Of a stretch of DNA of 64,000 bases, positions 1-64,000 are shown piece by piece. Within the stretch, counting starts at the first letter, position 1. Every line of letters starts with the position of its first letter. Below the pieces are notes generated by a model. The model was not told where the DNA came from. It was given only the letters and a program-made list of their open reading frames with translations, and did not search any database. Origin of the DNA: Plicaturopsis crispa FD-325 SS-3 (lineage: Eukaryota > Basidiomycota > Agaricomycetes > Amylocorticiales > Amylocorticiaceae); the NCBI GenBank assembly GCA_000827205.1, contig KN832571.1, forward strand, positions 300,884 through 364,883, given 5' to 3'. The position numbers and the translations under genes were made by a program.

Positions 1-464
1 CGTGGGCGGGCGCCAACTGTAGTCCCAAGAAGCCTGCGTTTTCTACTATTGTTTACACTTGGGTAGGGGTTAGCATTATGTCTCGCCAGTGGTGGAAAGA
101 TCTTCCCTCACCTGCATTGCCTTGTGCATCGAAAATGTACACGGTAGCACACACACTGAAGTCGTTGAAACGCGCAAGTAAAAGTAGCTCAGCGTTCACG
201 CAATGTGCCAGTCGTCAAGTTGCTTCGAGTTTCAGTGCATTAGACGCGGTGTACGCCGGACAGTGTCAGTCGTTTCAAAGGGATGAAGCTTGTGGCATAG
301 AACGCCAAGTTGTAGTGATCGTTGCGTTCATTTCTTGGACCCGAGAAATCGAGGTCATGGTGGAAGAAAGACAAGAGTCGACGACGCGACCCGCGACTAA
401 AACGCGACCGCCGAAACGCGCCTCTCTCCTGCGCTTGTGCTTTTGAACCACGATTTCACCGCCA
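1..464. other. Unassigned 5' flank of the window
   Basis: No protein family is recognisable on either strand. It holds the upstream region of the Maf-like gene that follows. Short open frames exist but show no domain, signal peptide or consistent splice pattern. The first exon of a gene running off the left edge cannot be excluded. Confidence 0.4.
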
Positions 465-1574
465 ATGTCTACAAAACACAATCATGTTCTTCCCCACGCA
501 CTTCCAGTCCCCTCGACCAAGAAATTAGCAGGGAAACGGATCATCTTAGCCTCAGCTAGTCCGCGCCGGCAAGAGATCCTCAAGACTTTCGTGCGTACAC
601 CTACAGCACGGTAGATCTAGCCAGCGATATAATGCCCAGCTCCTGCGCTACAGGGTCTCGCGCCCGAAGTTGTGCCGTCCACATTCGAGGAGAATCTAGG
701 CATCGATGAGTTCGCGAACGTGCACGAGTACCCCGTAGCTACGGCTACGCACAAGGCGGTCGAGGTGTACGAGCGGCTGGTCGTGAGTGGTCTCGTACTC
801 CGGGAATCTTTCGAGAATAGGACCATTCACACAGATACGACGGACAGCGTGAAAACCCAGACGATCCCCCCGACCTCGTCATCGCAGGTACGTGCGCATG
901 TTTGCAGGCTCGAGGTCACGGCTGTTAATCCTCTTCTAGCTGATACCGTGGTCCTGACACATGCACAGCCTGTGGGATCCCAGATATCGTACTCCTTGCT
1001 GCCGGAGACCCAGCAGGATCTTTTGGAAAAGCCGGTGGACGAAGAGGATAACTTGCGCATGTTGCTCGACTTGAACGGCAGTGTCTGTGAAGTTGTGACG
1101 GGAGTGTCTATCGGTACGTGATCACCAATGTCGTTAACATTGATGAATCTTATCGTTTGCATTTAGTATATCCTGTTCTGGCTTCGCCAGGTTATGAGAT
1201 CAAGTAAGTAGCGCATTCAAGGTGCTTTCTTGTCTATCTCAAGATCTAATGCGTACAACGCAGGTCAATAGATGAGCGGACGCTCGTATATTTCGCCGAC
1301 AGTCCCCCTCACCTCTTGCGCGCATACGCCGCATCAGGCGAAGGCCGGGATCGTGCAGGCGGTTTCGCTGTCCAGGTAACGCAACGTTTACTTACCACCT
1401 CCAATCATCCCGGAGTGTTTTCGCTGACTCGAATGTGCTTGATAGGGTCTGGGTGGCTTGCTCGTCCGCAAAATCGAGGGAGACTACCACAATGTTGTCG
1501 GTTTCCCCGCCGCAAGCTTCTTCACACTGTTGGATCTAATGGTGGAGGAGGATGCCGATTTCCTCAGCATTTGA
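465..1574 (+). CDS. Maf/HAM1-like nucleoside triphosphate pyrophosphatase (ASMTL N-domain type)
   Basis: The product is a Maf-family protein; the family hydrolyses non-canonical or modified nucleoside triphosphates in the cytosol (house-cleaning). Seen: the N-terminal motif ASASPRRQEIL just after the start, the signature DLVIAADTVV, then EKPVDEEDNLRMLL and a glycine-rich C-terminal GGFAVQ-GLGGLLV-KIEGDYHNVVG block. The model begins at the ATG at 465, the first in frame before the conserved block. It needs introns at 591-653, 783-847, 888-939, about 1114-1166, about 1205-1262 and about 1377-1445. The frame is restored at each join, which supports the model. A segment after ADTVVL is longer than in bacterial Maf and could hide one more intron. 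The exact substrate is not predictable from sequence. Confidence 0.88.
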
Positions 1575-2156
1575 TACTGCATGGCTTGTGCTTATCCTCG
1601 ACGTTCTACATGAAGATCGGCGTGGAACCTCCTTGCCACCTGTATGCTGGCGCAGCTTGTTTGCGGCGCTGGTTTCTCACTCAAGAGATGGGTGACGGTG
1701 GGGAGAATGCGCGGGGGACAACGCCTTGATTTCTTACCGTCCCACAGGCCACAATATCCAACCCAATGTAGCATTATTCAGTCTCGCAATCTCACTTGAT
1801 ATCTCTGACGGCGATAGCGGGTGGGCCCCCGAGATGTCAGACACCGTATCCTTCTAATTCCACTTTCTCCCACTTTTGTACGCCCGTTATTACCCTACTT
1901 GCGTCCACACGGCCTTGGTCGTATTAAGTATTTGAGACGATTCTCTTGCTTTCGTCGACATTTGTTTCAAATGACCTGCGGCGGAGGAGTTTCGGGGTCT
2001 TTGGACACGTCGACGCGATTCTCGAGTCTCCGAAGTTTCGCAACAAACTCTTACAGTATTCGCTGGCAGGCCAAGGCTACTGTGCTTCATTCCTGCTTCC
2101 TCCGCTTTGTCTCTGAGGCTGCCTCACCGCTCGACCTGGGGCGTGCGTGAAACATA
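1575..2156. other. Intergenic region (Maf 3' end, ERV41 promoter)
   Basis: A 580-bp gap between two genes on the same strand. No conserved protein segment or repeat is seen. It presumably holds the Maf 3' UTR and the ERV41 promoter and 5' UTR. Confidence 0.5.
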
Positions 2157-4092
2157 ATGTCGGCCACCGAGGAAGAGAGCATTCTCGAGAAACTCGACGC
2201 ATCCATCCCCGCGCCGCTGGCCCGCTTCGACGCTTTCCCGAAGCTCCCGTCGACATACAAGGCGCGCTCGGAATCGCGAGGTTTCTTGACGGTCTTTGTC
2301 TGCCTGCTTTCGTTCCTGCTTGTCCTAAACGACATCGGAGAGTTCTTGTGGGGGTGGCCAGACTACGAGTTTAGCGTGGACCATGACAAGAACAGCTTTA
2401 TGAATATCAATGTCGACATGGTGGTCAACATGCCGTGCAAATGTGGGTCGCGTTGCCTTCCAGTTATGTGCTATCTCTTACTGAGCCTTCTGCAGTTCTC
2501 AGCGTGGACTTGAGGGACGCAGTGGGTGACAGGATTTATTTGAGTAAAGGATTCCGCCGGGACGGTGTAAGTCATCATCCCCACTTCGATTTCCTCAATA
2601 CTTACGAGCCGACAGACCTTGTTTGATATCGGGCAAGCGACCTCGTTGAAGTGCGACTGCTCAACTATCACCCAGACATTATTTGACCTATTTCGCGCAG
2701 AGAGCACGCCGCAGACCTTTCTGCACGCCAGGCCGTCAAGCAGTCGCGCCGTTCACGCGGATTCTTCTCCACACTCTTCAATTGGAAGTCAGATCCATAC
2801 AGGCCCACATACAACTACAAATCGGATGGAAGTGCATGCAGGGTGTACGGTACTGTCGAAGTGAAGAAGGTTACCGGTGCGTATACCTGTACACCAGTCA
2901 ACCTACGCGAAGCTGAGCTCCGACGCAGCCAATTTGCATATAACGACACTTGGGCATGGCTATGCTTCTGGACAGCATGTCGACCATTCTCGTACGTGGG
3001 CTTCCATGATAGGTGTATAAACAAATCGCTCATCCTTAACAGAAATGAATCTGTCTCATGTCATAACCGAATTTTCTTTTGGGCCCTACTTCCCGGACAT
3101 CACGCAGCCGCTCGATTACTCCTTCGAAGTTACCCCCGACGGTAGGTATTTTTGCGTTTTCCGTGGACATTGCGCTGACGGGCACTGTAGCATTCGTGGC
3201 ATACCAGTACTTTGTGCACGTCGTCCCTACGACGTACATCGCTCCCCGTTCTAAGCCACTGTATACCCACCAGTACAGCGTAACACACTACACCCGCAAG
3301 CTGGAACACCACCGCGGTACCCCAGGAATTTTTTTCAAATTCGACATGGAGCCGCTGAGCCTGACCATTCATCAACGCACCACGACGTTCCTGCAGCTTG
3401 TTATCCGGTACGTGCCCCCTTGTGATGTTGGCTGCCGCAGGAATCTCAAATTTGTTTGCGGTAGATGTGTCGGTGTCGTTGGCGGTGTGTTTGTATGCAT
3501 GGGCTACGCCCTCCGCATCGGCGCGCGCACCTACGAGGTCGTCTCCGGCGCGGATCAGTCTCCGGGTATCGTGGCAGCGGAGGCTAGCGGAGCCCATCGT
3601 CTCCGTTCCAAGTGGGGCGGGACGGACCTGCGCTCACGCACCAAGATCATCAGGCAAGGCTCTGGCTGGACAGCAGCGGACGGCAATGGCTCCCCCCTTC
3701 CCTCAGCAGCCCTGTCGGCACCGTACTCTCCATACTCGCCCTACCTCAGCACGCCGAGCCAAACGCCCGTGGGCTCCCCACGACCAGGAGTTGGCCTGGG
3801 CTTCGGCCCGCCGTCGCCATTCGGTCCGCCGCCAGCGCGAACCCCAAATACAGGCTCCTTCCCCACAGCGGCGACTGTGGGGTCGCCGTACACGTCGTCG
3901 CCACGTCCAGATTCGCTGTATGCTGGCTCACCGAGACCAGGATCTGTCTACGGGCAGTTGCCCTCGACGCCGGCAAGGGATTCGTACAGCATCTTCCCAC
4001 CTACGCCTAACCCGGCTAATGGTGGAGGCTTCCCGTCGACGCCGCCACCGCCTATGGGGAGGAAGGTGAGCGGGGGGAAGAAGGATGATTGA
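2157..4092 (+). CDS. ERV41: Erv41/ERGIC2-type COPII vesicle protein
   Basis: Erv41 forms a complex with Erv46 that cycles between ER and Golgi and retrieves ER-resident enzymes. Seen: N-terminal RFDAFPKLPSTY, first membrane segment (about residues 40-62, ending VLNDIGEFLWGW), then lumenal signatures NINVDMVVNMPC, SVDLRDAVGDR, a CRVYGTVEVKKVT block, FGPYFPDI and the second membrane segment GVVGGVFVCMGYAL near the C-terminal third. Several short introns are needed, including about 3408-3465 before the second membrane span. The start at 2157 gives the expected short cytosolic N-terminus. Unusually, about 185 residues follow the second membrane span, most of them a Pro/Ser/Gly-rich low-complexity tail (GSPRPG-like repeats); yeast Erv41 has only a short tail there. 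Confidence 0.9.
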
Positions 4093-4464
4093 GGGTCTGC
4101 GCCGAGTCTTTTATCTACGGGCTGAGGGGAAAGCCCTCACAAATCACTGTATCTGATGAATGGGTGGGATATGGGATGTAGCTTCTCAAATCTAACCCGC
4201 AAAGTAGTGCGCGCTCGTTGCCAGATACAGCGCGTCGGGGGAGGAAGGGTCCCGCCTGTAAAATTCGAGAATGTACATGGGTGTATATCGCAACATATTT
4301 AACGAACGTAGTGCGTCAGTACTTTGCCAATGAAGGGTTGCAGATACTGCAGGTCAGTCTTGGGTCAGTGTAACAAACGGTAACTTTGTGGTGTGTGTGT
4401 ACAGGCTTCGTCAATGCGCCCAGAGAAAAATTGATCATACAGACGGCCGGCTACATTGCCTAAG
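4093..4464. other. Convergent 3' intergenic region
   Basis: Lies between the ERV41 stop (plus) and the SDH3 stop (minus). No conserved feature is seen; it presumably holds both 3' UTRs. Confidence 0.5.
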
Positions 4465-5220
4465 TTACATCAAGACTAGGGCGACAGTCGATATAGCAGT
4501 GGCACCGAGCACAGCGTATCCCGACCTGTAAGCACCCTTCACCGTGATGACTATAGAGATATCGGTGAGCTGCAATCGCGACCTCAGAAGGAGAAGTGCT
4601 TACACTTTGTCAGATCCCAGCCAAGATGCCTCAACCCGTTCAACGAGTGGAATGCAAAGGGCGCAGCAAGAATCGTCTTTCCGGCATATTTCACGACGTC
4701 GGGAAGGCCGCTGATGAATTCGACGACGTGGGCGCTGTCGAACGTCGTCGGCGCGACCAGGAATGCAATGGCGTATCCGTACAGCACTGACGCTACGTCA
4801 GAGCCAGAAAATGGGCAGTGGTGGGTAGGCAGACGTACGGACGCTGAGGCCTACACCCGTGATACGATTGGCAATCGAGGCGATCCATGTAAGTTGCGGC
4901 TGGTAGATGGTGAAGTGCGGGCTCGAAGGGCGGTTCAAGCGTTGCTTGTTCAGGATCCCAACGGCCGCTTCAGCCGGGAACGATTCCGTCTGCACGGAGC
5001 TGTTTGTGGTGTAATATGAGCCATGTCCTGAGCCATCCGTGTTTCGACCGCTGCTCACCGTTTTGCGACAACATTTCGGACGGCGATTTGGCTACGAACT
5101 GGTGCTCCTGTGAGTCGATTGCGATCATTCAACCGGAAAAAATCGAGACGAACCGAGCCTGGGGGACAAGGCAGCCTTGCGAAGGGATGGCCCTAGACCG
5201 AGAACGCGTGTAGAGAGCAT
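4465..5220 (-). CDS. SDH3: Succinate dehydrogenase cytochrome b subunit (complex II membrane anchor)
   Basis: Sdh3 anchors succinate dehydrogenase in the inner mitochondrial membrane and helps bind heme b and ubiquinone. Seen: a basic, serine-rich mitochondrial presequence from the ATG at 5220, the family signature [14 protein letters not shown] followed by [12 protein letters not shown] (ubiquinone-site Ser/Arg region), a hydrophobic helix [11 protein letters not shown], and [13 protein letters not shown] carrying the heme-ligand histidine, then a final hydrophobic helix ending at the TAA at 4465-4467. The model uses short introns near 5130-5175, 4999-5057, 4790-4840 and 4545-4600. The last joins the frame to [12 protein letters not shown], typical of the third helix. 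Individual splice sites are inferred. Confidence 0.92.
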
Positions 5221-6916
5221 TGGGGAAGTATGTTTGAAGGAGAGGACGACGGCGGGGAAGACAACGACACCGGGCTCTTCCGCGCGATTTCACGTTCAAC
5301 TCCTCGATTCCGAAGACCGCGGCGCATTCCGTGCCGCCACAGCGAGGCCAATCAGCTCTTTGCCATCTGTCTGCTTGCGCTACCTGCATACTGCAGCTGT
5401 AGCCTGCTTTTCAAATTCTACATCTGCGTATACTTGCCTGCGCTAGAACTCTTGCACAATTGACCAAGACCAGAGCCAAGACGGGGCCGGCAGGTTTCGG
5501 GCCCAGGACTTGTCCGACAGCCCTCATCGTGGTAGCCTGCAGCCTTGCCCGTGCAAATTCCCAAGTTGTCGTTGTCGTTTCTCCTAGGAGTCCTAGCCGT
5601 GAGCTTAACTCTTGAAGAGCTATCGGATATGCTTGGTGCTGAAGAGGCTCTGGATCATACGTATTCTGGTCGAAAACGCTTCAAATGTCTCCCCCACAGC
5701 GCCCCCACTCGATTTGCTTTATAGCTGCTAGTTGGCAAGGCCTCAAGAGTGTGCCCTTTGTTCCAAAACAGCAAGACTTGATGCAAAGGTCTACGATATG
5801 CCAGTGCGTACCATTCTAATGATATGTCAGATACTGTAGTAACGCAGTGTCGGAACAGGACACAAGTCGGCTAACTCTTAGGCTCATGTACTAGGACGTC
5901 TCGAAAGCAGCTCTCAGTTCTAGAAAACGAAAGCTGTCTGTGGGGACGTCATGTTCACTTCTGATGCACGCCAACACGATAAAACAATTAGGTGCGACGA
6001 AACGACCATTTACGCCGCACGCTAGCTGCAGCAAATATGCAGACGGGTAAGACGGCTAGGGCGACTCCGATACGACAATAGTCCTTGATCACAATTCCGT
6101 CACAATTCTCCTTCAAAGTGTCTCCGCCACGTCTTGGCCGTCGGGAACGCACAAAAGAAATCCGAATAAAGTGTCGAGAATTTGCATCGCACCTCAAAGT
6201 ACGGCCCGACCAGATCTACCCGCCCCTCGTGCCTATATCTCCTTGCGCATTGTCGATTCTGCCAGCCGGTTGTATTCACCGCTCAGACTTGTGTCTTTTG
6301 TTCTGCCATCGCGGTCGGGACATTCGGCGATCGATCAAGACGATGTCCAAATGACGGGAATGCTCGCAGCCTGTCTTACCTCATATCACGGAGTGGATTC
6401 TATACCACGCTTCACTATGCGACTCCAGAAGAACGGTGGAGGTTGGACGACGCTCTGTAGTCCCGCGGGCAGCCACCGTCTGAAATCGTCGGGCTCGTCG
6501 TTCGATATATCAAGCTCGTTACCATCGGCTCAGGCCAGGAACATTCTCTACGCATCCCCATGCACAGTGCACAGTCGCAAAGATCAACTCCGTCTGGACC
6601 CATATACACAAGATCATGTTCCCTTTCTTTTTGTTTGGGGCCACTCCCACCGACACCGGCATAGGGGCACCTCACAAATAAGGCAAACATATTTCCTTTC
6701 CTGGATCCCTAATTGTGAGTCTAATCTCGATCCTACCAGTCTCCCCCGCTCGCGGTGAGCAAGGCTTATTGTGTTTGGACTTTGTCCCGCCGAGATGTAC
6801 ATTGCAGGTCCAATAAGGATGCAGCTCACTCGCATGGCGCTTACACGGTGACACCGCGTACCTTGGTGAAGGCACAATTAAGGATCCATTCTGAGACCCG
6901 GACGTTGTGAGGTGGA
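5221..6916. other. Long gene-poor stretch upstream of pheromone gene
   Basis: About 1.7 kb without a convincing gene. Open frames are short and show no domain. The one notable segment is the minus-strand receptor-like fragment at 5988-6197, listed separately. The position beside pheromone genes makes decayed mating-type sequence plausible, but this is inference. Confidence 0.4.
5988..6197 (-). pseudogene. Possible remnant of an STE3-like pheromone receptor
   Basis: The minus-strand reading contains NCDGIVIK followed shortly by RIGVALAVLPVCIFAAASV and then basic residues. Fungal STE3 receptors have a WCDI-(S/T)TK block followed by a hydrophobic helix with a conserved proline, then a basic loop, so order and spacing are roughly right. 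No flanking helix, no upstream start and no downstream transmembrane segments could be found, and stop codons follow at once. The nearby pheromone genes make a decayed receptor reasonable, but chance similarity is at least as likely. Confidence 0.22.
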
Positions 6917-6924
6917 TATAAAAT
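6917..6924 (+). promoter_or_regulatory. TATA box of pheromone gene 1
   Basis: The sequence TATAAAAT stands about 100 bp upstream of the pheromone ATG at 7019. The second pheromone gene has a similarly placed TATA motif, as expected for highly expressed short genes. Confidence 0.55.
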
Positions 6925-7018
6925 GGTGAGCGCTTCGCGATATTCAATTTTCTGTAGGCTCATCCTCTACTTCAGCGACACCCACCCACTCGCACTTTTC
7001 CTTTGTATCCTAAACGCA

Positions 7019-7207
7019 ATGGACGCATTCAACACTATCACCGCCTTCTTCACTTCCTCTGAGCCCACCGCCGCCTCTGCACCGACAGACGAGGCCGCGG
7101 CTTCCGGCCAGAGCTCATTTTTCGCCGTCGCCCGCTCAGAGAACCTCGATGTTCCCGCGGATGAGGAGTCGGGGAATGACGGCAACTCTTACTGCACTAT
7201 TGCTTAA
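7019..7207 (+). CDS. Lipopeptide mating pheromone precursor 1 (CaaX box CTIA)
   Basis: A 62-residue precursor. In mushrooms such precursors are cut inside the protein, farnesylated at the CaaX cysteine and carboxymethylated, and the lipopeptide is sensed by an STE3-type GPCR to control the B mating pathway. Seen: the short acidic Ala/Ser-rich leader, an acidic stretch PADEESG before the putative mature part, the core GNDGNSYC and the C-terminal CaaX box CTIA directly before the stop. The ATG at 7019 is chosen because it follows a TATA box by about 100 bp and gives a typical precursor length; the frame stays open upstream but without good context. The core GNSYC is shared with the second pheromone gene at 10457-10654. 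The charged pair at which cleavage occurs (EE or ES) is inferred. Confidence 0.85.
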   Translation: MDAFNTITAFFTSSEPTAASAPTDEAAASGQSSFFAVARSENLDVPADEESGNDGNSYCTIA

Positions 7208-7939
7208 GGTGCGCTCGTATTTCGCCCACTGCCGTCAGTCAATATCTAATCATCCTCTTCGCATCCAGAGTGCTTAGAGTATTTATTGTTGAGCTTTGCT
7301 TCGACACGACGAGCTCGATCCCCCAACGCGTAAGCCTCTATTACTCCTTCGTCACCACAAACGTTAACAACAGGCTATAGTCTCCACTCACTATGTTACG
7401 CAATCCCATGCCGCCGGACATCCTTCCCTGTCCACGGCATTATTCGTTCGATTTTTTCCTAGGGCCTTTCGCTTGTTGATTCTTTTCTTTTTTTTGCGTC
7501 GCACCGCTAGTGCACACCCCTCTTCCCCCCACCCGCTTCGACTTTCGCAGTTCCCCCTTTTTGTTAAACCGTTGTACTCTATGTATACCGTACCTTCTTT
7601 GCCTTTGGACAGATGTAACGGCGCGTTAAATTGAATGGTTTTCCGCCAAAAGACGAGTACCTTAAATTTTGGTTTTAAAGCGGCTTGTCTTCGCATCCTT
7701 TCAACCCGACCTACGCTCAACTACGCGTTCACCAAGCAAGGGATCTACAAAACTTACTGTCCAGGTGCATAATTCACTACCCATGGTATCCTGGAACTGG
7801 CGTGACTTCACAGTTCAGATCGTTCAGACCGCGTAACCCATTTCTAGACGTAGATTACCCAATAGACATTCCTGTGCATCCACTGTCCAACAAACCTACA
7901 AGCTAGCCGCGCCCATGACGTCCGTGCCTCGCACCTACC
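7208..7939. other. Intergenic region between pheromone gene 1 and MINDY gene
   Basis: About 730 bp with pyrimidine-rich and A/T-rich patches. Both strands were scanned for a further CaaX-ended short ORF and none was found. It presumably holds the two convergent 3' UTRs. Confidence 0.45.
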
Positions 7940-9934
7940 TTACATGATAAGGCAACTTGTTTTCTTCTTGGGTTTCTTGCGTAGCTCGTTCGTGCCCTGC
8001 TCACGACCATTGACCCTCTCTCGTTCCCGTGGTGCATCCTGCTGGGCGCTTCCCTGCTGGGCGCTCTCCCGCTGCGCACGAGCATAATGGTTTTCTTCCG
8101 CCTGCAGTTGCCGCGCAAGCGCGAGACTGAGCATTGAAGCAGGTGAGCTAAAATATAGCAAAACCAAAGGAACGCGATACGCACTCGGCATCGTCGTCCC
8201 CACCGGGAGGGCCTTGTGCAGGTCGGAGACCTGCTTCAGCCTCGAATGCAGCTAGCGCAGTCTCCGCCGTGTGCCCAGCGACATCACCGCCCGCAGGACC
8301 TAAAAGACACATGATCAATTTGAGTTCCAGGCAGACCATGCTTGGTGGATGTAGACAGATACGTGATGTCCGGGTTTTGAATGAGGACGGACGTACTGCT
8401 TCTGATAAAATTCGAGTCGACGAACACCGTGCCCGAGCCGTCAATATCGTCGAGGCGCTCCCATACGACTGATGGCTCGTGCAGGAAGGCCGCATCGGTA
8501 GCTAACGTGTATATATGCGACGACGTCTCTTCTGGCCCGGGTGGAGACACAGAAGGTCCCGGATCGAGTATGTGAGTAGACTCAAATTGCTCCTGGAGTG
8601 GTGTTGTAATGTCGGAGGGCGGTGTTTCGAGGTGTGCGTTCGACGTGTCTTCCGGAAGGGCCGATGATGAGGCTACGGGACTCGACGTCGCCGCTTCAGT
8701 GGGATGTTTCTCGTTTGGAGTAGACGAAGTTGGGTGAATTTCGGCGGTGTGATGGTTGGATGGTGGCTTGTAAAGTACGCTAAGATGACTTGAGCGGAAG
8801 AGCGCAACGAGAGAACCAGGCGGGATCAAGTCCTGTGAAGACAATGTAAAGAGACCGTGGTAGGTTAATTGGGACTGCGTTGTGTGCAAAAATGTGCGCA
8901 GTGTCAATGCTGCATGATAGCGAAGTTAACAAGAAAGTCACGAGAATGAAACGAGAAATTCACCGTGCTCGATCTTCTCGCTCTCTTCTGGCGTCAGTTC
9001 CCGGTCTCCGCCCTGTCCGCCAGTGTTCCCCGCGATACCGTCACCCAGCAATCTGCCGTCCGCGAGAACGTCTGCCTCCACAATTTTGTCAACAGCACCA
9101 TCATAATCGGCCACGCCCATTTTCTGGATTGCGTGAGCCTCCGTGCTTGCAGGGTCTACGAGCCAACCATGCACCAAGGGGATACCCGTCTGTGCAAACA
9201 GAGCGAGGGGGTCAGGCTGCGTAGAGTCGGAGGTTGACGGCCGGAATGATGTGGGGCTTGTGAAAAGTGGATTTAGATCCATACCCTCTGTGAAGGAGAG
9301 CTACATCAACATGCGAAGGGAGCGGCGGAGGAGGAAACACCGCACTCTGGGTGAGAGGCATCACAGACAATGCAGAAGATATGTCGACGTCGGGTACATG
9401 AGTGAGCAGATACTCTGCGACGAGTTGCGACAGTAGTTCATAGGACACTGTCCTCCGATCTGGGGGAAGGATTTGAATGTCACCCCGTAGGATGAGGATA
9501 TTACCTATGGATGCGCGTAGTCATAAGCCCATTGTTGGTATGAAATGGATGCTACATACATATTGCAATGAATGAACATGGTCTAACGCGTACGAGCGCG
9601 TAGTTTAGATAGTTATACAAGGACAACACTAATCATAGACCGCGACTTACCCGTTGAAGTTCTGTGTGATTATCCTCGTCCGTCCTCCCTTCCACCCAAT
9701 CTCCTTGAGATACCATACATCTTCTCGAGAAGACTGTAGACTCGGCGATGGCGCACGCGCTTGCCTGGCGACGCTTGGATTCGGGATAGAATTGTAATCA
9801 GTGGCAGGTTCGGGTTGCGGTCGATCTGGAGTAGTTTGGGAGTGTACACCGGCGGTAGACTTCACGGGAGGGCTTTCAGGATTTGTGTGAGAGCTGGATG
9901 GAGCGGGTTGTGTAGGGTATTCATGGACAGACAT
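7940..9934 (-). CDS. MINDY-family deubiquitinase (FAM63/DUF544), Lys48-chain type
   Basis: MINDY enzymes are cysteine deubiquitinases that trim Lys48-linked chains. Seen in order: a Pro/Ser-rich N-terminus from the ATG at 9934, WYLKEIGWKGGRTRIITQNFNG, then across an intron PCSFIAIC (the catalytic Cys in the QNxNGPC motif), NILILRGDIQILPPDRR, the TGIPLVHGWLVDP block with the conserved His, and FLHTTQSQLTYHGLF. The catalytic Cys exon is tiny (near 9546-9568) and lies between two introns. The C-terminal half has an acidic Ser/Thr-rich insert and a coiled, Gln-rich segment ending LRKKPKKKTSCLIM, i.e. a basic patch and a CaaX-like CLIM. As I recall, animal MINDY1/2 also carry a C-terminal CaaX. 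The gene lies between two pheromone genes, themselves substrates of CaaX processing. The stop at 7940-7942 closes the last exon. Confidence 0.87.
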
Positions 9935-10456
9935 CGTAGTCTGAGGAAGAGTCGAAACCGACTGCCAAGGAATTCCCCGGGCCCGCGGGCATTGCGGCTT
10001 GCGCAGGGACAATACGTCGAGGAGTAGGATAAGAGTATGGCATATCGATACAGTGACAGCAATACAACGGTACAAATGGCTAGCAATGACGAGGGCGAAA
10101 AAATAACAAGGATCGTGCATGAGAGCGCCCTCGGCGCCTCCGAGGTTGAGATATAGAAATGAAGGTGAATGAATGGTAAGTAGAATCATCGAGACTCCTT
10201 CTCGGCAGAAAGAAAACCTGAAACCTGTGAACCCTCAAACGAAAGAAAGAAAAGCTGCAATCGTCCGTGGCGGTAGCATGGCGATGGGGATATAATTTAT
10301 CTCAAATAAATAGCATATGCGCGATGCGGCGTAGTGGGGTGTGTCTGGCACGCTCGCAGTGATGCTGCATGCTGGAATCAGCGCCTGGTGAAGGAGGCAT
10401 ATTGAAGGAAAGACAACTCACAATATGGATGGAATGAACGCGTGTCGACCGCCCGC
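9935..10456. other. MINDY upstream / pheromone gene 2 downstream region
   Basis: About 520 bp. The reading frame of the first MINDY exon stays open upstream to about 10189, so a longer N-terminus is possible; the ATG at 9934 was preferred because the upstream part lacks a good ATG. No other feature is seen. Confidence 0.4.
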
Positions 10457-10654
10457 TCAGGCGACGACGCAATACGAGTTTCCGCAATTGCCTCGCTCCT
10501 CGTCGACGGGCATGTCTGTTTCTACAGACTCGGATTTCGAAACGACGCAATAGGAGTTGCCGTTGTACCCGTGCTCCTCGTCAACAGGTGTGGGTTTCGC
10601 ATCGCCCGCTGAGGCGGCGAGGATGGAGAGCATCGATGTGAAAGTGTCGGACAT
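10457..10654 (-). CDS. Mating pheromone precursor 2 with two pheromone cores (CaaX box CVVA)
   Basis: A 65-residue precursor ending in the CaaX box CVVA. Seen: leader residues 1-22; a first unit PVDEEHGYNGNSYCVV at residues 23-38; a spacer of about ten residues rich in Ser/Glu; and a second unit PVDEERGNCGNSYCVV at residues 49-64, followed by a final Ala. The C-terminal unit has the normal architecture for farnesylation. The first unit has the acidic cleavage region, the core and a Cys, but its Cys is internal and could be prenylated only after a cut just behind it. Precursors with repeated pheromone units are known in some other basidiomycetes (for example Rhodosporidium), but are not the rule in mushrooms. 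The internal copy may be functional or a relic. Confidence 0.87.
   Translation of the reverse strand: MSDTFTSMLSILAASAGDAKPTPVDEEHGYNGNSYCVVSKSESVETDMPVDEERGNCGNSYCVVA
10463..10510 (-). repeat. Pheromone unit copy 2 (C-terminal)
   Basis: Encodes PVDEERGNCGNSYCVV. Matches the internal unit at 10541-10588 at 13 of 16 residues. The changed residues (R for H, N for Y, C for N) fall between the acidic cleavage region and the GNSYC core. Confidence 0.8.
10541..10588 (-). repeat. Pheromone unit copy 1 (internal)
   Basis: Encodes PVDEEHGYNGNSYCVV. Its YNGNSYC resembles the NDGNSYC of pheromone precursor 1 (7019-7207) as well as the C-terminal unit of its own gene. Confidence 0.8.
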
Positions 10655-11950
10655 GATGATTGACAGTAGTGTTATGACCGGTTGTTAGAAGGTCGAATGT
10701 GCGAGGCGACTAGCAAGCGACGAAGAAGACGTAGGCTGACTTTGTTGCTGGGTCCTGGAGACAGCGCGCAAGCACGGCTTTATAGGGCGCAGGACCAGTC
10801 AATTTCATTAGCTTTAGTGTTGACCAGCGTACAAATTTAGAGGAACGCCCTGTGCGCCTTTTGTTCTTCAGTATGGATGGGGAAACGATCGACCGGGGTG
10901 AAAGGGCGGCAGTGCGCAGAGACAAAAATAGAGGCACGCATGACAAGAGTCGCATTCCAGCTTTTGTGAGTGCCGACCTGAGGTTGTGAATGTCGTTCCT
11001 ACTTCGAACGTAAGGTGTGCGCGGAGCGCCGAAGTGATGTCAGCTTCTCGATCGGCCGGGTTTCTAGTTGTTGTCTCTGCTCGTAGCATCGGAAGATCAT
11101 CGTACTGCATCAGACCCACGGATAACCCAGATGAGACAGCAGCAGCAGAGTCGACGAAGGCACTCGACGATCCACCCTGAAGGTGTGGGTTAGGACCAGG
11201 CCGGCGAATGCAAATCCCTGTCGTATCGGGAGATGCATCCTCATTTCATGACGCAGAAAGAGCCAAAGTGGGACGCAAAGTGCAGAACCTGGGTCAAGAC
11301 AATAAGCGAAGCTATTGAGATGCGGGACGGACAAAGCGGTGGGAACGGATTTGGGCTGGCAGGTGGGACAATATGGGCAACAATATGGGCATCGCGGCTT
11401 GAGGCGAAGCGACGACGCCTAGAGCAATGGTCCGACTTGGTCGCAGGGCGCATGTAGTCCTGGTGCCTAGCACATGAAACAGAAATGGTGAGATATGTAC
11501 ATCTGTACTTTGTTGTCGGACTCACAGTTGCGCATCGGCAGTGGCGCCGGTGCGTGCACGCTGACAAGCATGCTGCGCACCGTGCACGGTCCTACGTCAG
11601 CAGTGTGATCAAGGACAAAAAGAAAAAGGATAATTCTCGGCCTCAGGACATCTATCGCCAGCCGCCACGATGAAGTTAGTGATGGCAAAACAAAAAGAAA
11701 AGGCCTACAGCCTGAAACGGGTGGTGGGAGTCAAAAGCCATTTGCAAAGCCTTTCCCGATGAAAGCTGTAGAGCCGGTGCGTTCTACAGAATCATTTGCG
11801 CCGCTAAATCAACCTATACTTCGAGTAGGGGTCAGTGTCAGTGACGATTTTGAACAACCGTTGTTGAACGTCGAACATCGAACTCTACGTAGTACGTACG
11901 ACGCTTTGAATTTCCGCGGCGTTGTTCAACCACGTGGTTAACGGTTTGGT
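10655..11950. other. Intergenic region upstream of pheromone gene 2
   Basis: About 1.3 kb ending at the target duplication of the large transposon. Apart from the pheromone promoter no gene is recognised. A further pheromone-like ORF or receptor was looked for and not found. Confidence 0.4.
10779..10784 (-). promoter_or_regulatory. TATA box of pheromone gene 2
   Basis: The minus-strand sequence TATAAA lies about 125 bp upstream of the ATG at 10654, comparable to the TATA spacing of pheromone gene 1. Confidence 0.5.
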
Positions 11951-11959
11951 GGTAAACGC
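11951..11959 (+). repeat. Target site duplication, left copy (GGTAAACGC)
   Basis: The same nine bases follow the right end of the element at 19992-20000. The pair abuts perfect terminal inverted repeats, so it marks insertion of the element at 11960-19991. Confidence 0.9.
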
Positions 11960-11997
11960 CAGGCTCCTAACCACCCGGCCTTGGGAGTTGTGAAATA
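11960..11997 (+). repeat. Left terminal inverted repeat, outer 38 bp
   Basis: A perfect inverted copy of 19954-19991. The repeat is interrupted at 11997 by the nested TA-flanked element and resumes at 12722. Confidence 0.92.
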
Positions 11998-12719
11998 CAC
12001 CCCCAGACCGGAACGCATTGAAAAACCTTTGGAGGATGAGATCAGCGGATTTCCAACGGAGTTTTCCAATGACTTTCCTACGGTCAGCAAGATCAGCGGA
12101 AACCAATGGACCCTCCACGCGAAAATCAAAGGCCCATCAAGCCGACATGCCGAGACATATAAATGGCTAACAAGCCCCTGAAAGGGACTTAGAATTTCGT
12201 TCGGAGAGTTGTGGCAGCGCTCAGTCTGCAGTGACAGTGTTGCGCAGCCCGCGCTCACAGCTCTATAATCAGAGGTCTGCACTCAGTGAATCGAGACTAT
12301 ACTCTGCTCGTGACATTCAAGGCCTTAGGCAGACTAATGGTCGCCCCGTTCAATGTTGTTTTCAGCTTATAAGCATAGTTTGATGATCTGGAAGCAGCAC
12401 TGGATGAACAAACAGCATGCACGGGCAAACCTGTCATGGCCTTGTTGGCTCAACGGTTACAAGTGCTTGTTGCTGGCGCTCTGAGATTTTTTGTAGGCCC
12501 GCGTTCGAACCTTTTGCAGAGCAGTTTTTTTTTGCAGCGGTACACGCTCTGTTCCATTTGATGGGCCGGTCTCTCGGGCTGATGGACTCGTTGGAATCCC
12601 AATGGAAGTGTCTACGGTCACCGTAAATCTTGCTCACCGTCGGAATCCAATGGCAAGCCCACTCAAATTCCATCAATCTGTTTTTCATTGGATTTTCAAT
12701 GCGTTCCGGTCTAGGGGTG
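11998..12719. mobile_element. Nested miniature inverted-repeat element with TA target duplication
   Basis: The insert begins CACCCCCAGACCGGAACGCA and its other end is the inverted copy with one mismatch over about 27 bp. It sits between TA dinucleotides, and the opposite end of the host transposon shows the uninterrupted site (GTGAAATAAATGC, with TA single). This shows a 722-bp insertion with TA duplication, the signature of Tc1/mariner-type miniature elements. It has no coding capacity. It contains a degenerate tRNA-like stretch at 12438-12522. Confidence 0.85.
12438..12522 (+). other. Degenerate tRNA-like (pol III promoter-like) segment
   Basis: A-box-like TGGCTCAACGG and B-box-like GCGTTCGAACC stand at tRNA-like spacing and are followed by a T run. 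The D and T stems pair poorly, so this is not a functional tRNA gene. It could be a tRNA-derived SINE fragment inside the miniature element, or chance. Confidence 0.3.
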
Positions 12720-12721
12720 TA

Positions 12722-12847
12722 AATGCTAAGTCGACATTCACTCTGACAGCCACTTTCGGCGCTATCCGAAAATCACATGACTTAATTCAAACTCAGCAAC
12801 TCTAATCCATTCACAACTCCCAAGGCCTTTAGGTTCGGAGCAAGCCC
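12722..12847 (+). repeat. Left terminal inverted repeat, inner part
   Basis: An inverted copy of 19827-19953, identical for about 107 bp and then differing by one indel and one substitution. It ends in an 18-bp palindrome, GGAGCAAGCCCTTGCTCC (12837-12854), a possible transposase-binding site. Confidence 0.88.
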
Positions 12848-13447
12848 TTGCTCCGGCGCCGTACCGGCGAGCCTTCGCAGAAGGGGCTTGCTCCAAAGTG
12901 GGCCACAGAGCAAGGACATTAAGATATATTTCCTGCCACCATCTTCGCACTTTTCTCTTAGCTCTGGCATACAGACTTGTAGATTATATGCATATTAAGC
13001 CCACTGTAACTCGCATTCACACAAATACAACGAGAATATTATACTGTAGACACCCTTCGAGGCAAGCATGTCGGCCTGGTGAATGCCATGTTCAGTGGCA
13101 TCACTTGGCCGCTTTCTCCCATTTCTTGAGTGGGATCCATTACAACCTATTTATGAAGCATTCTGGATGTGTTTTTGCAGAGCGAAGAGCAGCGGATACC
13201 TTATGAGCAATAAAATAAGGCGGAGGAGGCAAGTCACGCACGGTGTGACGGGATGTGATCTCGCGCGTTTGAGTGTCACTCTGTATGTGGCGCGAACGCG
13301 ACGTCTATAGTTCTGCGCATTGTGCGCGAATTTCTCCATGTAGTAGCAGTCTTAGATGTTGGTGCTTTACTGAAAAGACACACCCTTCCATAGTAACAGT
13401 GAAATAGGTGTAGCGACAACAAGTCCGCGTACAAAAACCGATCGGCG

Positions 13448-16400
13448 ATGCCGCACATTGACCCCTCTGCGACAAAAGTGATCGGGCGCGACTCCTGTCG
13501 TTTCAAGGAGTCGTCAGTTTTTTTTAAAGCAAGTCCGAGTAGAAAGGCGTACCTCCTCCCTTCAGTCCCCTGTACAGACCGCTGCCACCATCCCATGAAC
13601 ATGGGCCCGCCTCCGACACTCTCGTTCGAGAATGCTTACTGGGAGCAGCACCTACCGGGCATGAAAAATGCCAGCCTCCAAACGAGGCTGCACCTCGTAC
13701 TATCATTAGCAATTTACCTGGCAGTCTCCGTGCAACAGCTCCTTGAGTTCATTTTTTCCACGGACATCAAACCGGTCAAGGACCGGGCCTCGCGCTTCTT
13801 GGGCTATACACGATCAGCTCAGACCGAGGAACAACGCTTCTCACCACGGATGGTCTTCCAGCTCTGGCACACACGATGGCCAAAAGCGCAGAAGCATCTC
13901 CATGACATGATTATACCATGTGCATGCGAGATTGCTGTGGAGGAAAGCGACAAAATCATCAATGACCCCACCCTCCAGATACGAGTCAAGAATCTTACCG
14001 TGTCAGCCATCCGCGACCTCCTGCAGCCGAAGACGATTGTCGAAAAGTACAAGACAGCGGCACCGTTCATTTACGATGTTCTGTATGCGTTTTCAGCTTC
14101 GCCGAACCGCTACCGAAAGGAAAAACAACAGAGTGAGGAGCGGAAAAAAAGAGAGGGGGCCAGCGGCGGCATGGGTGCAGACGTCTCACCAAGCGATGAA
14201 GAGGACTGGGATGATGACCCCAATGCTGCCCATGACGAGGATGGAAAGGCGCAGGAGAAGGCACAACCGTGGGCGGAGGGACTAGAGGGGTTCACACGTA
14301 ATCCTGTATTTGTGAGTGAAACCGTGGGTCACGAACAAGAAAGACGACTCACCTACGAGCTGAGCAGGCAATAGTCATGGCTATCACGATGCTCGCATTT
14401 GTCCGCAATCGTTCAACAAATGCTTTGCCCCTCCTACTCGGACTCTTCTTCAAGATATCGGGGACCAGCACGCGTGTCTTGTCCATGCTGAGTAACATCG
14501 GAGTTTGCGTGTCCAGCAACACAGTCGAGCGCCTCAAAAAGCGCATCTCCGAGGACGCGATAGCATTTGCGGTCGATCTAATCAAGAGCGGACAGCTGTT
14601 CTGCGTGGTTTTCGACAACATCAATATCTTCCAGCGAAAATTTCAACAGCGGACAACTAACCGTAACTCGATGATAAATGCAACAAACTGTGCTATAATC
14701 GGCATTGATGGTGCAGACACTGCCGCAGAAGACCTGGACGCAAAGCTCAGTATGCGCGGAAATCGTGCACAGGCCACACCCCGGGATATCTTTGCAACGC
14801 AAGAGGATGATGCCCACATGAAACTGGCATTTGAGGCATTGATTGCCGATATGTTGGTGCGATACTGTCCAGGAAGCACAAAATGGGAGGATCGTACCAA
14901 GATGCTCGAGGAGATATTGGCGGCGGTGCCTACGGACAGACCGCTGAAGGCCGAGAAGACTGATACACGACCGTTCGGGGTCTTCGACGTGAACGAAGGG
15001 TCTAAAAAGGGGTTAATCAAAGTTCTCGAGGCCATACGAGAACGTTCCACACTCACCGTTCAGGAGTGGTCTGCCAAAGCCCGAATCATAATCGGCGACT
15101 GGCTCACAGCAAATAACCTCCGCGCGGCACGACGGGACCGCACCGACGATGTCAACGCAATGGAGCGGGTCGATTATCCTGAGGAGCTCAGTGCGCTTTG
15201 GCATTACGCGCTCCAAGCGACGCATATGATAATGCGCACCCATTATGGACACGCCGTTCTCGACCCTTCCTCGCTCGCTGCACACAAAGGCCTTCTCCAT
15301 CGAGTGTGGGACGTGAACAAGCCAAACTATGCTGCGGCCAAGGCACTGATACGACACTCGTTAATTGCTCGTCTACTACATATTGTTATGTGAGCTAACA
15401 CACCGTTTATTGATTTGCTGAAGCTCTAGACACTGACCATCGTATGATTATCGCAGGGTAATGCAAAACATGACACTCTGGTCAGAGTTGAATGCATGGC
15501 GGCCAACTTTAGAGGATATAAAGGCAATATCTAAGGAAATCGGCGATCAGTTTACAACAACAACGGCTGCCGAAAACGCAAAAGACGGCGGCGACGATTA
15601 CCTGGCTCATGAGATATATTTCATCCGCGACGCACTGTTCTTCTGCGAATTCGAGCACGCAATCAGCTATGCCGACGCTGGGCGTGTCCTACGTGTGCTC
15701 AAATACTGGGCATTTGCTTTCAGAGGCGCGGGGCAGCACAATTACGCTCGCGAGTGTCTTGAAGTCCTGCTCAAATGGAAATATGAGCTTACGACTGCCC
15801 TTCGTACTGCGCTCGAGAAGTCCTGGTTCGTGAACCGATGGGGAATTGACGGCCGATGGATACCCGCAGATCTGTACTTAGAACAACTGAACTTTTGGGT
15901 TAAAGTGCGTACGGCTCTTCCAAATAAAGTCGTTGTCGTACTCACTATGTGCTGTCAGCGTGTTTTCATCGCACAGGGAAATGGTGTAACTGTTGAGTAT
16001 ATCATCGAGAAAGGTTCTGCTTGCGTAGAGGCGTTCCGTGATATCACACACCTTGTTGCAAATTTCTTCGGCGACGCCGACCGGGCACGGAGATCCAAGG
16101 AGCTTGCGTTTGCAGAGGATATGCGTGTCCTAGTGGAGGAGATGGTGAGAAAGAATGCACATGTCTTGTCGACAACGGGAAACTTCGTACCGGCACCATC
16201 AAAGAAGAAGTCGAACGCCAAAGATATGAACGACCCGGAGCCTCCGCGCTCTGCTATTGTCGACGTGATGGTCATCGGAGCAGAAGTCTGGAACCAAGGG
16301 AAGTTCACAGAATACATAGAAAAAACAACGTACGATCCAGCCGTGGGATATCCGATCTACAGTGCTGCCGAGGAACGACCACTACCACACGACACTAGGC

Positions 16401-16558
16401 TGAACAACAACACAGTCTTTGATAATATTGCATCAGACCCTATGGATCATAGTGGGTACGAAGATCTTCATGGTGACGAGAATGAAACTACCGGGGGGTC
16501 CACGGCTGGTGCACTGGGTGGTGGGGATGAGTTTGCAAATGGGGAGGTATCGTGGTAG
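13448..16558 (+). CDS. DUF6589-type protein, candidate transposase
   Basis: The spliced product is 995 residues from three exons (13448-14311, 14368-15389, 15457-16558); the sum is an exact multiple of three and no stop interrupts it. I recognise the family as the basidiomycete DUF6589 domain. Seen: an N-terminal region with an acidic low-complexity linker (about 220-275), then VVFDNIN (Asp near residue 369), IIGDWLTANNLRAARR (Asp near 529) and KYWAFAFRGAGQHNYARECL (Glu near 725), with an acidic and Gly-rich C-terminus. In RNase H-fold transposases the catalytic D-D-E lie in comparable strand and helix settings, so these three acids are candidates; this is inference. The gene lies inside perfect terminal repeats beside a helicase gene and ends convergent to it, overlapping by 71 bp. 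Confidence 0.85.
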
Positions 16559-19315
16559 TATATCCGGTATGTGTAGTATGTGATGGCCCGGGCGCGTAGA
16601 ATGCACCGAATTGATATGGACTGGCCGGTAGAAATGCCGGCGTAGGCAGGTAATCATTTGGATAAGGGGTGTGAAAGGACGAAGGACCGGGAAGATCTTG
16701 GGCTTGAAACGAGTTCGGAGTCCCCCAGCCATGCGAATAATCTTGTGGCAAAGCTGAGGGCGGCACAGAATGGGCGTATGGTAGTGGCGTGGAATAGATC
16801 ACACGAGGATCGGGAAAGTGTGATCTGTGGACTTGAGAGGTAGAGAAAGGTGAAGAATTGATGGCTGCATCAAAGCGACCTAAGTCACGAAATGTAGGTC
16901 GTGGTTGAGGGTAGAGTGTTCGGCCTGCAGATGAACCAGGCGAAGGTGTAGCAGGCAGCGCGGCACTCCGGGTCCCCACTATGTGTAACGAGGTTAGTCC
17001 TCGCTGCATTGGCTAGTAGCGATGGATAAAAACGCACCTTGACGAAACTCGGAGAGACTGCGCGCTGGACTCTCACCAAAAATCGGTTGCGGGATACGTG
17101 CTCGAGGTGTTGCATCATCGTCGCGCACCTTCTTGCGTGCACGACGCTGCGACGTTGGTGTGGAGAATGTCCTTGCGTACGCGCACCACTCCGAGATCAC
17201 AGATGCAACGCTGGAGAGGTCATCATCCGTAGCAAGATCCCACTTCACGCGCTTGCGGATAGCTTTGGGGTTGATAGTTGCCTCGTTCAAGAAGTCGGAG
17301 CCTTTGGAAACAAGGGAGTCGAGCACCTTGGGAGGAAGTAGTGTGTTGCGAGACATGAACGCACTTCCTCCAGACCTTGCATGGAAGGCGTCTCGCCACG
17401 CGAGGAGGGACGTGCGCAGTCGGTCTGTGACATCGCTTGGCAGGGCATGAGTTCCGGTGAGAGGCTCGACATTCGTCGTGATGGGGGTGTCGCCGCGGGA
17501 GAGATTAGATATGCTAGATGAGGGAGAAGACGGTCGTGTCGGAGGGAGGGCCAACGGATGAATAAAATCGGCAGCAAAAATGTGAAGGCGAGAGTCGTCT
17601 TTCTCAGCTGCCCGAGTATCGTGAAGCTGAGCAGGGTTGCAGTGGTTGCAGCACCTGTCAGAGGGCGGGGATCGGGATAGATCAAGGACCGTCCAGTGCA
17701 GATCAAAAGATGACTGCAGTGATCGGTTTCCGGTGTGAGTAGGCCCGCCGAGAGGGAATAGCTCAGTGAATGTATTCAACCTCGTTGTCGGATGGAAGAG
17801 AGTCGACAGGTATTGATGTGCACAACCTGGTTGAAAGTCGTTAGCTTGGAGATCGCTAGCATGGGTAAAGCGTGAAAGATAAATACCAATGGGGTGATCC
17901 GAACCAAGGTTAATGAACTCTTCGAGGCGAGAGTCGAGATTAGCACGCTTCTTAGTACTAGTCACCGGCTCGAGCTTCAGTTTCCGGCGCCCCTTGACTT
18001 GCTGTACCGCAAGACCGACAGGCGGAGGCTTCGGACGGAAGGCCCACCCAGGAACGAGCAGGATGCATGTGGCTTTAGTCAACCGATCGCGCCCAGCGCG
18101 CCCCCAACGTTGCGCGACGGTAGCGAGTGATTTCGGACAGCCAAAGATGACGGAATACCGTACATCGGGGACATTGCACCCCATACCGGCGGCATCTGTT
18201 GCGCACAGAATGCGGATGTGCCCATTCGAAAACCCCTCCCAGCTCCTCGTCTTCGCCTCCTCCGATAGGTTAGATGAGAACGGCTGTACACAGTCTCGCA
18301 GATGGGCGGGTAGGCACTTCCGAAGGGTGCGAACGGCAAGCCGACACTCGGCCTCGGAGTTGAAGTAAAATAGGCATTTATCGATGGCCTCACGTTGAGT
18401 GTCGGCGTTGAGGATTTTTGGGAGGAGATTGAGGGCGTCGAGGACAGGATTCTTTGTGTTTTTAAGTTCACGGGTGAGAAAAAGAAGATTAGGTCGGTCG
18501 GACCCGACATCGATTCCCCAGAAGGGCCTGTGACCGAAGCCGAGGGAGTCCCAGATTACTTCGAAGGTAGATGTGGCTGCGGTCGCTGTGCATGCGACGA
18601 ATGGTACCTCCTGGCCTGTAAAATTGCGAAGGCTGTCGAGTTTCCGATAGTCGGGGCGGAATTCGTCGCCACCCCACTCGTCGACGCAGTGGGCCTCGTC
18701 TGTGACCATGGCCGTGAGACGTCCGCGGAACTTTGGGTCTTTCCATAGCTTCGTGAAGCTGTCCGACCGCGCCATCTCGGGGGATATGTACGCGAGCTGC
18801 GCGTCCGTGCGCAGATCCTTCCACAAGCCGGCGGCGCCTGTGGTGTCCTCGTTGATCGCAAGAGCCTTGATTCCCTTTGCAGTCGCTTGGAGCACCTTCC
18901 CAAACGTCTCGGTGAGCATCATGCATGACTGTATTGTGTCACAAGAACGTACCTGATCATATTCGAGTGCTTTCAGAGGACTAATGACGACTACCAGCTT
19001 TTTGCTCCCCCCGAGGACGGCTAAGCCTTGGAAGATGAGACTTTTTCCATAGCCTGTGCCAGCGCAGAAGATGCTATCGTAACCCTGCAGGATTCGCATG
19101 ACAAGCGCGACCTGCCAGCTATCCGGGATATAGTCAAGCTGGAGCTTGGACACGAGCTGGGCGCTAGTTTTTTCGTGTGTCGACAAGTGTCTAGGAAGGG
19201 GTTTTATTCCTCGAAGTCGTTGTGAAGCAGGCGCCTTACGACGTCGAGGAGTACCTGGAGAGCGCTGTGTTTGGCCAGAGCGCGAGCGAGGCGGTGTTGC
19301 TGGCCGTGACTGCAT
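16488..19315 (-). CDS. RecQ-like superfamily 2 DNA helicase carried by the transposon
   Basis: The first exon runs from the ATG at 19315 to 17038; a 59-nt intron (16979-17037) joins a Pro/Ser/Tyr-rich C-terminal exon ending at 16488. The product is about 907-922 residues. A 45-nt in-frame segment at 18908-18952 with GTACGT/AG ends is probably a further intron, because it interrupts the conserved SPLKALEYDQ region. Seen: Q-motif region YIPDSWQ, Walker A AGTGYGKS, DEAHCVDEWGGDEFRPDY (motif II), ACTATA (motif III), SDRPNLLF, DAAGMGCNVPDV and QRWGRAGRD (motif VI), then a RecQ zinc-binding-like CCNHCNP. The family unwinds DNA 3'-5' with ATP. No RQC or HRDC domain is apparent. Its place inside transposon ends argues for a role in mobility or in repair of its excision sites. 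Confidence 0.88.
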
Positions 19316-19760
19316 TGTAATGGTGAGAGGTAAAGAGGATCTTGTACAACGTGAGGCGCGTCTTCACGCGACCGAAAGACTTGACGCGTCAAATTCGTGC
19401 TTGATTCACTGCATTCACCTTTCAGCAATTTTGCTGAGCGCAATACTGCAGATCTCCCTTTGACATTAGAGACGTACATGACCAGATTTCGAATGCGCGA
19501 ACGACTGTGAGCTCGAATTTTTTCTCTCTCCCCTTCCGCTCTACCTTAAGGCCGATAGGCAACACGTCGTTTTGAGTTGAATGACGCGTCACTTCGACAG
19601 TCAGTATCACTAGATATACATCCGGCAAAAATGAACAAAAAATGAGAAGCTATAGTTCGAGATACATACATGAATCTGTGCACCATGGCTGAAGTAATTC
19701 GAGCTCGCATTGAAGCTGTACGATAATCGTAACGTCCTGGCATATTTCCCCATCTTGGTA

Positions 19761-19833
19761 CAAGCCCCTTCTCCAAAGGTGTTGCGGAGCGTGAAATATT
19801 TATTTGAACTACCTCATACGGAGAAGGGGCTTG
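19761..19833. repeat. Subterminal inverted repeat near right end of transposon
   Basis: CAAGCCCCTTCTCC at 19761-19774 is the inverted copy of 19820-19833, a 73-bp hairpin. Related CAAGCCC and GGGGCTTG motifs occur at the left end (12842-12893). Such repeated subterminal motifs are often transposase-binding sites; that role is inferred. Confidence 0.6.
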
Positions 19834-19991
19834 ATCCGAACCTACAAGGCCTTGGGAGTTGTGAATGGATTAGAGTTGCTGAGTTTGAATTAAGTCATGT
19901 GATTTTCGGATAGCGCCGAAAGTGGCTGTCAGAGTGAATGTCGACTTAGCATTTATTTCACAACTCCCAAGGCCGGGTGGTTAGGAGCCTG
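19827..19991 (-). repeat. Right terminal inverted repeat (about 165 bp)
   Basis: An uninterrupted version of the terminal repeat. It carries the empty site of the miniature element that interrupts the left repeat, and it is followed directly by the right target duplication. Confidence 0.9.
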
Positions 19992-20000
19992 GGTAAACGC
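19992..20000 (+). repeat. Target site duplication, right copy (GGTAAACGC)
   Basis: Identical to 11951-11959. Confidence 0.9.
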
Positions 20001-20442
20001 TCTCACTGTCAGATCTTCGGGCTCCCCACTATGCAGCCAGAGCGATGAGGCGCCTACAGCCGCCTACATGGACTCAATATAAGGGGAGCATCGAATAGCT
20101 ACAGAACTGAGTGTTTGACACAATTTTGGATAGATGAATTGAGGCATAAAACCGATATGAAAGGGTTGTGCATTGGTCAGAAATCATCTCGTATGTAGCG
20201 AACAGATTGGAACAAACTGAGCACCCCTCAATTCTGGTAATGTTTGGCCATGCCAGATGCAGGAATGCATGTCTCCTTTGCACCTAACGAGTCCTGAGGA
20301 TAAGAGATGGTGAAGTAATGTAAAGCAGCGTTGGACATACCTTGTGATCTGTGAGGAGTGGCAGGACCTGCATAAATTATTCACCTGCAGGTCAAACAGC
20401 GCGATATAGGGCATCCAGAGAACAGAAGGTGACCAGAACGGC
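20001..20442. other. Intergenic region between transposon and racemase gene
   Basis: About 440 bp with no recognised gene. It contains the 3' flank of the racemase gene. Confidence 0.4.
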
Positions 20443-21302
20443 CTAACCAAAATACTTCTGCCTCGATAAGCCGGTCAATAGTTCGACGGCAGCCTTGGCA
20501 CCGTCGACAACAGCAATCTGTTGTGCGCCGCCAGCGCGAGCGCCATCGCGCACGATCGCTTCCATTCCTGACATCCCTGAGACGACGAGAAATGAGAATT
20601 CTCAACACAGAGAAGTACAGAAAATCACGTTAAATTACCTGCACATCCCAAGATAATGACGTCGGCACCCTTCTGCGCAAGAGCTTTTGCGGCTTCTTTC
20701 ACCCTTGCCACCGTCTCAGGCTCTTGGTCGTGCAGCTCCAGAACGCCTAAGCCGGTCGGCTCAACACCGAGGAACCGGTCTGAGCCTCCAGCCCCTAGGA
20801 ATGCGCGCACGGCATCCGTCAAGCGGTTCCGCCAGCCCACGCCGGTGGTGATGATGCCAAAGCGCGACCCAACCAACAGTGCATGCGATATTGCGGCCTC
20901 AAAAATGCCCATGATCGGGCGATCAAACCCGCCTTCTTTGAGCATGCGCGTAAGGGGGTGATCAGAGAAGCAGGCGACTAGGTATGCGTCGTACATGGGT
21001 CCTACCCAGTCGACGTGTGCTCGGATGTCTGCATAGCATACAGCAGCGGACATGACTGCAGTCGTTTCGTCGTCGATGGAGGCAGGGGCACGAGCAGAGC
21101 CTGTGAAATAGACCAGCGCGACGTTGCGTGAACATAACGGCAGTAGGCTTTCCCTCAGGCCACTGGTTATAGATCTCGAGGAGTTGGGATTAATAACGAG
21201 GATTTTTACTCGGTTGACTTCGATTGCACAGCACCAATCTTGCTCCATAATGTCCGATCCAGCGACGGGACAGACTTGGGGGGTGGGCGAGTCTGAAGAC
21301 AT
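20443..21302 (-). CDS. Asp/Glu/hydantoin racemase family protein (Dcg1-like)
   Basis: The family racemises hydantoins or amino acids through two catalytic cysteines without a cofactor; yeast Dcg1 is a member under nitrogen control. Seen: VKILVINPNSSRSIT at the N-terminus, the first catalytic Cys in YLVACFSDHPL, FGIITTGVGWRNRL in the middle, and the second Cys in VIILGCAGMSGM, which is formed across an intron (about 20579-20639). The final exon ends GAKAAVELLTGLSRQKYFG before the TAG at 20443-20445. The start is uncertain: the ATG at 21302 is used, but 21248 would give a shorter leader closer to bacterial homologues. The substrate cannot be told from sequence. Confidence 0.86.
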
Positions 21303-21469
21303 AGTGGTGGAGGCAGAAGGCAAGAACTTTTCAGTGTCTGGAACCTGGTCGCGTCTGAAGAATACGAGCGCGTAGCCCCTTTCCTTCTTACCACCACTGT
21401 TCCGCGCTTTCCTCGACAACTGCTCGGTTTGCGCATTGCATCTTGAATACGGTCTCTACGATAAACGAC

Positions 21470-23285
21470 ATGTACAAATCACAAAAGCCTCTTGTTGACC
21501 CAAAGAATCCCCTCTATTGCCCGACTGTATCTCCAGCTTCTTATGTACACTCCCTCCGAGACCGAATCCATGGCCGTCCGGAACCTCGCAGCACACGGAC
21601 TCAAGACGAAGCTTTGTTCTACTCTTTTGCGCGAATTCTCGACCAAGCTCTGTTTGTTGACGAACATGTCCCCGACCAACCTTGTTTGCAAGATCGCGCC
21701 TCCGAATCTGCCTCCGCACCTCCGAGCATCGAAAGCATTCACCAGATCTCGCCTTGGGAGCCTCAAGTTCTCGCTCGGAGCCCTTCTCAAGACGATCTAT
21801 CCGAACTGGTCACGTATCGTCGTCGCAGAAACACCCCGGCTGCACCCCGATTCCATCTGAGCCTCAAGCGCAGCCGTTCAGCGTCCTCCTCGGATTCATC
21901 CGCGGACTTCAGTGACCTTAAAGGCTCGGTCAAACACGGAAAATCATCACACACCCAACATGATAGCTCGTTCGATATCAGCGGCGAAGGTGAAGAACTC
22001 GACTATTTTCCTGCTATCCCGACGTCTTCGCCTGGTCCTGTAAGTCTGTACCCTCATGGACCTCCTGGTCTGGCAATCGGCGGCACATATCTTTCAAAGG
22101 GTAACCTCCATTCGTGGCTCTGCGTGCCGTTTCTCCCGCTGATTTTGGCCAGGGGACGATGACCCCAGCAGTGCCGTTAGTCGTTCCAACGATCTAACGG
22201 CACTAATCACCCTTCTTGATGGTGTACTACCCGAAATCAGGCTGAAGAGCGTTGTCTCTACTATGGACTCTCCAACCGTACAAAAAATTGTCGATATACT
22301 TGCGCACAACGGTTAGTCTTCTCTCCTTATCGTAGCTGTGCACTTACAAATACCCTTTTTCATTGGGATAGGACATCTGACCGTACCCGTCTTGAACATC
22401 CTCAGAACAACTTCCATCGGCAGCATCCACTTGACCGCATCGATGGTTGATGCTGACGGCCTCAATTTGGCTGGAAGAGATGTCTTGAAAGGTGATCTAC
22501 AATGGGCAATACCTTGTCTTTTAATTAACACAACCGTAGTTTTCAGAATACCAAAGTCGTTCCTACGTTTGACTGAGCTCCATATGAGCGACGCCCCCCT
22601 CGGAGATTTCGACCTCGTCAACATTCACCATCTTCCTGCCCTGAAAACTCTCACATTGGATAACACCGGCATTGGAAATGAAGCGTACGATACAACCCTT
22701 TTGCTTCTATTTGTATCTACTGACTTTATATCTTTACACAGCGTCTACCTTCTCGTTAGCCTCAAGAACACCTTAGCCCATCTCTCTCTTTGCGCGAACC
22801 CACATATCGACGATGACGCAGTTTCTGCTCTTTTGCTACTCACAGAGCTTTCCTTTCTCTCAATACTCGACACCGGGATCGGAATGGTCGGGCTTCGCAA
22901 GCTAGCCGTCACAATTAAGAGTGAACGTCGCGAAATTGACATCGAAATCCCAGCCTCCTGCGAAACCTATATCGACAGTACGTCTCTTCATTCACCTGCC
23001 TTACTCACTTCTGACTTCGACACAGACATGCAATCGAAATATCTGATCAATCCTAGTCCGCCGCTCATCAAGTCCCCTTCGGCCTGCGCTACGCTCTCTG
23101 TCGCAGCTCTGAAACGCAACCTCCTCGCGCACGCCGAATACAATGCCGATATCGTGGCTAATGGGACGAAGAACGGCATGGCTGAGCGGCTGCGCACGAT
23201 CCTTCAGACGCGCAAGATGGATATCGTGGTTCGAAAGATGATCTGGCACGACGAGTCAGAAAGGGAGGTCGCCGCTAGGCTTTGA
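21470..23285 (+). CDS. Leucine-rich-repeat (RNI-like) protein with SAP-like C-terminus
   Basis: The ATG at 21470 is the first in frame; upstream the frame has only a TTG. The first exon encodes a Ser/Arg-rich, probably disordered region with an acidic patch. Introns near 22100-22152, 22313-22371, 22491-22545, 22684-22743 and 22979-23027 restore the frame each time. Seen: leucine-rich repeats of the form [36 protein letters not shown] and [12 protein letters not shown] (residues about 320-430). The C-terminus [26 protein letters not shown] resembles a SAP motif, a short helix-loop-helix that often binds AT-rich DNA. The family appears to be a basidiomycete one of unknown role; a nuclear or chromatin function is only suggested by the SAP-like tail. 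Confidence 0.7.
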
Positions 23286-24174
23286 GTCACGGGCCTCTCG
23301 ACGTTGCACAGGGTATGTTTTCATGGATGTCTTGTTTTCTGTTTTACTATCGCTTTCGAATCCTTGCAAAGTGTTTTCCTGTTTTGTGTGCATGTTTTCT
23401 CGTACCAGTGTAGCATCATTGATTCTGTATACCGAGCCAGTCAAACTGCGTCTGTTATAATTGGATACCTGTAGTCCATAGCATATGTGTATGAACCTCT
23501 AGATTGAACGATGATCGATGAAAGCTGTTTGACGGGTTCGTGTTTGTGGTGTTCGCCGCTCATATCAATCAACGGGGCGGAGGCAAGGCGGGCCAGCTCT
23601 CTGAGATCGAGGACACGGACCGATTGGAGCCCCGTTAGACGAAGAGTTCAAGGACTGACGTCCACTCCTGGTCCACTCTGCTGCTGTAGAAGCATAGCGC
23701 ACCCTGAAACGAGTCGACTAGAAGAGTTCAAAGTAGTGAGCTCGCGAGATCGTGTCCATTGATACATCGTTCATGGGGTACAACACACCTAAAAGTTTCT
23801 CGAAGTCAAGACACCCAAGAAACGTCCAGCGGCGAAAATTCGAGGTCGGCCTGCTTGGGCGGTGTAAAGGAGGCTCAAAACTGGTTTATGCACACTCTGG
23901 CCCGCGAGCTTCTGGCCCAGGGAGAAGCGATGTGGTGCGATCAAGTTTGAGGGGAGCCTGTTTGACCTATGCTTGGTGAACAAATCTGCAGTCCATGGCT
24001 GGTCAGTATCGTAGGTTAGTGAGCAGCGGGTTTGACGGAGTGCCGGGAAAGTAGCCGTCTAAAACATTATTACTGATAACAAGATACGTTTATACAACCT
24101 TGTGTAACCGACTGAGAGAATCCGAAGGAAATGTCCCATATCCATGAACCAGAGATATCGATGCGAGAGAAAGT
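23286..24174. other. Convergent intergenic region
   Basis: Lies between the LRR gene (plus) and the TBC gene (minus). About 890 bp with several short ORFs of at most 83 codons, none with a recognisable domain. Both 3' UTRs lie here. Confidence 0.4.
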
Positions 24175-27100
24175 CTATGACGATATTAGTTGATTAAGTT
24201 CCGCAACGTGGGCATCGCGCTTAGCCGCGATGTCGGAGTGTAAGAGGGAGGACCGCAACTCGACTTCAAGCTAGATTGGACGCGTCATTAGCAGCGAAAT
24301 TTATACCGACTCTCTGTACGCACCTGTAGAAGCTTGTCGGCCTGCCACATCCTGGTGGGGAGATTTTCCAGAGCGACATATACGGCTGGAATGGACTCGC
24401 AATGGAGGAGTTCTTGTTCGTTGCTGCGCAAGATTCCAAGAGCGACACGAAATAGCACATCTAAGCCATCCACAAGAAACACATCCCAGACCCTGAACAA
24501 CGTCTAAGGGTGCATATTCAGAACAGCACGGTTTCAAGGGTTAAGCATATCAACTTACCTCGACAGGAAGGCAGTCCGTGAAAAGGGACAAGAACCAAGA
24601 GAAACAGATCGCCGCCAAGTCGACACCTAGATCTGCAAGATGGGCATGTAGCTTGGGGATGTACTCTTGTACGTAGTCCAGGAGTACTAGAGGACAGGCA
24701 CGCGAAGGGAGCAAAGACGGCGAGAAGAAGTGCTCAGGTAGCAATCGTTCGATGATAGCAGCGAGGACCCAAAATGCTTCTTCTTCGTCTGCATGAACTA
24801 GAAGAAGAGTAGACGTGATGAGGTTCATGCCCTGGCAGTATCCGACGGTTGGATTGCGTCTGCACAGGTCCTGTCAGCACGTCTTTAGCTGGGAGAGGCA
24901 TGCATCTTACCTGCTGTAAGCAATGAGTACCCTCCGGAGCTTGTCGACCCCAGCACCATCACCGCCAAAAAAAACGTTGAGCGGCATTGTCCTTCCTACA
25001 TCTTTTTCAATCTCTGAGACGACGCTCTCAGGACCCTCCGTCTCTGCGAGGAGGTCCTGAAAGACACCAGGCTCGCGCATGTCCAAACCACCGCTGCACT
25101 CGAGCCATACTTTCGAGCGATATACCAAAGGTATTCCGTTGCGCACCAACTTATCGAATTCCTTCCGTTGATCTCGACTGGACAAGAGGCCCAATTGTGC
25201 GAACCCAATGAGTCCTTCGCTGTGAGACAGTTCCTCTTCAGCAACCGCGGTCCCTAGCCCTAGGAACGCTGCGGCTCCGCCACTTGTGCCATTTGACGAA
25301 GGTCCAGTCCCGGATGAGGACCTGCCTGCCTTTGCATTGCTTCGCTGCCGAACAAACGCGTCCCAGACCTTCCGCTGCGCGGACTGCTGCTGGTCATGAA
25401 TTTCCTTCAGTTCGTCCAGGAGGCGGCGCACGGTGTTGGCACACGCATGTCTCGGAGTCTCCGGTGTGATAGATAAAACAGACGTGCTAGAACGAGCGGT
25501 GGGCAGCGCTGAAACTGCATTTGAAGCAGTTGTCGACGTAGGCTTTATGCTCCTCGACGACGCCGGGGAAGTGCCGCGAGATCGCTGTGAGGATCTACCC
25601 CCAAAGCTGCTAGAATCGATAGCAGGAGACGATGCCCTGCGACTGAGACTATCGTGGGCGTCCGTATGGTCGAGGTCACCATCGCAGTCGCACGACTCCT
25701 TCACGATTTCGATAGTTTCTCTTACTTCATCGTCGTCTGGCCAGTTATTATTCTCTTCCCGGTCCGCAATTTTGACTCCGGTGAGGCACGCAGGTGCAGT
25801 ATTGCGACAAGCTTTGGCTCGAAGGAGAAGCAGGACATCGTACTGGCTCACATCGTACATGAAGCCATAGCGGTCCGTTAGGGGCTGATGGTTTTGTTCG
25901 TTGCGGTAGATGGAGACCCGAGAGGCAGCATTCGCGGGGAGGGGGATTGAGAATTGGAAGTCGCGGGAAGTAAGCGGCGTATATGTGCGAGAAAGATATT
26001 GGGTGGGTGGCTTCGCCATGGCTGGGATAATCGATTCTAATGGAACCGAGGATGCAGGCTTTCGCGCGGGCGCCAGGGATGGCGCAGGGTTACCGTTGAC
26101 GCGTGCAGTGGGTGTCGACGGAATGGATTGATGAGCTCCGTTCGCATCTACACGTTGAGACACCTTTCGCTGCTGTTGCGTAGCGAACGAGCCGAAGAGA
26201 GGCGATGCGAAAGGAGTGTTCATGAGGGATACAGTCCTCGACTTCTGTTTGTGTGCACTGTTTCTCTGCGTAGCTAATGCCCGATTCAAGACGGTCGCAG
26301 CGTCGACATCGCTTCCAGAGCTGAGCGTCCCCTTGGCATCCTGTCGCTCCCCGATTCGCTCTTCTACTTTTCTCTCTCGTCGCTCCTTCGGTGGCTCCCT
26401 AAAAACCACACCATCGTCGCGGGCACGCCGGACAAGTTCAAGCGCAAGCGTTGAGATCAAGGGGTTCGCGTCACTATCTGGATCTACCAAGATGCTAGCA
26501 GAGTTGGAAGTCATGAGTCTTGTGGCGTGAACGATAGCCCGTAGAGATGATCCTTGAGGAGGCCTCTCGTTTCGAGCCACTGAGGGGGCCAGGGTTGAGA
26601 TAGTGGACGCCGGGTGTGATTGCTCCGGTGTAGTCATATCTTGTAGCGGTGGCTCGGCGAGAGCTTCCGGTGGAGGAACAGTGGATGGGGCGGTGGTAGG
26701 CACCTCCGACGATACTGCAGCTATATCTATGGGTGCCGGGACCCGACGTCGCTTAGTAGACATAGTGGGATTCAATATATTGATCCCCAATGCACCAAAT
26801 ACGCCCTTGCTAGGCTTCCGGCGCGCCGTAGTTCGATTCGCAGACAACGAAGACGTGTCGGCACGAGAATCCACGGAAGAGTCTCTCGACCGCCCAGTCT
26901 CGGGACTGGCAGCGCCCTGAACATCTTCGGAATAGACGGGTATTTGAGGAGAACCCTTGGCCTTGCCCTTCGGCCACCAGGTCCCCATCCAGTCACCCAT
27001 AGTTGGCCTTTCCACCTTTAGAGACTGTGCCTCGAGACTTTCCCTACGGAGGAGTGAGGCCATGTCCGGCTCCTCGGAGACGGGCTCGGGATCTGCCCTC

Positions 27101-28104
27101 GAGGGCGGGGCAGAGGTAGTTGGTGTCAAGACGTCGTCGATGCGCTCCAATGGGGCTGCAGCATTGGTCAAGGTCTTGTCAGCGTCGTCAGGTGCACTAC
27201 GCGACAACACAGAGGAATCTGATATAGCCTCGTTCAGGGATTCGGCCAGGGACTGGGGTACCGTCAGCATTCATCTAAAGCACATAAACACACATACCAT
27301 GAGGCTATGTTTTCGGTGTACCCGATGGCTGCTTTCATCGTCGTCTGTAAATATTGACTGCATGACACGCCTAGCGACATCCCTTTCCGACGGCTGAAGC
27401 TCCTTCATCAATGCATTTGCCCTCGCACGGCGTGCAGCTTCCTTCTCCAGTAACATTTGTCGATTATTCTCCAGCTCAACGCGTGCTTTGGAAAGATTAT
27501 CGAAAGCAAGGGACAACACGCGCAAAGCTGTATGATAGGGTGGCGTTATCGCCTCTACACGTGTATCGAGATCGTTAAGGCGAGAGATAGAAGATTGAAT
27601 GGCCTCGTCGGTATAAGCGTGCCATTTCGTCGTTATAACTTCAGACGCGACGTCGGGTGGAATGTCTCCGAATTCGGCATCAGGCAAAACCAGCTCGGGG
27701 ATGTTCTGGCTTGGCGTAGAGGGGGAAGAGAGGTACGAATCACGAGAGGAGCCGACGACAAATGAGGGGGAGGCTCGGCTGGGTCTGTCCCACATCGTCG
27801 CCAGTGAGTTGGACGAGCTGGTCTTTCGGACGGTAACGCTATTGCCATCCACTGATTTGCGTTTCGCCGCCTTCCCATAGCCTCGAACACTACCGTCCCA
27901 GTTCGCGGCGTCCCCATTGCCCTCTCTATCGGCATTCTTCTCAAGCTGCGCCTTCAAAGTGAAGTAGGTGGTTGGGGGTCGCGCGCTTTCAGCATCCAAC
28001 TTGGTACGGCTCCTGCGCCCACCGCGTGACGACGACACGTCGTCGTTAGAAAGCGGGTGAGAGTGCACCGGCGTGTTATGCGTAGATGAAGTGGCTGGAT
28101 CCAT
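24175..28104 (-). CDS. TBC-domain Rab GTPase-activating protein
   Basis: A long protein (about 1,200 residues) whose C-terminal TBC domain stimulates GTP hydrolysis by Rab proteins in vesicle traffic. Seen: an N-terminal Ser/Thr-rich region, a predicted coiled coil (ARVELENNRQMLLEKEAARR), then long disordered Ser/Pro-rich stretches. The TBC domain follows with GIPLVYRSKVWLECSG, IEKDVGRTMP (arginine finger), VGYCQGMNLI (glutamine finger) and WFLSLFTDCLPVE. Both catalytic fingers are present, so the domain should be active. Introns: a 45-nt one joining SLM to SLAESL (about 27254-27298), and others near 24861-24910, 24499-24558, 24267-24330 and before the last exon. The ATG at 28104 is the first in frame. 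It is divergent to COA6, with a hAT-type element in the shared promoter region. The target Rab is not predictable. Confidence 0.88.
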
Positions 28105-28388
28105 TGCGCACTCGTGGAAGTCGCGAGCGACAGGGAATCAGCATTAGCGCGTCAACGCGTGTTGTCCTCGAGGCCGCTGCAGCAGACTTTGTATATCCGA
28201 ATTTGTTGTGATGGAAAAAGGTGCAAGTGCTCTGGAGCCAAGGTCAGGTTTTTCGTTGCAGTTGCGGTGTACAAGATGTGTGTAGCAAGTCAAGGACCTT
28301 CAAGCTTCAAGCTGGTTATTATGGGGACTCTATGGTGACGACGCGCTAAACGGTCGACTCGGAGTTTTCCGTGACATCCACTAGCCTC

Positions 28389-29675
28389 TAGGGCTCTCAT
28401 CGTCCCGTATACGGAGACGACCGTATAAATACGGATAAATACGATTACGATCGTCTCTAGGACGATAATATACGATGGTTACCGTATACGCGACGCCCGT
28501 ATGTGCCCCGTCTCGTAAAAACGGTCGTCTGTACGAGCGTTTTTTGCGCACCGGGCCACACGCAGCTGATTCGCAACGCGAGCGCGTTGCCCCCACTTGT
28601 TCCCCTTTTAACGCATGCTGATGAGTCGCGGGACTCGTCGGTACATGCACCAACTTCACCATCATGTAGTACGGTGACACTGGTAGTCTTAGAAGTTGGA
28701 GTCAACGACATTGGCATGTACTGATAGATATGACAAGACACAATTTTATTATCATCCTATTAGTCTACAATTGGCATGAACTACAAATCCTCGATCCATG
28801 TCGTAGCACAGCGCTGAGGGAAAGGCGCTGTCGGCGAAGACACGCACGGCCGCACGCTACACGTCCCGCAACGCAGGGACGCGTACTTGAGTGGAGCGAA
28901 ATCTCCCGGATCGTCGATGCTAGCAAACACATCGAACTTGTCGAAGACTCGAGGTCACGAAAACGTACCAAGGCCGTACGCGTCCTCCTTGACATCGACA
29001 TCGCCGTCCTCTCCGCTGTCGCCGCCTACAGGCTCCTCCCTTTCGTCGGCACACTGCTCTCGCCGCCATCGACGCCGCCCTGCCCCTCGCACTCGCGCTC
29101 GTGGCGTTCATCGCTATCCCCGCACCGCTCGCGCTAGTTGCCGATGCTGGTGTACGCGGCCTTGCCGATGCCCGCACACCAGCAGTGCCAACGGTGATCA
29201 TGCGAGTTGTGCGGCGAGATGGTGAGGACCGCGTAGCCACTGGCTGGATGGGCTTGCGTAATTGCGTGTCGGTCTATAAGTTGCCAATGAAACCGTTCTT
29301 GTACGTGTCCAAGATTGGGGTGGGTCAGGTCGCCGTGGGTGTGCCCTCGTCAATGCTGGTGATCGGGTCCTCATTGGTGCTGGTGCAGGAGTCAAAGTAG
29401 AGCTAGCCTCGCTGGAGGCAACAGCAATGGGCATAAGGGATAACCAGCATGAAGACGGGAGTGATGTGCAATTTGGGGCGCGTCTCGTCTGCGAGAGACA
29501 GCGTCTCCGTTTGCAGGCGTAGAGACGACCGTAAATACGAGGACGTACGGTTACGAGACGATACCAACCGTATCGTAACCGTCCGTATTCGGGATTTCCC
29601 GAGCGTATTACGAGACGATCGTAACCGTCTAAAACGATCGTAACCCCGTAATTTACGGGACGGTTGAGAGCCCTA
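28389..29675. mobile_element. Non-autonomous hAT-type DNA element
   Basis: 1,287 bp flanked by a perfect 8-bp duplication CTAGCCTC (28381-28388 and 29676-29683). Ends start TAGGGCTCTCA and remain similar for about 25 bp with gaps. An 8-bp duplication and a TAGGG-type terminus are typical of hAT. The subterminal 150-200 bp at each end are packed with short CGATCGT, TTACG and GTAAC motifs in both orientations. The interior has short ORFs but no transposase motifs, so it depends on a transposase elsewhere. It sits in the divergent promoter between the TBC gene and COA6. Confidence 0.85.
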
Positions 29676-29801
29676 CTAGCCTCCGAATTTGCTTCGAACT
29701 CTTTCTCTATATCTCTCAAGTCGCGTCGAAATACCTATAAAGCTATCCACTTGGACGGCAGCAAGACACTTGTCCTTGTACAAGCGCATATCCCGACACG
29801 A

Positions 29802-30169
29802 ATGGGACTTTTCGGCCTTTTCAGCTCGAAACCGGAAGCTGCTCCAGACGCAGCGTCGCGGCAGGATCGGCAGAAATGCTGGGAGAGTAGAGACGCTTAT
29901 TTCGCGTGTTTGGATAGTGCTGGGGTACTGATTGCAGGCGAGGAGGGCAATAAATGTGCCTCGCAGAACGCTCGTTACGAAGAGAACTGTGCTCGCAGCT
30001 GGGTGCGTGCGGTGTATTTGCGGGTCATTCGGATGCTTACATGCTGTCACTTTCTTGTTACACGCCCTCCTGAAAGATCGACTACTTCAACAAGCGCCGC
30101 GTGATTGCGGAACAGCAAAAGAGCAGGGTCGAGCAGTCAAGAATACAGGCGCAGAATGCGAGACGTTAA
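29802..30169 (+). CDS. COA6: Cytochrome c oxidase assembly factor 6 (CHCH protein)
   Basis: COA6 acts in the mitochondrial intermembrane space in copper delivery to the CuA site of cytochrome c oxidase. Seen: MGLFGLFSSKPE start, then CWESRDAYFAC (a Cx9C motif) and CASQNARYEENC (Cx10C), the pattern that separates COA6 from ordinary twin Cx9C proteins, followed by SWIDYFNKRRV. One intron (30003-30076) lies between Trp and Ile of that last motif. The product is about 97 residues, normal for fungi. The C-terminus is Gln/Arg-rich. The start at 29802 lies only 126 bp downstream of the hAT element end, so the core promoter may lie largely in the gap or in the element. Confidence 0.9.
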
Positions 30170-31644
30170 CTCCTACTATTTGTAAAGTTGTCTTCTGTTC
30201 TTTCGTGTCAACATGTCTACCAACACTGACGCGTATCATTGACTCTACCAGAAAGTACAATAAATAATCATCCGCGCACTATTCCGGTGCTACTTTTCTG
30301 TTTCGAACGCTACTTTTCTCAGGGATGAAACCGCAGTAACTGCCCATGCTCCAAACTTGTTCCACGTTGGCGCCCTTTTCGATTCATTCAGACTCCCGCG
30401 ACTATAGCGCCGGCGTAACGCTCAAAGCACAGCAAAGTCGATCGTGATTCACGCGGCGTTGTCGCGGAATATACCCACTTGACGTGAGCTGCTGATCATT
30501 TCCGAGACAAATTCAAGCGACAGGGTGTTCAAGCGCATGCTGCAGTGCTACTATTATCCCAAGGCGTACTTAGCATGCTTCGACATAGGTCAGTCAGGCT
30601 GCTTCTATCCCAGAAACATCGTGCTAATATATCATGGACTCTTACACACTTCATCATATGTCACAGGTTGTGTGCACTATGCAGCGCGTTCGGAGGGCTT
30701 GGCAGTGTGGCACTTGCTTTGAGAACAGCCTCGAGCCTCAGGTACGTCTAGCTTGTTTCGGATTTGCATTCTTGCTTTTCAGCAGAGTCAGAAGGTGCCC
30801 CTCGTCTGCTTTTTGATTCTGACACTCTGCATGCCAGCGTCCCCATCGATCTCATTCATGCATTGGAGCCCTGACGGACGTGTTAATGAAAAGGGGCACA
30901 TATCATGATGCCGCGCCTCCGAGGCCGATCAGTGGATGCACGGCGGGGGCACAACTCATCGTGTGTTCCGATGGCATATGGAGTATTGGAACGCGCACGA
31001 AGTGTACATATTTTCTAGGGCCATATGCTTCCCTCTTTACGGCTCTTGGACATCATCTCATCACACGCGTTGACTGATCCACCTAGGTAAACGCCGCTAT
31101 TCTTTTCTGCCTTGTATACCAACCGCACGACGCTTCTGATCAAGACGGAGGTAAATGGCAGCCTCGTGGCCATTGCGACTTTGGTGAGTATTCTTCTTCA
31201 CATGGGAAGGTCTGTTTTTGTGGTCACTAAAGCAATATCAGCGTGCACTCATACCCATTTTTCTGATACCAATATTCTTTTGTGGTTGTCGACTGGCGCC
31301 TACTTACTAGACGACACTACTCACAGCTAAGTATAGCAATTCTCACCGGGCGGCAGATCACTGGAACGGGACCGTTTTTGGCTAGGTGGCGTCTGCAACG
31401 CGCCGATACTTATCATGGTGTCACATAATTAAACGTGATCTTCCGACGTATAGCATCCGCCTGTGCCTCGAGCCTGAGCGTCCGATGCGTTGCGTCAGGA
31501 TAGTGGGCCCGAGCCGCGATTGCAGTGTGCACACTCCTTGATGGGCCGGGCGTCCGGTTGTTTCCAGGTCGTTCAGATATATACTTATGGTGCGTTTCGT
31601 ACCACTCCTTTCGGCTGCATAGTGCTATCTTTTTCGCCCTCACC
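30170..31644. other. Gene-poor region downstream of COA6
   Basis: About 1.5 kb. Several short plus-strand ORFs with hydrophobic stretches occur (30525-30816, 31112-31330), but they are broken by stops and do not join by convincing introns. A decayed membrane-protein gene is possible; no family is recognised. Confidence 0.35.
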
Positions 31645-32709
31645 ATGCAACATACTGATCGGCGCCTCGATTACTCTAACCTCGTACACTCGGGCTTGCG
31701 TGCGATCGCTCGTCGCCGCCACAGACCGTCCTCGATGATGTACCCGCCACCACCCACGTTTCTCGATGTCGATATCTCGACGACAAAGCGCGATCGACGC
31801 TCCTCCCTCTCATCCTTCGCATTCAGATCCGAGCGTCGCCCATCTACCGCACCCTCATCTAGAGATCGACGCTCGTCGATAACTTCATTCTCTGCTCGGC
31901 TGATGAATTGGAAGGCATGGGCGAGGAGTGGCGACACTTCATCCCGTCGCACATCATTCGTTGCTTACGAGGACGAGCATACTTTTCATTTTGGTGGATT
32001 GAAGGGCTCAGATAAATCGGAGGAGTTGGAAAGAGACGGTGACATGTACTCCACGACTCAGCTGGGAGACCTCTATGGAAAGCGAGAGGTGGATGATGAC
32101 GATGATTCGTTCTATGCTGCGAGTCAGCCAAAGGCGCTAGAAGCCAGGGGAGATATCTCGGAGAATCTGGAGACGAAGTACGGTCCGGCAAAAGCGACCA
32201 CATACGATACACACGATTCTACGTAAGTGCCGCCATACTGCCTACAATGAGTGATGCTTACATTCTGGCTGCATGATAGCACCTTTTATCCGTCTTTCTT
32301 GAATGTGCCATCGTCATCGACGCTCCAGTCCATCGACCCGCTCGCCTCATCCTCCCTATCTGATCTGGGATCGTCGTACGCACATCTCCCGGAGAGTCCA
32401 ACCACGCTGAAGCCTGATGCGCAAGAGGATCCTTACGAGTCGTTCCTCTCATTCTCAAATTCTTCACCGGAAACCTCTACCTCTCCATTGCCCTCTCGAT
32501 CTGCGTCTGCCTCCGCAGCGGTGTCCCCTATGCCCTCGCGACGCTCATCCGGGGTGTATCCGAATCGTTCTGATAGCCCAAACTTGATGCCTCAGATGGA
32601 GGAAGATGGTCCCGGGTCGCGCAGCAGCCCTCTCGAAGACTGGAGACAGTTTTATTTCGATCTACTGGAATACGAACCCTCTATATCTACGGACGAGTCA
32701 AACAGATAG
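31645..32709 (+). CDS. Hypothetical Ser-rich protein
   Basis: Two exons joined by a 56-nt intron with GTAAGT donor (about 32223-32278), giving about 336 residues from the ATG at 31645; the ATGs at 31735/31738 (MMYPPPPTFLDVD) are equally good starts. Seen: a basic, Ser/Arg-rich N-terminal half (repeated RRSS motifs), a central acidic run of five Asp, and a Ser/Pro-rich C-terminal half ending in an acidic, aromatic segment DWRQFYFDLLEYEPS. No domain, signal peptide or membrane segment is visible. The open frame over 1 kb and the clean splice support a real gene. The composition suggests a disordered, possibly phosphorylated protein. Confidence 0.6.
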
Positions 32710-33003
32710 TCGTGGACTTTATTTTTCTGTTCGATGGCTTTTTTGTACAGTTTTGTACGCGCTACTTAGTACACGAGTCCGTAACTCTTTCGTTCAATTC
32801 TCCCCCACCCATTTTTTCCACTCTGTGTGTAGCACTACTGCAACTTTACATGCATGTAGGCCTCTGTATCATAGGTACCCTCATCCAGATGTCTACGTAT
32901 CGGTCCCAGTAATATGTACGTTTTCCTCCGCAGTCTTGCACGGGACTCGCTAGACTCGTCGAGTCACTGACATCCCCTGAAAAACTCACCGTCCTTTTGG
33001 GCC

Positions 33004-33011
33004 AACTAGCG
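33004..33011 (+). repeat. Target site duplication, left copy (AACTAGCG)
   Basis: Identical to 39156-39163; it flanks the element at 33012-39155. Confidence 0.85.
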
Positions 33012-33444
33012 CAAGGGGCCACCCGGCACAAAATGGCAGACATCGTCTCACTTGTGTCTTCTGTCGGCAAAGCAAGGACCCCGCCCCCTCGCAATCAAAT
33101 AGGTCTCCCTTCTGACTCAATGGAGACGCAAATCGTGTGCGGGATCTGATGCATACCGCTGTCCTGGCCAGCGACGAGCACGAACTTCAAGTTGAAACAA
33201 CATTGCACAAGTGGTATCGTACTACTTAGCAGAGTATGCGAGTCGTTAATATAAATTCACACTCGAAAGTTGTGGTTGGCGCAGCATACGAAATTAATGG
33301 TACATCATGTAGTCGTACGGAATGTCCGTGAGTTTAACAAGTATATGAAGTCGATACACTACAAGGCGGGGATTAGGAAGAGCATTAGGACGATCAGATA
33401 CAGTAGATGATTCATATAGTAAGTAGTAGAGTAGCATATCGTAC

Positions 33445-36400
33445 TCATTGCTTTGAACGCTTGGAAGGTCCAGGTCCAGGCGAAGCAGGTAGAACAGCGG
33501 GGCGCTTCCGAGTTGACGGTTTTGCCTTCTTGACGCGGACGCCCTCTCCATCGGCGGCCATGCGTGCCTCTGTTCCAGGGAAATCCTCGACATTGAGCGC
33601 ATCGGGCACGCCCAGATCGGTCTGCTCCTGCCGCGAGATGAGCGCGGCCTTGCAGATGGTGTGCGAGGGAAGTTCAGCCGTTGTACTCTGGCCTGGGTGC
33701 GACGTCCGAAGGTGGTCGACCATGTTGTATTTCCATATTGCTTGGAATTCCTGTAGTTTCGGGTCCTGGTAACAGAGCCCGCAAATTATCGGTGCGTTTG
33801 TGCAAGGCGTATTGTCCGAGCCCTTCAAAGCGGCCTTCAATCCGAAGGAATGGTGGTGAGAGCAAGCAGACTTTGCTTTGAAAGTTGTCGCCGTTTTCAA
33901 TAGAGTGACCGCGCATCCGCCACGGCCACAAAATCCGCATGGCATGTAATCGTGGACCTGTATTCGTAGAAGGATTAATAGAGGGTAACTTGGATGTCGA
34001 CATCCATCCGCATGACTGCGATACTGCGTACCTTCTCGGCTAAGCCATCCTCCTGTACGCCTCGCTTTGCCAGCAAGATGTGTTTGCCCACATGTTCCCG
34101 CACAGTCTTTCGCTTCAAGACTGCTGTGCACTGGTGACAAACTACATCCTCGTCGCTTATCTCCTGCTCCGCAGCAGCAGCAGTCGCCTGCTCTGCAACG
34201 AACATTGCATTGCCTGACAAGATTCAGTCCGCAGCCTCGAGAGGGAGAATTTCGAGCAGGAACACACCATTTAGATTGCGGTAAGGCAGCGTAAGTCCTT
34301 CACCGCATTTTGGCATAGACTGAAGCACGTCTGTTGCCGCAGTAGGCGAGTCGCCCATTTCGTTCTTCGCGTTTGCCCAAATCAGCAATGCTAGCGATTC
34401 GAGGGCATCTTCTTTAAACGACCATGTCATACCGCCAGCCGGACTATCGCTACTAGCTTCTGGCGGAATACACGACTCGGAGGGGCCAGCCATACTAGTA
34501 TTTGGAGGAGCGATGCCGGCGACGGTGGCACATAGTTCCGGGTTGAGTGGGTAAACGAGATGTCCAGGCGATGATAGCGTCAGCGATCTTCTCGTGAGTC
34601 GACTTTCTGTTCCCGGAGCTGCAGGTTTTGCGATAACTAACGACGGAAGCTCCATGTATCTTCCTGTCCAAACCCAGGTGCTTGAATCTGCAGGTCGGAG
34701 GCACATAAGCTGGCCAGTGACCGAGATCTTCGCAGAGATGAGTCTAAGCTCGTCTCTCTTCACTTGGTCGACTCGTTTACCGTTCAATCGCAACGCCGTC
34801 ACAGTCATTATGGCCAGAACAACAGCACCGCCCGACTTCACGAGAAGAGCCGCAAGATCTCCAATGTGGATGGCAGAAGGGTCGGTGATATCGGATAAGT
34901 TGAGGTTGAGCGGGGCGCCCGAGAACGAGAATGATCTCGACGCCGAACGCGAATTACGGTCGGTGGATTTCTTCATGCCCTGGATCGCTCTTCGTAATGC
35001 TGACGATTTGTGTATCCATGCACCTTCGTGCCAGATCCAATCCTTGGCATTGAACGTCGGCGGGGTCGGTACGCTCTCGGGCGTTTGCATCCCTTTTGCA
35101 ATGTTCGGAGGGACATCAGGCAGTAGGTCCTCTAGCTCAACCTGCGCGCCTGTATCGTACAGCTCTTCTTCTAGCTGACGGAGCTCGTCTGCAGCTATCT
35201 TGTCCGCCGACGCTGCGGGCGTATCTGCACCGGCAGCTTCTGGAACATCTGGCACCACCGGCTCTTCCAGTGAGCGATCCTTTTCGACGGCTATGCCGGG
35301 GTACTTCCCATCTCCGAATGGCCGTAGCATATCGAGATTCTCTCGTGCGAACAGGCCCTCGAAATCGCAGGTGATCCCGTATTTTGATAGTGCGGCAATC
35401 GCTGATGCCTTCCCAGACGTCCACGCGGATAATAGCCCTGCCCTTCCGGCTGTCGCGTCCCCTTTCCATGACCTCGGATTGACATGGTCAACCCCTTCAG
35501 CACCCGAGAGCTTGAGCCGTTTGTGTCCTCGGTCCCAGGCTGGCTGGCGGTTGAGGATCTCGCGCGCATCGCAAACCGCACAGATGGTGCTGCACAGCTC
35601 GAGTATGTCATGATTTCGGTGATGCGTGTTGCATCTGCATTCGCAGAAGCAGAGTTCCAGTCGATCATCACCAATTTGCGACAGGTAAAACGCTTGCATC
35701 GGGTCGAGCTCCTGCTGTTTCGCAACGCAGAAATACAAATTTTTCACCATGGTCTGACTGTCCGCGTAGAGTTGGTTTGACATGAAATTGGTCCCGTGCT
35801 TGCGGAACATAACAAATGCAATGTGGGCATATTTCGACACCTTTGCAAGCTGTTCCTCCAATGAAAGGTGGACATCGACGAAGGGCTCGACTAACGCGGA
35901 AAGCATCTCAGAAAGGAGCTCGATTGCACTGTGCGCCTTTCGTTGGGTCGGGTTGAGGTCATCGATGGGAAGCAGCGATATCGCTTTCAGCGACTGCAGG
36001 AGACGTACTGCCATTGGAACGTTTTGGTGGTCGGCTGGGTTGATCAAGGACCTAACGGCTGGTAGCGTCATACCCTCGATGCGGAGGAGATGCACCGTTA
36101 GGGTTTCCGAGTTCAAAACAAAGTCCCCGATGACGATACCATCCCGGGTGCGTATGAGCGTACAGAATCTCTTGAATAGATGCTTCGGGTCGGAGTCCAT
36201 GGTAATGAGAAACTCCCCAACGTAGAGATTCATGCCGGCAAGCTTGCACAGAAGCTGGTACAGCGACAGGTTTTCGTCCAGCATGTACTTCATCAGCAGA
36301 CTGTGCAGTGCAGGTCTCCGGACACCATCACCATCGGTACTGATGCACCAGATCATGCCCCGTGCATCCGCGTAAAAAAGCCTATAACGTTCGACCGCAC

Positions 36401-38719
36401 GCCATATCCAAACAGCTTGATCTTTGCTATTCTCCGTTTTGCAGGTCGGCGAGACAATGATCGGTCTTGCATGATAGTCTTCCGACGAGAATGATGCGAC
36501 CGCCAAAACTGTTGCCTCCTTGCCCAGATGGCAATCCCCCTTATTTATCATCGATGCTATCTTCTCGACGGACTCGACACTTTCTATCTCAAGGCCCCCG
36601 TCAACAGGAGCGTGTTCTCGACAAAGTCCGACGATGGAGTTATTGGGCCGATGGTAGCGGGGTCTTTCATCCAAGCTTATCTCGTCGATGAGAAATGCAT
36701 GGCCAGTGAGTGGTCGCCCGAAAGCCACTCCGGTATTACTGAAGTTCGAATGAAGATTATGGTCTATTTCTTCGTCCGAAGGAGCAGCAGTACACGGTAT
36801 GATGGACAGACGGTGAGAGTTCCGGCGACTCGTGGACATGGACGGCGTGCCAATGGCATGATTCAATGCATAGACCAACTTGCCGCCGCCGAGGATTTGG
36901 ATGAGTCGAGTGAGGTCCAAATTGTCGGTATCGTACCCACGAACATGGTATGTGCCTTCGATTGCCTTTTCCATGAGCGCTACAATACTGTCGACGCTCG
37001 CGTTGCAGTTGAGTGCAGTTCGGACGAGCTGATGTAGACGTGGAACGTCCATCGTTCCAACAGCCATCACGAACCGTTTGAAGTCGTCCATTTTGTCCAG
37101 AAGAGTGCCGAGACGACGATTCAAGTTCAAAATCTGTAAATCGGTGAGTATACAGCCCGACTATCATGCATTGGAGTGCCGCAACTAACCTCGAGTTTTT
37201 GAGTATTGATTTGTCCCCGGAGCAGTCGAACCTGGGTCTTCATTTGCGGATGGTTGTAGAACTCGTAGCCCGAGTGCGCGGCAGGGAGCGGGAGCTCTGC
37301 ACGGCGCTTCATGTCCAGAAGTTTCGGCGACTGCGCGATTTGGGAACAAGGCAGGCACGCGGTTTGATCTGCAAAGATCTGTACTGAACACCCGTTTGCT
37401 CGAGCCCAGAAGTCGCACCCAGTGCGTGTCATTTTCGTGAAATAGTAACCGGGCGTGATCGTGTCATGAAGCTGCCACGGATATGTGGAATACATCGACC
37501 CGGCTGGCCAAACAAACAGAACCCCAGGACACTCTTTCAGCAAAGCTCGTGGTGAGAGCGGCGCGGCCCTGTGCATCTGAGCCGATGACTTCTGGAAGTT
37601 GAGGCGTGGTAGTGGGTCATCCCGAGAACATATCGTAAGTGATTCGTCGGGTTCGATATCCTCGCCTATGGATCCTAACTCGTGCCCGCAACTCCTCCCA
37701 GAAGCGCTCTGAAGCGCACCAATATTCCGAGAAATCTGACGAGTGGTTGGCGAGGCTGGTGTGTAAGCACTGCCTAATGTATCCTTCAGTGGCGACGACG
37801 GAGGAGCCGAATACGAACGCTCGGCTACAGCACGAGGCGGCGTTCTCGAGCGAGCCAACGACGCAGTTATCTCGGCAAGTCGTCGCTTTTCCCATTCTCG
37901 AGTATCCATGCTGGCGGCGCGTTGCTTTTCGTTTCGTGCGGATTGTCGTTTGCAAGGCCCCGCCAAGAAGTGCATGTGGAAAGATCGTTCTGTTTTGTTG
38001 TCCGACCCTAAGCTGACCCATTGCTCGCAGTTTTGACAGTGCTTCTCGCGGATGCCTGCAGCGCTGTACCGATACCCTGCGGGGAGTGGTGTCGGCGGCA
38101 AGACTTGCAGAATATCGCTCGCGGATGTCCCACCGGGGCCACTGGAATCCTCAATGGAGCTGGCATGGACGGACTGCTGAGACTCGCTAGCTCGAGTCGC
38201 CTCACGGTGAGTCGCGCGCTCGTAGATATTCGCGTAGTTTTCTGAGATGTCCGTTAGGTTTTACTACTTCGCGACACCGGCACATCTAGACGCACCGTGA
38301 TAGTTCTCAGACGCGTCGCGTAGCCTCGAATGATCCGGCATGCCAGTCATGTCCACCAGCATGCGTGTTGAGCTCTCGGCAGAGGTCGCGGTACGACCTT
38401 CACCCATCGCGCGCTGCGCGCCATACGCGTATCCAGACGCGTCGTTGGCCTGTGGCCACATCTCCGCTCGGCGGCCTCCCTCTCTGTCCTCGTCAAGCTC
38501 CTGCATCTCGTAAGGCCACCATTGCATACTGTGGGCACCGGCAGATGACTGTCCGGCGTCTGACTGTCCAAAAGTCTGGTCTGCAACAACGCCATGCCCA
38601 GCCACGTCTGAGAACGCGTCCGACATGACTGCAGTCGCGTCGACCTCGGCACGGGAGTCTGCCTCGGTCGCTGCGTGATACCATTCCCAGCTATGCCCCA
38701 AGTATTCCGAGTCGGCCAT
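33445..38719 (-). CDS. Large zinc-finger protein, putative transposase of the 6.1-kb element
   Basis: Five exons (38719-38296, 38241-37190, 37133-34268, 34213-34032, 33957-33445) sum to exactly 1,679 codons with no internal stop. Seen: an acidic N-terminus; a Cys/His cluster CQNC followed about 16 residues on by HMHF and a further Cys (zinc-finger-like, about residues 205-235); a coiled coil QVRLLRGQINTQKLE; then a core with LIDEISLDE, CISTDGDG, DPKHLFKRF and VIGDFVLNSE, whose acidic residues in hydrophobic strands recall RNase H-fold transposases such as P/THAP9-like ones; later AWDRGHKRLKL and VDHVNPRSWKGD; and C-terminal CHQC, CGFCGRGGC and CGLC-H zinc motifs with a basic tail. Homologous multicopy genes are, as far as I recall, common in agaricomycetes. 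The transposase role follows from the element ends and is inference. Confidence 0.8.
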
Positions 38720-39095
38720 TCATAAATATCAATGCATGGTGTTTTCCGCGAGCCTGTTGAGGACGGTGCAGTGAATGAATTATTGTCTGAGCGGGCTGCG
38801 GCGTCGCTAGACCAACGTACCATCTACTTACCGCTCATTTGCGCCAATACGTATATTTCAAATAGAGTGCCTTCTGCGCGTCGGATGGGTCGGCATTGAG
38901 ATCTCACAGATCGCCAAACATTTCTTCAAGTTTCCTGTATGTTTACGAGCACTGGACGGATCCCTTAATCCTTTTGGAATACGAATGTTCAAGCAAATCG
39001 GTATAGAGCATCGCACTTCAACGAGATCGATTTACCAAGAGGGAGAAAACATAGAAAAATCTTAAAAAGTTCGTCGAAGACCCCGGAAACAAGGA

Positions 39096-39117
39096 CCCCC
39101 TCCCCCCTCCCTCCCCC
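39096..39117 (-). other. G-quadruplex-capable tract near right transposon end
   Basis: The minus strand reads four G runs of 5, 3, 6 and 5 separated by single A residues. It starts 38 bp inside the right terminus of the 6.1-kb element. Confidence 0.7.
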
Positions 39118-39155
39118 TAGACGGTGTTTTTTATTAAGGTTTTGGTGGCCCCTTG

Positions 39156-39163
39156 AACTAGCG
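39156..39163 (+). repeat. Target site duplication, right copy (AACTAGCG)
   Basis: Identical to 33004-33011. Confidence 0.85.
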
Positions 39164-39512
39164 TATTTATTATACGGTGGATCACCTTTTCAGAGGCGTT
39201 ACATTAGCCTGTACCTTGTACACTGTACGGGGACGCGGGGACGTCCGACGCGAAACTATTATATGAAGTGCCACGTGGTTTCCCCACCAGTGGCTGTGCT
39301 AGTGCTCCTGCTGAATCGCACGGTCTTAAATCATAAACGGCGAGGTCTGTTCTTTCGATAATTCTCTGCTTTCACAAGGTCTCGGGGCGCTTGTTTACAG
39401 CACAGCGTAGCGCCCACCATCGATCCAGATAATCAGTCTCACCAAGCTGTGTTAAAAGCAGACGCGGCAGCCGACTGCAGCTTTCATCCCATACCAACGG
39501 CGTTCCGACCCT

Positions 39513-41472
39513 ATGCCTGCAAAATACTCGCATGTCAAGAAACGGTCTGCCTCGGGTCTGCTGAAGAAATCGTCTACAAATGGGCACATCCATACTGTCA
39601 AGGATAGCCCGACGCATCGCGGTACACTGAATCCGCATGTCGACCGTAGCATTACCCAGGCTATGACGGCCGTCTCCCAGCTTGAGCGCGCTATCGCACG
39701 CATCCTTCTCCTACGCTACGAGCAGGATATCGCGCGTCTCTTCTCTACGCGTCTTTTCAGCGTTGCTCTCGTGCACCTGCCGACCTTCGTCATGCGCTGT
39801 GTTACTGTCGGCGGCCCGTCTTGGGTCGCACAAAACGCAGACTGCGACGAAATCAAGGACTTCTTTCGTGCGGCGATTGGCATGGATATGCGACAAGCTG
39901 GCGAGCGCGTCGCTACAAAGTCGGTTCTATGGACGTACAATGCCCTACGACACTTTGTACGCATCGTTCATTATATCTAATTGCGCTTACCCGCTCATAT
40001 TCGTAGGCCATGTCCAACAACGTTACCATTTGCTCGACACGCGGCCTGCACTCACTGCGGCTACTCCCCCATTATCCTGCGCTCAAGGCGCACCTCGACT
40101 CTCTAGAGTCGGGCCCTTCACCAACTTTCACGAAACCACCGCACCTTGGGCCGCTGACGGAGGGCCTAGACGCGCTCGAGGAGGCGTGTGAGCTCAAATA
40201 CGTGGCAGACCGCGGGGACTGGCCGGCAGACTGGCGACCGAAGATACGCGCGGGCTACGAGCGCGTATCGCAGACGCTGTGGCGCGTCGCGCGCGAGTTT
40301 GACGTGCGCGGATACGGGCTCGTGCTGCGCGATAAACTAACAACGAAATGGTGTGACTGCGGTTGCTCGACAGATCACCTCGCTGAAGTCTGTGAGCGCA
40401 CGGTACGCGAGGACGAGGAGGAGAGTGGAGTGCGGCCTGGGAAGCAACGCGAGTGGGACGGCCGAGGAAGCGGAGTGCTTGGGTGGGGGACAGAAGAGGA
40501 GGAGGATCTTTGGGAGCTAGATCTGGATTTTGGTGGTGTCGACCCTGAAGAGTGCGAGGACAAAGCGGACACCGACATGACGATAGGGGAACTCATGGAA
40601 TGGCGGTATCTCAAAGCGGAACGGGAAAAAGAAACGGTGAATTCAGTAGTGTCATTTGTTTCGTCGTTCACTAATATATTCGCCAGGGAAATGCTGCTTT
40701 CCGGAAGGGCGAGTTCGAAGTTGCTGCGGGGCATTACGAAGCAGCGGATAAGATCGAGCCAGAGATTCCACACTACCAACTCAATCTCGCTGCGGCACAC
40801 CTTAAACTGAACAAGTGAGTTGCTGTCCCAACGCGTACCCCATCCACGCACTAAGTGTACGTAGTTGGATGGACGCTGAAAAGGCGTGCACCAAAGCGCT
40901 GGGGCAGCATCGCAGTGGCAAAGGATACTTCCGCCGTGCAAAAGCGCGGAAAATGCTAGGCCGTAATGAAGATGCTATCAAAGGCTTGTGTCTGCCCTGC
41001 ACATTTTTACTTCGCCTCCTTACCATCTCCCTCAGATCTTCGTGCGCTACTGAGGATTCAGCCTGGAAACAACGAGGCCATGGCGGAACTATCGGCCTTG
41101 CTTCCGCCAGTACCACGAGACCCGCATATACATGATCTACCTGCAGACCAGGGATCGTCGTCTCGACCACCTCCGTCGTCATCTTCGTCCTCCGCGCGAC
41201 ATCCCGTGCCGTCCAACCACGATCCAGCGCTTGAGCCTACGCGGCTAAAGTCGAAACCACCCAAACCCCTTCCGTTTGAGCGCACCAAGGCGGACGATCG
41301 CAAGCTGCGAATTGCGCTCGTCCCGATGACAGTCGATATGCCCATTTCGTCTGTCCCCGCTAGCAGTGGGAAACAGAAGGCGAAAGCGAAGGGCGCGGCG
41401 GCGCAAATGCGAGCGGAGTCGTTTATGTATCCGAACTGGGAGCGCTACGTTGTGAGAAGGATTAGTGGCTAG
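39513..41472 (+). CDS. TPR-repeat protein
   Basis: The model joins a first exon (39513-39956) through a 50-nt intron (39957-40006) to a long second exon, then three more introns (about 40636-40687, 40814-40864 and 40984-41035). Seen: a conserved N-terminal region of unknown type with a CDCGCSTDHLAEVC cysteine cluster, an acidic Glu/Asp-rich linker, then TPR helices GNAAFRKGEFEVAAGHYEAA, HYQLNLAAAHLKLN, ACTKALGQH-GYFRRAKARKMLG and DLRALLRIQPGNNEA. The tail is Ser/Pro-rich and basic. TPR arrays of this form (as in co-chaperones and immunophilins) bind partner proteins such as Hsp90, but no catalytic domain is seen. The last intron has a GC donor rather than GT; only this join restores the TPR frame. 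The N-terminal extent is less sure than the TPR part. Confidence 0.72.
40984..41035 (+). other. GC-AG intron in the TPR gene
   Basis: The exon ends ATCAAAG and the intron starts GCTTGT. No GT donor nearby gives the frame needed to continue into the next TPR helix (DLRALLRIQPG). The 52-nt length is normal for this genome. Confidence 0.6.
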
Positions 41473-42622
41473 TACGTCCAAGATCCTTCATACTGCGTTG
41501 CTGCCAGCAGGGCTGTTTTCTCTCTCTCATTGTTATCATGGTTTGTCGTGTGTTCACTAGTGTCGTTTTTTGTACTTGTTATTATGCTTCAGACAGCTCA
41601 GTCTTCACCGATACTTAGAATTGCAGATGCATTAATGTGATGTCTCCGTGGTACTTACCTACGTATGTTGAGTAGGACGACGACTTTGACAATTCATCAG
41701 TTTCAGCTGGCGCGCACGCCGCAAAGTGTGCGGGATCTTGCTCAGCGGAGTAGCGGATCGAATTGAAACTCCGCGATGTTGAGCAATGATCACGCGGACC
41801 TTGACAGCTGTTTGCATGTCGATAGACCGCTTTGCTTTCCCGTTCGCCTTCGTTTTGTGTTTACAAGTGGAGCCAACCAAACAGATCGAATGCCCGATTT
41901 GATGCAACGTGGGTTGGTACCTGGTCAGCGGCGAGCGCTCAAATCTATCCTGCGAAAATCGTCACTGCTCGGGGATCAGGATAGACTCAAAGGCTGCTGC
42001 CTCAATACTGAACGCCATGCCTCCAGCTCATATCGCGAAGCGGCGCTGCATATGTTGAGGTAGGTATATTTAGGTTTGTGTAGACAGGCTACTCTTAGGC
42101 TTTAGTCTCACCAAGAAACCCCGTAGCAACGCGGGTCCTCTGCCGCTACATACAGGTGCATCCGATGTGCGGTCGACGACCTTCGACCTTCGACAACTCG
42201 GACGACGACTCGGAAATTACAGGCATTGGGTCCGCATCCCGATGCCTTCGGCGCCCACCCCGCGACGACACAGCTACGGACCTACATAAGTTTTTGCACC
42301 TGCAGCTTGATCGACTGCTAGGAGGCTCATCTGGCAGCAAACCCTTTGCCTGGATCATGTATGGGCACGCAAGGATGTCTCAGATCAGCCAAATGCACTG
42401 CTACGGATGGGGAATGTGTCCTAGGTGAGTGTCATGCTTCGTTGCAAAGTTCCAGACATGACAACTGTATTTGCATAGAATCGAGTTTCTGCTGGGTAAT
42501 CCCGTGCAAAATTGGCTCCGGTCTCCAGCTTGGAGAACAGATGGCCTGCAGGCCGCAGCGTATATGAGCCGGCTGGAATGTAGGTACTGTTTGCCTTTCA
42601 CCCCCGCATTTGACGCGACACC
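41473..42622. other. Repeat-rich region between TPR gene and multicopy-type gene
   Basis: Contains an imperfect hairpin (41734-41791, arms related to TTGCTCA and GCGGAGT) and one copy of a 104-bp inverted duplication (41806-41909). Short open frames at 41776-42063 and 42156-42428 might be exons of a decayed transposon gene, but no family is recognised. Confidence 0.4.
41806..41909 (+). repeat. 104-bp inverted duplication, copy A
   Basis: An identical inverted copy lies at 46020-46123. In both copies the same frame is open and would read SCLHVDRPLCFPVRLRFVF, but the flanks are unrelated. Confidence 0.85.
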
Positions 42623-44148
42623 ATGGCTGACGAGAATGCTCCCCTCACTCCCGCAGAACAGATTGCCTACCGTCGACGATTCCCGCGCATGGGTTGGTGG
42701 CTTCGTCAGTGGGACGATGCCCCTTGGCATAATCCACAGCAGCCCTACCCATTCGGGAATGCCGCTGCACCACCCATGCCCGCCCAGCAACCGCAGTATC
42801 CGCCACCACCGTATCCGCCTCCTCCATATCTTCCACCCGGCGCTCCGCATATGGCTCCGCCGCCACCGCTCCAGGCTCCACGGAACATACCTCGGGGACA
42901 GCGTCCAAGTGAGTCGTTTCCATATAGCAGAAATCGCAAACTTCTGACCAACAAAGCTCAGTCTCACATATTGATGTGTCTATCCCCCGCAATACCGGTG
43001 TTGTGGGCGGTATCGTCAGTCACATTGAGGTTAAGTTTCCGGTCGACATTCCCTTCGCGGACTTTTTCGAACGTGTCTGCGCCAACATGGACCTGTCGCC
43101 TCAAGTCGCCGAGCTCGGTTACCGCTACTACGACTTTCCGAGCCGTGCTCGAGACCCACCGTATAGGCTATCATCTGAAGCAGAGCTCCGAGCTGCAATA
43201 GCTTACGGGGTAGGCAAGATCCAACGGGCGCGCACTCGGCACATCGCGATGGAAATCCACAATCTGGTGAGTTTCTTCATGATTCTGTCCGCAGCTATGC
43301 TGATGTCGTTGGTGATGGTATTATCAGAATCCACCTCACGAGGCGCCTGCGGTGGCATCGGGATCGAAACGTAAAGCGGAGGACGATTCCGGCGATCTCG
43401 AGCCTGTCCTCAATTATGGCAGCGTTCTCCGAGAGCTTAAGCGCAAGCTCAGTTGCGAAGAGCATCCAGGCGAAAATCGTTGGTGCCGCATCCGCCCGGG
43501 AATGTTCAAAACCAAGGAGGAGAGGCACCAACACCTCGACCTACGCCAGGTGACCTTGTGGGCCAAAAAGATCGTGAGTCCGTTCTTCGCAAGCTACACT
43601 CAGGCCGTGGCCCTGACCTACTGCCATTCAAGGTTATGCAGGAAGCGACTTTTACCGAACCTCCGAGCACACTTGATTTTGACGACGTTCCAAGCCGGAA
43701 ACGTGCCAGGCACACACACACACCTGTCGCCTCATCTTCGGGCACCACAATCCATGTCCACACCCACATCTCCAGTCCGCCTCTTCTAGACAGCAGTGGC
43801 CAACGGCGTATCAACACCTCGCACACCTCGGACACATCACAAGACGTCTTCCCCACCTCCTCTACTGCCTCGGCACCCTCGTCTCCTCCTCCACCTCCTT
43901 ATCCCAGTGTTGCACAGCTTCTTCGTGACCTCCACCCAGTGCTTCCGACACTCAACCTTCCGAGCTGCGAAGCCACACTTATCAAAGTTGGCTATGCCTA
44001 TGTCAACAATGTTGCAGATGCGAGCCCTGCCCACCTCGGTAGTGTTCTTGGGATTCGTCCGGAGGCTGTTGAAAGCCTGCAGGATCACGCACTTTTCCTT
44101 ACCCGTCGGGCTGAGGAGACGTCACCCGAGGTCATTGAGGTCGACTAG
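42623..44148 (+). CDS. Basidiomycete multicopy-type protein of unknown function, SAM-like C-terminus
   Basis: Four exons from the ATG at 42623; introns near 42910-42970 (3' end uncertain), 43267-43327 and 43576-43635. The last, 60 nt, removes what would otherwise be a frameshift. Seen: a Pro/Tyr/Ala-rich stretch (PPYPPPPYLPP), a conserved block VSHIEVKFPVDIPFADFFERV with RYYDFPSRARDPPYRL, a segment CEEHPGENRWCRI followed by HLDLRQVTLWAKKI, a Ser/Pro/Thr-rich linker with a short His-Thr repeat, and a C-terminal helical region LIKVGYAYVNNVAD-HLGSVLGI that looks like a SAM domain. I recall related genes occurring in many copies in agaricomycetes, often near transposons; the function is unknown. 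No transposon ends were found around it. Confidence 0.65.
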
Positions 44149-44625
44149 TTGGTTCTTTTCATTGTCTCCTTTTCTTTGTTGTGTCTGTCCGCACCCTTTT
44201 TCTACATCTCGATGAATCTGTACGACAACTCATGATTTTGCTGACTACCCGTTACGATCCTTTACGAGATCCTTTACGATCACCTACGACCCTTTACGAC
44301 CTTTTATGACTTTCACGATGTCAATGTTGTGCGACTCGGGTGTCCAAATGCTCGACGTGGCGGTTATTACTTTACTATACACTTATCAATGTCTCTACTA
44401 ATTTTCGCTGCATCGCCGTGTTTCTCTCTATAATAGACCATGCTTTGGACCGCTTTCCACTACCTCAGATGTTTTTCTTGCCTTGCGATGGCAAGAAACA
44501 TTCAGGAGAAAAAGTCGGAGAAATTCATGGCAATCTGTCGCAGTGATGTCGCCGGAACCAAAAAACTTATGTATGTCTCGGTGGACCAGTACGCAAGAAC
44601 AAGTCAACTTTATGAATAGAATACA
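44149..44625. other. Intergenic region with short tandem repeat
   Basis: Lies between the multicopy-type gene and the Tc1-like transposase. It contains a degenerate tandem array, listed separately, and otherwise no recognisable feature. One end of the Tc1-like element should lie here, but no inverted repeat pair was found. Confidence 0.4.
44250..44312 (+). repeat. Degenerate tandem repeat of a CCTTTACGA unit
   Basis: About five units of 10-13 bp (TTACGATCC, TTTACGAGATCC, TTTACGATCACC, TACGACCC, TTTACGACC), just downstream of the stop of the preceding gene. Confidence 0.6.
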
Positions 44626-45852
44626 TTAAGCAATATAACCGGAATCCCTGAACCATCCCTCAGCTTTCTCCGGAGTGACCGTGGAGAATACAGCATTCCA
44701 CAGCATAGTGTATGGGTCACAAGCAGCTTCACCCGTGAGCTCACCCCGTACATAGTCTCGATTAGAGCGGATCCAAGCTTTGATAGCTGAGAACGCCTCC
44801 TCGATGGGGTTGAGGTCGGGTGAGTACGCAGGGAGGTAGAGGATGTGCATGCCGCTGGAGAAATATAGGGTAAGGACGTGCAGAATCAGACTACGGAAGG
44901 AACCTACCGTGCTTCGACAAGATCTTGTAGAGCCTGCGACTTGTGGATGCTGGCATTGTCCATGACGACAACAGAGTTGCGTTGCGGGAAGGGGTTCATG
45001 GTATCAAGTAAGCCCGATACGAAGTCGTTGTACAGGACAGACGTGTAGGACCGGGGCTGAACATCAAGATGAAGAATGCCGTCAAGGGAAAGCGCCGGAA
45101 GAATGGAATACCTGTGAACGAGTGAGTACGGCGCCAACTGCGCAGCATGAATTACGGACTCGACTCGACTTACTTGCGCCCACGAACAAAGTAATCATGT
45201 CTTCTTGCCCGGTTCCCCGATGGTGCCCACGCATAAGTCCTCTTCGTCGTGTTTCGATTGCATGCGGACTCGTCTAAAAATACGAGCTGCTCAGGAAGAT
45301 AATTTTCAGCAACGGTGTACTGATACAGGCAGCGCAGCTCCTCGTTACGCTCTAGCGCGGGACGCGTAACCTACAAGTAGGCATGTGTTAGTGTATGAAA
45401 AGACGGCTCACTTGCCAAGCGAACATCGCCTTGACCTTCTTTCTCGTGAACCCTCTACGAGTGAGTGCACGCCAGATTGTCGATACGTCGACACGGACAG
45501 CACACGTACCCTCTAGCTCATCTTGAAGCTCAGAGAGATATATATCGGGTGCCCTTTCTATGCATCCTTCTAGGAACTTGTGCCACACAATTTTGTTTCA
45601 GCCTCGATACGATATTCATGGAAGAGAAGTGAGACATACGGATATATGGACTGGATTGAGACTACGAGGTCCACCCATTTGCAATGGCTTACGGATAACA
45701 GATCCAGTGGTCCTAAGGACATGGTTGACTCGGCGCACTGTTCGCTGACTGCAATGGAGGAGGCGGGCTGTCCGAGCGGTGCCGATCTCGTCCTTCATGA
45801 TCATCATGTGTTCCTTGACCACGATGGGTATGTGGCGACGGTTCCCAGGCAT
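44626..45852 (-). CDS. Tc1/mariner-type transposase (DD34E, IS630 group)
   Basis: Catalyses cut-and-paste transposition into TA sites. Seen: MPGNRRHIP start, a helix-turn-helix region TARLLHCSQRTVRRV, then STIWRALTRRGFTRKK (second HTH), LVFLDESACNRN (first Asp), VVVMDNASIHKS (second Asp) and YSPDLNPIEEAFSAIKAW with the catalytic Glu 34 residues after the second Asp, i.e. the Tc1 DD34E pattern. The gene needs introns near 45570-45640, 45372-45415, 45116-45173 and 44851-44907. All key residues are present and no stop interrupts the joined frames. The ATG at 45852 is chosen because the family starts with this PGNRR motif. Terminal inverted repeats could not be identified on either side, so element borders are unknown. 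Confidence 0.82.
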
Positions 45853-46589
45853 TTCACAGAGCAAAAGCACTAGCTAGCAGGAGGACAGTTTTGTGTAGAC
45901 AAGTCGGAGGGAGAGGGGAGGGTCAAGACATATGTGAGTTGGATATGAGGGTTTCGGCGCTGGCGCGGCCATGCAGGCGCGTTGCAGGTGCGGACTCATT
46001 CGGAGGCATCGTCAGGACTCGTTGCATCAAATCGGGCATTCGATCTGTTTGGTTGGCTCCACTTGTAAACACAAAACGAAGGCGAACGGGAAAGCAAAGC
46101 GGTCTATCGACATGCAAACAGCTGGAATGCCTCAATTTCTAAGACCGCGGCGGTCATCCGGCCTTATGGCAATAACATAACCGAGATCGCTTCGAGATCG
46201 CTACGACGGCGAGAAAACGAAACCCGTTTCATTCGAGTACTTTCCTCTGACTATACATCATTCCGCTACTTGCAGACTCTGCGAATGCTTGCAGCTACGG
46301 CCAGATACCCAGATGTTCGCTATCCATATTTCATGCTCGGTCTTTGCGATGTGCTCATGTGCCAAGGGAACTTTGCGCTCAGTGTGGAACTGTGGAGCAT
46401 AGGACCGTTCTGATCGTGAAACATGATCTACGATTTTACAGCGGTAGAATGGGAGCAAATGGCAAGTAGCGGATTTTTTTCTTTTCTGGTGCCCAAAATC
46501 AAATTGGGCTGTAAAGTTTTCGGCTAGGCTCTTCCTTCTCACAACAACAACAGGCGCTTATCCTCACGACGTGAAAACTTGACGCCAAA
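45853..46589. other. Intergenic region with inverted duplication copy B
   Basis: Upstream of both the Tc1-like transposase (minus) and the MFS gene (plus). Contains 46020-46123, the second copy of the 104-bp duplication. The other end of the Tc1-like element should lie here. Confidence 0.4.
46020..46123 (-). repeat. 104-bp inverted duplication, copy B
   Basis: Identical in inverted orientation to 41806-41909, about 4.1 kb away. The two flank the multicopy-type gene and the Tc1-like transposase. Confidence 0.85.
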
Positions 46590-49234
46590 ATGACCATGGG
46601 CGAGAGCAAGCGCGACAACAAGGAAGATGTCGAGGCCGGAAGCGATGATCACTCCGACTTCGACATACCAAAGACTAGTCATACGGACGGTGTCGACAGA
46701 GCTTACGAGCTTAAGAGTGGACTGAGTGCGCCCCTGTGCTCTCTTCTACTATCTGACCGCACTCACTGACTATGTTTTACCAGTTAACCGATGTCTCCAA
46801 GAGGAGTATGTATCCATTCGTCTTCATTCCCCCACCTATGGAGCTGATTGCGAACGTTTAATGCTTATCTAGGATTGGATTTGGACGTTATCAAATCCAA
46901 CTATTCATTTTATCCGGCTTTGGTTGGACTGCAGACAGTACGATCGTTTGTTCCTCATATCTATCGCGCGTGCGCCTGACTCTCGTCGGCCTCGACAGAC
47001 ATCTGGCTGCAAGGAGTCGCCGTCGTGCTATCCCAAGTATCGCTCGAGCTCAATCCAGTCCGAGTAGAATATGCATCGCTCGCTCTGTATGTTGGACTAA
47101 TTCTCGGCGCAGCAACATGGGGTGTCATGGCGGATGTGATTGGTCGGAGGCTCTCGTTCAACGTGCGTTTTTTTGCGCGCAAGTGGTTTCCTTCGCTAAC
47201 AGGAGGGAGTAGATAACGCTTTTCCTCGCCGGTGTATTCGGGATCGCAGCAGGTGCTGCAGAGACATTCACAGCGTTTGCATCCCTAGTTGCCTGTGTCG
47301 GCTTTGGAATTGGTGGAAAGTAAGTACGAGTGCTTTTTCATCAGCAGGAATTACTTTTTACCTTGCAATTAGTCTTCCGGTAGACGGTATGCAGCCATTA
47401 CCTGTTCCTTATCAGCTCGAGACTTAGAGACGTTCAGGCGCGTTGTACTTGGAAGGCATCCCTCAATCGCACCAGGTTAGTATCACGAATACAGAACTCC
47501 GACTTACACACACATAATTGACCCCAAAACAGTGGACATTGACCCTTCTATCCGCCTGGTGGGCGGTGGGTCAACTCATCGCCTCTGTGGTTGCATGGGG
47601 CTTCATTGGAAACTTCTCGTGCCCCTCGACCGGCGAGTGCCTGAAAGCTGATAACATGGGCTGGAGATATACTATGTACGCCTATTTTTCTCCCCATTTT
47701 GCCCCACATTCACGCTTACTTACCATGTTGTGGTGCACTATAGTTATACGCTGTGCGTACGTCGTATGTTTGCCATGGCTGCTATACTGATGCCATGTCC
47801 TTGTAGTGGTGGAATAACCTTCCTCATGTTCATCATGCGATTTGTTATATTTGACGTGCAAGAGTCTCCGAAATACCTCATTGCAAAAGGGCGCGACGAG
47901 GATGCTATCAACGTAAGCCCCTAACAGTTTTCATATCCACGGGAGCGTTGTCTACTACGCTCCACGAACTGTTATGTGAATCGGTCGCTGATATATCTGC
48001 AGGTACTGGAGCATATGGCAAAAAAGAATGGCCGCACGATCACCCTCACGCTGGCGAAATTGCAAGCCGTCTCGCATGCTCAAGGGGTTGAAGAGGTATA
48101 CCACCCGACAACTTTCCAGGTCATCAAGAATTCGTTCTCCGGGATGTCTCTGTACGTTCGAGTGTCTTACATCATGCTTTTTCACTGATTTTACACTCGA
48201 TTCCAGTTCCCATATCAAACCGTTATTCGTTACGAAGCGCCTTGGTATCAATACTACGATTACTATTCTCTTATGGGGGTACGTCTACGGTCTTTTTTAT
48301 TCTTCAACATCGTCCCTTACCATCGTTCATTTTAGCCTAATTGGTCTTGGTATGCCCTTCTAGTATCCCTTTTCCGGATCGAATCTAATCTACAGCTACA
48401 ATCTCTAACAGCGTACCCACTTTACAATGCCTTCCTTCCGCTCTACCTTGAAGCCCGCGTCCCGGCCTCAAGCACAGACACCGTATCCGAGACGTATCGC
48501 AACTACACCATCATTTCTGTACTTGGTATCCCTGGGTCGGTTATCGCCTGCATCCTTGTCGATTGGACACGGAACCCCAGTAAGGGCGGCGCTAAATGGG
48601 CTATGGGAGGCAGGAAGTGGGCCATGGCCCTCTCCACGGCACTGACAGGCATCTTCCTGTTCCTATTCACGACGAGCAAAACGGAGGCAGCCGTGCTCGG
48701 CTACTCGTGCGCGTCTGGTCTCACACAGTGCGTCACACCTTTTCATTATGCAATAGTAAACAACGCCCAAACATGACTTCTCTCTCTAGGAATGCTGTAA
48801 GTTGACCGAAGACAATCGACGAGATACGGTCACTTACGAGTCCCACAGATGTACGGTGTCCTGTATGCGTACACCCCAGAAGTGTTCCCAGCACCTCATC
48901 GCGGCACGGGCGATGCAATATGCTCAGCGTTTAACCGCATTACAGGGATCCTCGCGCCCGTAATTAAAATTGCTACCTCACATGGTGGGAGTGTCAGCAG
49001 CAGCACCGCCAACGGGTAAATCTTTCCTCTCAAGTGTTACTGCATCCCTCGCTGCTGAGCTAACATACGCCCAAATTACAGACCCTTGTTCGTATCTGCG
49101 TCGCTGTTCGTCGTAGCATCTGCGTTCATGCTGCTGCTCCCGATCGAGGTGCGCACTCTTTCCTGGAATTCTTCGGTCCTCTCATTGATCGTCCATCACA
49201 TCACTTGTAGACAGCGGGCGTTGCTGCGCTCTAA
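46590..49234 (+). CDS. Major facilitator superfamily transporter (sugar-transporter/SVOP-like)
   Basis: A plasma- or endomembrane carrier with twelve expected membrane helices, split over about a dozen small exons. Seen: a charged cytosolic N-terminus from the ATG at 46590 (MTMGESKRDNKEDVE), first helix IQLFILSGFGWTADN, the loop 2-3 MFS signature GVMADVIGRRLS, acidic-Gly helix GFGIGGNLPVDGALYLEG, the loop after helix 6 VQESPKYLIAKGRDEDA, then WGLIG-LYLEARVP, YGVLYAYTPEVFPAPHRGTGD and the last helix LFVVASAFMLLLPIE. The loop motifs are those of SVOP-like and organic-cation-type members, so the substrate could be a small organic acid, amine or sugar and is not predictable. The C-terminus is short and ends at the TAA at 49232-49234. 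Exon borders are partly inferred. Confidence 0.85.
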
Positions 49235-49465
49235 GTTGTTTGTACGTGGGGTCGATGCTCGGAGCATTATCCGAGTTGCTGTACGTAGCCTGCGGCAGGG
49301 CTACGTTGCACACATGTCATATCTTAATACCTGTTTCTCACCACCATTTATGTAGCCCACACTGAAATGACAATCTCTGAGCAAATACACATTGGGCCCG
49401 CGTACATACATTGTACAAGTTGATAAACACACAGTTAGTCCTTTCTCTCTGCCACGAACTCTCCC

Positions 49466-51979
49466 TTACACCACGCCGTCGCTCCTGATGGCGCATTGGC
49501 CGAAGTCTTTCTTCGTGAAGCCTGCCTCGGTAGGCAAGATATCCTGTATAAGGCAACAACCCCGGTCAGGGGATCAACGGGCAGAGTTTCGGATATCACT
49601 TACGTGCTCGAAGATTCCAAGAGGAAGAGCCAATGTTACACACGCATTCGGTGAATCCTGTAGGGTGTCATTCGTATCTTCCGTCAAAGGATGGGATGAA
49701 ATTCTTAACATACCACGATAGCACCAACATGGGATTCCACGGGAGCGGCGCTCATGAGCAAATCTTACAGCATAACAAGCTTAGTGGTGGTTGGCGACGA
49801 GCAAGTGGGATTCGAACTTACAGGCTTGTTCGCGAGCTGACGTTGTACATCACGTTAGGTGTTACCAATCGAGCAAAGGTTATGAGGGACGCACTGTAGC
49901 CAATCTGCCCGAGGATTGTGAGCTACTGACTTGAGTTAAACAGAGTGAAAGTGCATACCTTCTCTAGATACGCAACAGCATTCAGAGCCGCTTGTTTATA
50001 CGCCACAGTCCTTTGGTCAATCGGATAAGGAATGGTGTAGGTATGCAGTGAGAGATGGGGAGACTCACGCGTCCATGTTGTACTGCTTCCCATCGCCGTC
50101 TGAACGGTATCAGACAGGGACTCCGGCATGGTAAAAAGAAAGACTTACGATAATCGACACTGATGCCTTCAAACACGAGCTAACAAAGAGTCAGTGGACG
50201 TATTACGAGGAGTCGCTTGGTCGGTTACCTTCGACGAGTAGAGCGGGTCGATAGGGGATGGCAAGAATATGGGTTGCTTGAGGGCGAACTTCTCGACACC
50301 GCCTTTGATGATGCTAGTGCTGAAGGTGATAATCCCAGCCTATCCAGCATCGCCAACATATCAGTACAGCTGAAACACATCGTGGCCGGAGAACCATACC
50401 ATTTCGATGGCCCCACAGAAAGTCATTTCTCCCTAATGAATTGAATGAATCAGTTGGTGAATTAGAGATAATATCAGTGGGGCACTGACGTCGCCTTGCG
50501 AGAAGTGCAGATCTCCAACGGATAGGTTGGCCCCCTTGACGAATACTGGGAAGTAGCACCGCGAGCCTCTAAACAACTGGTGAGTTTCCGATGTCCAAAG
50601 CACTGACATGCCGAACAAACCTAGAAAGGTTCTTGATCTACAGCTGGAGTGAGTCTACGGATTTCGAACTGAAAGACAGCCTCACGTACGTCGCAGTTTC
50701 CACCGTGCTCACGGCCTGGAATTGTCCTGGCGCCCTCCTTACCTATCTTTGTCTTGACTTCCTCGCTAAGCTCTTGCCCGACATATGCACCAATAGGTTC
50801 AGGTGGGAACGCCACCGGGGGAACGGAGTTGACATGCTCAGCGATTAGCTCGCCCTCACGCTTGTTCCAGGTCGCCAGGAGCTCAGCAGAAGGGGCCGTC
50901 CCAATCAGACCGGGGTGCGAGACACCGGCAAAACGGACACCAGGAATGTGGCGAGACGTTGCGTATATCCCTGTGTGTCGCGACGTTCATAGCAAATAAA
51001 GTGGAGAAGGGTATAGAGCATACCTTTGAAGTCCCAGATGGCCTTGGCTGCTTTGCTGTTAAATTCGCGGGCTGCGGACTCATAAGCGCCAGCGCAGAGG
51101 GGGGCATGGGTAGGGGCATACCAAACAGACCACCTCCGTTCTCTAGCTCGAAAATGCCCTACATGATGATGTTCAGCAAAGAGGACGACCCTCGCTTGAG
51201 AGAGGCTTACCGTGTATCCCCATGGCATTTTCTCGAACGGAGTCACTGCGCCACGGTCAGATTCGCTTCGGGTTGTAGATAAAAGACTAATACCATCTAA
51301 AATGTCGACGACGAGACAGTCACCCGGCTCAGCGCCCTCCACCGCAATGGGACCAGAAAGGTTGTGAATCTTGGTGAGGTCGACGTTCTTGATATCATCG
51401 CTGTCTACAGGCCACTGTCGGCATTATATCATACCAAATATGCCTGCGCGCACGCACTGTCATTGTTGCCGATCTGGGCACCGGTCCAGTCTGCGACACC
51501 AGTTGTTAGGTAGCCGCAGTAGGTAGCCCCGAGGTGAGGGTCTTACCAACACATTCAATCTTGAAAACCTAGAAGGGTATATGAGTATTTCGCGGAATAT
51601 TAACCGTCGTGTGCACGTACTTCGCCGGGCTTAACGGTGGCAACCGCTGGAATGTCGGGACTGCAACGGGACTAGTTTAGTGCTGAAGCTATATTCTAGG
51701 CTTGGGTACTGACTGCCAACGGTTATGGAGGCCCTATAGTGACGTAGTGTTTAAAGATAATTCATACAGATTCACGCAGTGGACATACCTTCTGCTGATC
51801 GGCGGGGCTGTTGCAGCTTGGTGTGAGCAACATGGGTTATTGCTCCAGTCTAAACACTCACACGAAGGGGTCCACCTTCGGATACCAGTCAGTGTCGGTG
51901 TTTCTGGGGCGGAAATGAGACAAGCTTTGCTTACCTTGACCAGTGTCGGGTGAGGCACGGAGTTCGCTGCGGTCGCCAT
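49466..51979 (-). CDS. Formamidase/acetamidase (FmdA/AmdA family)
   Basis: Hydrolyses formamide to formate and ammonia (EC 3.5.1.49), as in the Aspergillus fmdS nitrogen pathway. Seen from the ATG at 51979: HPTLVKV, PAVATVKPGEVFKIEC, DIKNVDLTKIHNLSGPI, EPGDCLVVDILD, PFEKMPWGYT, VRFAGVSHPGLIGTAP, the NSVPPVAFPPEPIGAYVG segment, DLHFSQGD, GAIEMVW, then IGY-T-REQAY-LLMSAAPVE, DSPNACVTLALPLGIFEHD and the end KDFGQCAIRSDGVV. The gene is cut by about fifteen introns. The residues TREQAY are supplied by a 15-nt microexon at 49823-49837. All major family blocks are present, so the enzyme is probably active. Formamidase rather than acetamidase is favoured by the overall sequence feel, not by a diagnostic residue. 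Confidence 0.88.
49823..49837 (-). other. 15-nt microexon of the formamidase gene
   Basis: Read on the minus strand, an AG acceptor precedes CTCGCGAACAAGCCT and a perfect GTAAGT donor follows. Joined with its neighbours it completes the codons for T-REQA-Y and turns IGY plus LLMSAAPVE into the contiguous family block. Without it the conserved residues are missing. Confidence 0.75.
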
Positions 51980-53001
51980 GTATAAGGATATGCACTGCTA
52001 CACGATGAAGGAGGTCGCGGGAGGATGGAAGACCGCATTATGAGTGCCTCTTATAGTGATCTTCTCACTGAAAGATAACGGAATATCCGTTTTTACCCTT
52101 ATCTGTAACTGAAGAATGGCTGCAACAGCTGTTCAGTGTTTCAAATTGGACTGCGAATTGGCGATCTTATCAGGAACGACGGAGGAGACCGCGTCCCTAT
52201 GAGCTGCCCACCCGAGCCAGACGATATGTCGGAAGAAAATGGGTGAAAATGGGTGACATGCGGGATGCTCAAACTGGTGCTAAGAATATAAGGGAATATC
52301 AACGACTTGTAAATGCTCAAGACAAGAAGTAGGAACTCAAGATTCAGGAAGACCATCGCAAGATGCTAACCGGGTAGCGATTTGAAGAATCTTTCAAGAC
52401 AGGTACGTAGACAGCAGCGTCGGCATCGCGCCCCTCCGAGTCTATGAACCTGGCTATGGGTCCTGGAGCCATAAGTACATACCTTAAGATCCTGTACCTC
52501 CGCCTACGATACATGCCGTTAGAATCCGCGTGCATATCAGACGCGCACCAGATGGGAGTACTACTATTGGTCGAGACACAATTATCAGCCCTCCGAGGGT
52601 ATCTTTCCGCTCGGCGTTGAGTCGCTGACGAGGACAACGCTCCATGTTGAAGCCGAATTCAAGCTGGCTTAGGAATCCTACAATGATTTGCATAGCAGCT
52701 CGCGAGATTTAGAACGAGAACAAGCCAGATCGTCGCATATAGATTTGGCAGAACAGAGGTTGTGCGCAGGTTGTAGGTGCGCGCAGGAGCGGTGGGCCGG
52801 TGGCGGCACTCCGGAAGCGGTGGCAGGCGGAACCACTGCAGGCAGGCACCACTTGCCCCCACATTCCCCCAGTTCATAGTACTCGACACCGCATCCTACT
52901 CATAACAAGCATTAGGGAATTTACGAAAGGACTGGAGCCACCTGGGACCGTCGTCTGGCCATCTGAAGTCCTGAAGAGCTGTTGAGCATAGGTCTGCCGC
53001 C
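51980..53001. other. Divergent promoter region of formamidase and arrestin genes
   Basis: About 1 kb. Short minus-strand open frames (52344-52889) show no domain and no convincing splice pattern. The region should hold both promoters. Confidence 0.4.
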
Positions 53002-56000
53002 ATGGCATCGCAGACAAGGCCGGAACCGATGAATGCGTCGCCTCACCATTCCAAGGTGAAGGTCTCGCTCACACTCTCCGATCCCCTATACGTGGCGGGG
53101 AACCACATCTCGGGAAAGATGGAGATGGAATGCAGAGCGGACAAGGGGCTTGGTATTGGCGTTATGATGGTCGAACTTTTCGCGATACAAGGCATGCACA
53201 TACACTCTGTCAGTCTGCGAGTATTCCTAACCATTCTCTAGAATTGACATCGCGAGACCACTCGGCGACGTCGACGTTCCTGCATAGCCGCCGGTTCTTC
53301 CAGGGACCAGGACTGCCGCCCTCGAATGCTGTCCTTCCATTTCCCAACCCAGGCGACCCACCGCTCCCGTCGAATTACTATCAGGCGCGCCGCGGTCTCA
53401 CCACGTTCCTATTCCGCTTCCCGACTCCCTCGTCGTCTCCGTCTGCGATAAACTTTGGATCAGGCCTCGCCCGCGTGCGGTACGAGGTGCGTGCAAGCGT
53501 TGGCGTCGCGTGGAAGGGCGATAAGCGGCTTGTGACGGACAAGCGAGAGGTCGATGTAGTGGAGAGTTTTGAGGAGGACTTCGGGAGGCTCGATCCTGAA
53601 GGTGTTGTCGTTGGAGAGAATGGGAAGGTGTGGATGCAGGCCAAGGTCGTAGGCGGCATCATTGTTGCCGGTGAGAGTGCATGCGTCGAGCTGCAGGTGA
53701 AGAACCACTCGTCAAAGAAGGTACATCTTGCGTTTGAATCGTTTCATTAACTCTTGCTCACCCCAGTGCAGTCGACCGGACTGGGGATAACACTCACCCG
53801 CAGCCTTCATCTTCCAAATGTACCGGCTACGGAAAAGCAACCACTGCAGATATCCGACTCGCTGACAACTGTTGCGTTCCGGGGTCAAGAATATATTGTT
53901 CCCCCCGGTACGGAAGGCGTAGCGAATTTGGTTTTCGATATCCCGAAGAATGCCAGAGGTGTCAAGGGTGGTCCACGAGAAGGCGCCGAGGAGGAAGTTC
54001 CTACCACTGAATGTCTATTTGAAGTCAGATGCATTCTCGGAATCAAGATGAGTATGAGTGGTCTTACGAGGTGCGTATATTCATACCCACTTGTGCATTG
54101 TTGTTCACCGCACGCAAAATACTCTAGCAAAGATATTCAATTGGACCTCCCGGTGACAATCACACATCCAGCTGCTGTTCCAGAGCCCTCTGACTCTCCA
54201 ATGGTGTCTCCTCCCATCAACCCGTACGGCGGCCCCACCGTTGCATCACCCCCACTACCGGCCACTTCGCCTGTACCGTACTCGAATCGCCCCACTAGCC
54301 CATACGCATATCCCCTCCCCATGTCACCGCCCATTCCGTTTGCGGACCAGAACAGAGTCTGGCTGCCCCCGCCTATGGCAGGCACACCGAACCCATACCA
54401 ATACTTCTCGCCACCATTAGCCGGGCAGCAGTACTATTTCCCCCCGCCCCCCACTGGATCGCCAGCCTTCATACCTCGCCCATCTAGTGCTGAGCCCAGT
54501 CCGTCTCAGGATATCCGTCCTGTGCGCTCGGGTCTACCTAGTCCACCCACACACACGCGGCAATTGCCGCCTATGCCAATGGCGATGGACATTGGCACAC
54601 GAAGCCCAGTCGACCCGGAGAAAGGCAAAGGGGAACGCGCATCGCGAATCGCATTGCATTTGCGCATGTCTTCGCGGAACCGCTCCGTCTCCCCGCAGTC
54701 GCACCGGTTTCCCCTTCCCCTTCCACAGCCTGGTCCCTCGCAGACGACGGTGTTGCACCAGGACGTTCCCTCAGATATCCTTTCAACCTCACCCACTGCT
54801 TCGCAAGCGCCGCTGCACTCTCCCCGACCGATACTCACACCTCGACATTCATTCAGCGTAGATCCTGTGACAAAGAACTCCCTACCCAAGAGCGATCGTG
54901 TGGAGGAGTTGGAACGCATGGCGGACGAGGTCGCCAAACAGAGCAAGGACCTCTCTGGGGACATCCCCATGGCGGCGGCTATAACTGGCACTGAGAAGAC
55001 CCTCCCGAGCCCGCCTGTGCCTAGTGGAAAGTTTGTTTCCTCGTCGCCTCGCCCGCGAGCGGACAACGTGTTTGCCTCAGCTGCCGTGTCTGACTCTCAT
55101 TCTGCGAACCCGGATCCGATTACCCCGCCTACTCCACCTCTTGCTGCGATAACGCCAGTCAGGTTCCCTCGGGGCGATCTGTTAGCACCGCTCTCTTCGG
55201 AGAGCGGCCTTGATGCGCTGGAACGGCGATTGCTAGCAGACGTTGGCACGCGGAAGTTGGACAAGGAGGATACTCATCGTGACGTACGATCTGTCCTCCC
55301 GATCACCATACCGACCCCGAAACTCGCTCGGGACCCATTGAACGATTCCGCGATATCCAGTCTGACGCTCGCCAATCACGAGCACGATCACGAACAGGGC
55401 TCGGACGCGCACACCGACCATCCCGGGAAAGCGAGCCGTTCTGCTGAGAACGGCGAGAAAGTCCTGGCGGCGTTGCTCGACCTCGAGCGTGGACGGGACC
55501 CTGGGGCTAAGAAATCCAGCGGAAGTAGTACAGGGAAGACCGCAAAGCGTAGAGACGGTGAACGGAGGGAGAAGAAGAAGAAGAAGGAACGGACTGCTGA
55601 TCAGGAGGTCAACAAGTTGCGGGATGCCGCGAAAGGGCGCGTGGCGGATTGGTTGGGGCGAATTGAGCCTGAAGCCCCTCCAGTAGTTGACGAGCCACCA
55701 TCGTCGCCGGCCAGCATTCATGGTGACGAGCGGCCTGATTCTCCGCCAGTGACCACGGTAGCGGCGAGCGACGACCATTCATCAGCACCCCCTGCGAATG
55801 ATCCTGTAGACAAGGAAGTTTCGGCACCCAATCCTCGCTCCTCTGGCTTCGTTCCCATCGCCACATTAAAGCAGCGTCAAGCGGAGACTAAGGAGAACGC
55901 CATCGTTCGCCGCTGGGCCCCAACCTTTGTTCCAAGAACAAAACCTGAGAACGAGCGCACGTTCTGGCCACCTCCCCCGCAGCCGAAACCTGACCATCAT

Positions 56001-56669
56001 CTACCCCGTGCAGCGGCAAAGTCACATGATGCAGCTGCGAGAACAGACCTTCCGCTTGCACAGAAGAATGCCCAGCCGTCTCCACGGCTGCCGAAATACC
56101 CTCCACCACCGGTTGACTCAGAGGTGAAGTACGATATCCGTTCGGCGCGTGGAGGACGCGGAGGGAAAGTCACTGCAGTCGCCTCGATTTGGGCTTCAGG
56201 TGCTATAGGTTCCAACAACGCTAAATCAGACGCTACGCCGAAGTCGCCCCCACTCCATGCTCCTGCGCCTAATAATCCGCTGAAGACCTTTGGGAAGTCG
56301 CCTCTTTCCCCTCCTGTGAAGTCTTCTCCGTCTACAGCCTCCACCACTCCAGTATCTTCGGCGCCTGAGCCCCAAGTCAAGCATGCGCGACTCATCAAAT
56401 CGACTTCTGTCCCTGCTGTCATCTCTTCATCGCATGCGACCCCTACGCTATCCACCACAGCGTCTCTCGCCCGTCCCTCTCCTCCCCTGAACAAGAACAG
56501 GATTCCTACCAAGCTCCCGCCCACCATCATGGAATTACCTGCCGATTCTCCTGACACGACACACTCAGCGGCAAAGACGGCGACACCGAAGTCCCCTCCG
56601 GCGGACCTAGCTTTTGGCCAGGCCAGGCTGCGCGACCTCATCAAGAAATACCAAGGGCAAGCATCTTGA
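53002..56669 (+). CDS. Arrestin-like (alpha-arrestin) protein with long Pro/Ser-rich tail
   Basis: Fungal alpha-arrestins recruit Rsp5-type ubiquitin ligases to plasma-membrane transporters for endocytosis. Seen: an N-terminal arrestin fold with VKVSLTLSDPLYVAGNHISG, RGLTTFLFRFPTP, VRYEVRASVGVAWKGDKRL and ESACVELQVKNHSSKK, followed by a C-like lobe with IVPPGTEGVANLVFDIPK, TECLFEVRCILGIKM and DIQLDLPVTITHP. Then come about 830 residues of Pro/Ser-rich, probably disordered sequence with a Lys-rich patch (about residue 815) and a conserved short C-terminal helix LRDLIKKYQG. SPPxP-type motifs abound; no clear PPxY was noted. Introns: 53192-53241 (GC donor), 53722-53768 and 54072-54127. The ATG at 53002 has a good context (GCCGCCATGG). 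Confidence 0.8.
53192..53241 (+). other. GC-AG intron in the arrestin-like gene
   Basis: The exon ends ATACAAG, the intron begins GCATGC and ends CTCTAG. The join gives AIQELTSRDHS in frame. No GT lies close enough to give the same frame. Confidence 0.6.
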
Positions 56670-57072
56670 CGGAAGTCCGTCGTCTTTATGCGTATCTATA
56701 CGGGTGCCTTTCGTTCCCCTCATCACGTCTTTCTCGGCCTGGCATTCACATATCTTCATGGAACCATACTTCAGACTCCCCCTCAACAATGACTTATTGC
56801 ATCTACCTTTTCATCGTCTATATATACACATGCGCATACCGTATCTTTTGCAATTTTGTTTGTTCCGTTCATTCCTCTTGATTTATCCGTACTCGCTGTG
56901 CTGTCTGTAGCTCTAACGATCCCTTCACGAACCCGTCACGAATTTATCCTCAATGTCATGTCGTGCATTCAACGTGCATTCCGCAGAATCTAGCTCTGTT
57001 TTGAGAAACCCGGTGATACAACACATCCAAAGCCCAATTGAAAATCGACAGTAGTCCTACGTCTGGCGTCAA
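56670..57072. other. Convergent intergenic region
   Basis: Holds the 3' UTRs of the arrestin-like gene and the small secreted protein gene. No other feature is seen. Confidence 0.45.
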
Positions 57073-57681
57073 TTACTTTGCCGCAGATATGGCAATCTCG
57101 ATGTTTCCACCGTTGTTTGAGCCACCACCAATGATCATAGACCCGGGCGAAGGACCGCAGGCCGTCAGGAGATTCTGCGGATAGTTTGTGTTCAGTCAAC
57201 GATTTCTTAACATGCACGATGGGATAGAGGGACTCACGTCGAATCCGCCATTGGTCGATCCGTGGCCTTCGAGGCGACCCTTGCTAATGTCAATGGTTGT
57301 CCCCCCATTCACAGCTGTCGCGGTCACGGTGCATGTCCCACTTGTACCGCTCGTCGTCGAGCTGTTCACCCTCAGGAATTCACTGCATATACAATCGTCA
57401 GGACGGTGAAGACACTTAATCGAGAGACCTCTTACATAGCGCCAGCTATACCTCCTCCAAGCTGTTAACGACGGTTAGATCTTTGCGCTACGCAGACAAC
57501 TGAGATTACTTACTGCAAGTAGCGCGACATTGCAATCATGCTCAACGAGCTTTGTTGCGGGGTCCGTGCACGTCGCTTGGTTAAGCGTAGTCTCATCCGC
57601 ACGGGCGAACTGCCGAGGAGTGGGCAGAGCGAGAGTAAGGGTGGCGAGGAGGAAGATAGCCGTGAAGAATTGGGGAAACAT
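57073..57681 (-). CDS. Small secreted protein of unknown function
   Basis: About 130 residues in four exons. Seen: an N-terminal signal peptide (MFPQFFTAIFLLATLTLALP) with a likely cut after an Ala or Pro near residue 20, followed by a Cys-containing mature part: CTDPATKLVEHDC, a Gly-rich LGGGIAGAI, then TSGTCTVTATAVNGGTTIDI, and a last exon LLTACGPSPGSMIIGGGS ending IEIAISAAK. The last exon is read in a frame different from the longest ORF there and stops at 57073-57075; the GNIEIAI ending is more convincing than the alternative. Four Cys could form two disulphides. Similar small secreted proteins are frequent in basidiomycetes but no function is known to me. Confidence 0.68.
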
Positions 57682-58617
57682 TTCTTCGATCTGGATAGGA
57701 ATGAATGTGATGTAGGCGGATTGTGGGAGCGACCTCAGGGAGCAGACCGAGCTGACAGCGCTAGCGACCTGCGCAGAAAAAAGATAGACGGCAAGAAAAT
57801 GGGAGAGATGGAATGCGGCTGGTCAAACTCTCCCGTTCGATTTATACCTTAGGCCCTCAGAAGCACTAGGCCATATTCATCCCGTTGACCAGGCGTTGAC
57901 TCTTCTAAAGCGCTTCTGACTGCCCTGAACGGTCCGATAGGGCAGCTGTTGTCTAGCAACGCGTCGAGAATGTGCAGCATACGTGAGCTCACTCACTGAA
58001 GATGCTGTCGCCTCCAGTGCTCGTCTGGTGCTCGCCATCGGATAGACCTCGGATAGACCACTCGCAGCGCGAACATTATGCAGTCGTGTAGACTAGCCAT
58101 GCTTACTGGACAACGTGAACAACTGCAGCTACTAGCTGCTGCATTCAGCGCGTCGCAAGCGTTTACTCGACCGGTCCGCTTGCGTAGACGTCCACAAGCT
58201 CGCCTTCGTGGGACCAGTAACAGTATATTTGCACCGAGGTCCGAAGAGCGGATCGACACTCGTCGCCGTTCGACGTCGAGCCGCAATACTTCTAGATAAT
58301 AAAGCTATAGTGTCATCGGAGTCCAAGAGCGTTTGTTCCGCTTGTTTCTTGTTTTCGATTTGCATCAGCCGTAGACTCGTACTTAGCAAGGAGGTCGCGC
58401 ACCGTCGCAAAAGTGGGATGCAGACAGAGAAACATGATCGCCGTATTGACGGCGTCGACGTCGACACGCGTCGGCAATCGGAACGCGTCCTTTTCCTCGT
58501 CCATCTCGATTCTCAAGTCCACTGGGATCTCGTAGGTTCGCGCTCCATACTGACCATAACGCCCCACTCTGGCTGTACTGCAGTACCGTATCAAGTGTAT
58601 CGTGGGTCATTGACGAA
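57682..58617. other. Intergenic region with an unassigned minus-strand open frame
   Basis: Promoter regions of the secreted-protein gene (minus) and POP5 (plus). On the minus strand, open frames between 58594 and 58132 look protein-like (acidic start MDEEKDAFRLPTRVDVDA, then LLAKYESTADANRKQ, then a basic C-terminus in another frame). They could be exons of a small gene divergent from POP5, but no splice join or family could be established. Confidence 0.3.
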
Positions 58618-59254
58618 ATGGTCCGGTTCAAAGTACGCATTCCTAGTCAAGCTTGTTCTCGAGATGTTCACGCTGACACCATACACAGAACCGCTGGCTC
58701 CTGGTCGAAATCACTCCTGTTCCCTCTGATGCATCTTTTCCTGATCTGAATCCGTCTCAAATATGGCTGGCACTCAAGCTTGCGGCTCTCGCGCATTTCG
58801 GCGATGCAGGATGGGGTGCGCTTGCGTCTAGTTTGACGGTAAAATACTACGCGCCCCTCACGCGCCTGGCAATCATCCGCGTCGCACGCGACGCCCACAG
58901 GGAAGCATGGGCCGCGTTGACGCTCCTGAGAGCAATTGACGGAAACCCGTATCGGACGCGGGTTGTGCATGTTTCAGGTGCGTGCAGTTTTTCTTGTAAA
59001 AAGCATCCTCCCGTTGAATGAGTGCTCGTGGTGATAGGCACGATTAAGCATGCGCAGCTCGCTGCTATCGAGCACAATCGTATAGCTATTGCCACTTTCC
59101 GTGCGCGGGCCAACACACCTGGTGAGTGTGCGCAAGCTCGATGCCCGGCAGCGAACTACACTAATGTCTGCCACCATTCACAGCCGCATACCACGATTCA
59201 CATACGACGTTCCTCACACAAAGCACGCGCGAAATCGAAGCCATGCGAGATTGA
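58618..59254 (+). CDS. POP5: RNase P / RNase MRP protein subunit Pop5
   Basis: Pop5 is a core protein of the nucleolar/nuclear ribonucleoproteins that mature tRNA 5' ends and pre-rRNA. Seen: MVRFK then, across an intron (58633-58688), NRWLLVEITPVP; QIWLALKLAALAHFGDAGWG; SSLTVKYYAPLTRLAIIRV; AREAHREA-like AWAALTLLRAI; and VVHVS-GTIKHAQLAAIEHNR, where the RNA-contacting basic residues lie. Introns also at about 58979-59038 and 59121-59183. The short last exon ends at the TGA at 59252-59254, giving about 150 residues, normal for the family. The ATG at 58618 is the only start that gives the MVRFKxR(W/Y)LL signature. The 5'-truncated retrotransposon starts only about 340 bp downstream. Confidence 0.92.
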
Positions 59255-59589
59255 TCCATACCCGATGAGCTATTTGACTGGACTCTCTCAACAACTCCGT
59301 TCACGGACATGTCTGAGATCCTCTGGCCCTCGTCCGACGTCCAAGGTGGATGGATTTAAGGTGTCGCCGAACACTGTCGACGCCGTATACTACCTTCCAC
59401 GAACGCGAAGGCAATGGCGGTCTCGTACTGAGATCATCATCATAAATGCCGTTTCTGACGGATGCCGCTCACTACGTAGACAAGTGGGGAGACAAAATGG
59501 CTCGCGATTGCATTGAATACTAGGAGTCCGAAATCGGTCTGGCCGATGATGGGGAACTAATTCAGGATTCGCGGTAGTAGAGAGACTAG
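59255..59589. other. POP5 3' flank
   Basis: About 335 bp with stops in all frames; nothing recognisable. The retrotransposon 5' junction is placed at its right end because retroelement homology begins there. Confidence 0.4.
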
Positions 59590-59592
59590 GTC

Positions 59593-62500
59593 GTGGTCTC
59601 AGTAGAAGTCGTAGACCAGAAAGCACCCTTCATTGGGCGGGGGAGATGGACCATGCCACTGTACCTTATACACGATAAAGAGCTCGCGAAAGAAATACAC
59701 AAGCTAGGCCTGGCCCTGCAGGACAGCATTGAGCGGAACACATTTAACCGCACAGAGGAAGAAAACCCACAGACATTATTCAAAAAATTCAAGGACGATG
59801 TAGTTGACGCAACACGCAACCGAGCCCGGGTTGCGATCCCCAAAATGGAGCAGAGAATAAAAACTCTCAAGTCCAAGCTCGACACCACTCTGAATAACGA
59901 TGACCTAAATGCAAATGATAAACTGGAATCAGCGGCACTAACCCAGCAAGAGATACTGCGGCTTGAGCAGAACCGCCACAAAACAGCCCGCACTACAATG
60001 GCAGCACGCAACCGGCTAGAGGGAGAAACAATAAGCAAATACTGGTCACAAATAAACAAAGTACGCGCACCCCGAGACACGATGTACGCACTGAAAGTGC
60101 CGGGAAGCAGCCCGGCACGCTATGAAAGCCGCTCAGAGAGCATGGCGCAACTTGCCCGGGACTACCACTGCAACCTCCAAGTTGACACTGATGAAATAAA
60201 TGAGGCGCACCGAGCAGCGACCACAGCAGACGTACTGGAAAATGTTGCTCGCAAAGCGTCTGCATCGGATCGAATAAGCCTAGCTAGCCTCCTCACGAAG
60301 CAGAATGTGCTAGAGGCACTAAAAAAGTCAGAGAACGGCAAAGCAGCTGGGATAAACGGCCTACCTTACGAGTTCTGGAAAGCACTGGACCAACGGTGGG
60401 CGGAGGATGCAAAACGTAGCCGCACAAAATTCGATGCAGTCAAAGTGCTGCAAATAGTCTACAACGACATTGAGCGCCACGGTGTCTCACCGAGCACAGA
60501 GTTCGCCACGGGATGGATGTGCCCGATCTATAAGAAAAAAGACAAGCAAGATATTGCTAACTACCGACCTATTACACTGCTAAACTGCGACTATAAAATC
60601 TTCACGAAAGCCCTCTCAATCAAACTCGCAGAAGTAGCCCCGCAACTGATACACGAGAATCAAGCAGGGTTTGTGACAGGAAGAAGCATCACTGACCAGG
60701 TTAAACTGACCAAGCTAATGGTCGACTACGCGGAGGCTACTGAGGAGAACGGGGTAATTATCGCCCTAGATCAAGAGAAGGCATATGATAAGATAGCCCA
60801 CGACTACCTCTGGCAAACTCTGGAAAAGTTTGACCTGCCGCAGCACTTCATAAGAGTGGTAAAATCCCTGTACGAGACAGCCGACACTGCTGTCATGGTA
60901 AACGGCTGCCTAAGCCCGACATACAGAGTATCTCGCGGTGTCCGGCAAGGCGACCCGCTATCATGCCTACTCTTTGACCTAGCAATCGAACCCCTTGCCT
61001 CGATGCTCCGAAATTCGAACCTACGGGGATACAACGTCCCGGGAGTCGCTGATAAAATTGTCACGACCTTGTTTGCAGACGATACCACGGCGTACCTGAA
61101 TGAGCGCGATAGCTTCGAAGACCTCCAAGGAGTCCTCGAAAAGTGGTGCATCGCATCAAAAGCTAAATTCAATGTTGAAAAAACCGAAGTGATCCCGATC
61201 GGCACAGAAGAGTACAGGGCAGCTGTGATCGCGTCACGAAAACTGCACCCGGACCAAAACCCGCTACCGAGAAATGTCCATATAGCAAAGGAGGGAGAGC
61301 CGGTGCGTATTCTCGGCTCCTGGATAGGAAACAAAGCAGACCAAGCCGAGTCCTGGAACACTGTGGTCGCCAAAATCAACAAGAGCCTCGAACAATGGGG
61401 AAAAAGTCACCCTACGCCAGACGGACGAAGACTGATAATAATCATGGTTGTGGCAGGGATGACACAGTACCTAACAAAGGTACAAGGAATGCCCATTGAG
61501 GTCGAAAAAACACTAGAAAGAATCATCAGCAACTTTATGGCAAATGGCAACCGGCCCCTAGTAGGTATGCACGTACTGCAAAAACACGTTACCGATGGGG
61601 GGAAAAAGGTCCTTGACCTGGCTGCGAGAAACGAGGCCATACAGCTCATGTGGCTGAAGTCCTTCCTTGACCTGACTGACCGGCGGCCAGCGTGGGCATT
61701 TGTAGCAGACTACCTGATAAATGCAAACGTTCGGCGTACCTCAGGACAAGTGAGTGATCTCTCAAAGATCAATGTCTACCTCCAGACGTGGGACGCGTCA
61801 ACCTGGAAGGGTTCAGAACTTCCCCAGGACCTGATAAGTATGCTTAAGATAGGCCGCAAATACAATGTGTCATTCGACGCTCTGAAACTCCCACCCGCAG
61901 TAAAAAAGAAACTCCCGATGTGGTACCACATCGGGGCAACAGACCAGCTGAACAGACTAAACAATGGTCGACGAAGCACATGTCTACGCGAAAAACATAA
62001 AGTACTCACAGTTGGAGACGCCCTCGCCCTAACACGAAGGGTAAACACAATGCAGCCTGCACGCCCTCACTTCAACCGATCTAACTGTGCATGCCCTCCT
62101 TGCCGGGAGGACCGCGACCAGCGGGGCTGCGACGACCCGAACAAATGCTATCTAGCAGCAAAAAAACTGTTAGCTCAGATCCTCCCAAAATGGGACCCCG
62201 ACGTGCAATCACCACGGGATAACCTAACGCTCACCCGCAATAGACTGACACAAAACGAGATTGCCCGCACCCAAGATACCCAAATCATCTTCAACCCATC
62301 GATTAGCATGGCAGATGACCTGTCGCAGGGCTTCCGAGTATTTACCGTCCCAGGAAGTCGATGCTTCAACCCAGCATACAGAAGGCAGCGCGCATTTGAG
62401 GTCCCGGAGGAAGCAGTCACGGTCTACACTGATGGATCATGCTTTAATAATGGCGATGAGGATGCTAGATCAGGGAGCGGCACCTGGTATGGACGGGACG

Positions 62501-63705
62501 ATCCCCGCAACAAGGCAATCCGCATACCAGGGGACCGACACTCAAACCAAATTGGGGAGATTGTTGCGGCGCTCGACGCCACACAACACAACCCGCCCTT
62601 CGCACCACTACACATTAGAAGCGACTCAAAGTATGTAATTGACGGACTTACCGAACACCTGCAAAGCTGGGAGGATCGAGGCTGGATAGGTGTCTCCAAC
62701 AGCGAATTCTGGCGACCACTGGTAGCTAGAATGCGAAAACGATCAGCTATAACAACCCTACAATGGGTAAAAGGACACAGCAACAATGAAGGAAACGACG
62801 GTGCAGATAAGCAAGCAGAGGAAGGGGCGAATAAAGCCGCCCCGGACGTTGTCAACCTGAACACTCCTGCAGAGTTCAACTTAACAGGAGCCCGTATCGC
62901 AACCCTCTCGCAATCGCTCGCATATCAAGGAATACGCACTGCAAAGACAAAAGCCACAATGCGTACCTCAACCCTCGTATCCCTGGATATGACCCGACAC
63001 GCAGCCAAGGACATAAGTAACAAACTACCTACAGATTCACGAATATGGCGGTCAATTAAATCAAAGGACATTGCGAGGAACATACGGGAGTTCCTCTGGA
63101 AGTGCCTCCATAACGCGTTTCGATGCGGGAAATGGTGGCAAAATATCCCCAACTACGAACATCGGTCAGTCTGCCCTCACTGCGGCACGGAGGAATCGAT
63201 GGAACATATACTCACGGAATGTGATGCACCCGGACAAACGAACGTCTGGAAGCTGGCCCGCCGGCTATGGCTCAGAAAACATGCCCACTGGCCAGCGCCC
63301 ACATACGGAACGATAATGGCATGTGGCCTAGCTGAATTTAAAGACAATCAGGACTCCCCGAGACCAGGAGCAGCAAGACTCTACAGGATCATAATGTCTG
63401 AATCGGCGCACCTGATCTGGAGGATCCGCTGCGAGCGCCGGATATCAAGGGAAGACGACCCGCAGCAATACCACTCGAAAGCGGAAATCCACAACCGCTG
63501 GCTCCACGCGATAAACACGAGACTCACCCTCGACCGAGCCATGACCGACAGGAAAAAGTACGGCAATAAAGCTCTACCCTCACAGATGGTACTCAACACA
63601 TGGAGCGGCACTCTAATGAACGAAGATGCGCTACCGGACGACTGGATAAGACAAACTGGGGTTTTAGTGGGTATAGGGCCAAATAATACAGATCCGGGAG
63701 GCTAA
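59593..63705 (+). CDS. LINE ORF2 fragment: reverse transcriptase - RNase H - zinc knuckle
   Basis: An uninterrupted frame of 1,370 codons that begins at a GTG because the true N-terminus is lost. Seen: post-endonuclease segment KAPFIGRGRWTMPL (residue 10 on); a helical region; RT from about residue 250 with NGKAAGINGLPYEFW, YRPITLLNCDYKIF, NQAGFVTGRSITDQV, ALDQEKAYDKI (first catalytic Asp), GVRQGDPLSCLLF and FADDTTAY (catalytic Asp pair, near 493); thumb region up to about 600; a Cys cluster CACPPCREDRDQRGC near 835; RNase H with TDGSCFNNG (about 945), GEIVAALDA, RSDSKYVIDGL and KGHSNNEGNDGADKQA (all four acidic residues present); and a terminal knuckle CPHCGTEESMEHILTEC (about 1194-1210). 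The lack of stops in more than 4 kb indicates recent insertion. It cannot jump alone without the endonuclease. Confidence 0.92.
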   Translation: MVSVEVVDQKAPFIGRGRWTMPLYLIHDKELAKEIHKLGLALQDSIERNTFNRTEEENPQTLFKKFKDDVVDATRNRARVAIPKMEQRIKTLKSKLDTTLNNDDLNANDKLESAALTQQEILRLEQNRHKTARTTMAARNRLEGETISKYWSQINKVRAPRDTMYALKVPGSSPARYESRSESMAQLARDYHCNLQVDTDEINEAHRAATTADVLENVARKASASDRISLASLLTKQNVLEALKKSENGKAAGINGLPYEFWKALDQRWAEDAKRSRTKFDAVKVLQIVYNDIERHGVSPSTEFATGWMCPIYKKKDKQDIANYRPITLLNCDYKIFTKALSIKLAEVAPQLIHENQAGFVTGRSITDQVKLTKLMVDYAEATEENGVIIALDQEKAYDKIAHDYLWQTLEKFDLPQHFIRVVKSLYETADTAVMVNGCLSPTYRVSRGVRQGDPLSCLLFDLAIEPLASMLRNSNLRGYNVPGVADKIVTTLFADDTTAYLNERDSFEDLQGVLEKWCIASKAKFNVEKTEVIPIGTEEYRAAVIASRKLHPDQNPLPRNVHIAKEGEPVRILGSWIGNKADQAESWNTVVAKINKSLEQWGKSHPTPDGRRLIIIMVVAGMTQYLTKVQGMPIEVEKTLERIISNFMANGNRPLVGMHVLQKHVTDGGKKVLDLAARNEAIQLMWLKSFLDLTDRRPAWAFVADYLINANVRRTSGQVSDLSKINVYLQTWDASTWKGSELPQDLISMLKIGRKYNVSFDALKLPPAVKKKLPMWYHIGATDQLNRLNNGRRSTCLREKHKVLTVGDALALTRRVNTMQPARPHFNRSNCACPPCREDRDQRGCDDPNKCYLAAKKLLAQILPKWDPDVQSPRDNLTLTRNRLTQNEIARTQDTQIIFNPSISMADDLSQGFRVFTVPGSRCFNPAYRRQRAFEVPEEAVTVYTDGSCFNNGDEDARSGSGTWYGRDDPRNKAIRIPGDRHSNQIGEIVAALDATQHNPPFAPLHIRSDSKYVIDGLTEHLQSWEDRGWIGVSNSEFWRPLVARMRKRSAITTLQWVKGHSNNEGNDGADKQAEEGANKAAPDVVNLNTPAEFNLTGARIATLSQSLAYQGIRTAKTKATMRTSTLVSLDMTRHAAKDISNKLPTDSRIWRSIKSKDIARNIREFLWKCLHNAFRCGKWWQNIPNYEHRSVCPHCGTEESMEHILTECDAPGQTNVWKLARRLWLRKHAHWPAPTYGTIMACGLAEFKDNQDSPRPGAARLYRIIMSESAHLIWRIRCERRISREDDPQQYHSKAEIHNRWLHAINTRLTLDRAMTDRKKYGNKALPSQMVLNTWSGTLMNEDALPDDWIRQTGVLVGIGPNNTDPGG

Positions 63706-63894
63706 ATCCCGAGGCACCTGAGTCCCACACTGTTTGCTGCATGGCGCAGCATTCGTGCCAAGCGGTACTTGTACCGCTATAAGGCATTTCCTCAGGGTGG
63801 AACTACAACTGACGGGGTGAAACCCCCCGTAAAAATCACGCGGACACGGAGGGCTAACATTGTTTTAGAGCTGCGACGTGTCATAACGCTCCAC

Positions 63895-63895
<1 letters not shown>

Positions 63896-63940
<45 letters not shown>
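63896..63940 (+). repeat. Poly(A) tail of the retrotransposon
   Basis: Forty-five consecutive A residues end the element 190 bp after the ORF stop. The perfect tract suggests a young insertion; its exact length may be affected by sequencing. Confidence 0.9.
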
Positions 63941-63941
<1 letters not shown>

Positions 63942-64000
63942 CCATAACCTTAGAACTTTAAACATTATGTCGCCCCTCAGCACCAAAGGAAAGCGTAACC

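What the first reader, a model, noticed from the sequence alone, without database searches (positions are those of the whole stretch)
11951..20000. A complete large DNA transposon that pairs a DUF6589 protein with a RecQ-like helicase
The sequence shows perfect 38-bp inverted ends, extending to about 165 bp once a nested element is removed, flanked by a perfect 9-bp direct repeat GGTAAACGC. The only two genes inside are a DUF6589-type protein and a RecQ-like helicase, convergent and overlapping. I know of no described fungal superfamily defined by this pair. The clean ends and intact genes suggest that DUF6589 genes, known to me only as an orphan family in mushrooms, mark a transposon group with its own helicase.
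Basis: partly seen in the sequence, partly recalled or inferred. Interest (0 to 1): 0.93.

Follow-up and report, generated by a model that had tools for sequence, protein, structure and literature searches.

The report
Helicase-carrying DNA transposon in a mushroom
This is a complete jumping gene of a fungus that carries its own likely cutting enzyme (a protein family so far labelled "function unknown") and a DNA-unwinding helper; it most likely belongs to a described but little-known group, AcademH, and it gives that orphan protein family a likely job.

Summary
At 11960-19991 lies an element with 38-bp perfect inverted ends (146 bp once a 722-bp insertion is set aside) and the 9-bp duplication GGTAAACGC. 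It carries two convergent genes, DUF6589 and a RecQ-like helicase, overlapping by 71 bp in my gene models. It is a real transposon: of 22 elements recognised by their ends in the same 33-Mb genome, 19 have a perfect 9-bp duplication; 7 of the 19 carry DUF6589, 6 of these with a RecQ-like hit inside the ends. Of 26 DUF6589 loci, 16 have a RecQ-like hit within 6 kb (0.25 expected), 14 convergent; in other mushrooms the two genes are often neighbours. A confident model of a close DUF6589 relative has an RNase H core with a conserved D, D, E, and its best structural matches are DDE transposases (Hermes, P element, Tn5, ISCth4). So DUF6589 is very probably the transposase. Homology to Academ transposases could not be tested. 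Eight of 13 DUF6589-RecQ loci examined showed no complete ends. New member of a known kind.

The parts
11951..11959 (.). left target-site duplication GGTAAACGC
11960..11997 (+). outer left terminal inverted repeat, 38 bp, begins CAGGCTCCTA
11998..12719 (.). nested 722-bp element with its own inverted ends, flanked by TA on both sides
12722..12829 (+). rest of the left terminal inverted repeat (perfect to 146 bp in all, imperfect to about 173 bp)
13595..16558 (+). DUF6589 gene, 946 aa, exons 13595-14311, 14368-15389, 15457-16558; proposed DDE transposase with D322 (14614-14616), D483 (15097-15099), E679 (15752-15754)
   Evidence: exon borders and catalytic triad inferred
16488..19315 (-). RecQ-like helicase gene, 922 aa, exons 19315-17038 and 16978-16488; GTGYGKS (19060-19040), DEAH (18700-18689), QRWGRAGRD (18112-18086)
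   Evidence: motif roles recalled
19846..19991 (-). right terminal inverted repeat (146 bp perfect)
19992..20000 (.). right target-site duplication GGTAAACGC

Best explanation
An autonomous DDE-type DNA transposon, most likely of the AcademH lineage of the Academ superfamily. DUF6589 is the transposase: an RNase H-fold enzyme with a helical insertion that binds the CAGGCTCC or TAGTCT ends, cuts or nicks there, and joins the element to target DNA with a 9-bp stagger, which host repair turns into the 9-bp duplication. The RecQ-like 3'-5' helicase is a dedicated accessory, probably opening transposon ends or flanks, or helping the repair or replication step that finishes insertion. Shown: the ends, the 9-bp duplications at many sites, the gene pairing, the predicted fold and the conserved D, D, E. 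Inferred: catalysis, cut-and-paste rather than a replicative route, the helicase's polarity and exact step, and the AcademH filing.
Confidence: 0.83

Rival explanations
1. A separate, undescribed superfamily: a DDE transposase of its own (DUF6589) that recruited a RecQ helicase independently of AcademH and happens to share the 9-bp stagger.
For: The name DUF6589 is in 0 papers of the held library; no reference sequence was available to link it to Academ; the termini of AcademH are not known to me from any call.
Against: Helicase, 9-bp duplication and basidiomycete host all coincide with AcademH as cited in PMC10045372 and PMC10799480.
Confidence: 0.13
2. A Kolobok (KolobokH) or MuDR-like (MULE) transposon with a RecQ helicase.
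For: KolobokH encodes a RecQ helicase and is known only from fungi, and a rhodophyte Kolobok carries a RecQ helicase on the complementary strand, as here (PMC9587614); IS256/MuDR-type duplications of 4-10 bp include 9 (PMC10045372).
Against: Kolobok makes TTAA 4-bp duplications, has RR..YY ends and the C/DxxH signature; here the duplications are 9-bp mixed sequences, the ends start CA or TA, and no column pair of 61 aligned sequences shows C/DxxH in 15 or more of them. No Pfam MULE match at E up to 1.
Confidence: 0.03
3. The two genes are ordinary host genes, or a co-opted pair caught between unrelated repeats.
For: A single locus read alone could be a capture.
Against: Seven DUF6589-bearing loci with ends and 9-bp duplications, six of them with a RecQ-like hit inside, and neighbouring pairs in other Agaricomycetes.
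Confidence: 0.01

Closest known systems
AcademH transposons (Kojima 2020, Mob DNA 11:15; paper not held, known through citing papers)
   Same: DDD/E transposase plus helicase (DEAD, Helicase_C), 9-bp duplication (9 or 10 reported), Basidiomycota
   Different: No tested feature differs; transposase homology and terminal sequence could not be compared
AcademX
   Same: Other lineage of the Academ superfamily
   Different: Reported with a nuclease and 3- or 4-bp duplications
KolobokH
   Same: Fungal, RecQ helicase
hAT (Hermes) and P element transposases
   Different: 8-11% identity in most of those rows, no C/DxxH signature, accessory helicase

Membership tests
AcademH | 9- or 10-bp target-site duplication | tested here: met
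   9 bp, perfect, in 19 of 22 elements recognised by their ends
AcademH | encodes a helicase (DEAD, Helicase_C) | tested here: met
   16 of 26 DUF6589 loci have a RecQ-like hit within 6 kb
AcademH | encodes a DDD/E transposase | tested here: met
   by predicted fold and conserved D, D, E of a 71%-identical relative, not by activity
AcademH | transposase homologous to Academ transposases | not testable with these tools
   no Academ reference sequence held; Kojima 2020 not held
AcademH | host range includes Basidiomycota | tested here: met
   the listed named relatives of DUF6589 (120 of 180, 120 of 321) are mushroom-forming fungi (class recalled, not looked up); range as cited in PMC10799480
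AcademX | 3- or 4-bp target-site duplication | tested here: not met
   9 bp
KolobokH | TTAA 4-bp target-site duplication | tested here: not met
   19 different nine-mers; rule from PMC9587614
KolobokH | C/DxxH between second D and last E | tested here: not met
   no column pair with it in 15 or more of 61 aligned DUF6589 sequences
KolobokH | RecQ helicase | tested here: met
   but on a separate convergent gene
MuDR / MULE | MULE transposase domain | tested here: inconclusive
   no Pfam MULE match at E up to 1; a very diverged member could be missed
MuDR / MULE | C/DxxH between second D and last E | tested here: not met
   rule
hAT | C/DxxH between second D and last E | tested here: not met
   rule

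The most novel reading that the evidence does not exclude
DUF6589-RecQ elements are a separate eukaryotic transposon superfamily, with its own DDE transposase, YAGKCT ends and strict 9-bp duplications, whose helicase was gained independently of AcademH.
Probability: 0.13. Interest if true: 0.7.

Novelty: new member of a known kind. Interest (0 to 1): 0.42.

Why it matters
It turns an orphan Pfam family that recurs in mushroom genomes (DUF6589) into a likely transposase with named candidate catalytic residues, so that "hypothetical proteins" and lone RecQ-like genes in Agaricomycetes can be checked as transposon genes. It also supplies complete elements and short non-autonomous ones with defined ends, which makes the open question of what a RecQ-type helicase does in a DDE transposition directly testable.

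Tried and rejected
Chance or host-gene reading rejected. KolobokH rejected on duplication, ends and signature; a MULE reading is disfavoured. A telomere-linked RecQ helicase reading was considered; a listing and passages of PMC4522978 show such genes in other fungi, but ends and duplications explain this locus; the relation between the two was not tested. An empty paralogous site was sought with joined flanks and not found. A scan of viral contigs confirmed no relative. Rfam: no match in the window at gathering thresholds. A profile search meant to reach distant DUF6589 relatives listed only DUF6589 proteins of mushroom-forming fungi (120 of 321 shown, 8000 candidates scored). A PDB sequence search with the DUF6589 profile gave 3 matches at E 0.71-1.6, none meaningful. 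Target-site preference: 9 of 19 nine-mers begin with G, not convincing. Structural families that are not among the listed rows are not excluded. Papers: only passages were seen of PMC10799480, PMC10045372, PMC9587614, PMC8290104, PMC12210899, PMC10294476, PMC9970103, PMC9674265, PMC12730594, PMC4522978; the last six added nothing on AcademH itself beyond references to it or its absence, except that PMC10294476 describes Academ in bivalves.

Full report
OBSERVATION. The element at 11960-19991 (8032 bp) is flanked by GGTAAACGC on both sides. Its ends are perfect inverted repeats of 38 bp, then interrupted on the left by a 722-bp element at 11998-12719 that has its own inverted ends and TA on both sides. 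Setting that aside, the repeat is 146 bp perfect and about 173 bp in all. Inside lie DUF6589 (+) and a RecQ-like helicase (-), convergent, overlapping by 71 bp in models with canonical splice sites; the exon borders are my reading, no transcript was seen.

OTHER COPIES IN THE GENOME. The window is part of a 33.2-Mb, 49-contig genome. The 110-bp inner part of the end, and then a fuller end, match further places. A blind self-comparison of 31 held stretches for inverted repeats found a second, strongly diverged pair at C5:873045-879189 with a 240-bp end repeat at 86%, the same start CAGGCTCCTA and the perfect 9-bp duplication GGTATTGCA. With longer flanks a third pair, C5:37259-43760, showed a perfect 101-bp repeat starting TAGTCTCGG and the duplication AGATCATAC, found without assuming any end sequence. 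Two more pairs, C5:1217502-1223980 (GGAAGTCAA) and C13:544915-551284 (TCCCGAAGA), end in TAGTCT on both sides, with little further terminal likeness in the first and a 55-bp offset of the repeat in the second. Over the 13 DUF6589-RecQ loci, 17 combinations of a left and a right hexamer exist, and 5 of them have an identical nine-mer outside; about 6e-5 would be expected. The hexamers were taken from the first elements, so C5:1217502 and C13 are the confirmations by that count. In the other 8 of the 13 loci no such combination was found; flanks there were often short, partly masked, or the copies decayed. Two further pairs, C5:1382010 and C28:64675, were not tested for both ends because one side was not held.

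Searching with the TAGTCTCGG end gave two more DUF6589 elements, C12:956923-973662 with a helicase hit (AAGGCTTAG) and C5:561588-569865 without one (CACAGCAAT), and short non-autonomous elements. In all I examined 22 elements recognised by their ends: 19 have a perfect 9-bp duplication (7 with DUF6589, 6 of these with a RecQ-like hit inside; 12 without DUF6589), and 3 fail because one end is altered or was not found: C23:152522, C7:992856 and C19:50848. One of the 19, C5:525630, has two right ends followed by the same nine-mer. C19:340615 is a fragment without an end. Not examined: C2:2715710-2716288 and C2:2054474. The 19 nine-mers are all different. The two groups of ends share YAGKCT.

GENE PAIRING. 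PF20231 gives 56 hits in the genome, which I grouped by hand into 26 loci over the cut-off; the hit at C7:1702324, below it, was dropped and the split C12 gene merged. Sixteen of the 26 have a RecQ-like hit within 6 kb, 14 convergent and 2 divergent (C14, C15); 0.25 are expected by uniform placement. One of the 16 (C28) rests on a weak hit (E 8e-4). This tally was read from the tables by eye; the other 38 may pair with DUF6589 proteins outside the listed ones or may not pair.

MECHANISM. A DDE transposase binding the ends and joining them at a 9-bp stagger explains the duplications, the mobility of short elements that keep little but ends, and the constancy of nine. The 160-bp element C15:651659-651818 is little more than one end whose inner inverted copy has become the other terminus, so end sequences seem to suffice in cis. 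The helicase's part is unknown; opening ends, clearing the flank, or supporting repair synthesis all fit. Cut-and-paste against replicative movement is not decided.

COMPARISON WITH WHAT IS KNOWN. The paper describing AcademH (Kojima 2020) is not held. Citing papers say that AcademH makes 9- or 10-bp duplications and AcademX 3 or 4, with helicase and nuclease respectively (PMC10045372, passages), and that AcademH, a source of DEAD and Helicase_C domains, occurs in Basidiomycota, Ascomycota and Mucoromycota (PMC10799480, passages). Putative non-autonomous Academ elements were noticed in the mushroom Marasmius oreades (PMC8290104, passages). All AcademH features that I could test are met; homology of the transposase was not testable. 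KolobokH (RecQ, fungi) is contradicted by duplication, ends and signature, although a Kolobok with RecQ on the complementary strand is known from a rhodophyte. The name DUF6589 occurs in no paper of the held library, so linking it to this group may be new as an annotation; that library lacks most subscription papers, and the AcademH paper itself.

LIMITS.

Noticed in passing
window 11998-12719: Nested 722-bp element with 32-nt inverted ends (CACCCCCAGACCGG...) and TA on both sides; a similar end, also at TA, stands inside another element at C7:993780 (L091).
   Followed up: partly
C5:37259-43760 and C12:956923-973662: Two DUF6589-RecQ elements whose four 101-bp ends are 100% identical while compared interior stretches are only 84% and 87% identical: ends seem homogenised between diverged elements, or under very strong constraint.
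   Followed up: partly
L007 (C15:651659-651818): A 160-bp element made of little more than one end, with a perfect 9-bp duplication GACATTAGT; in the full element the inner part of each end is an imperfect inverted copy of the terminus.
   Followed up: partly
contig C5 of G000: 8 of the 26 DUF6589 loci lie on C5, which is 1.96 of 33.2 Mb.
   Followed up: no
C14:634375-639346 and C15:209504-213966: Two DUF6589-RecQ pairs are divergent, not convergent; no pair of ends was found within the flank held.
   Followed up: no
C1:3205979-3206555 and C12:521196-521525: Helicase fragments 62-69% identical to the window's helicase with no DUF6589 hit nearby, next to masked stretches.
   Followed up: no
C12:959547-969704: About 10 kb seems to be inserted inside the DUF6589 gene of one element, judged from the two parts of the profile match.
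   Followed up: no
window 20625-21455 (-): Open frame that looks by eye like an Asp/Glu/hydantoin racemase, about 0.6 kb beyond the element's right end; no family search was run on it.
   Followed up: no
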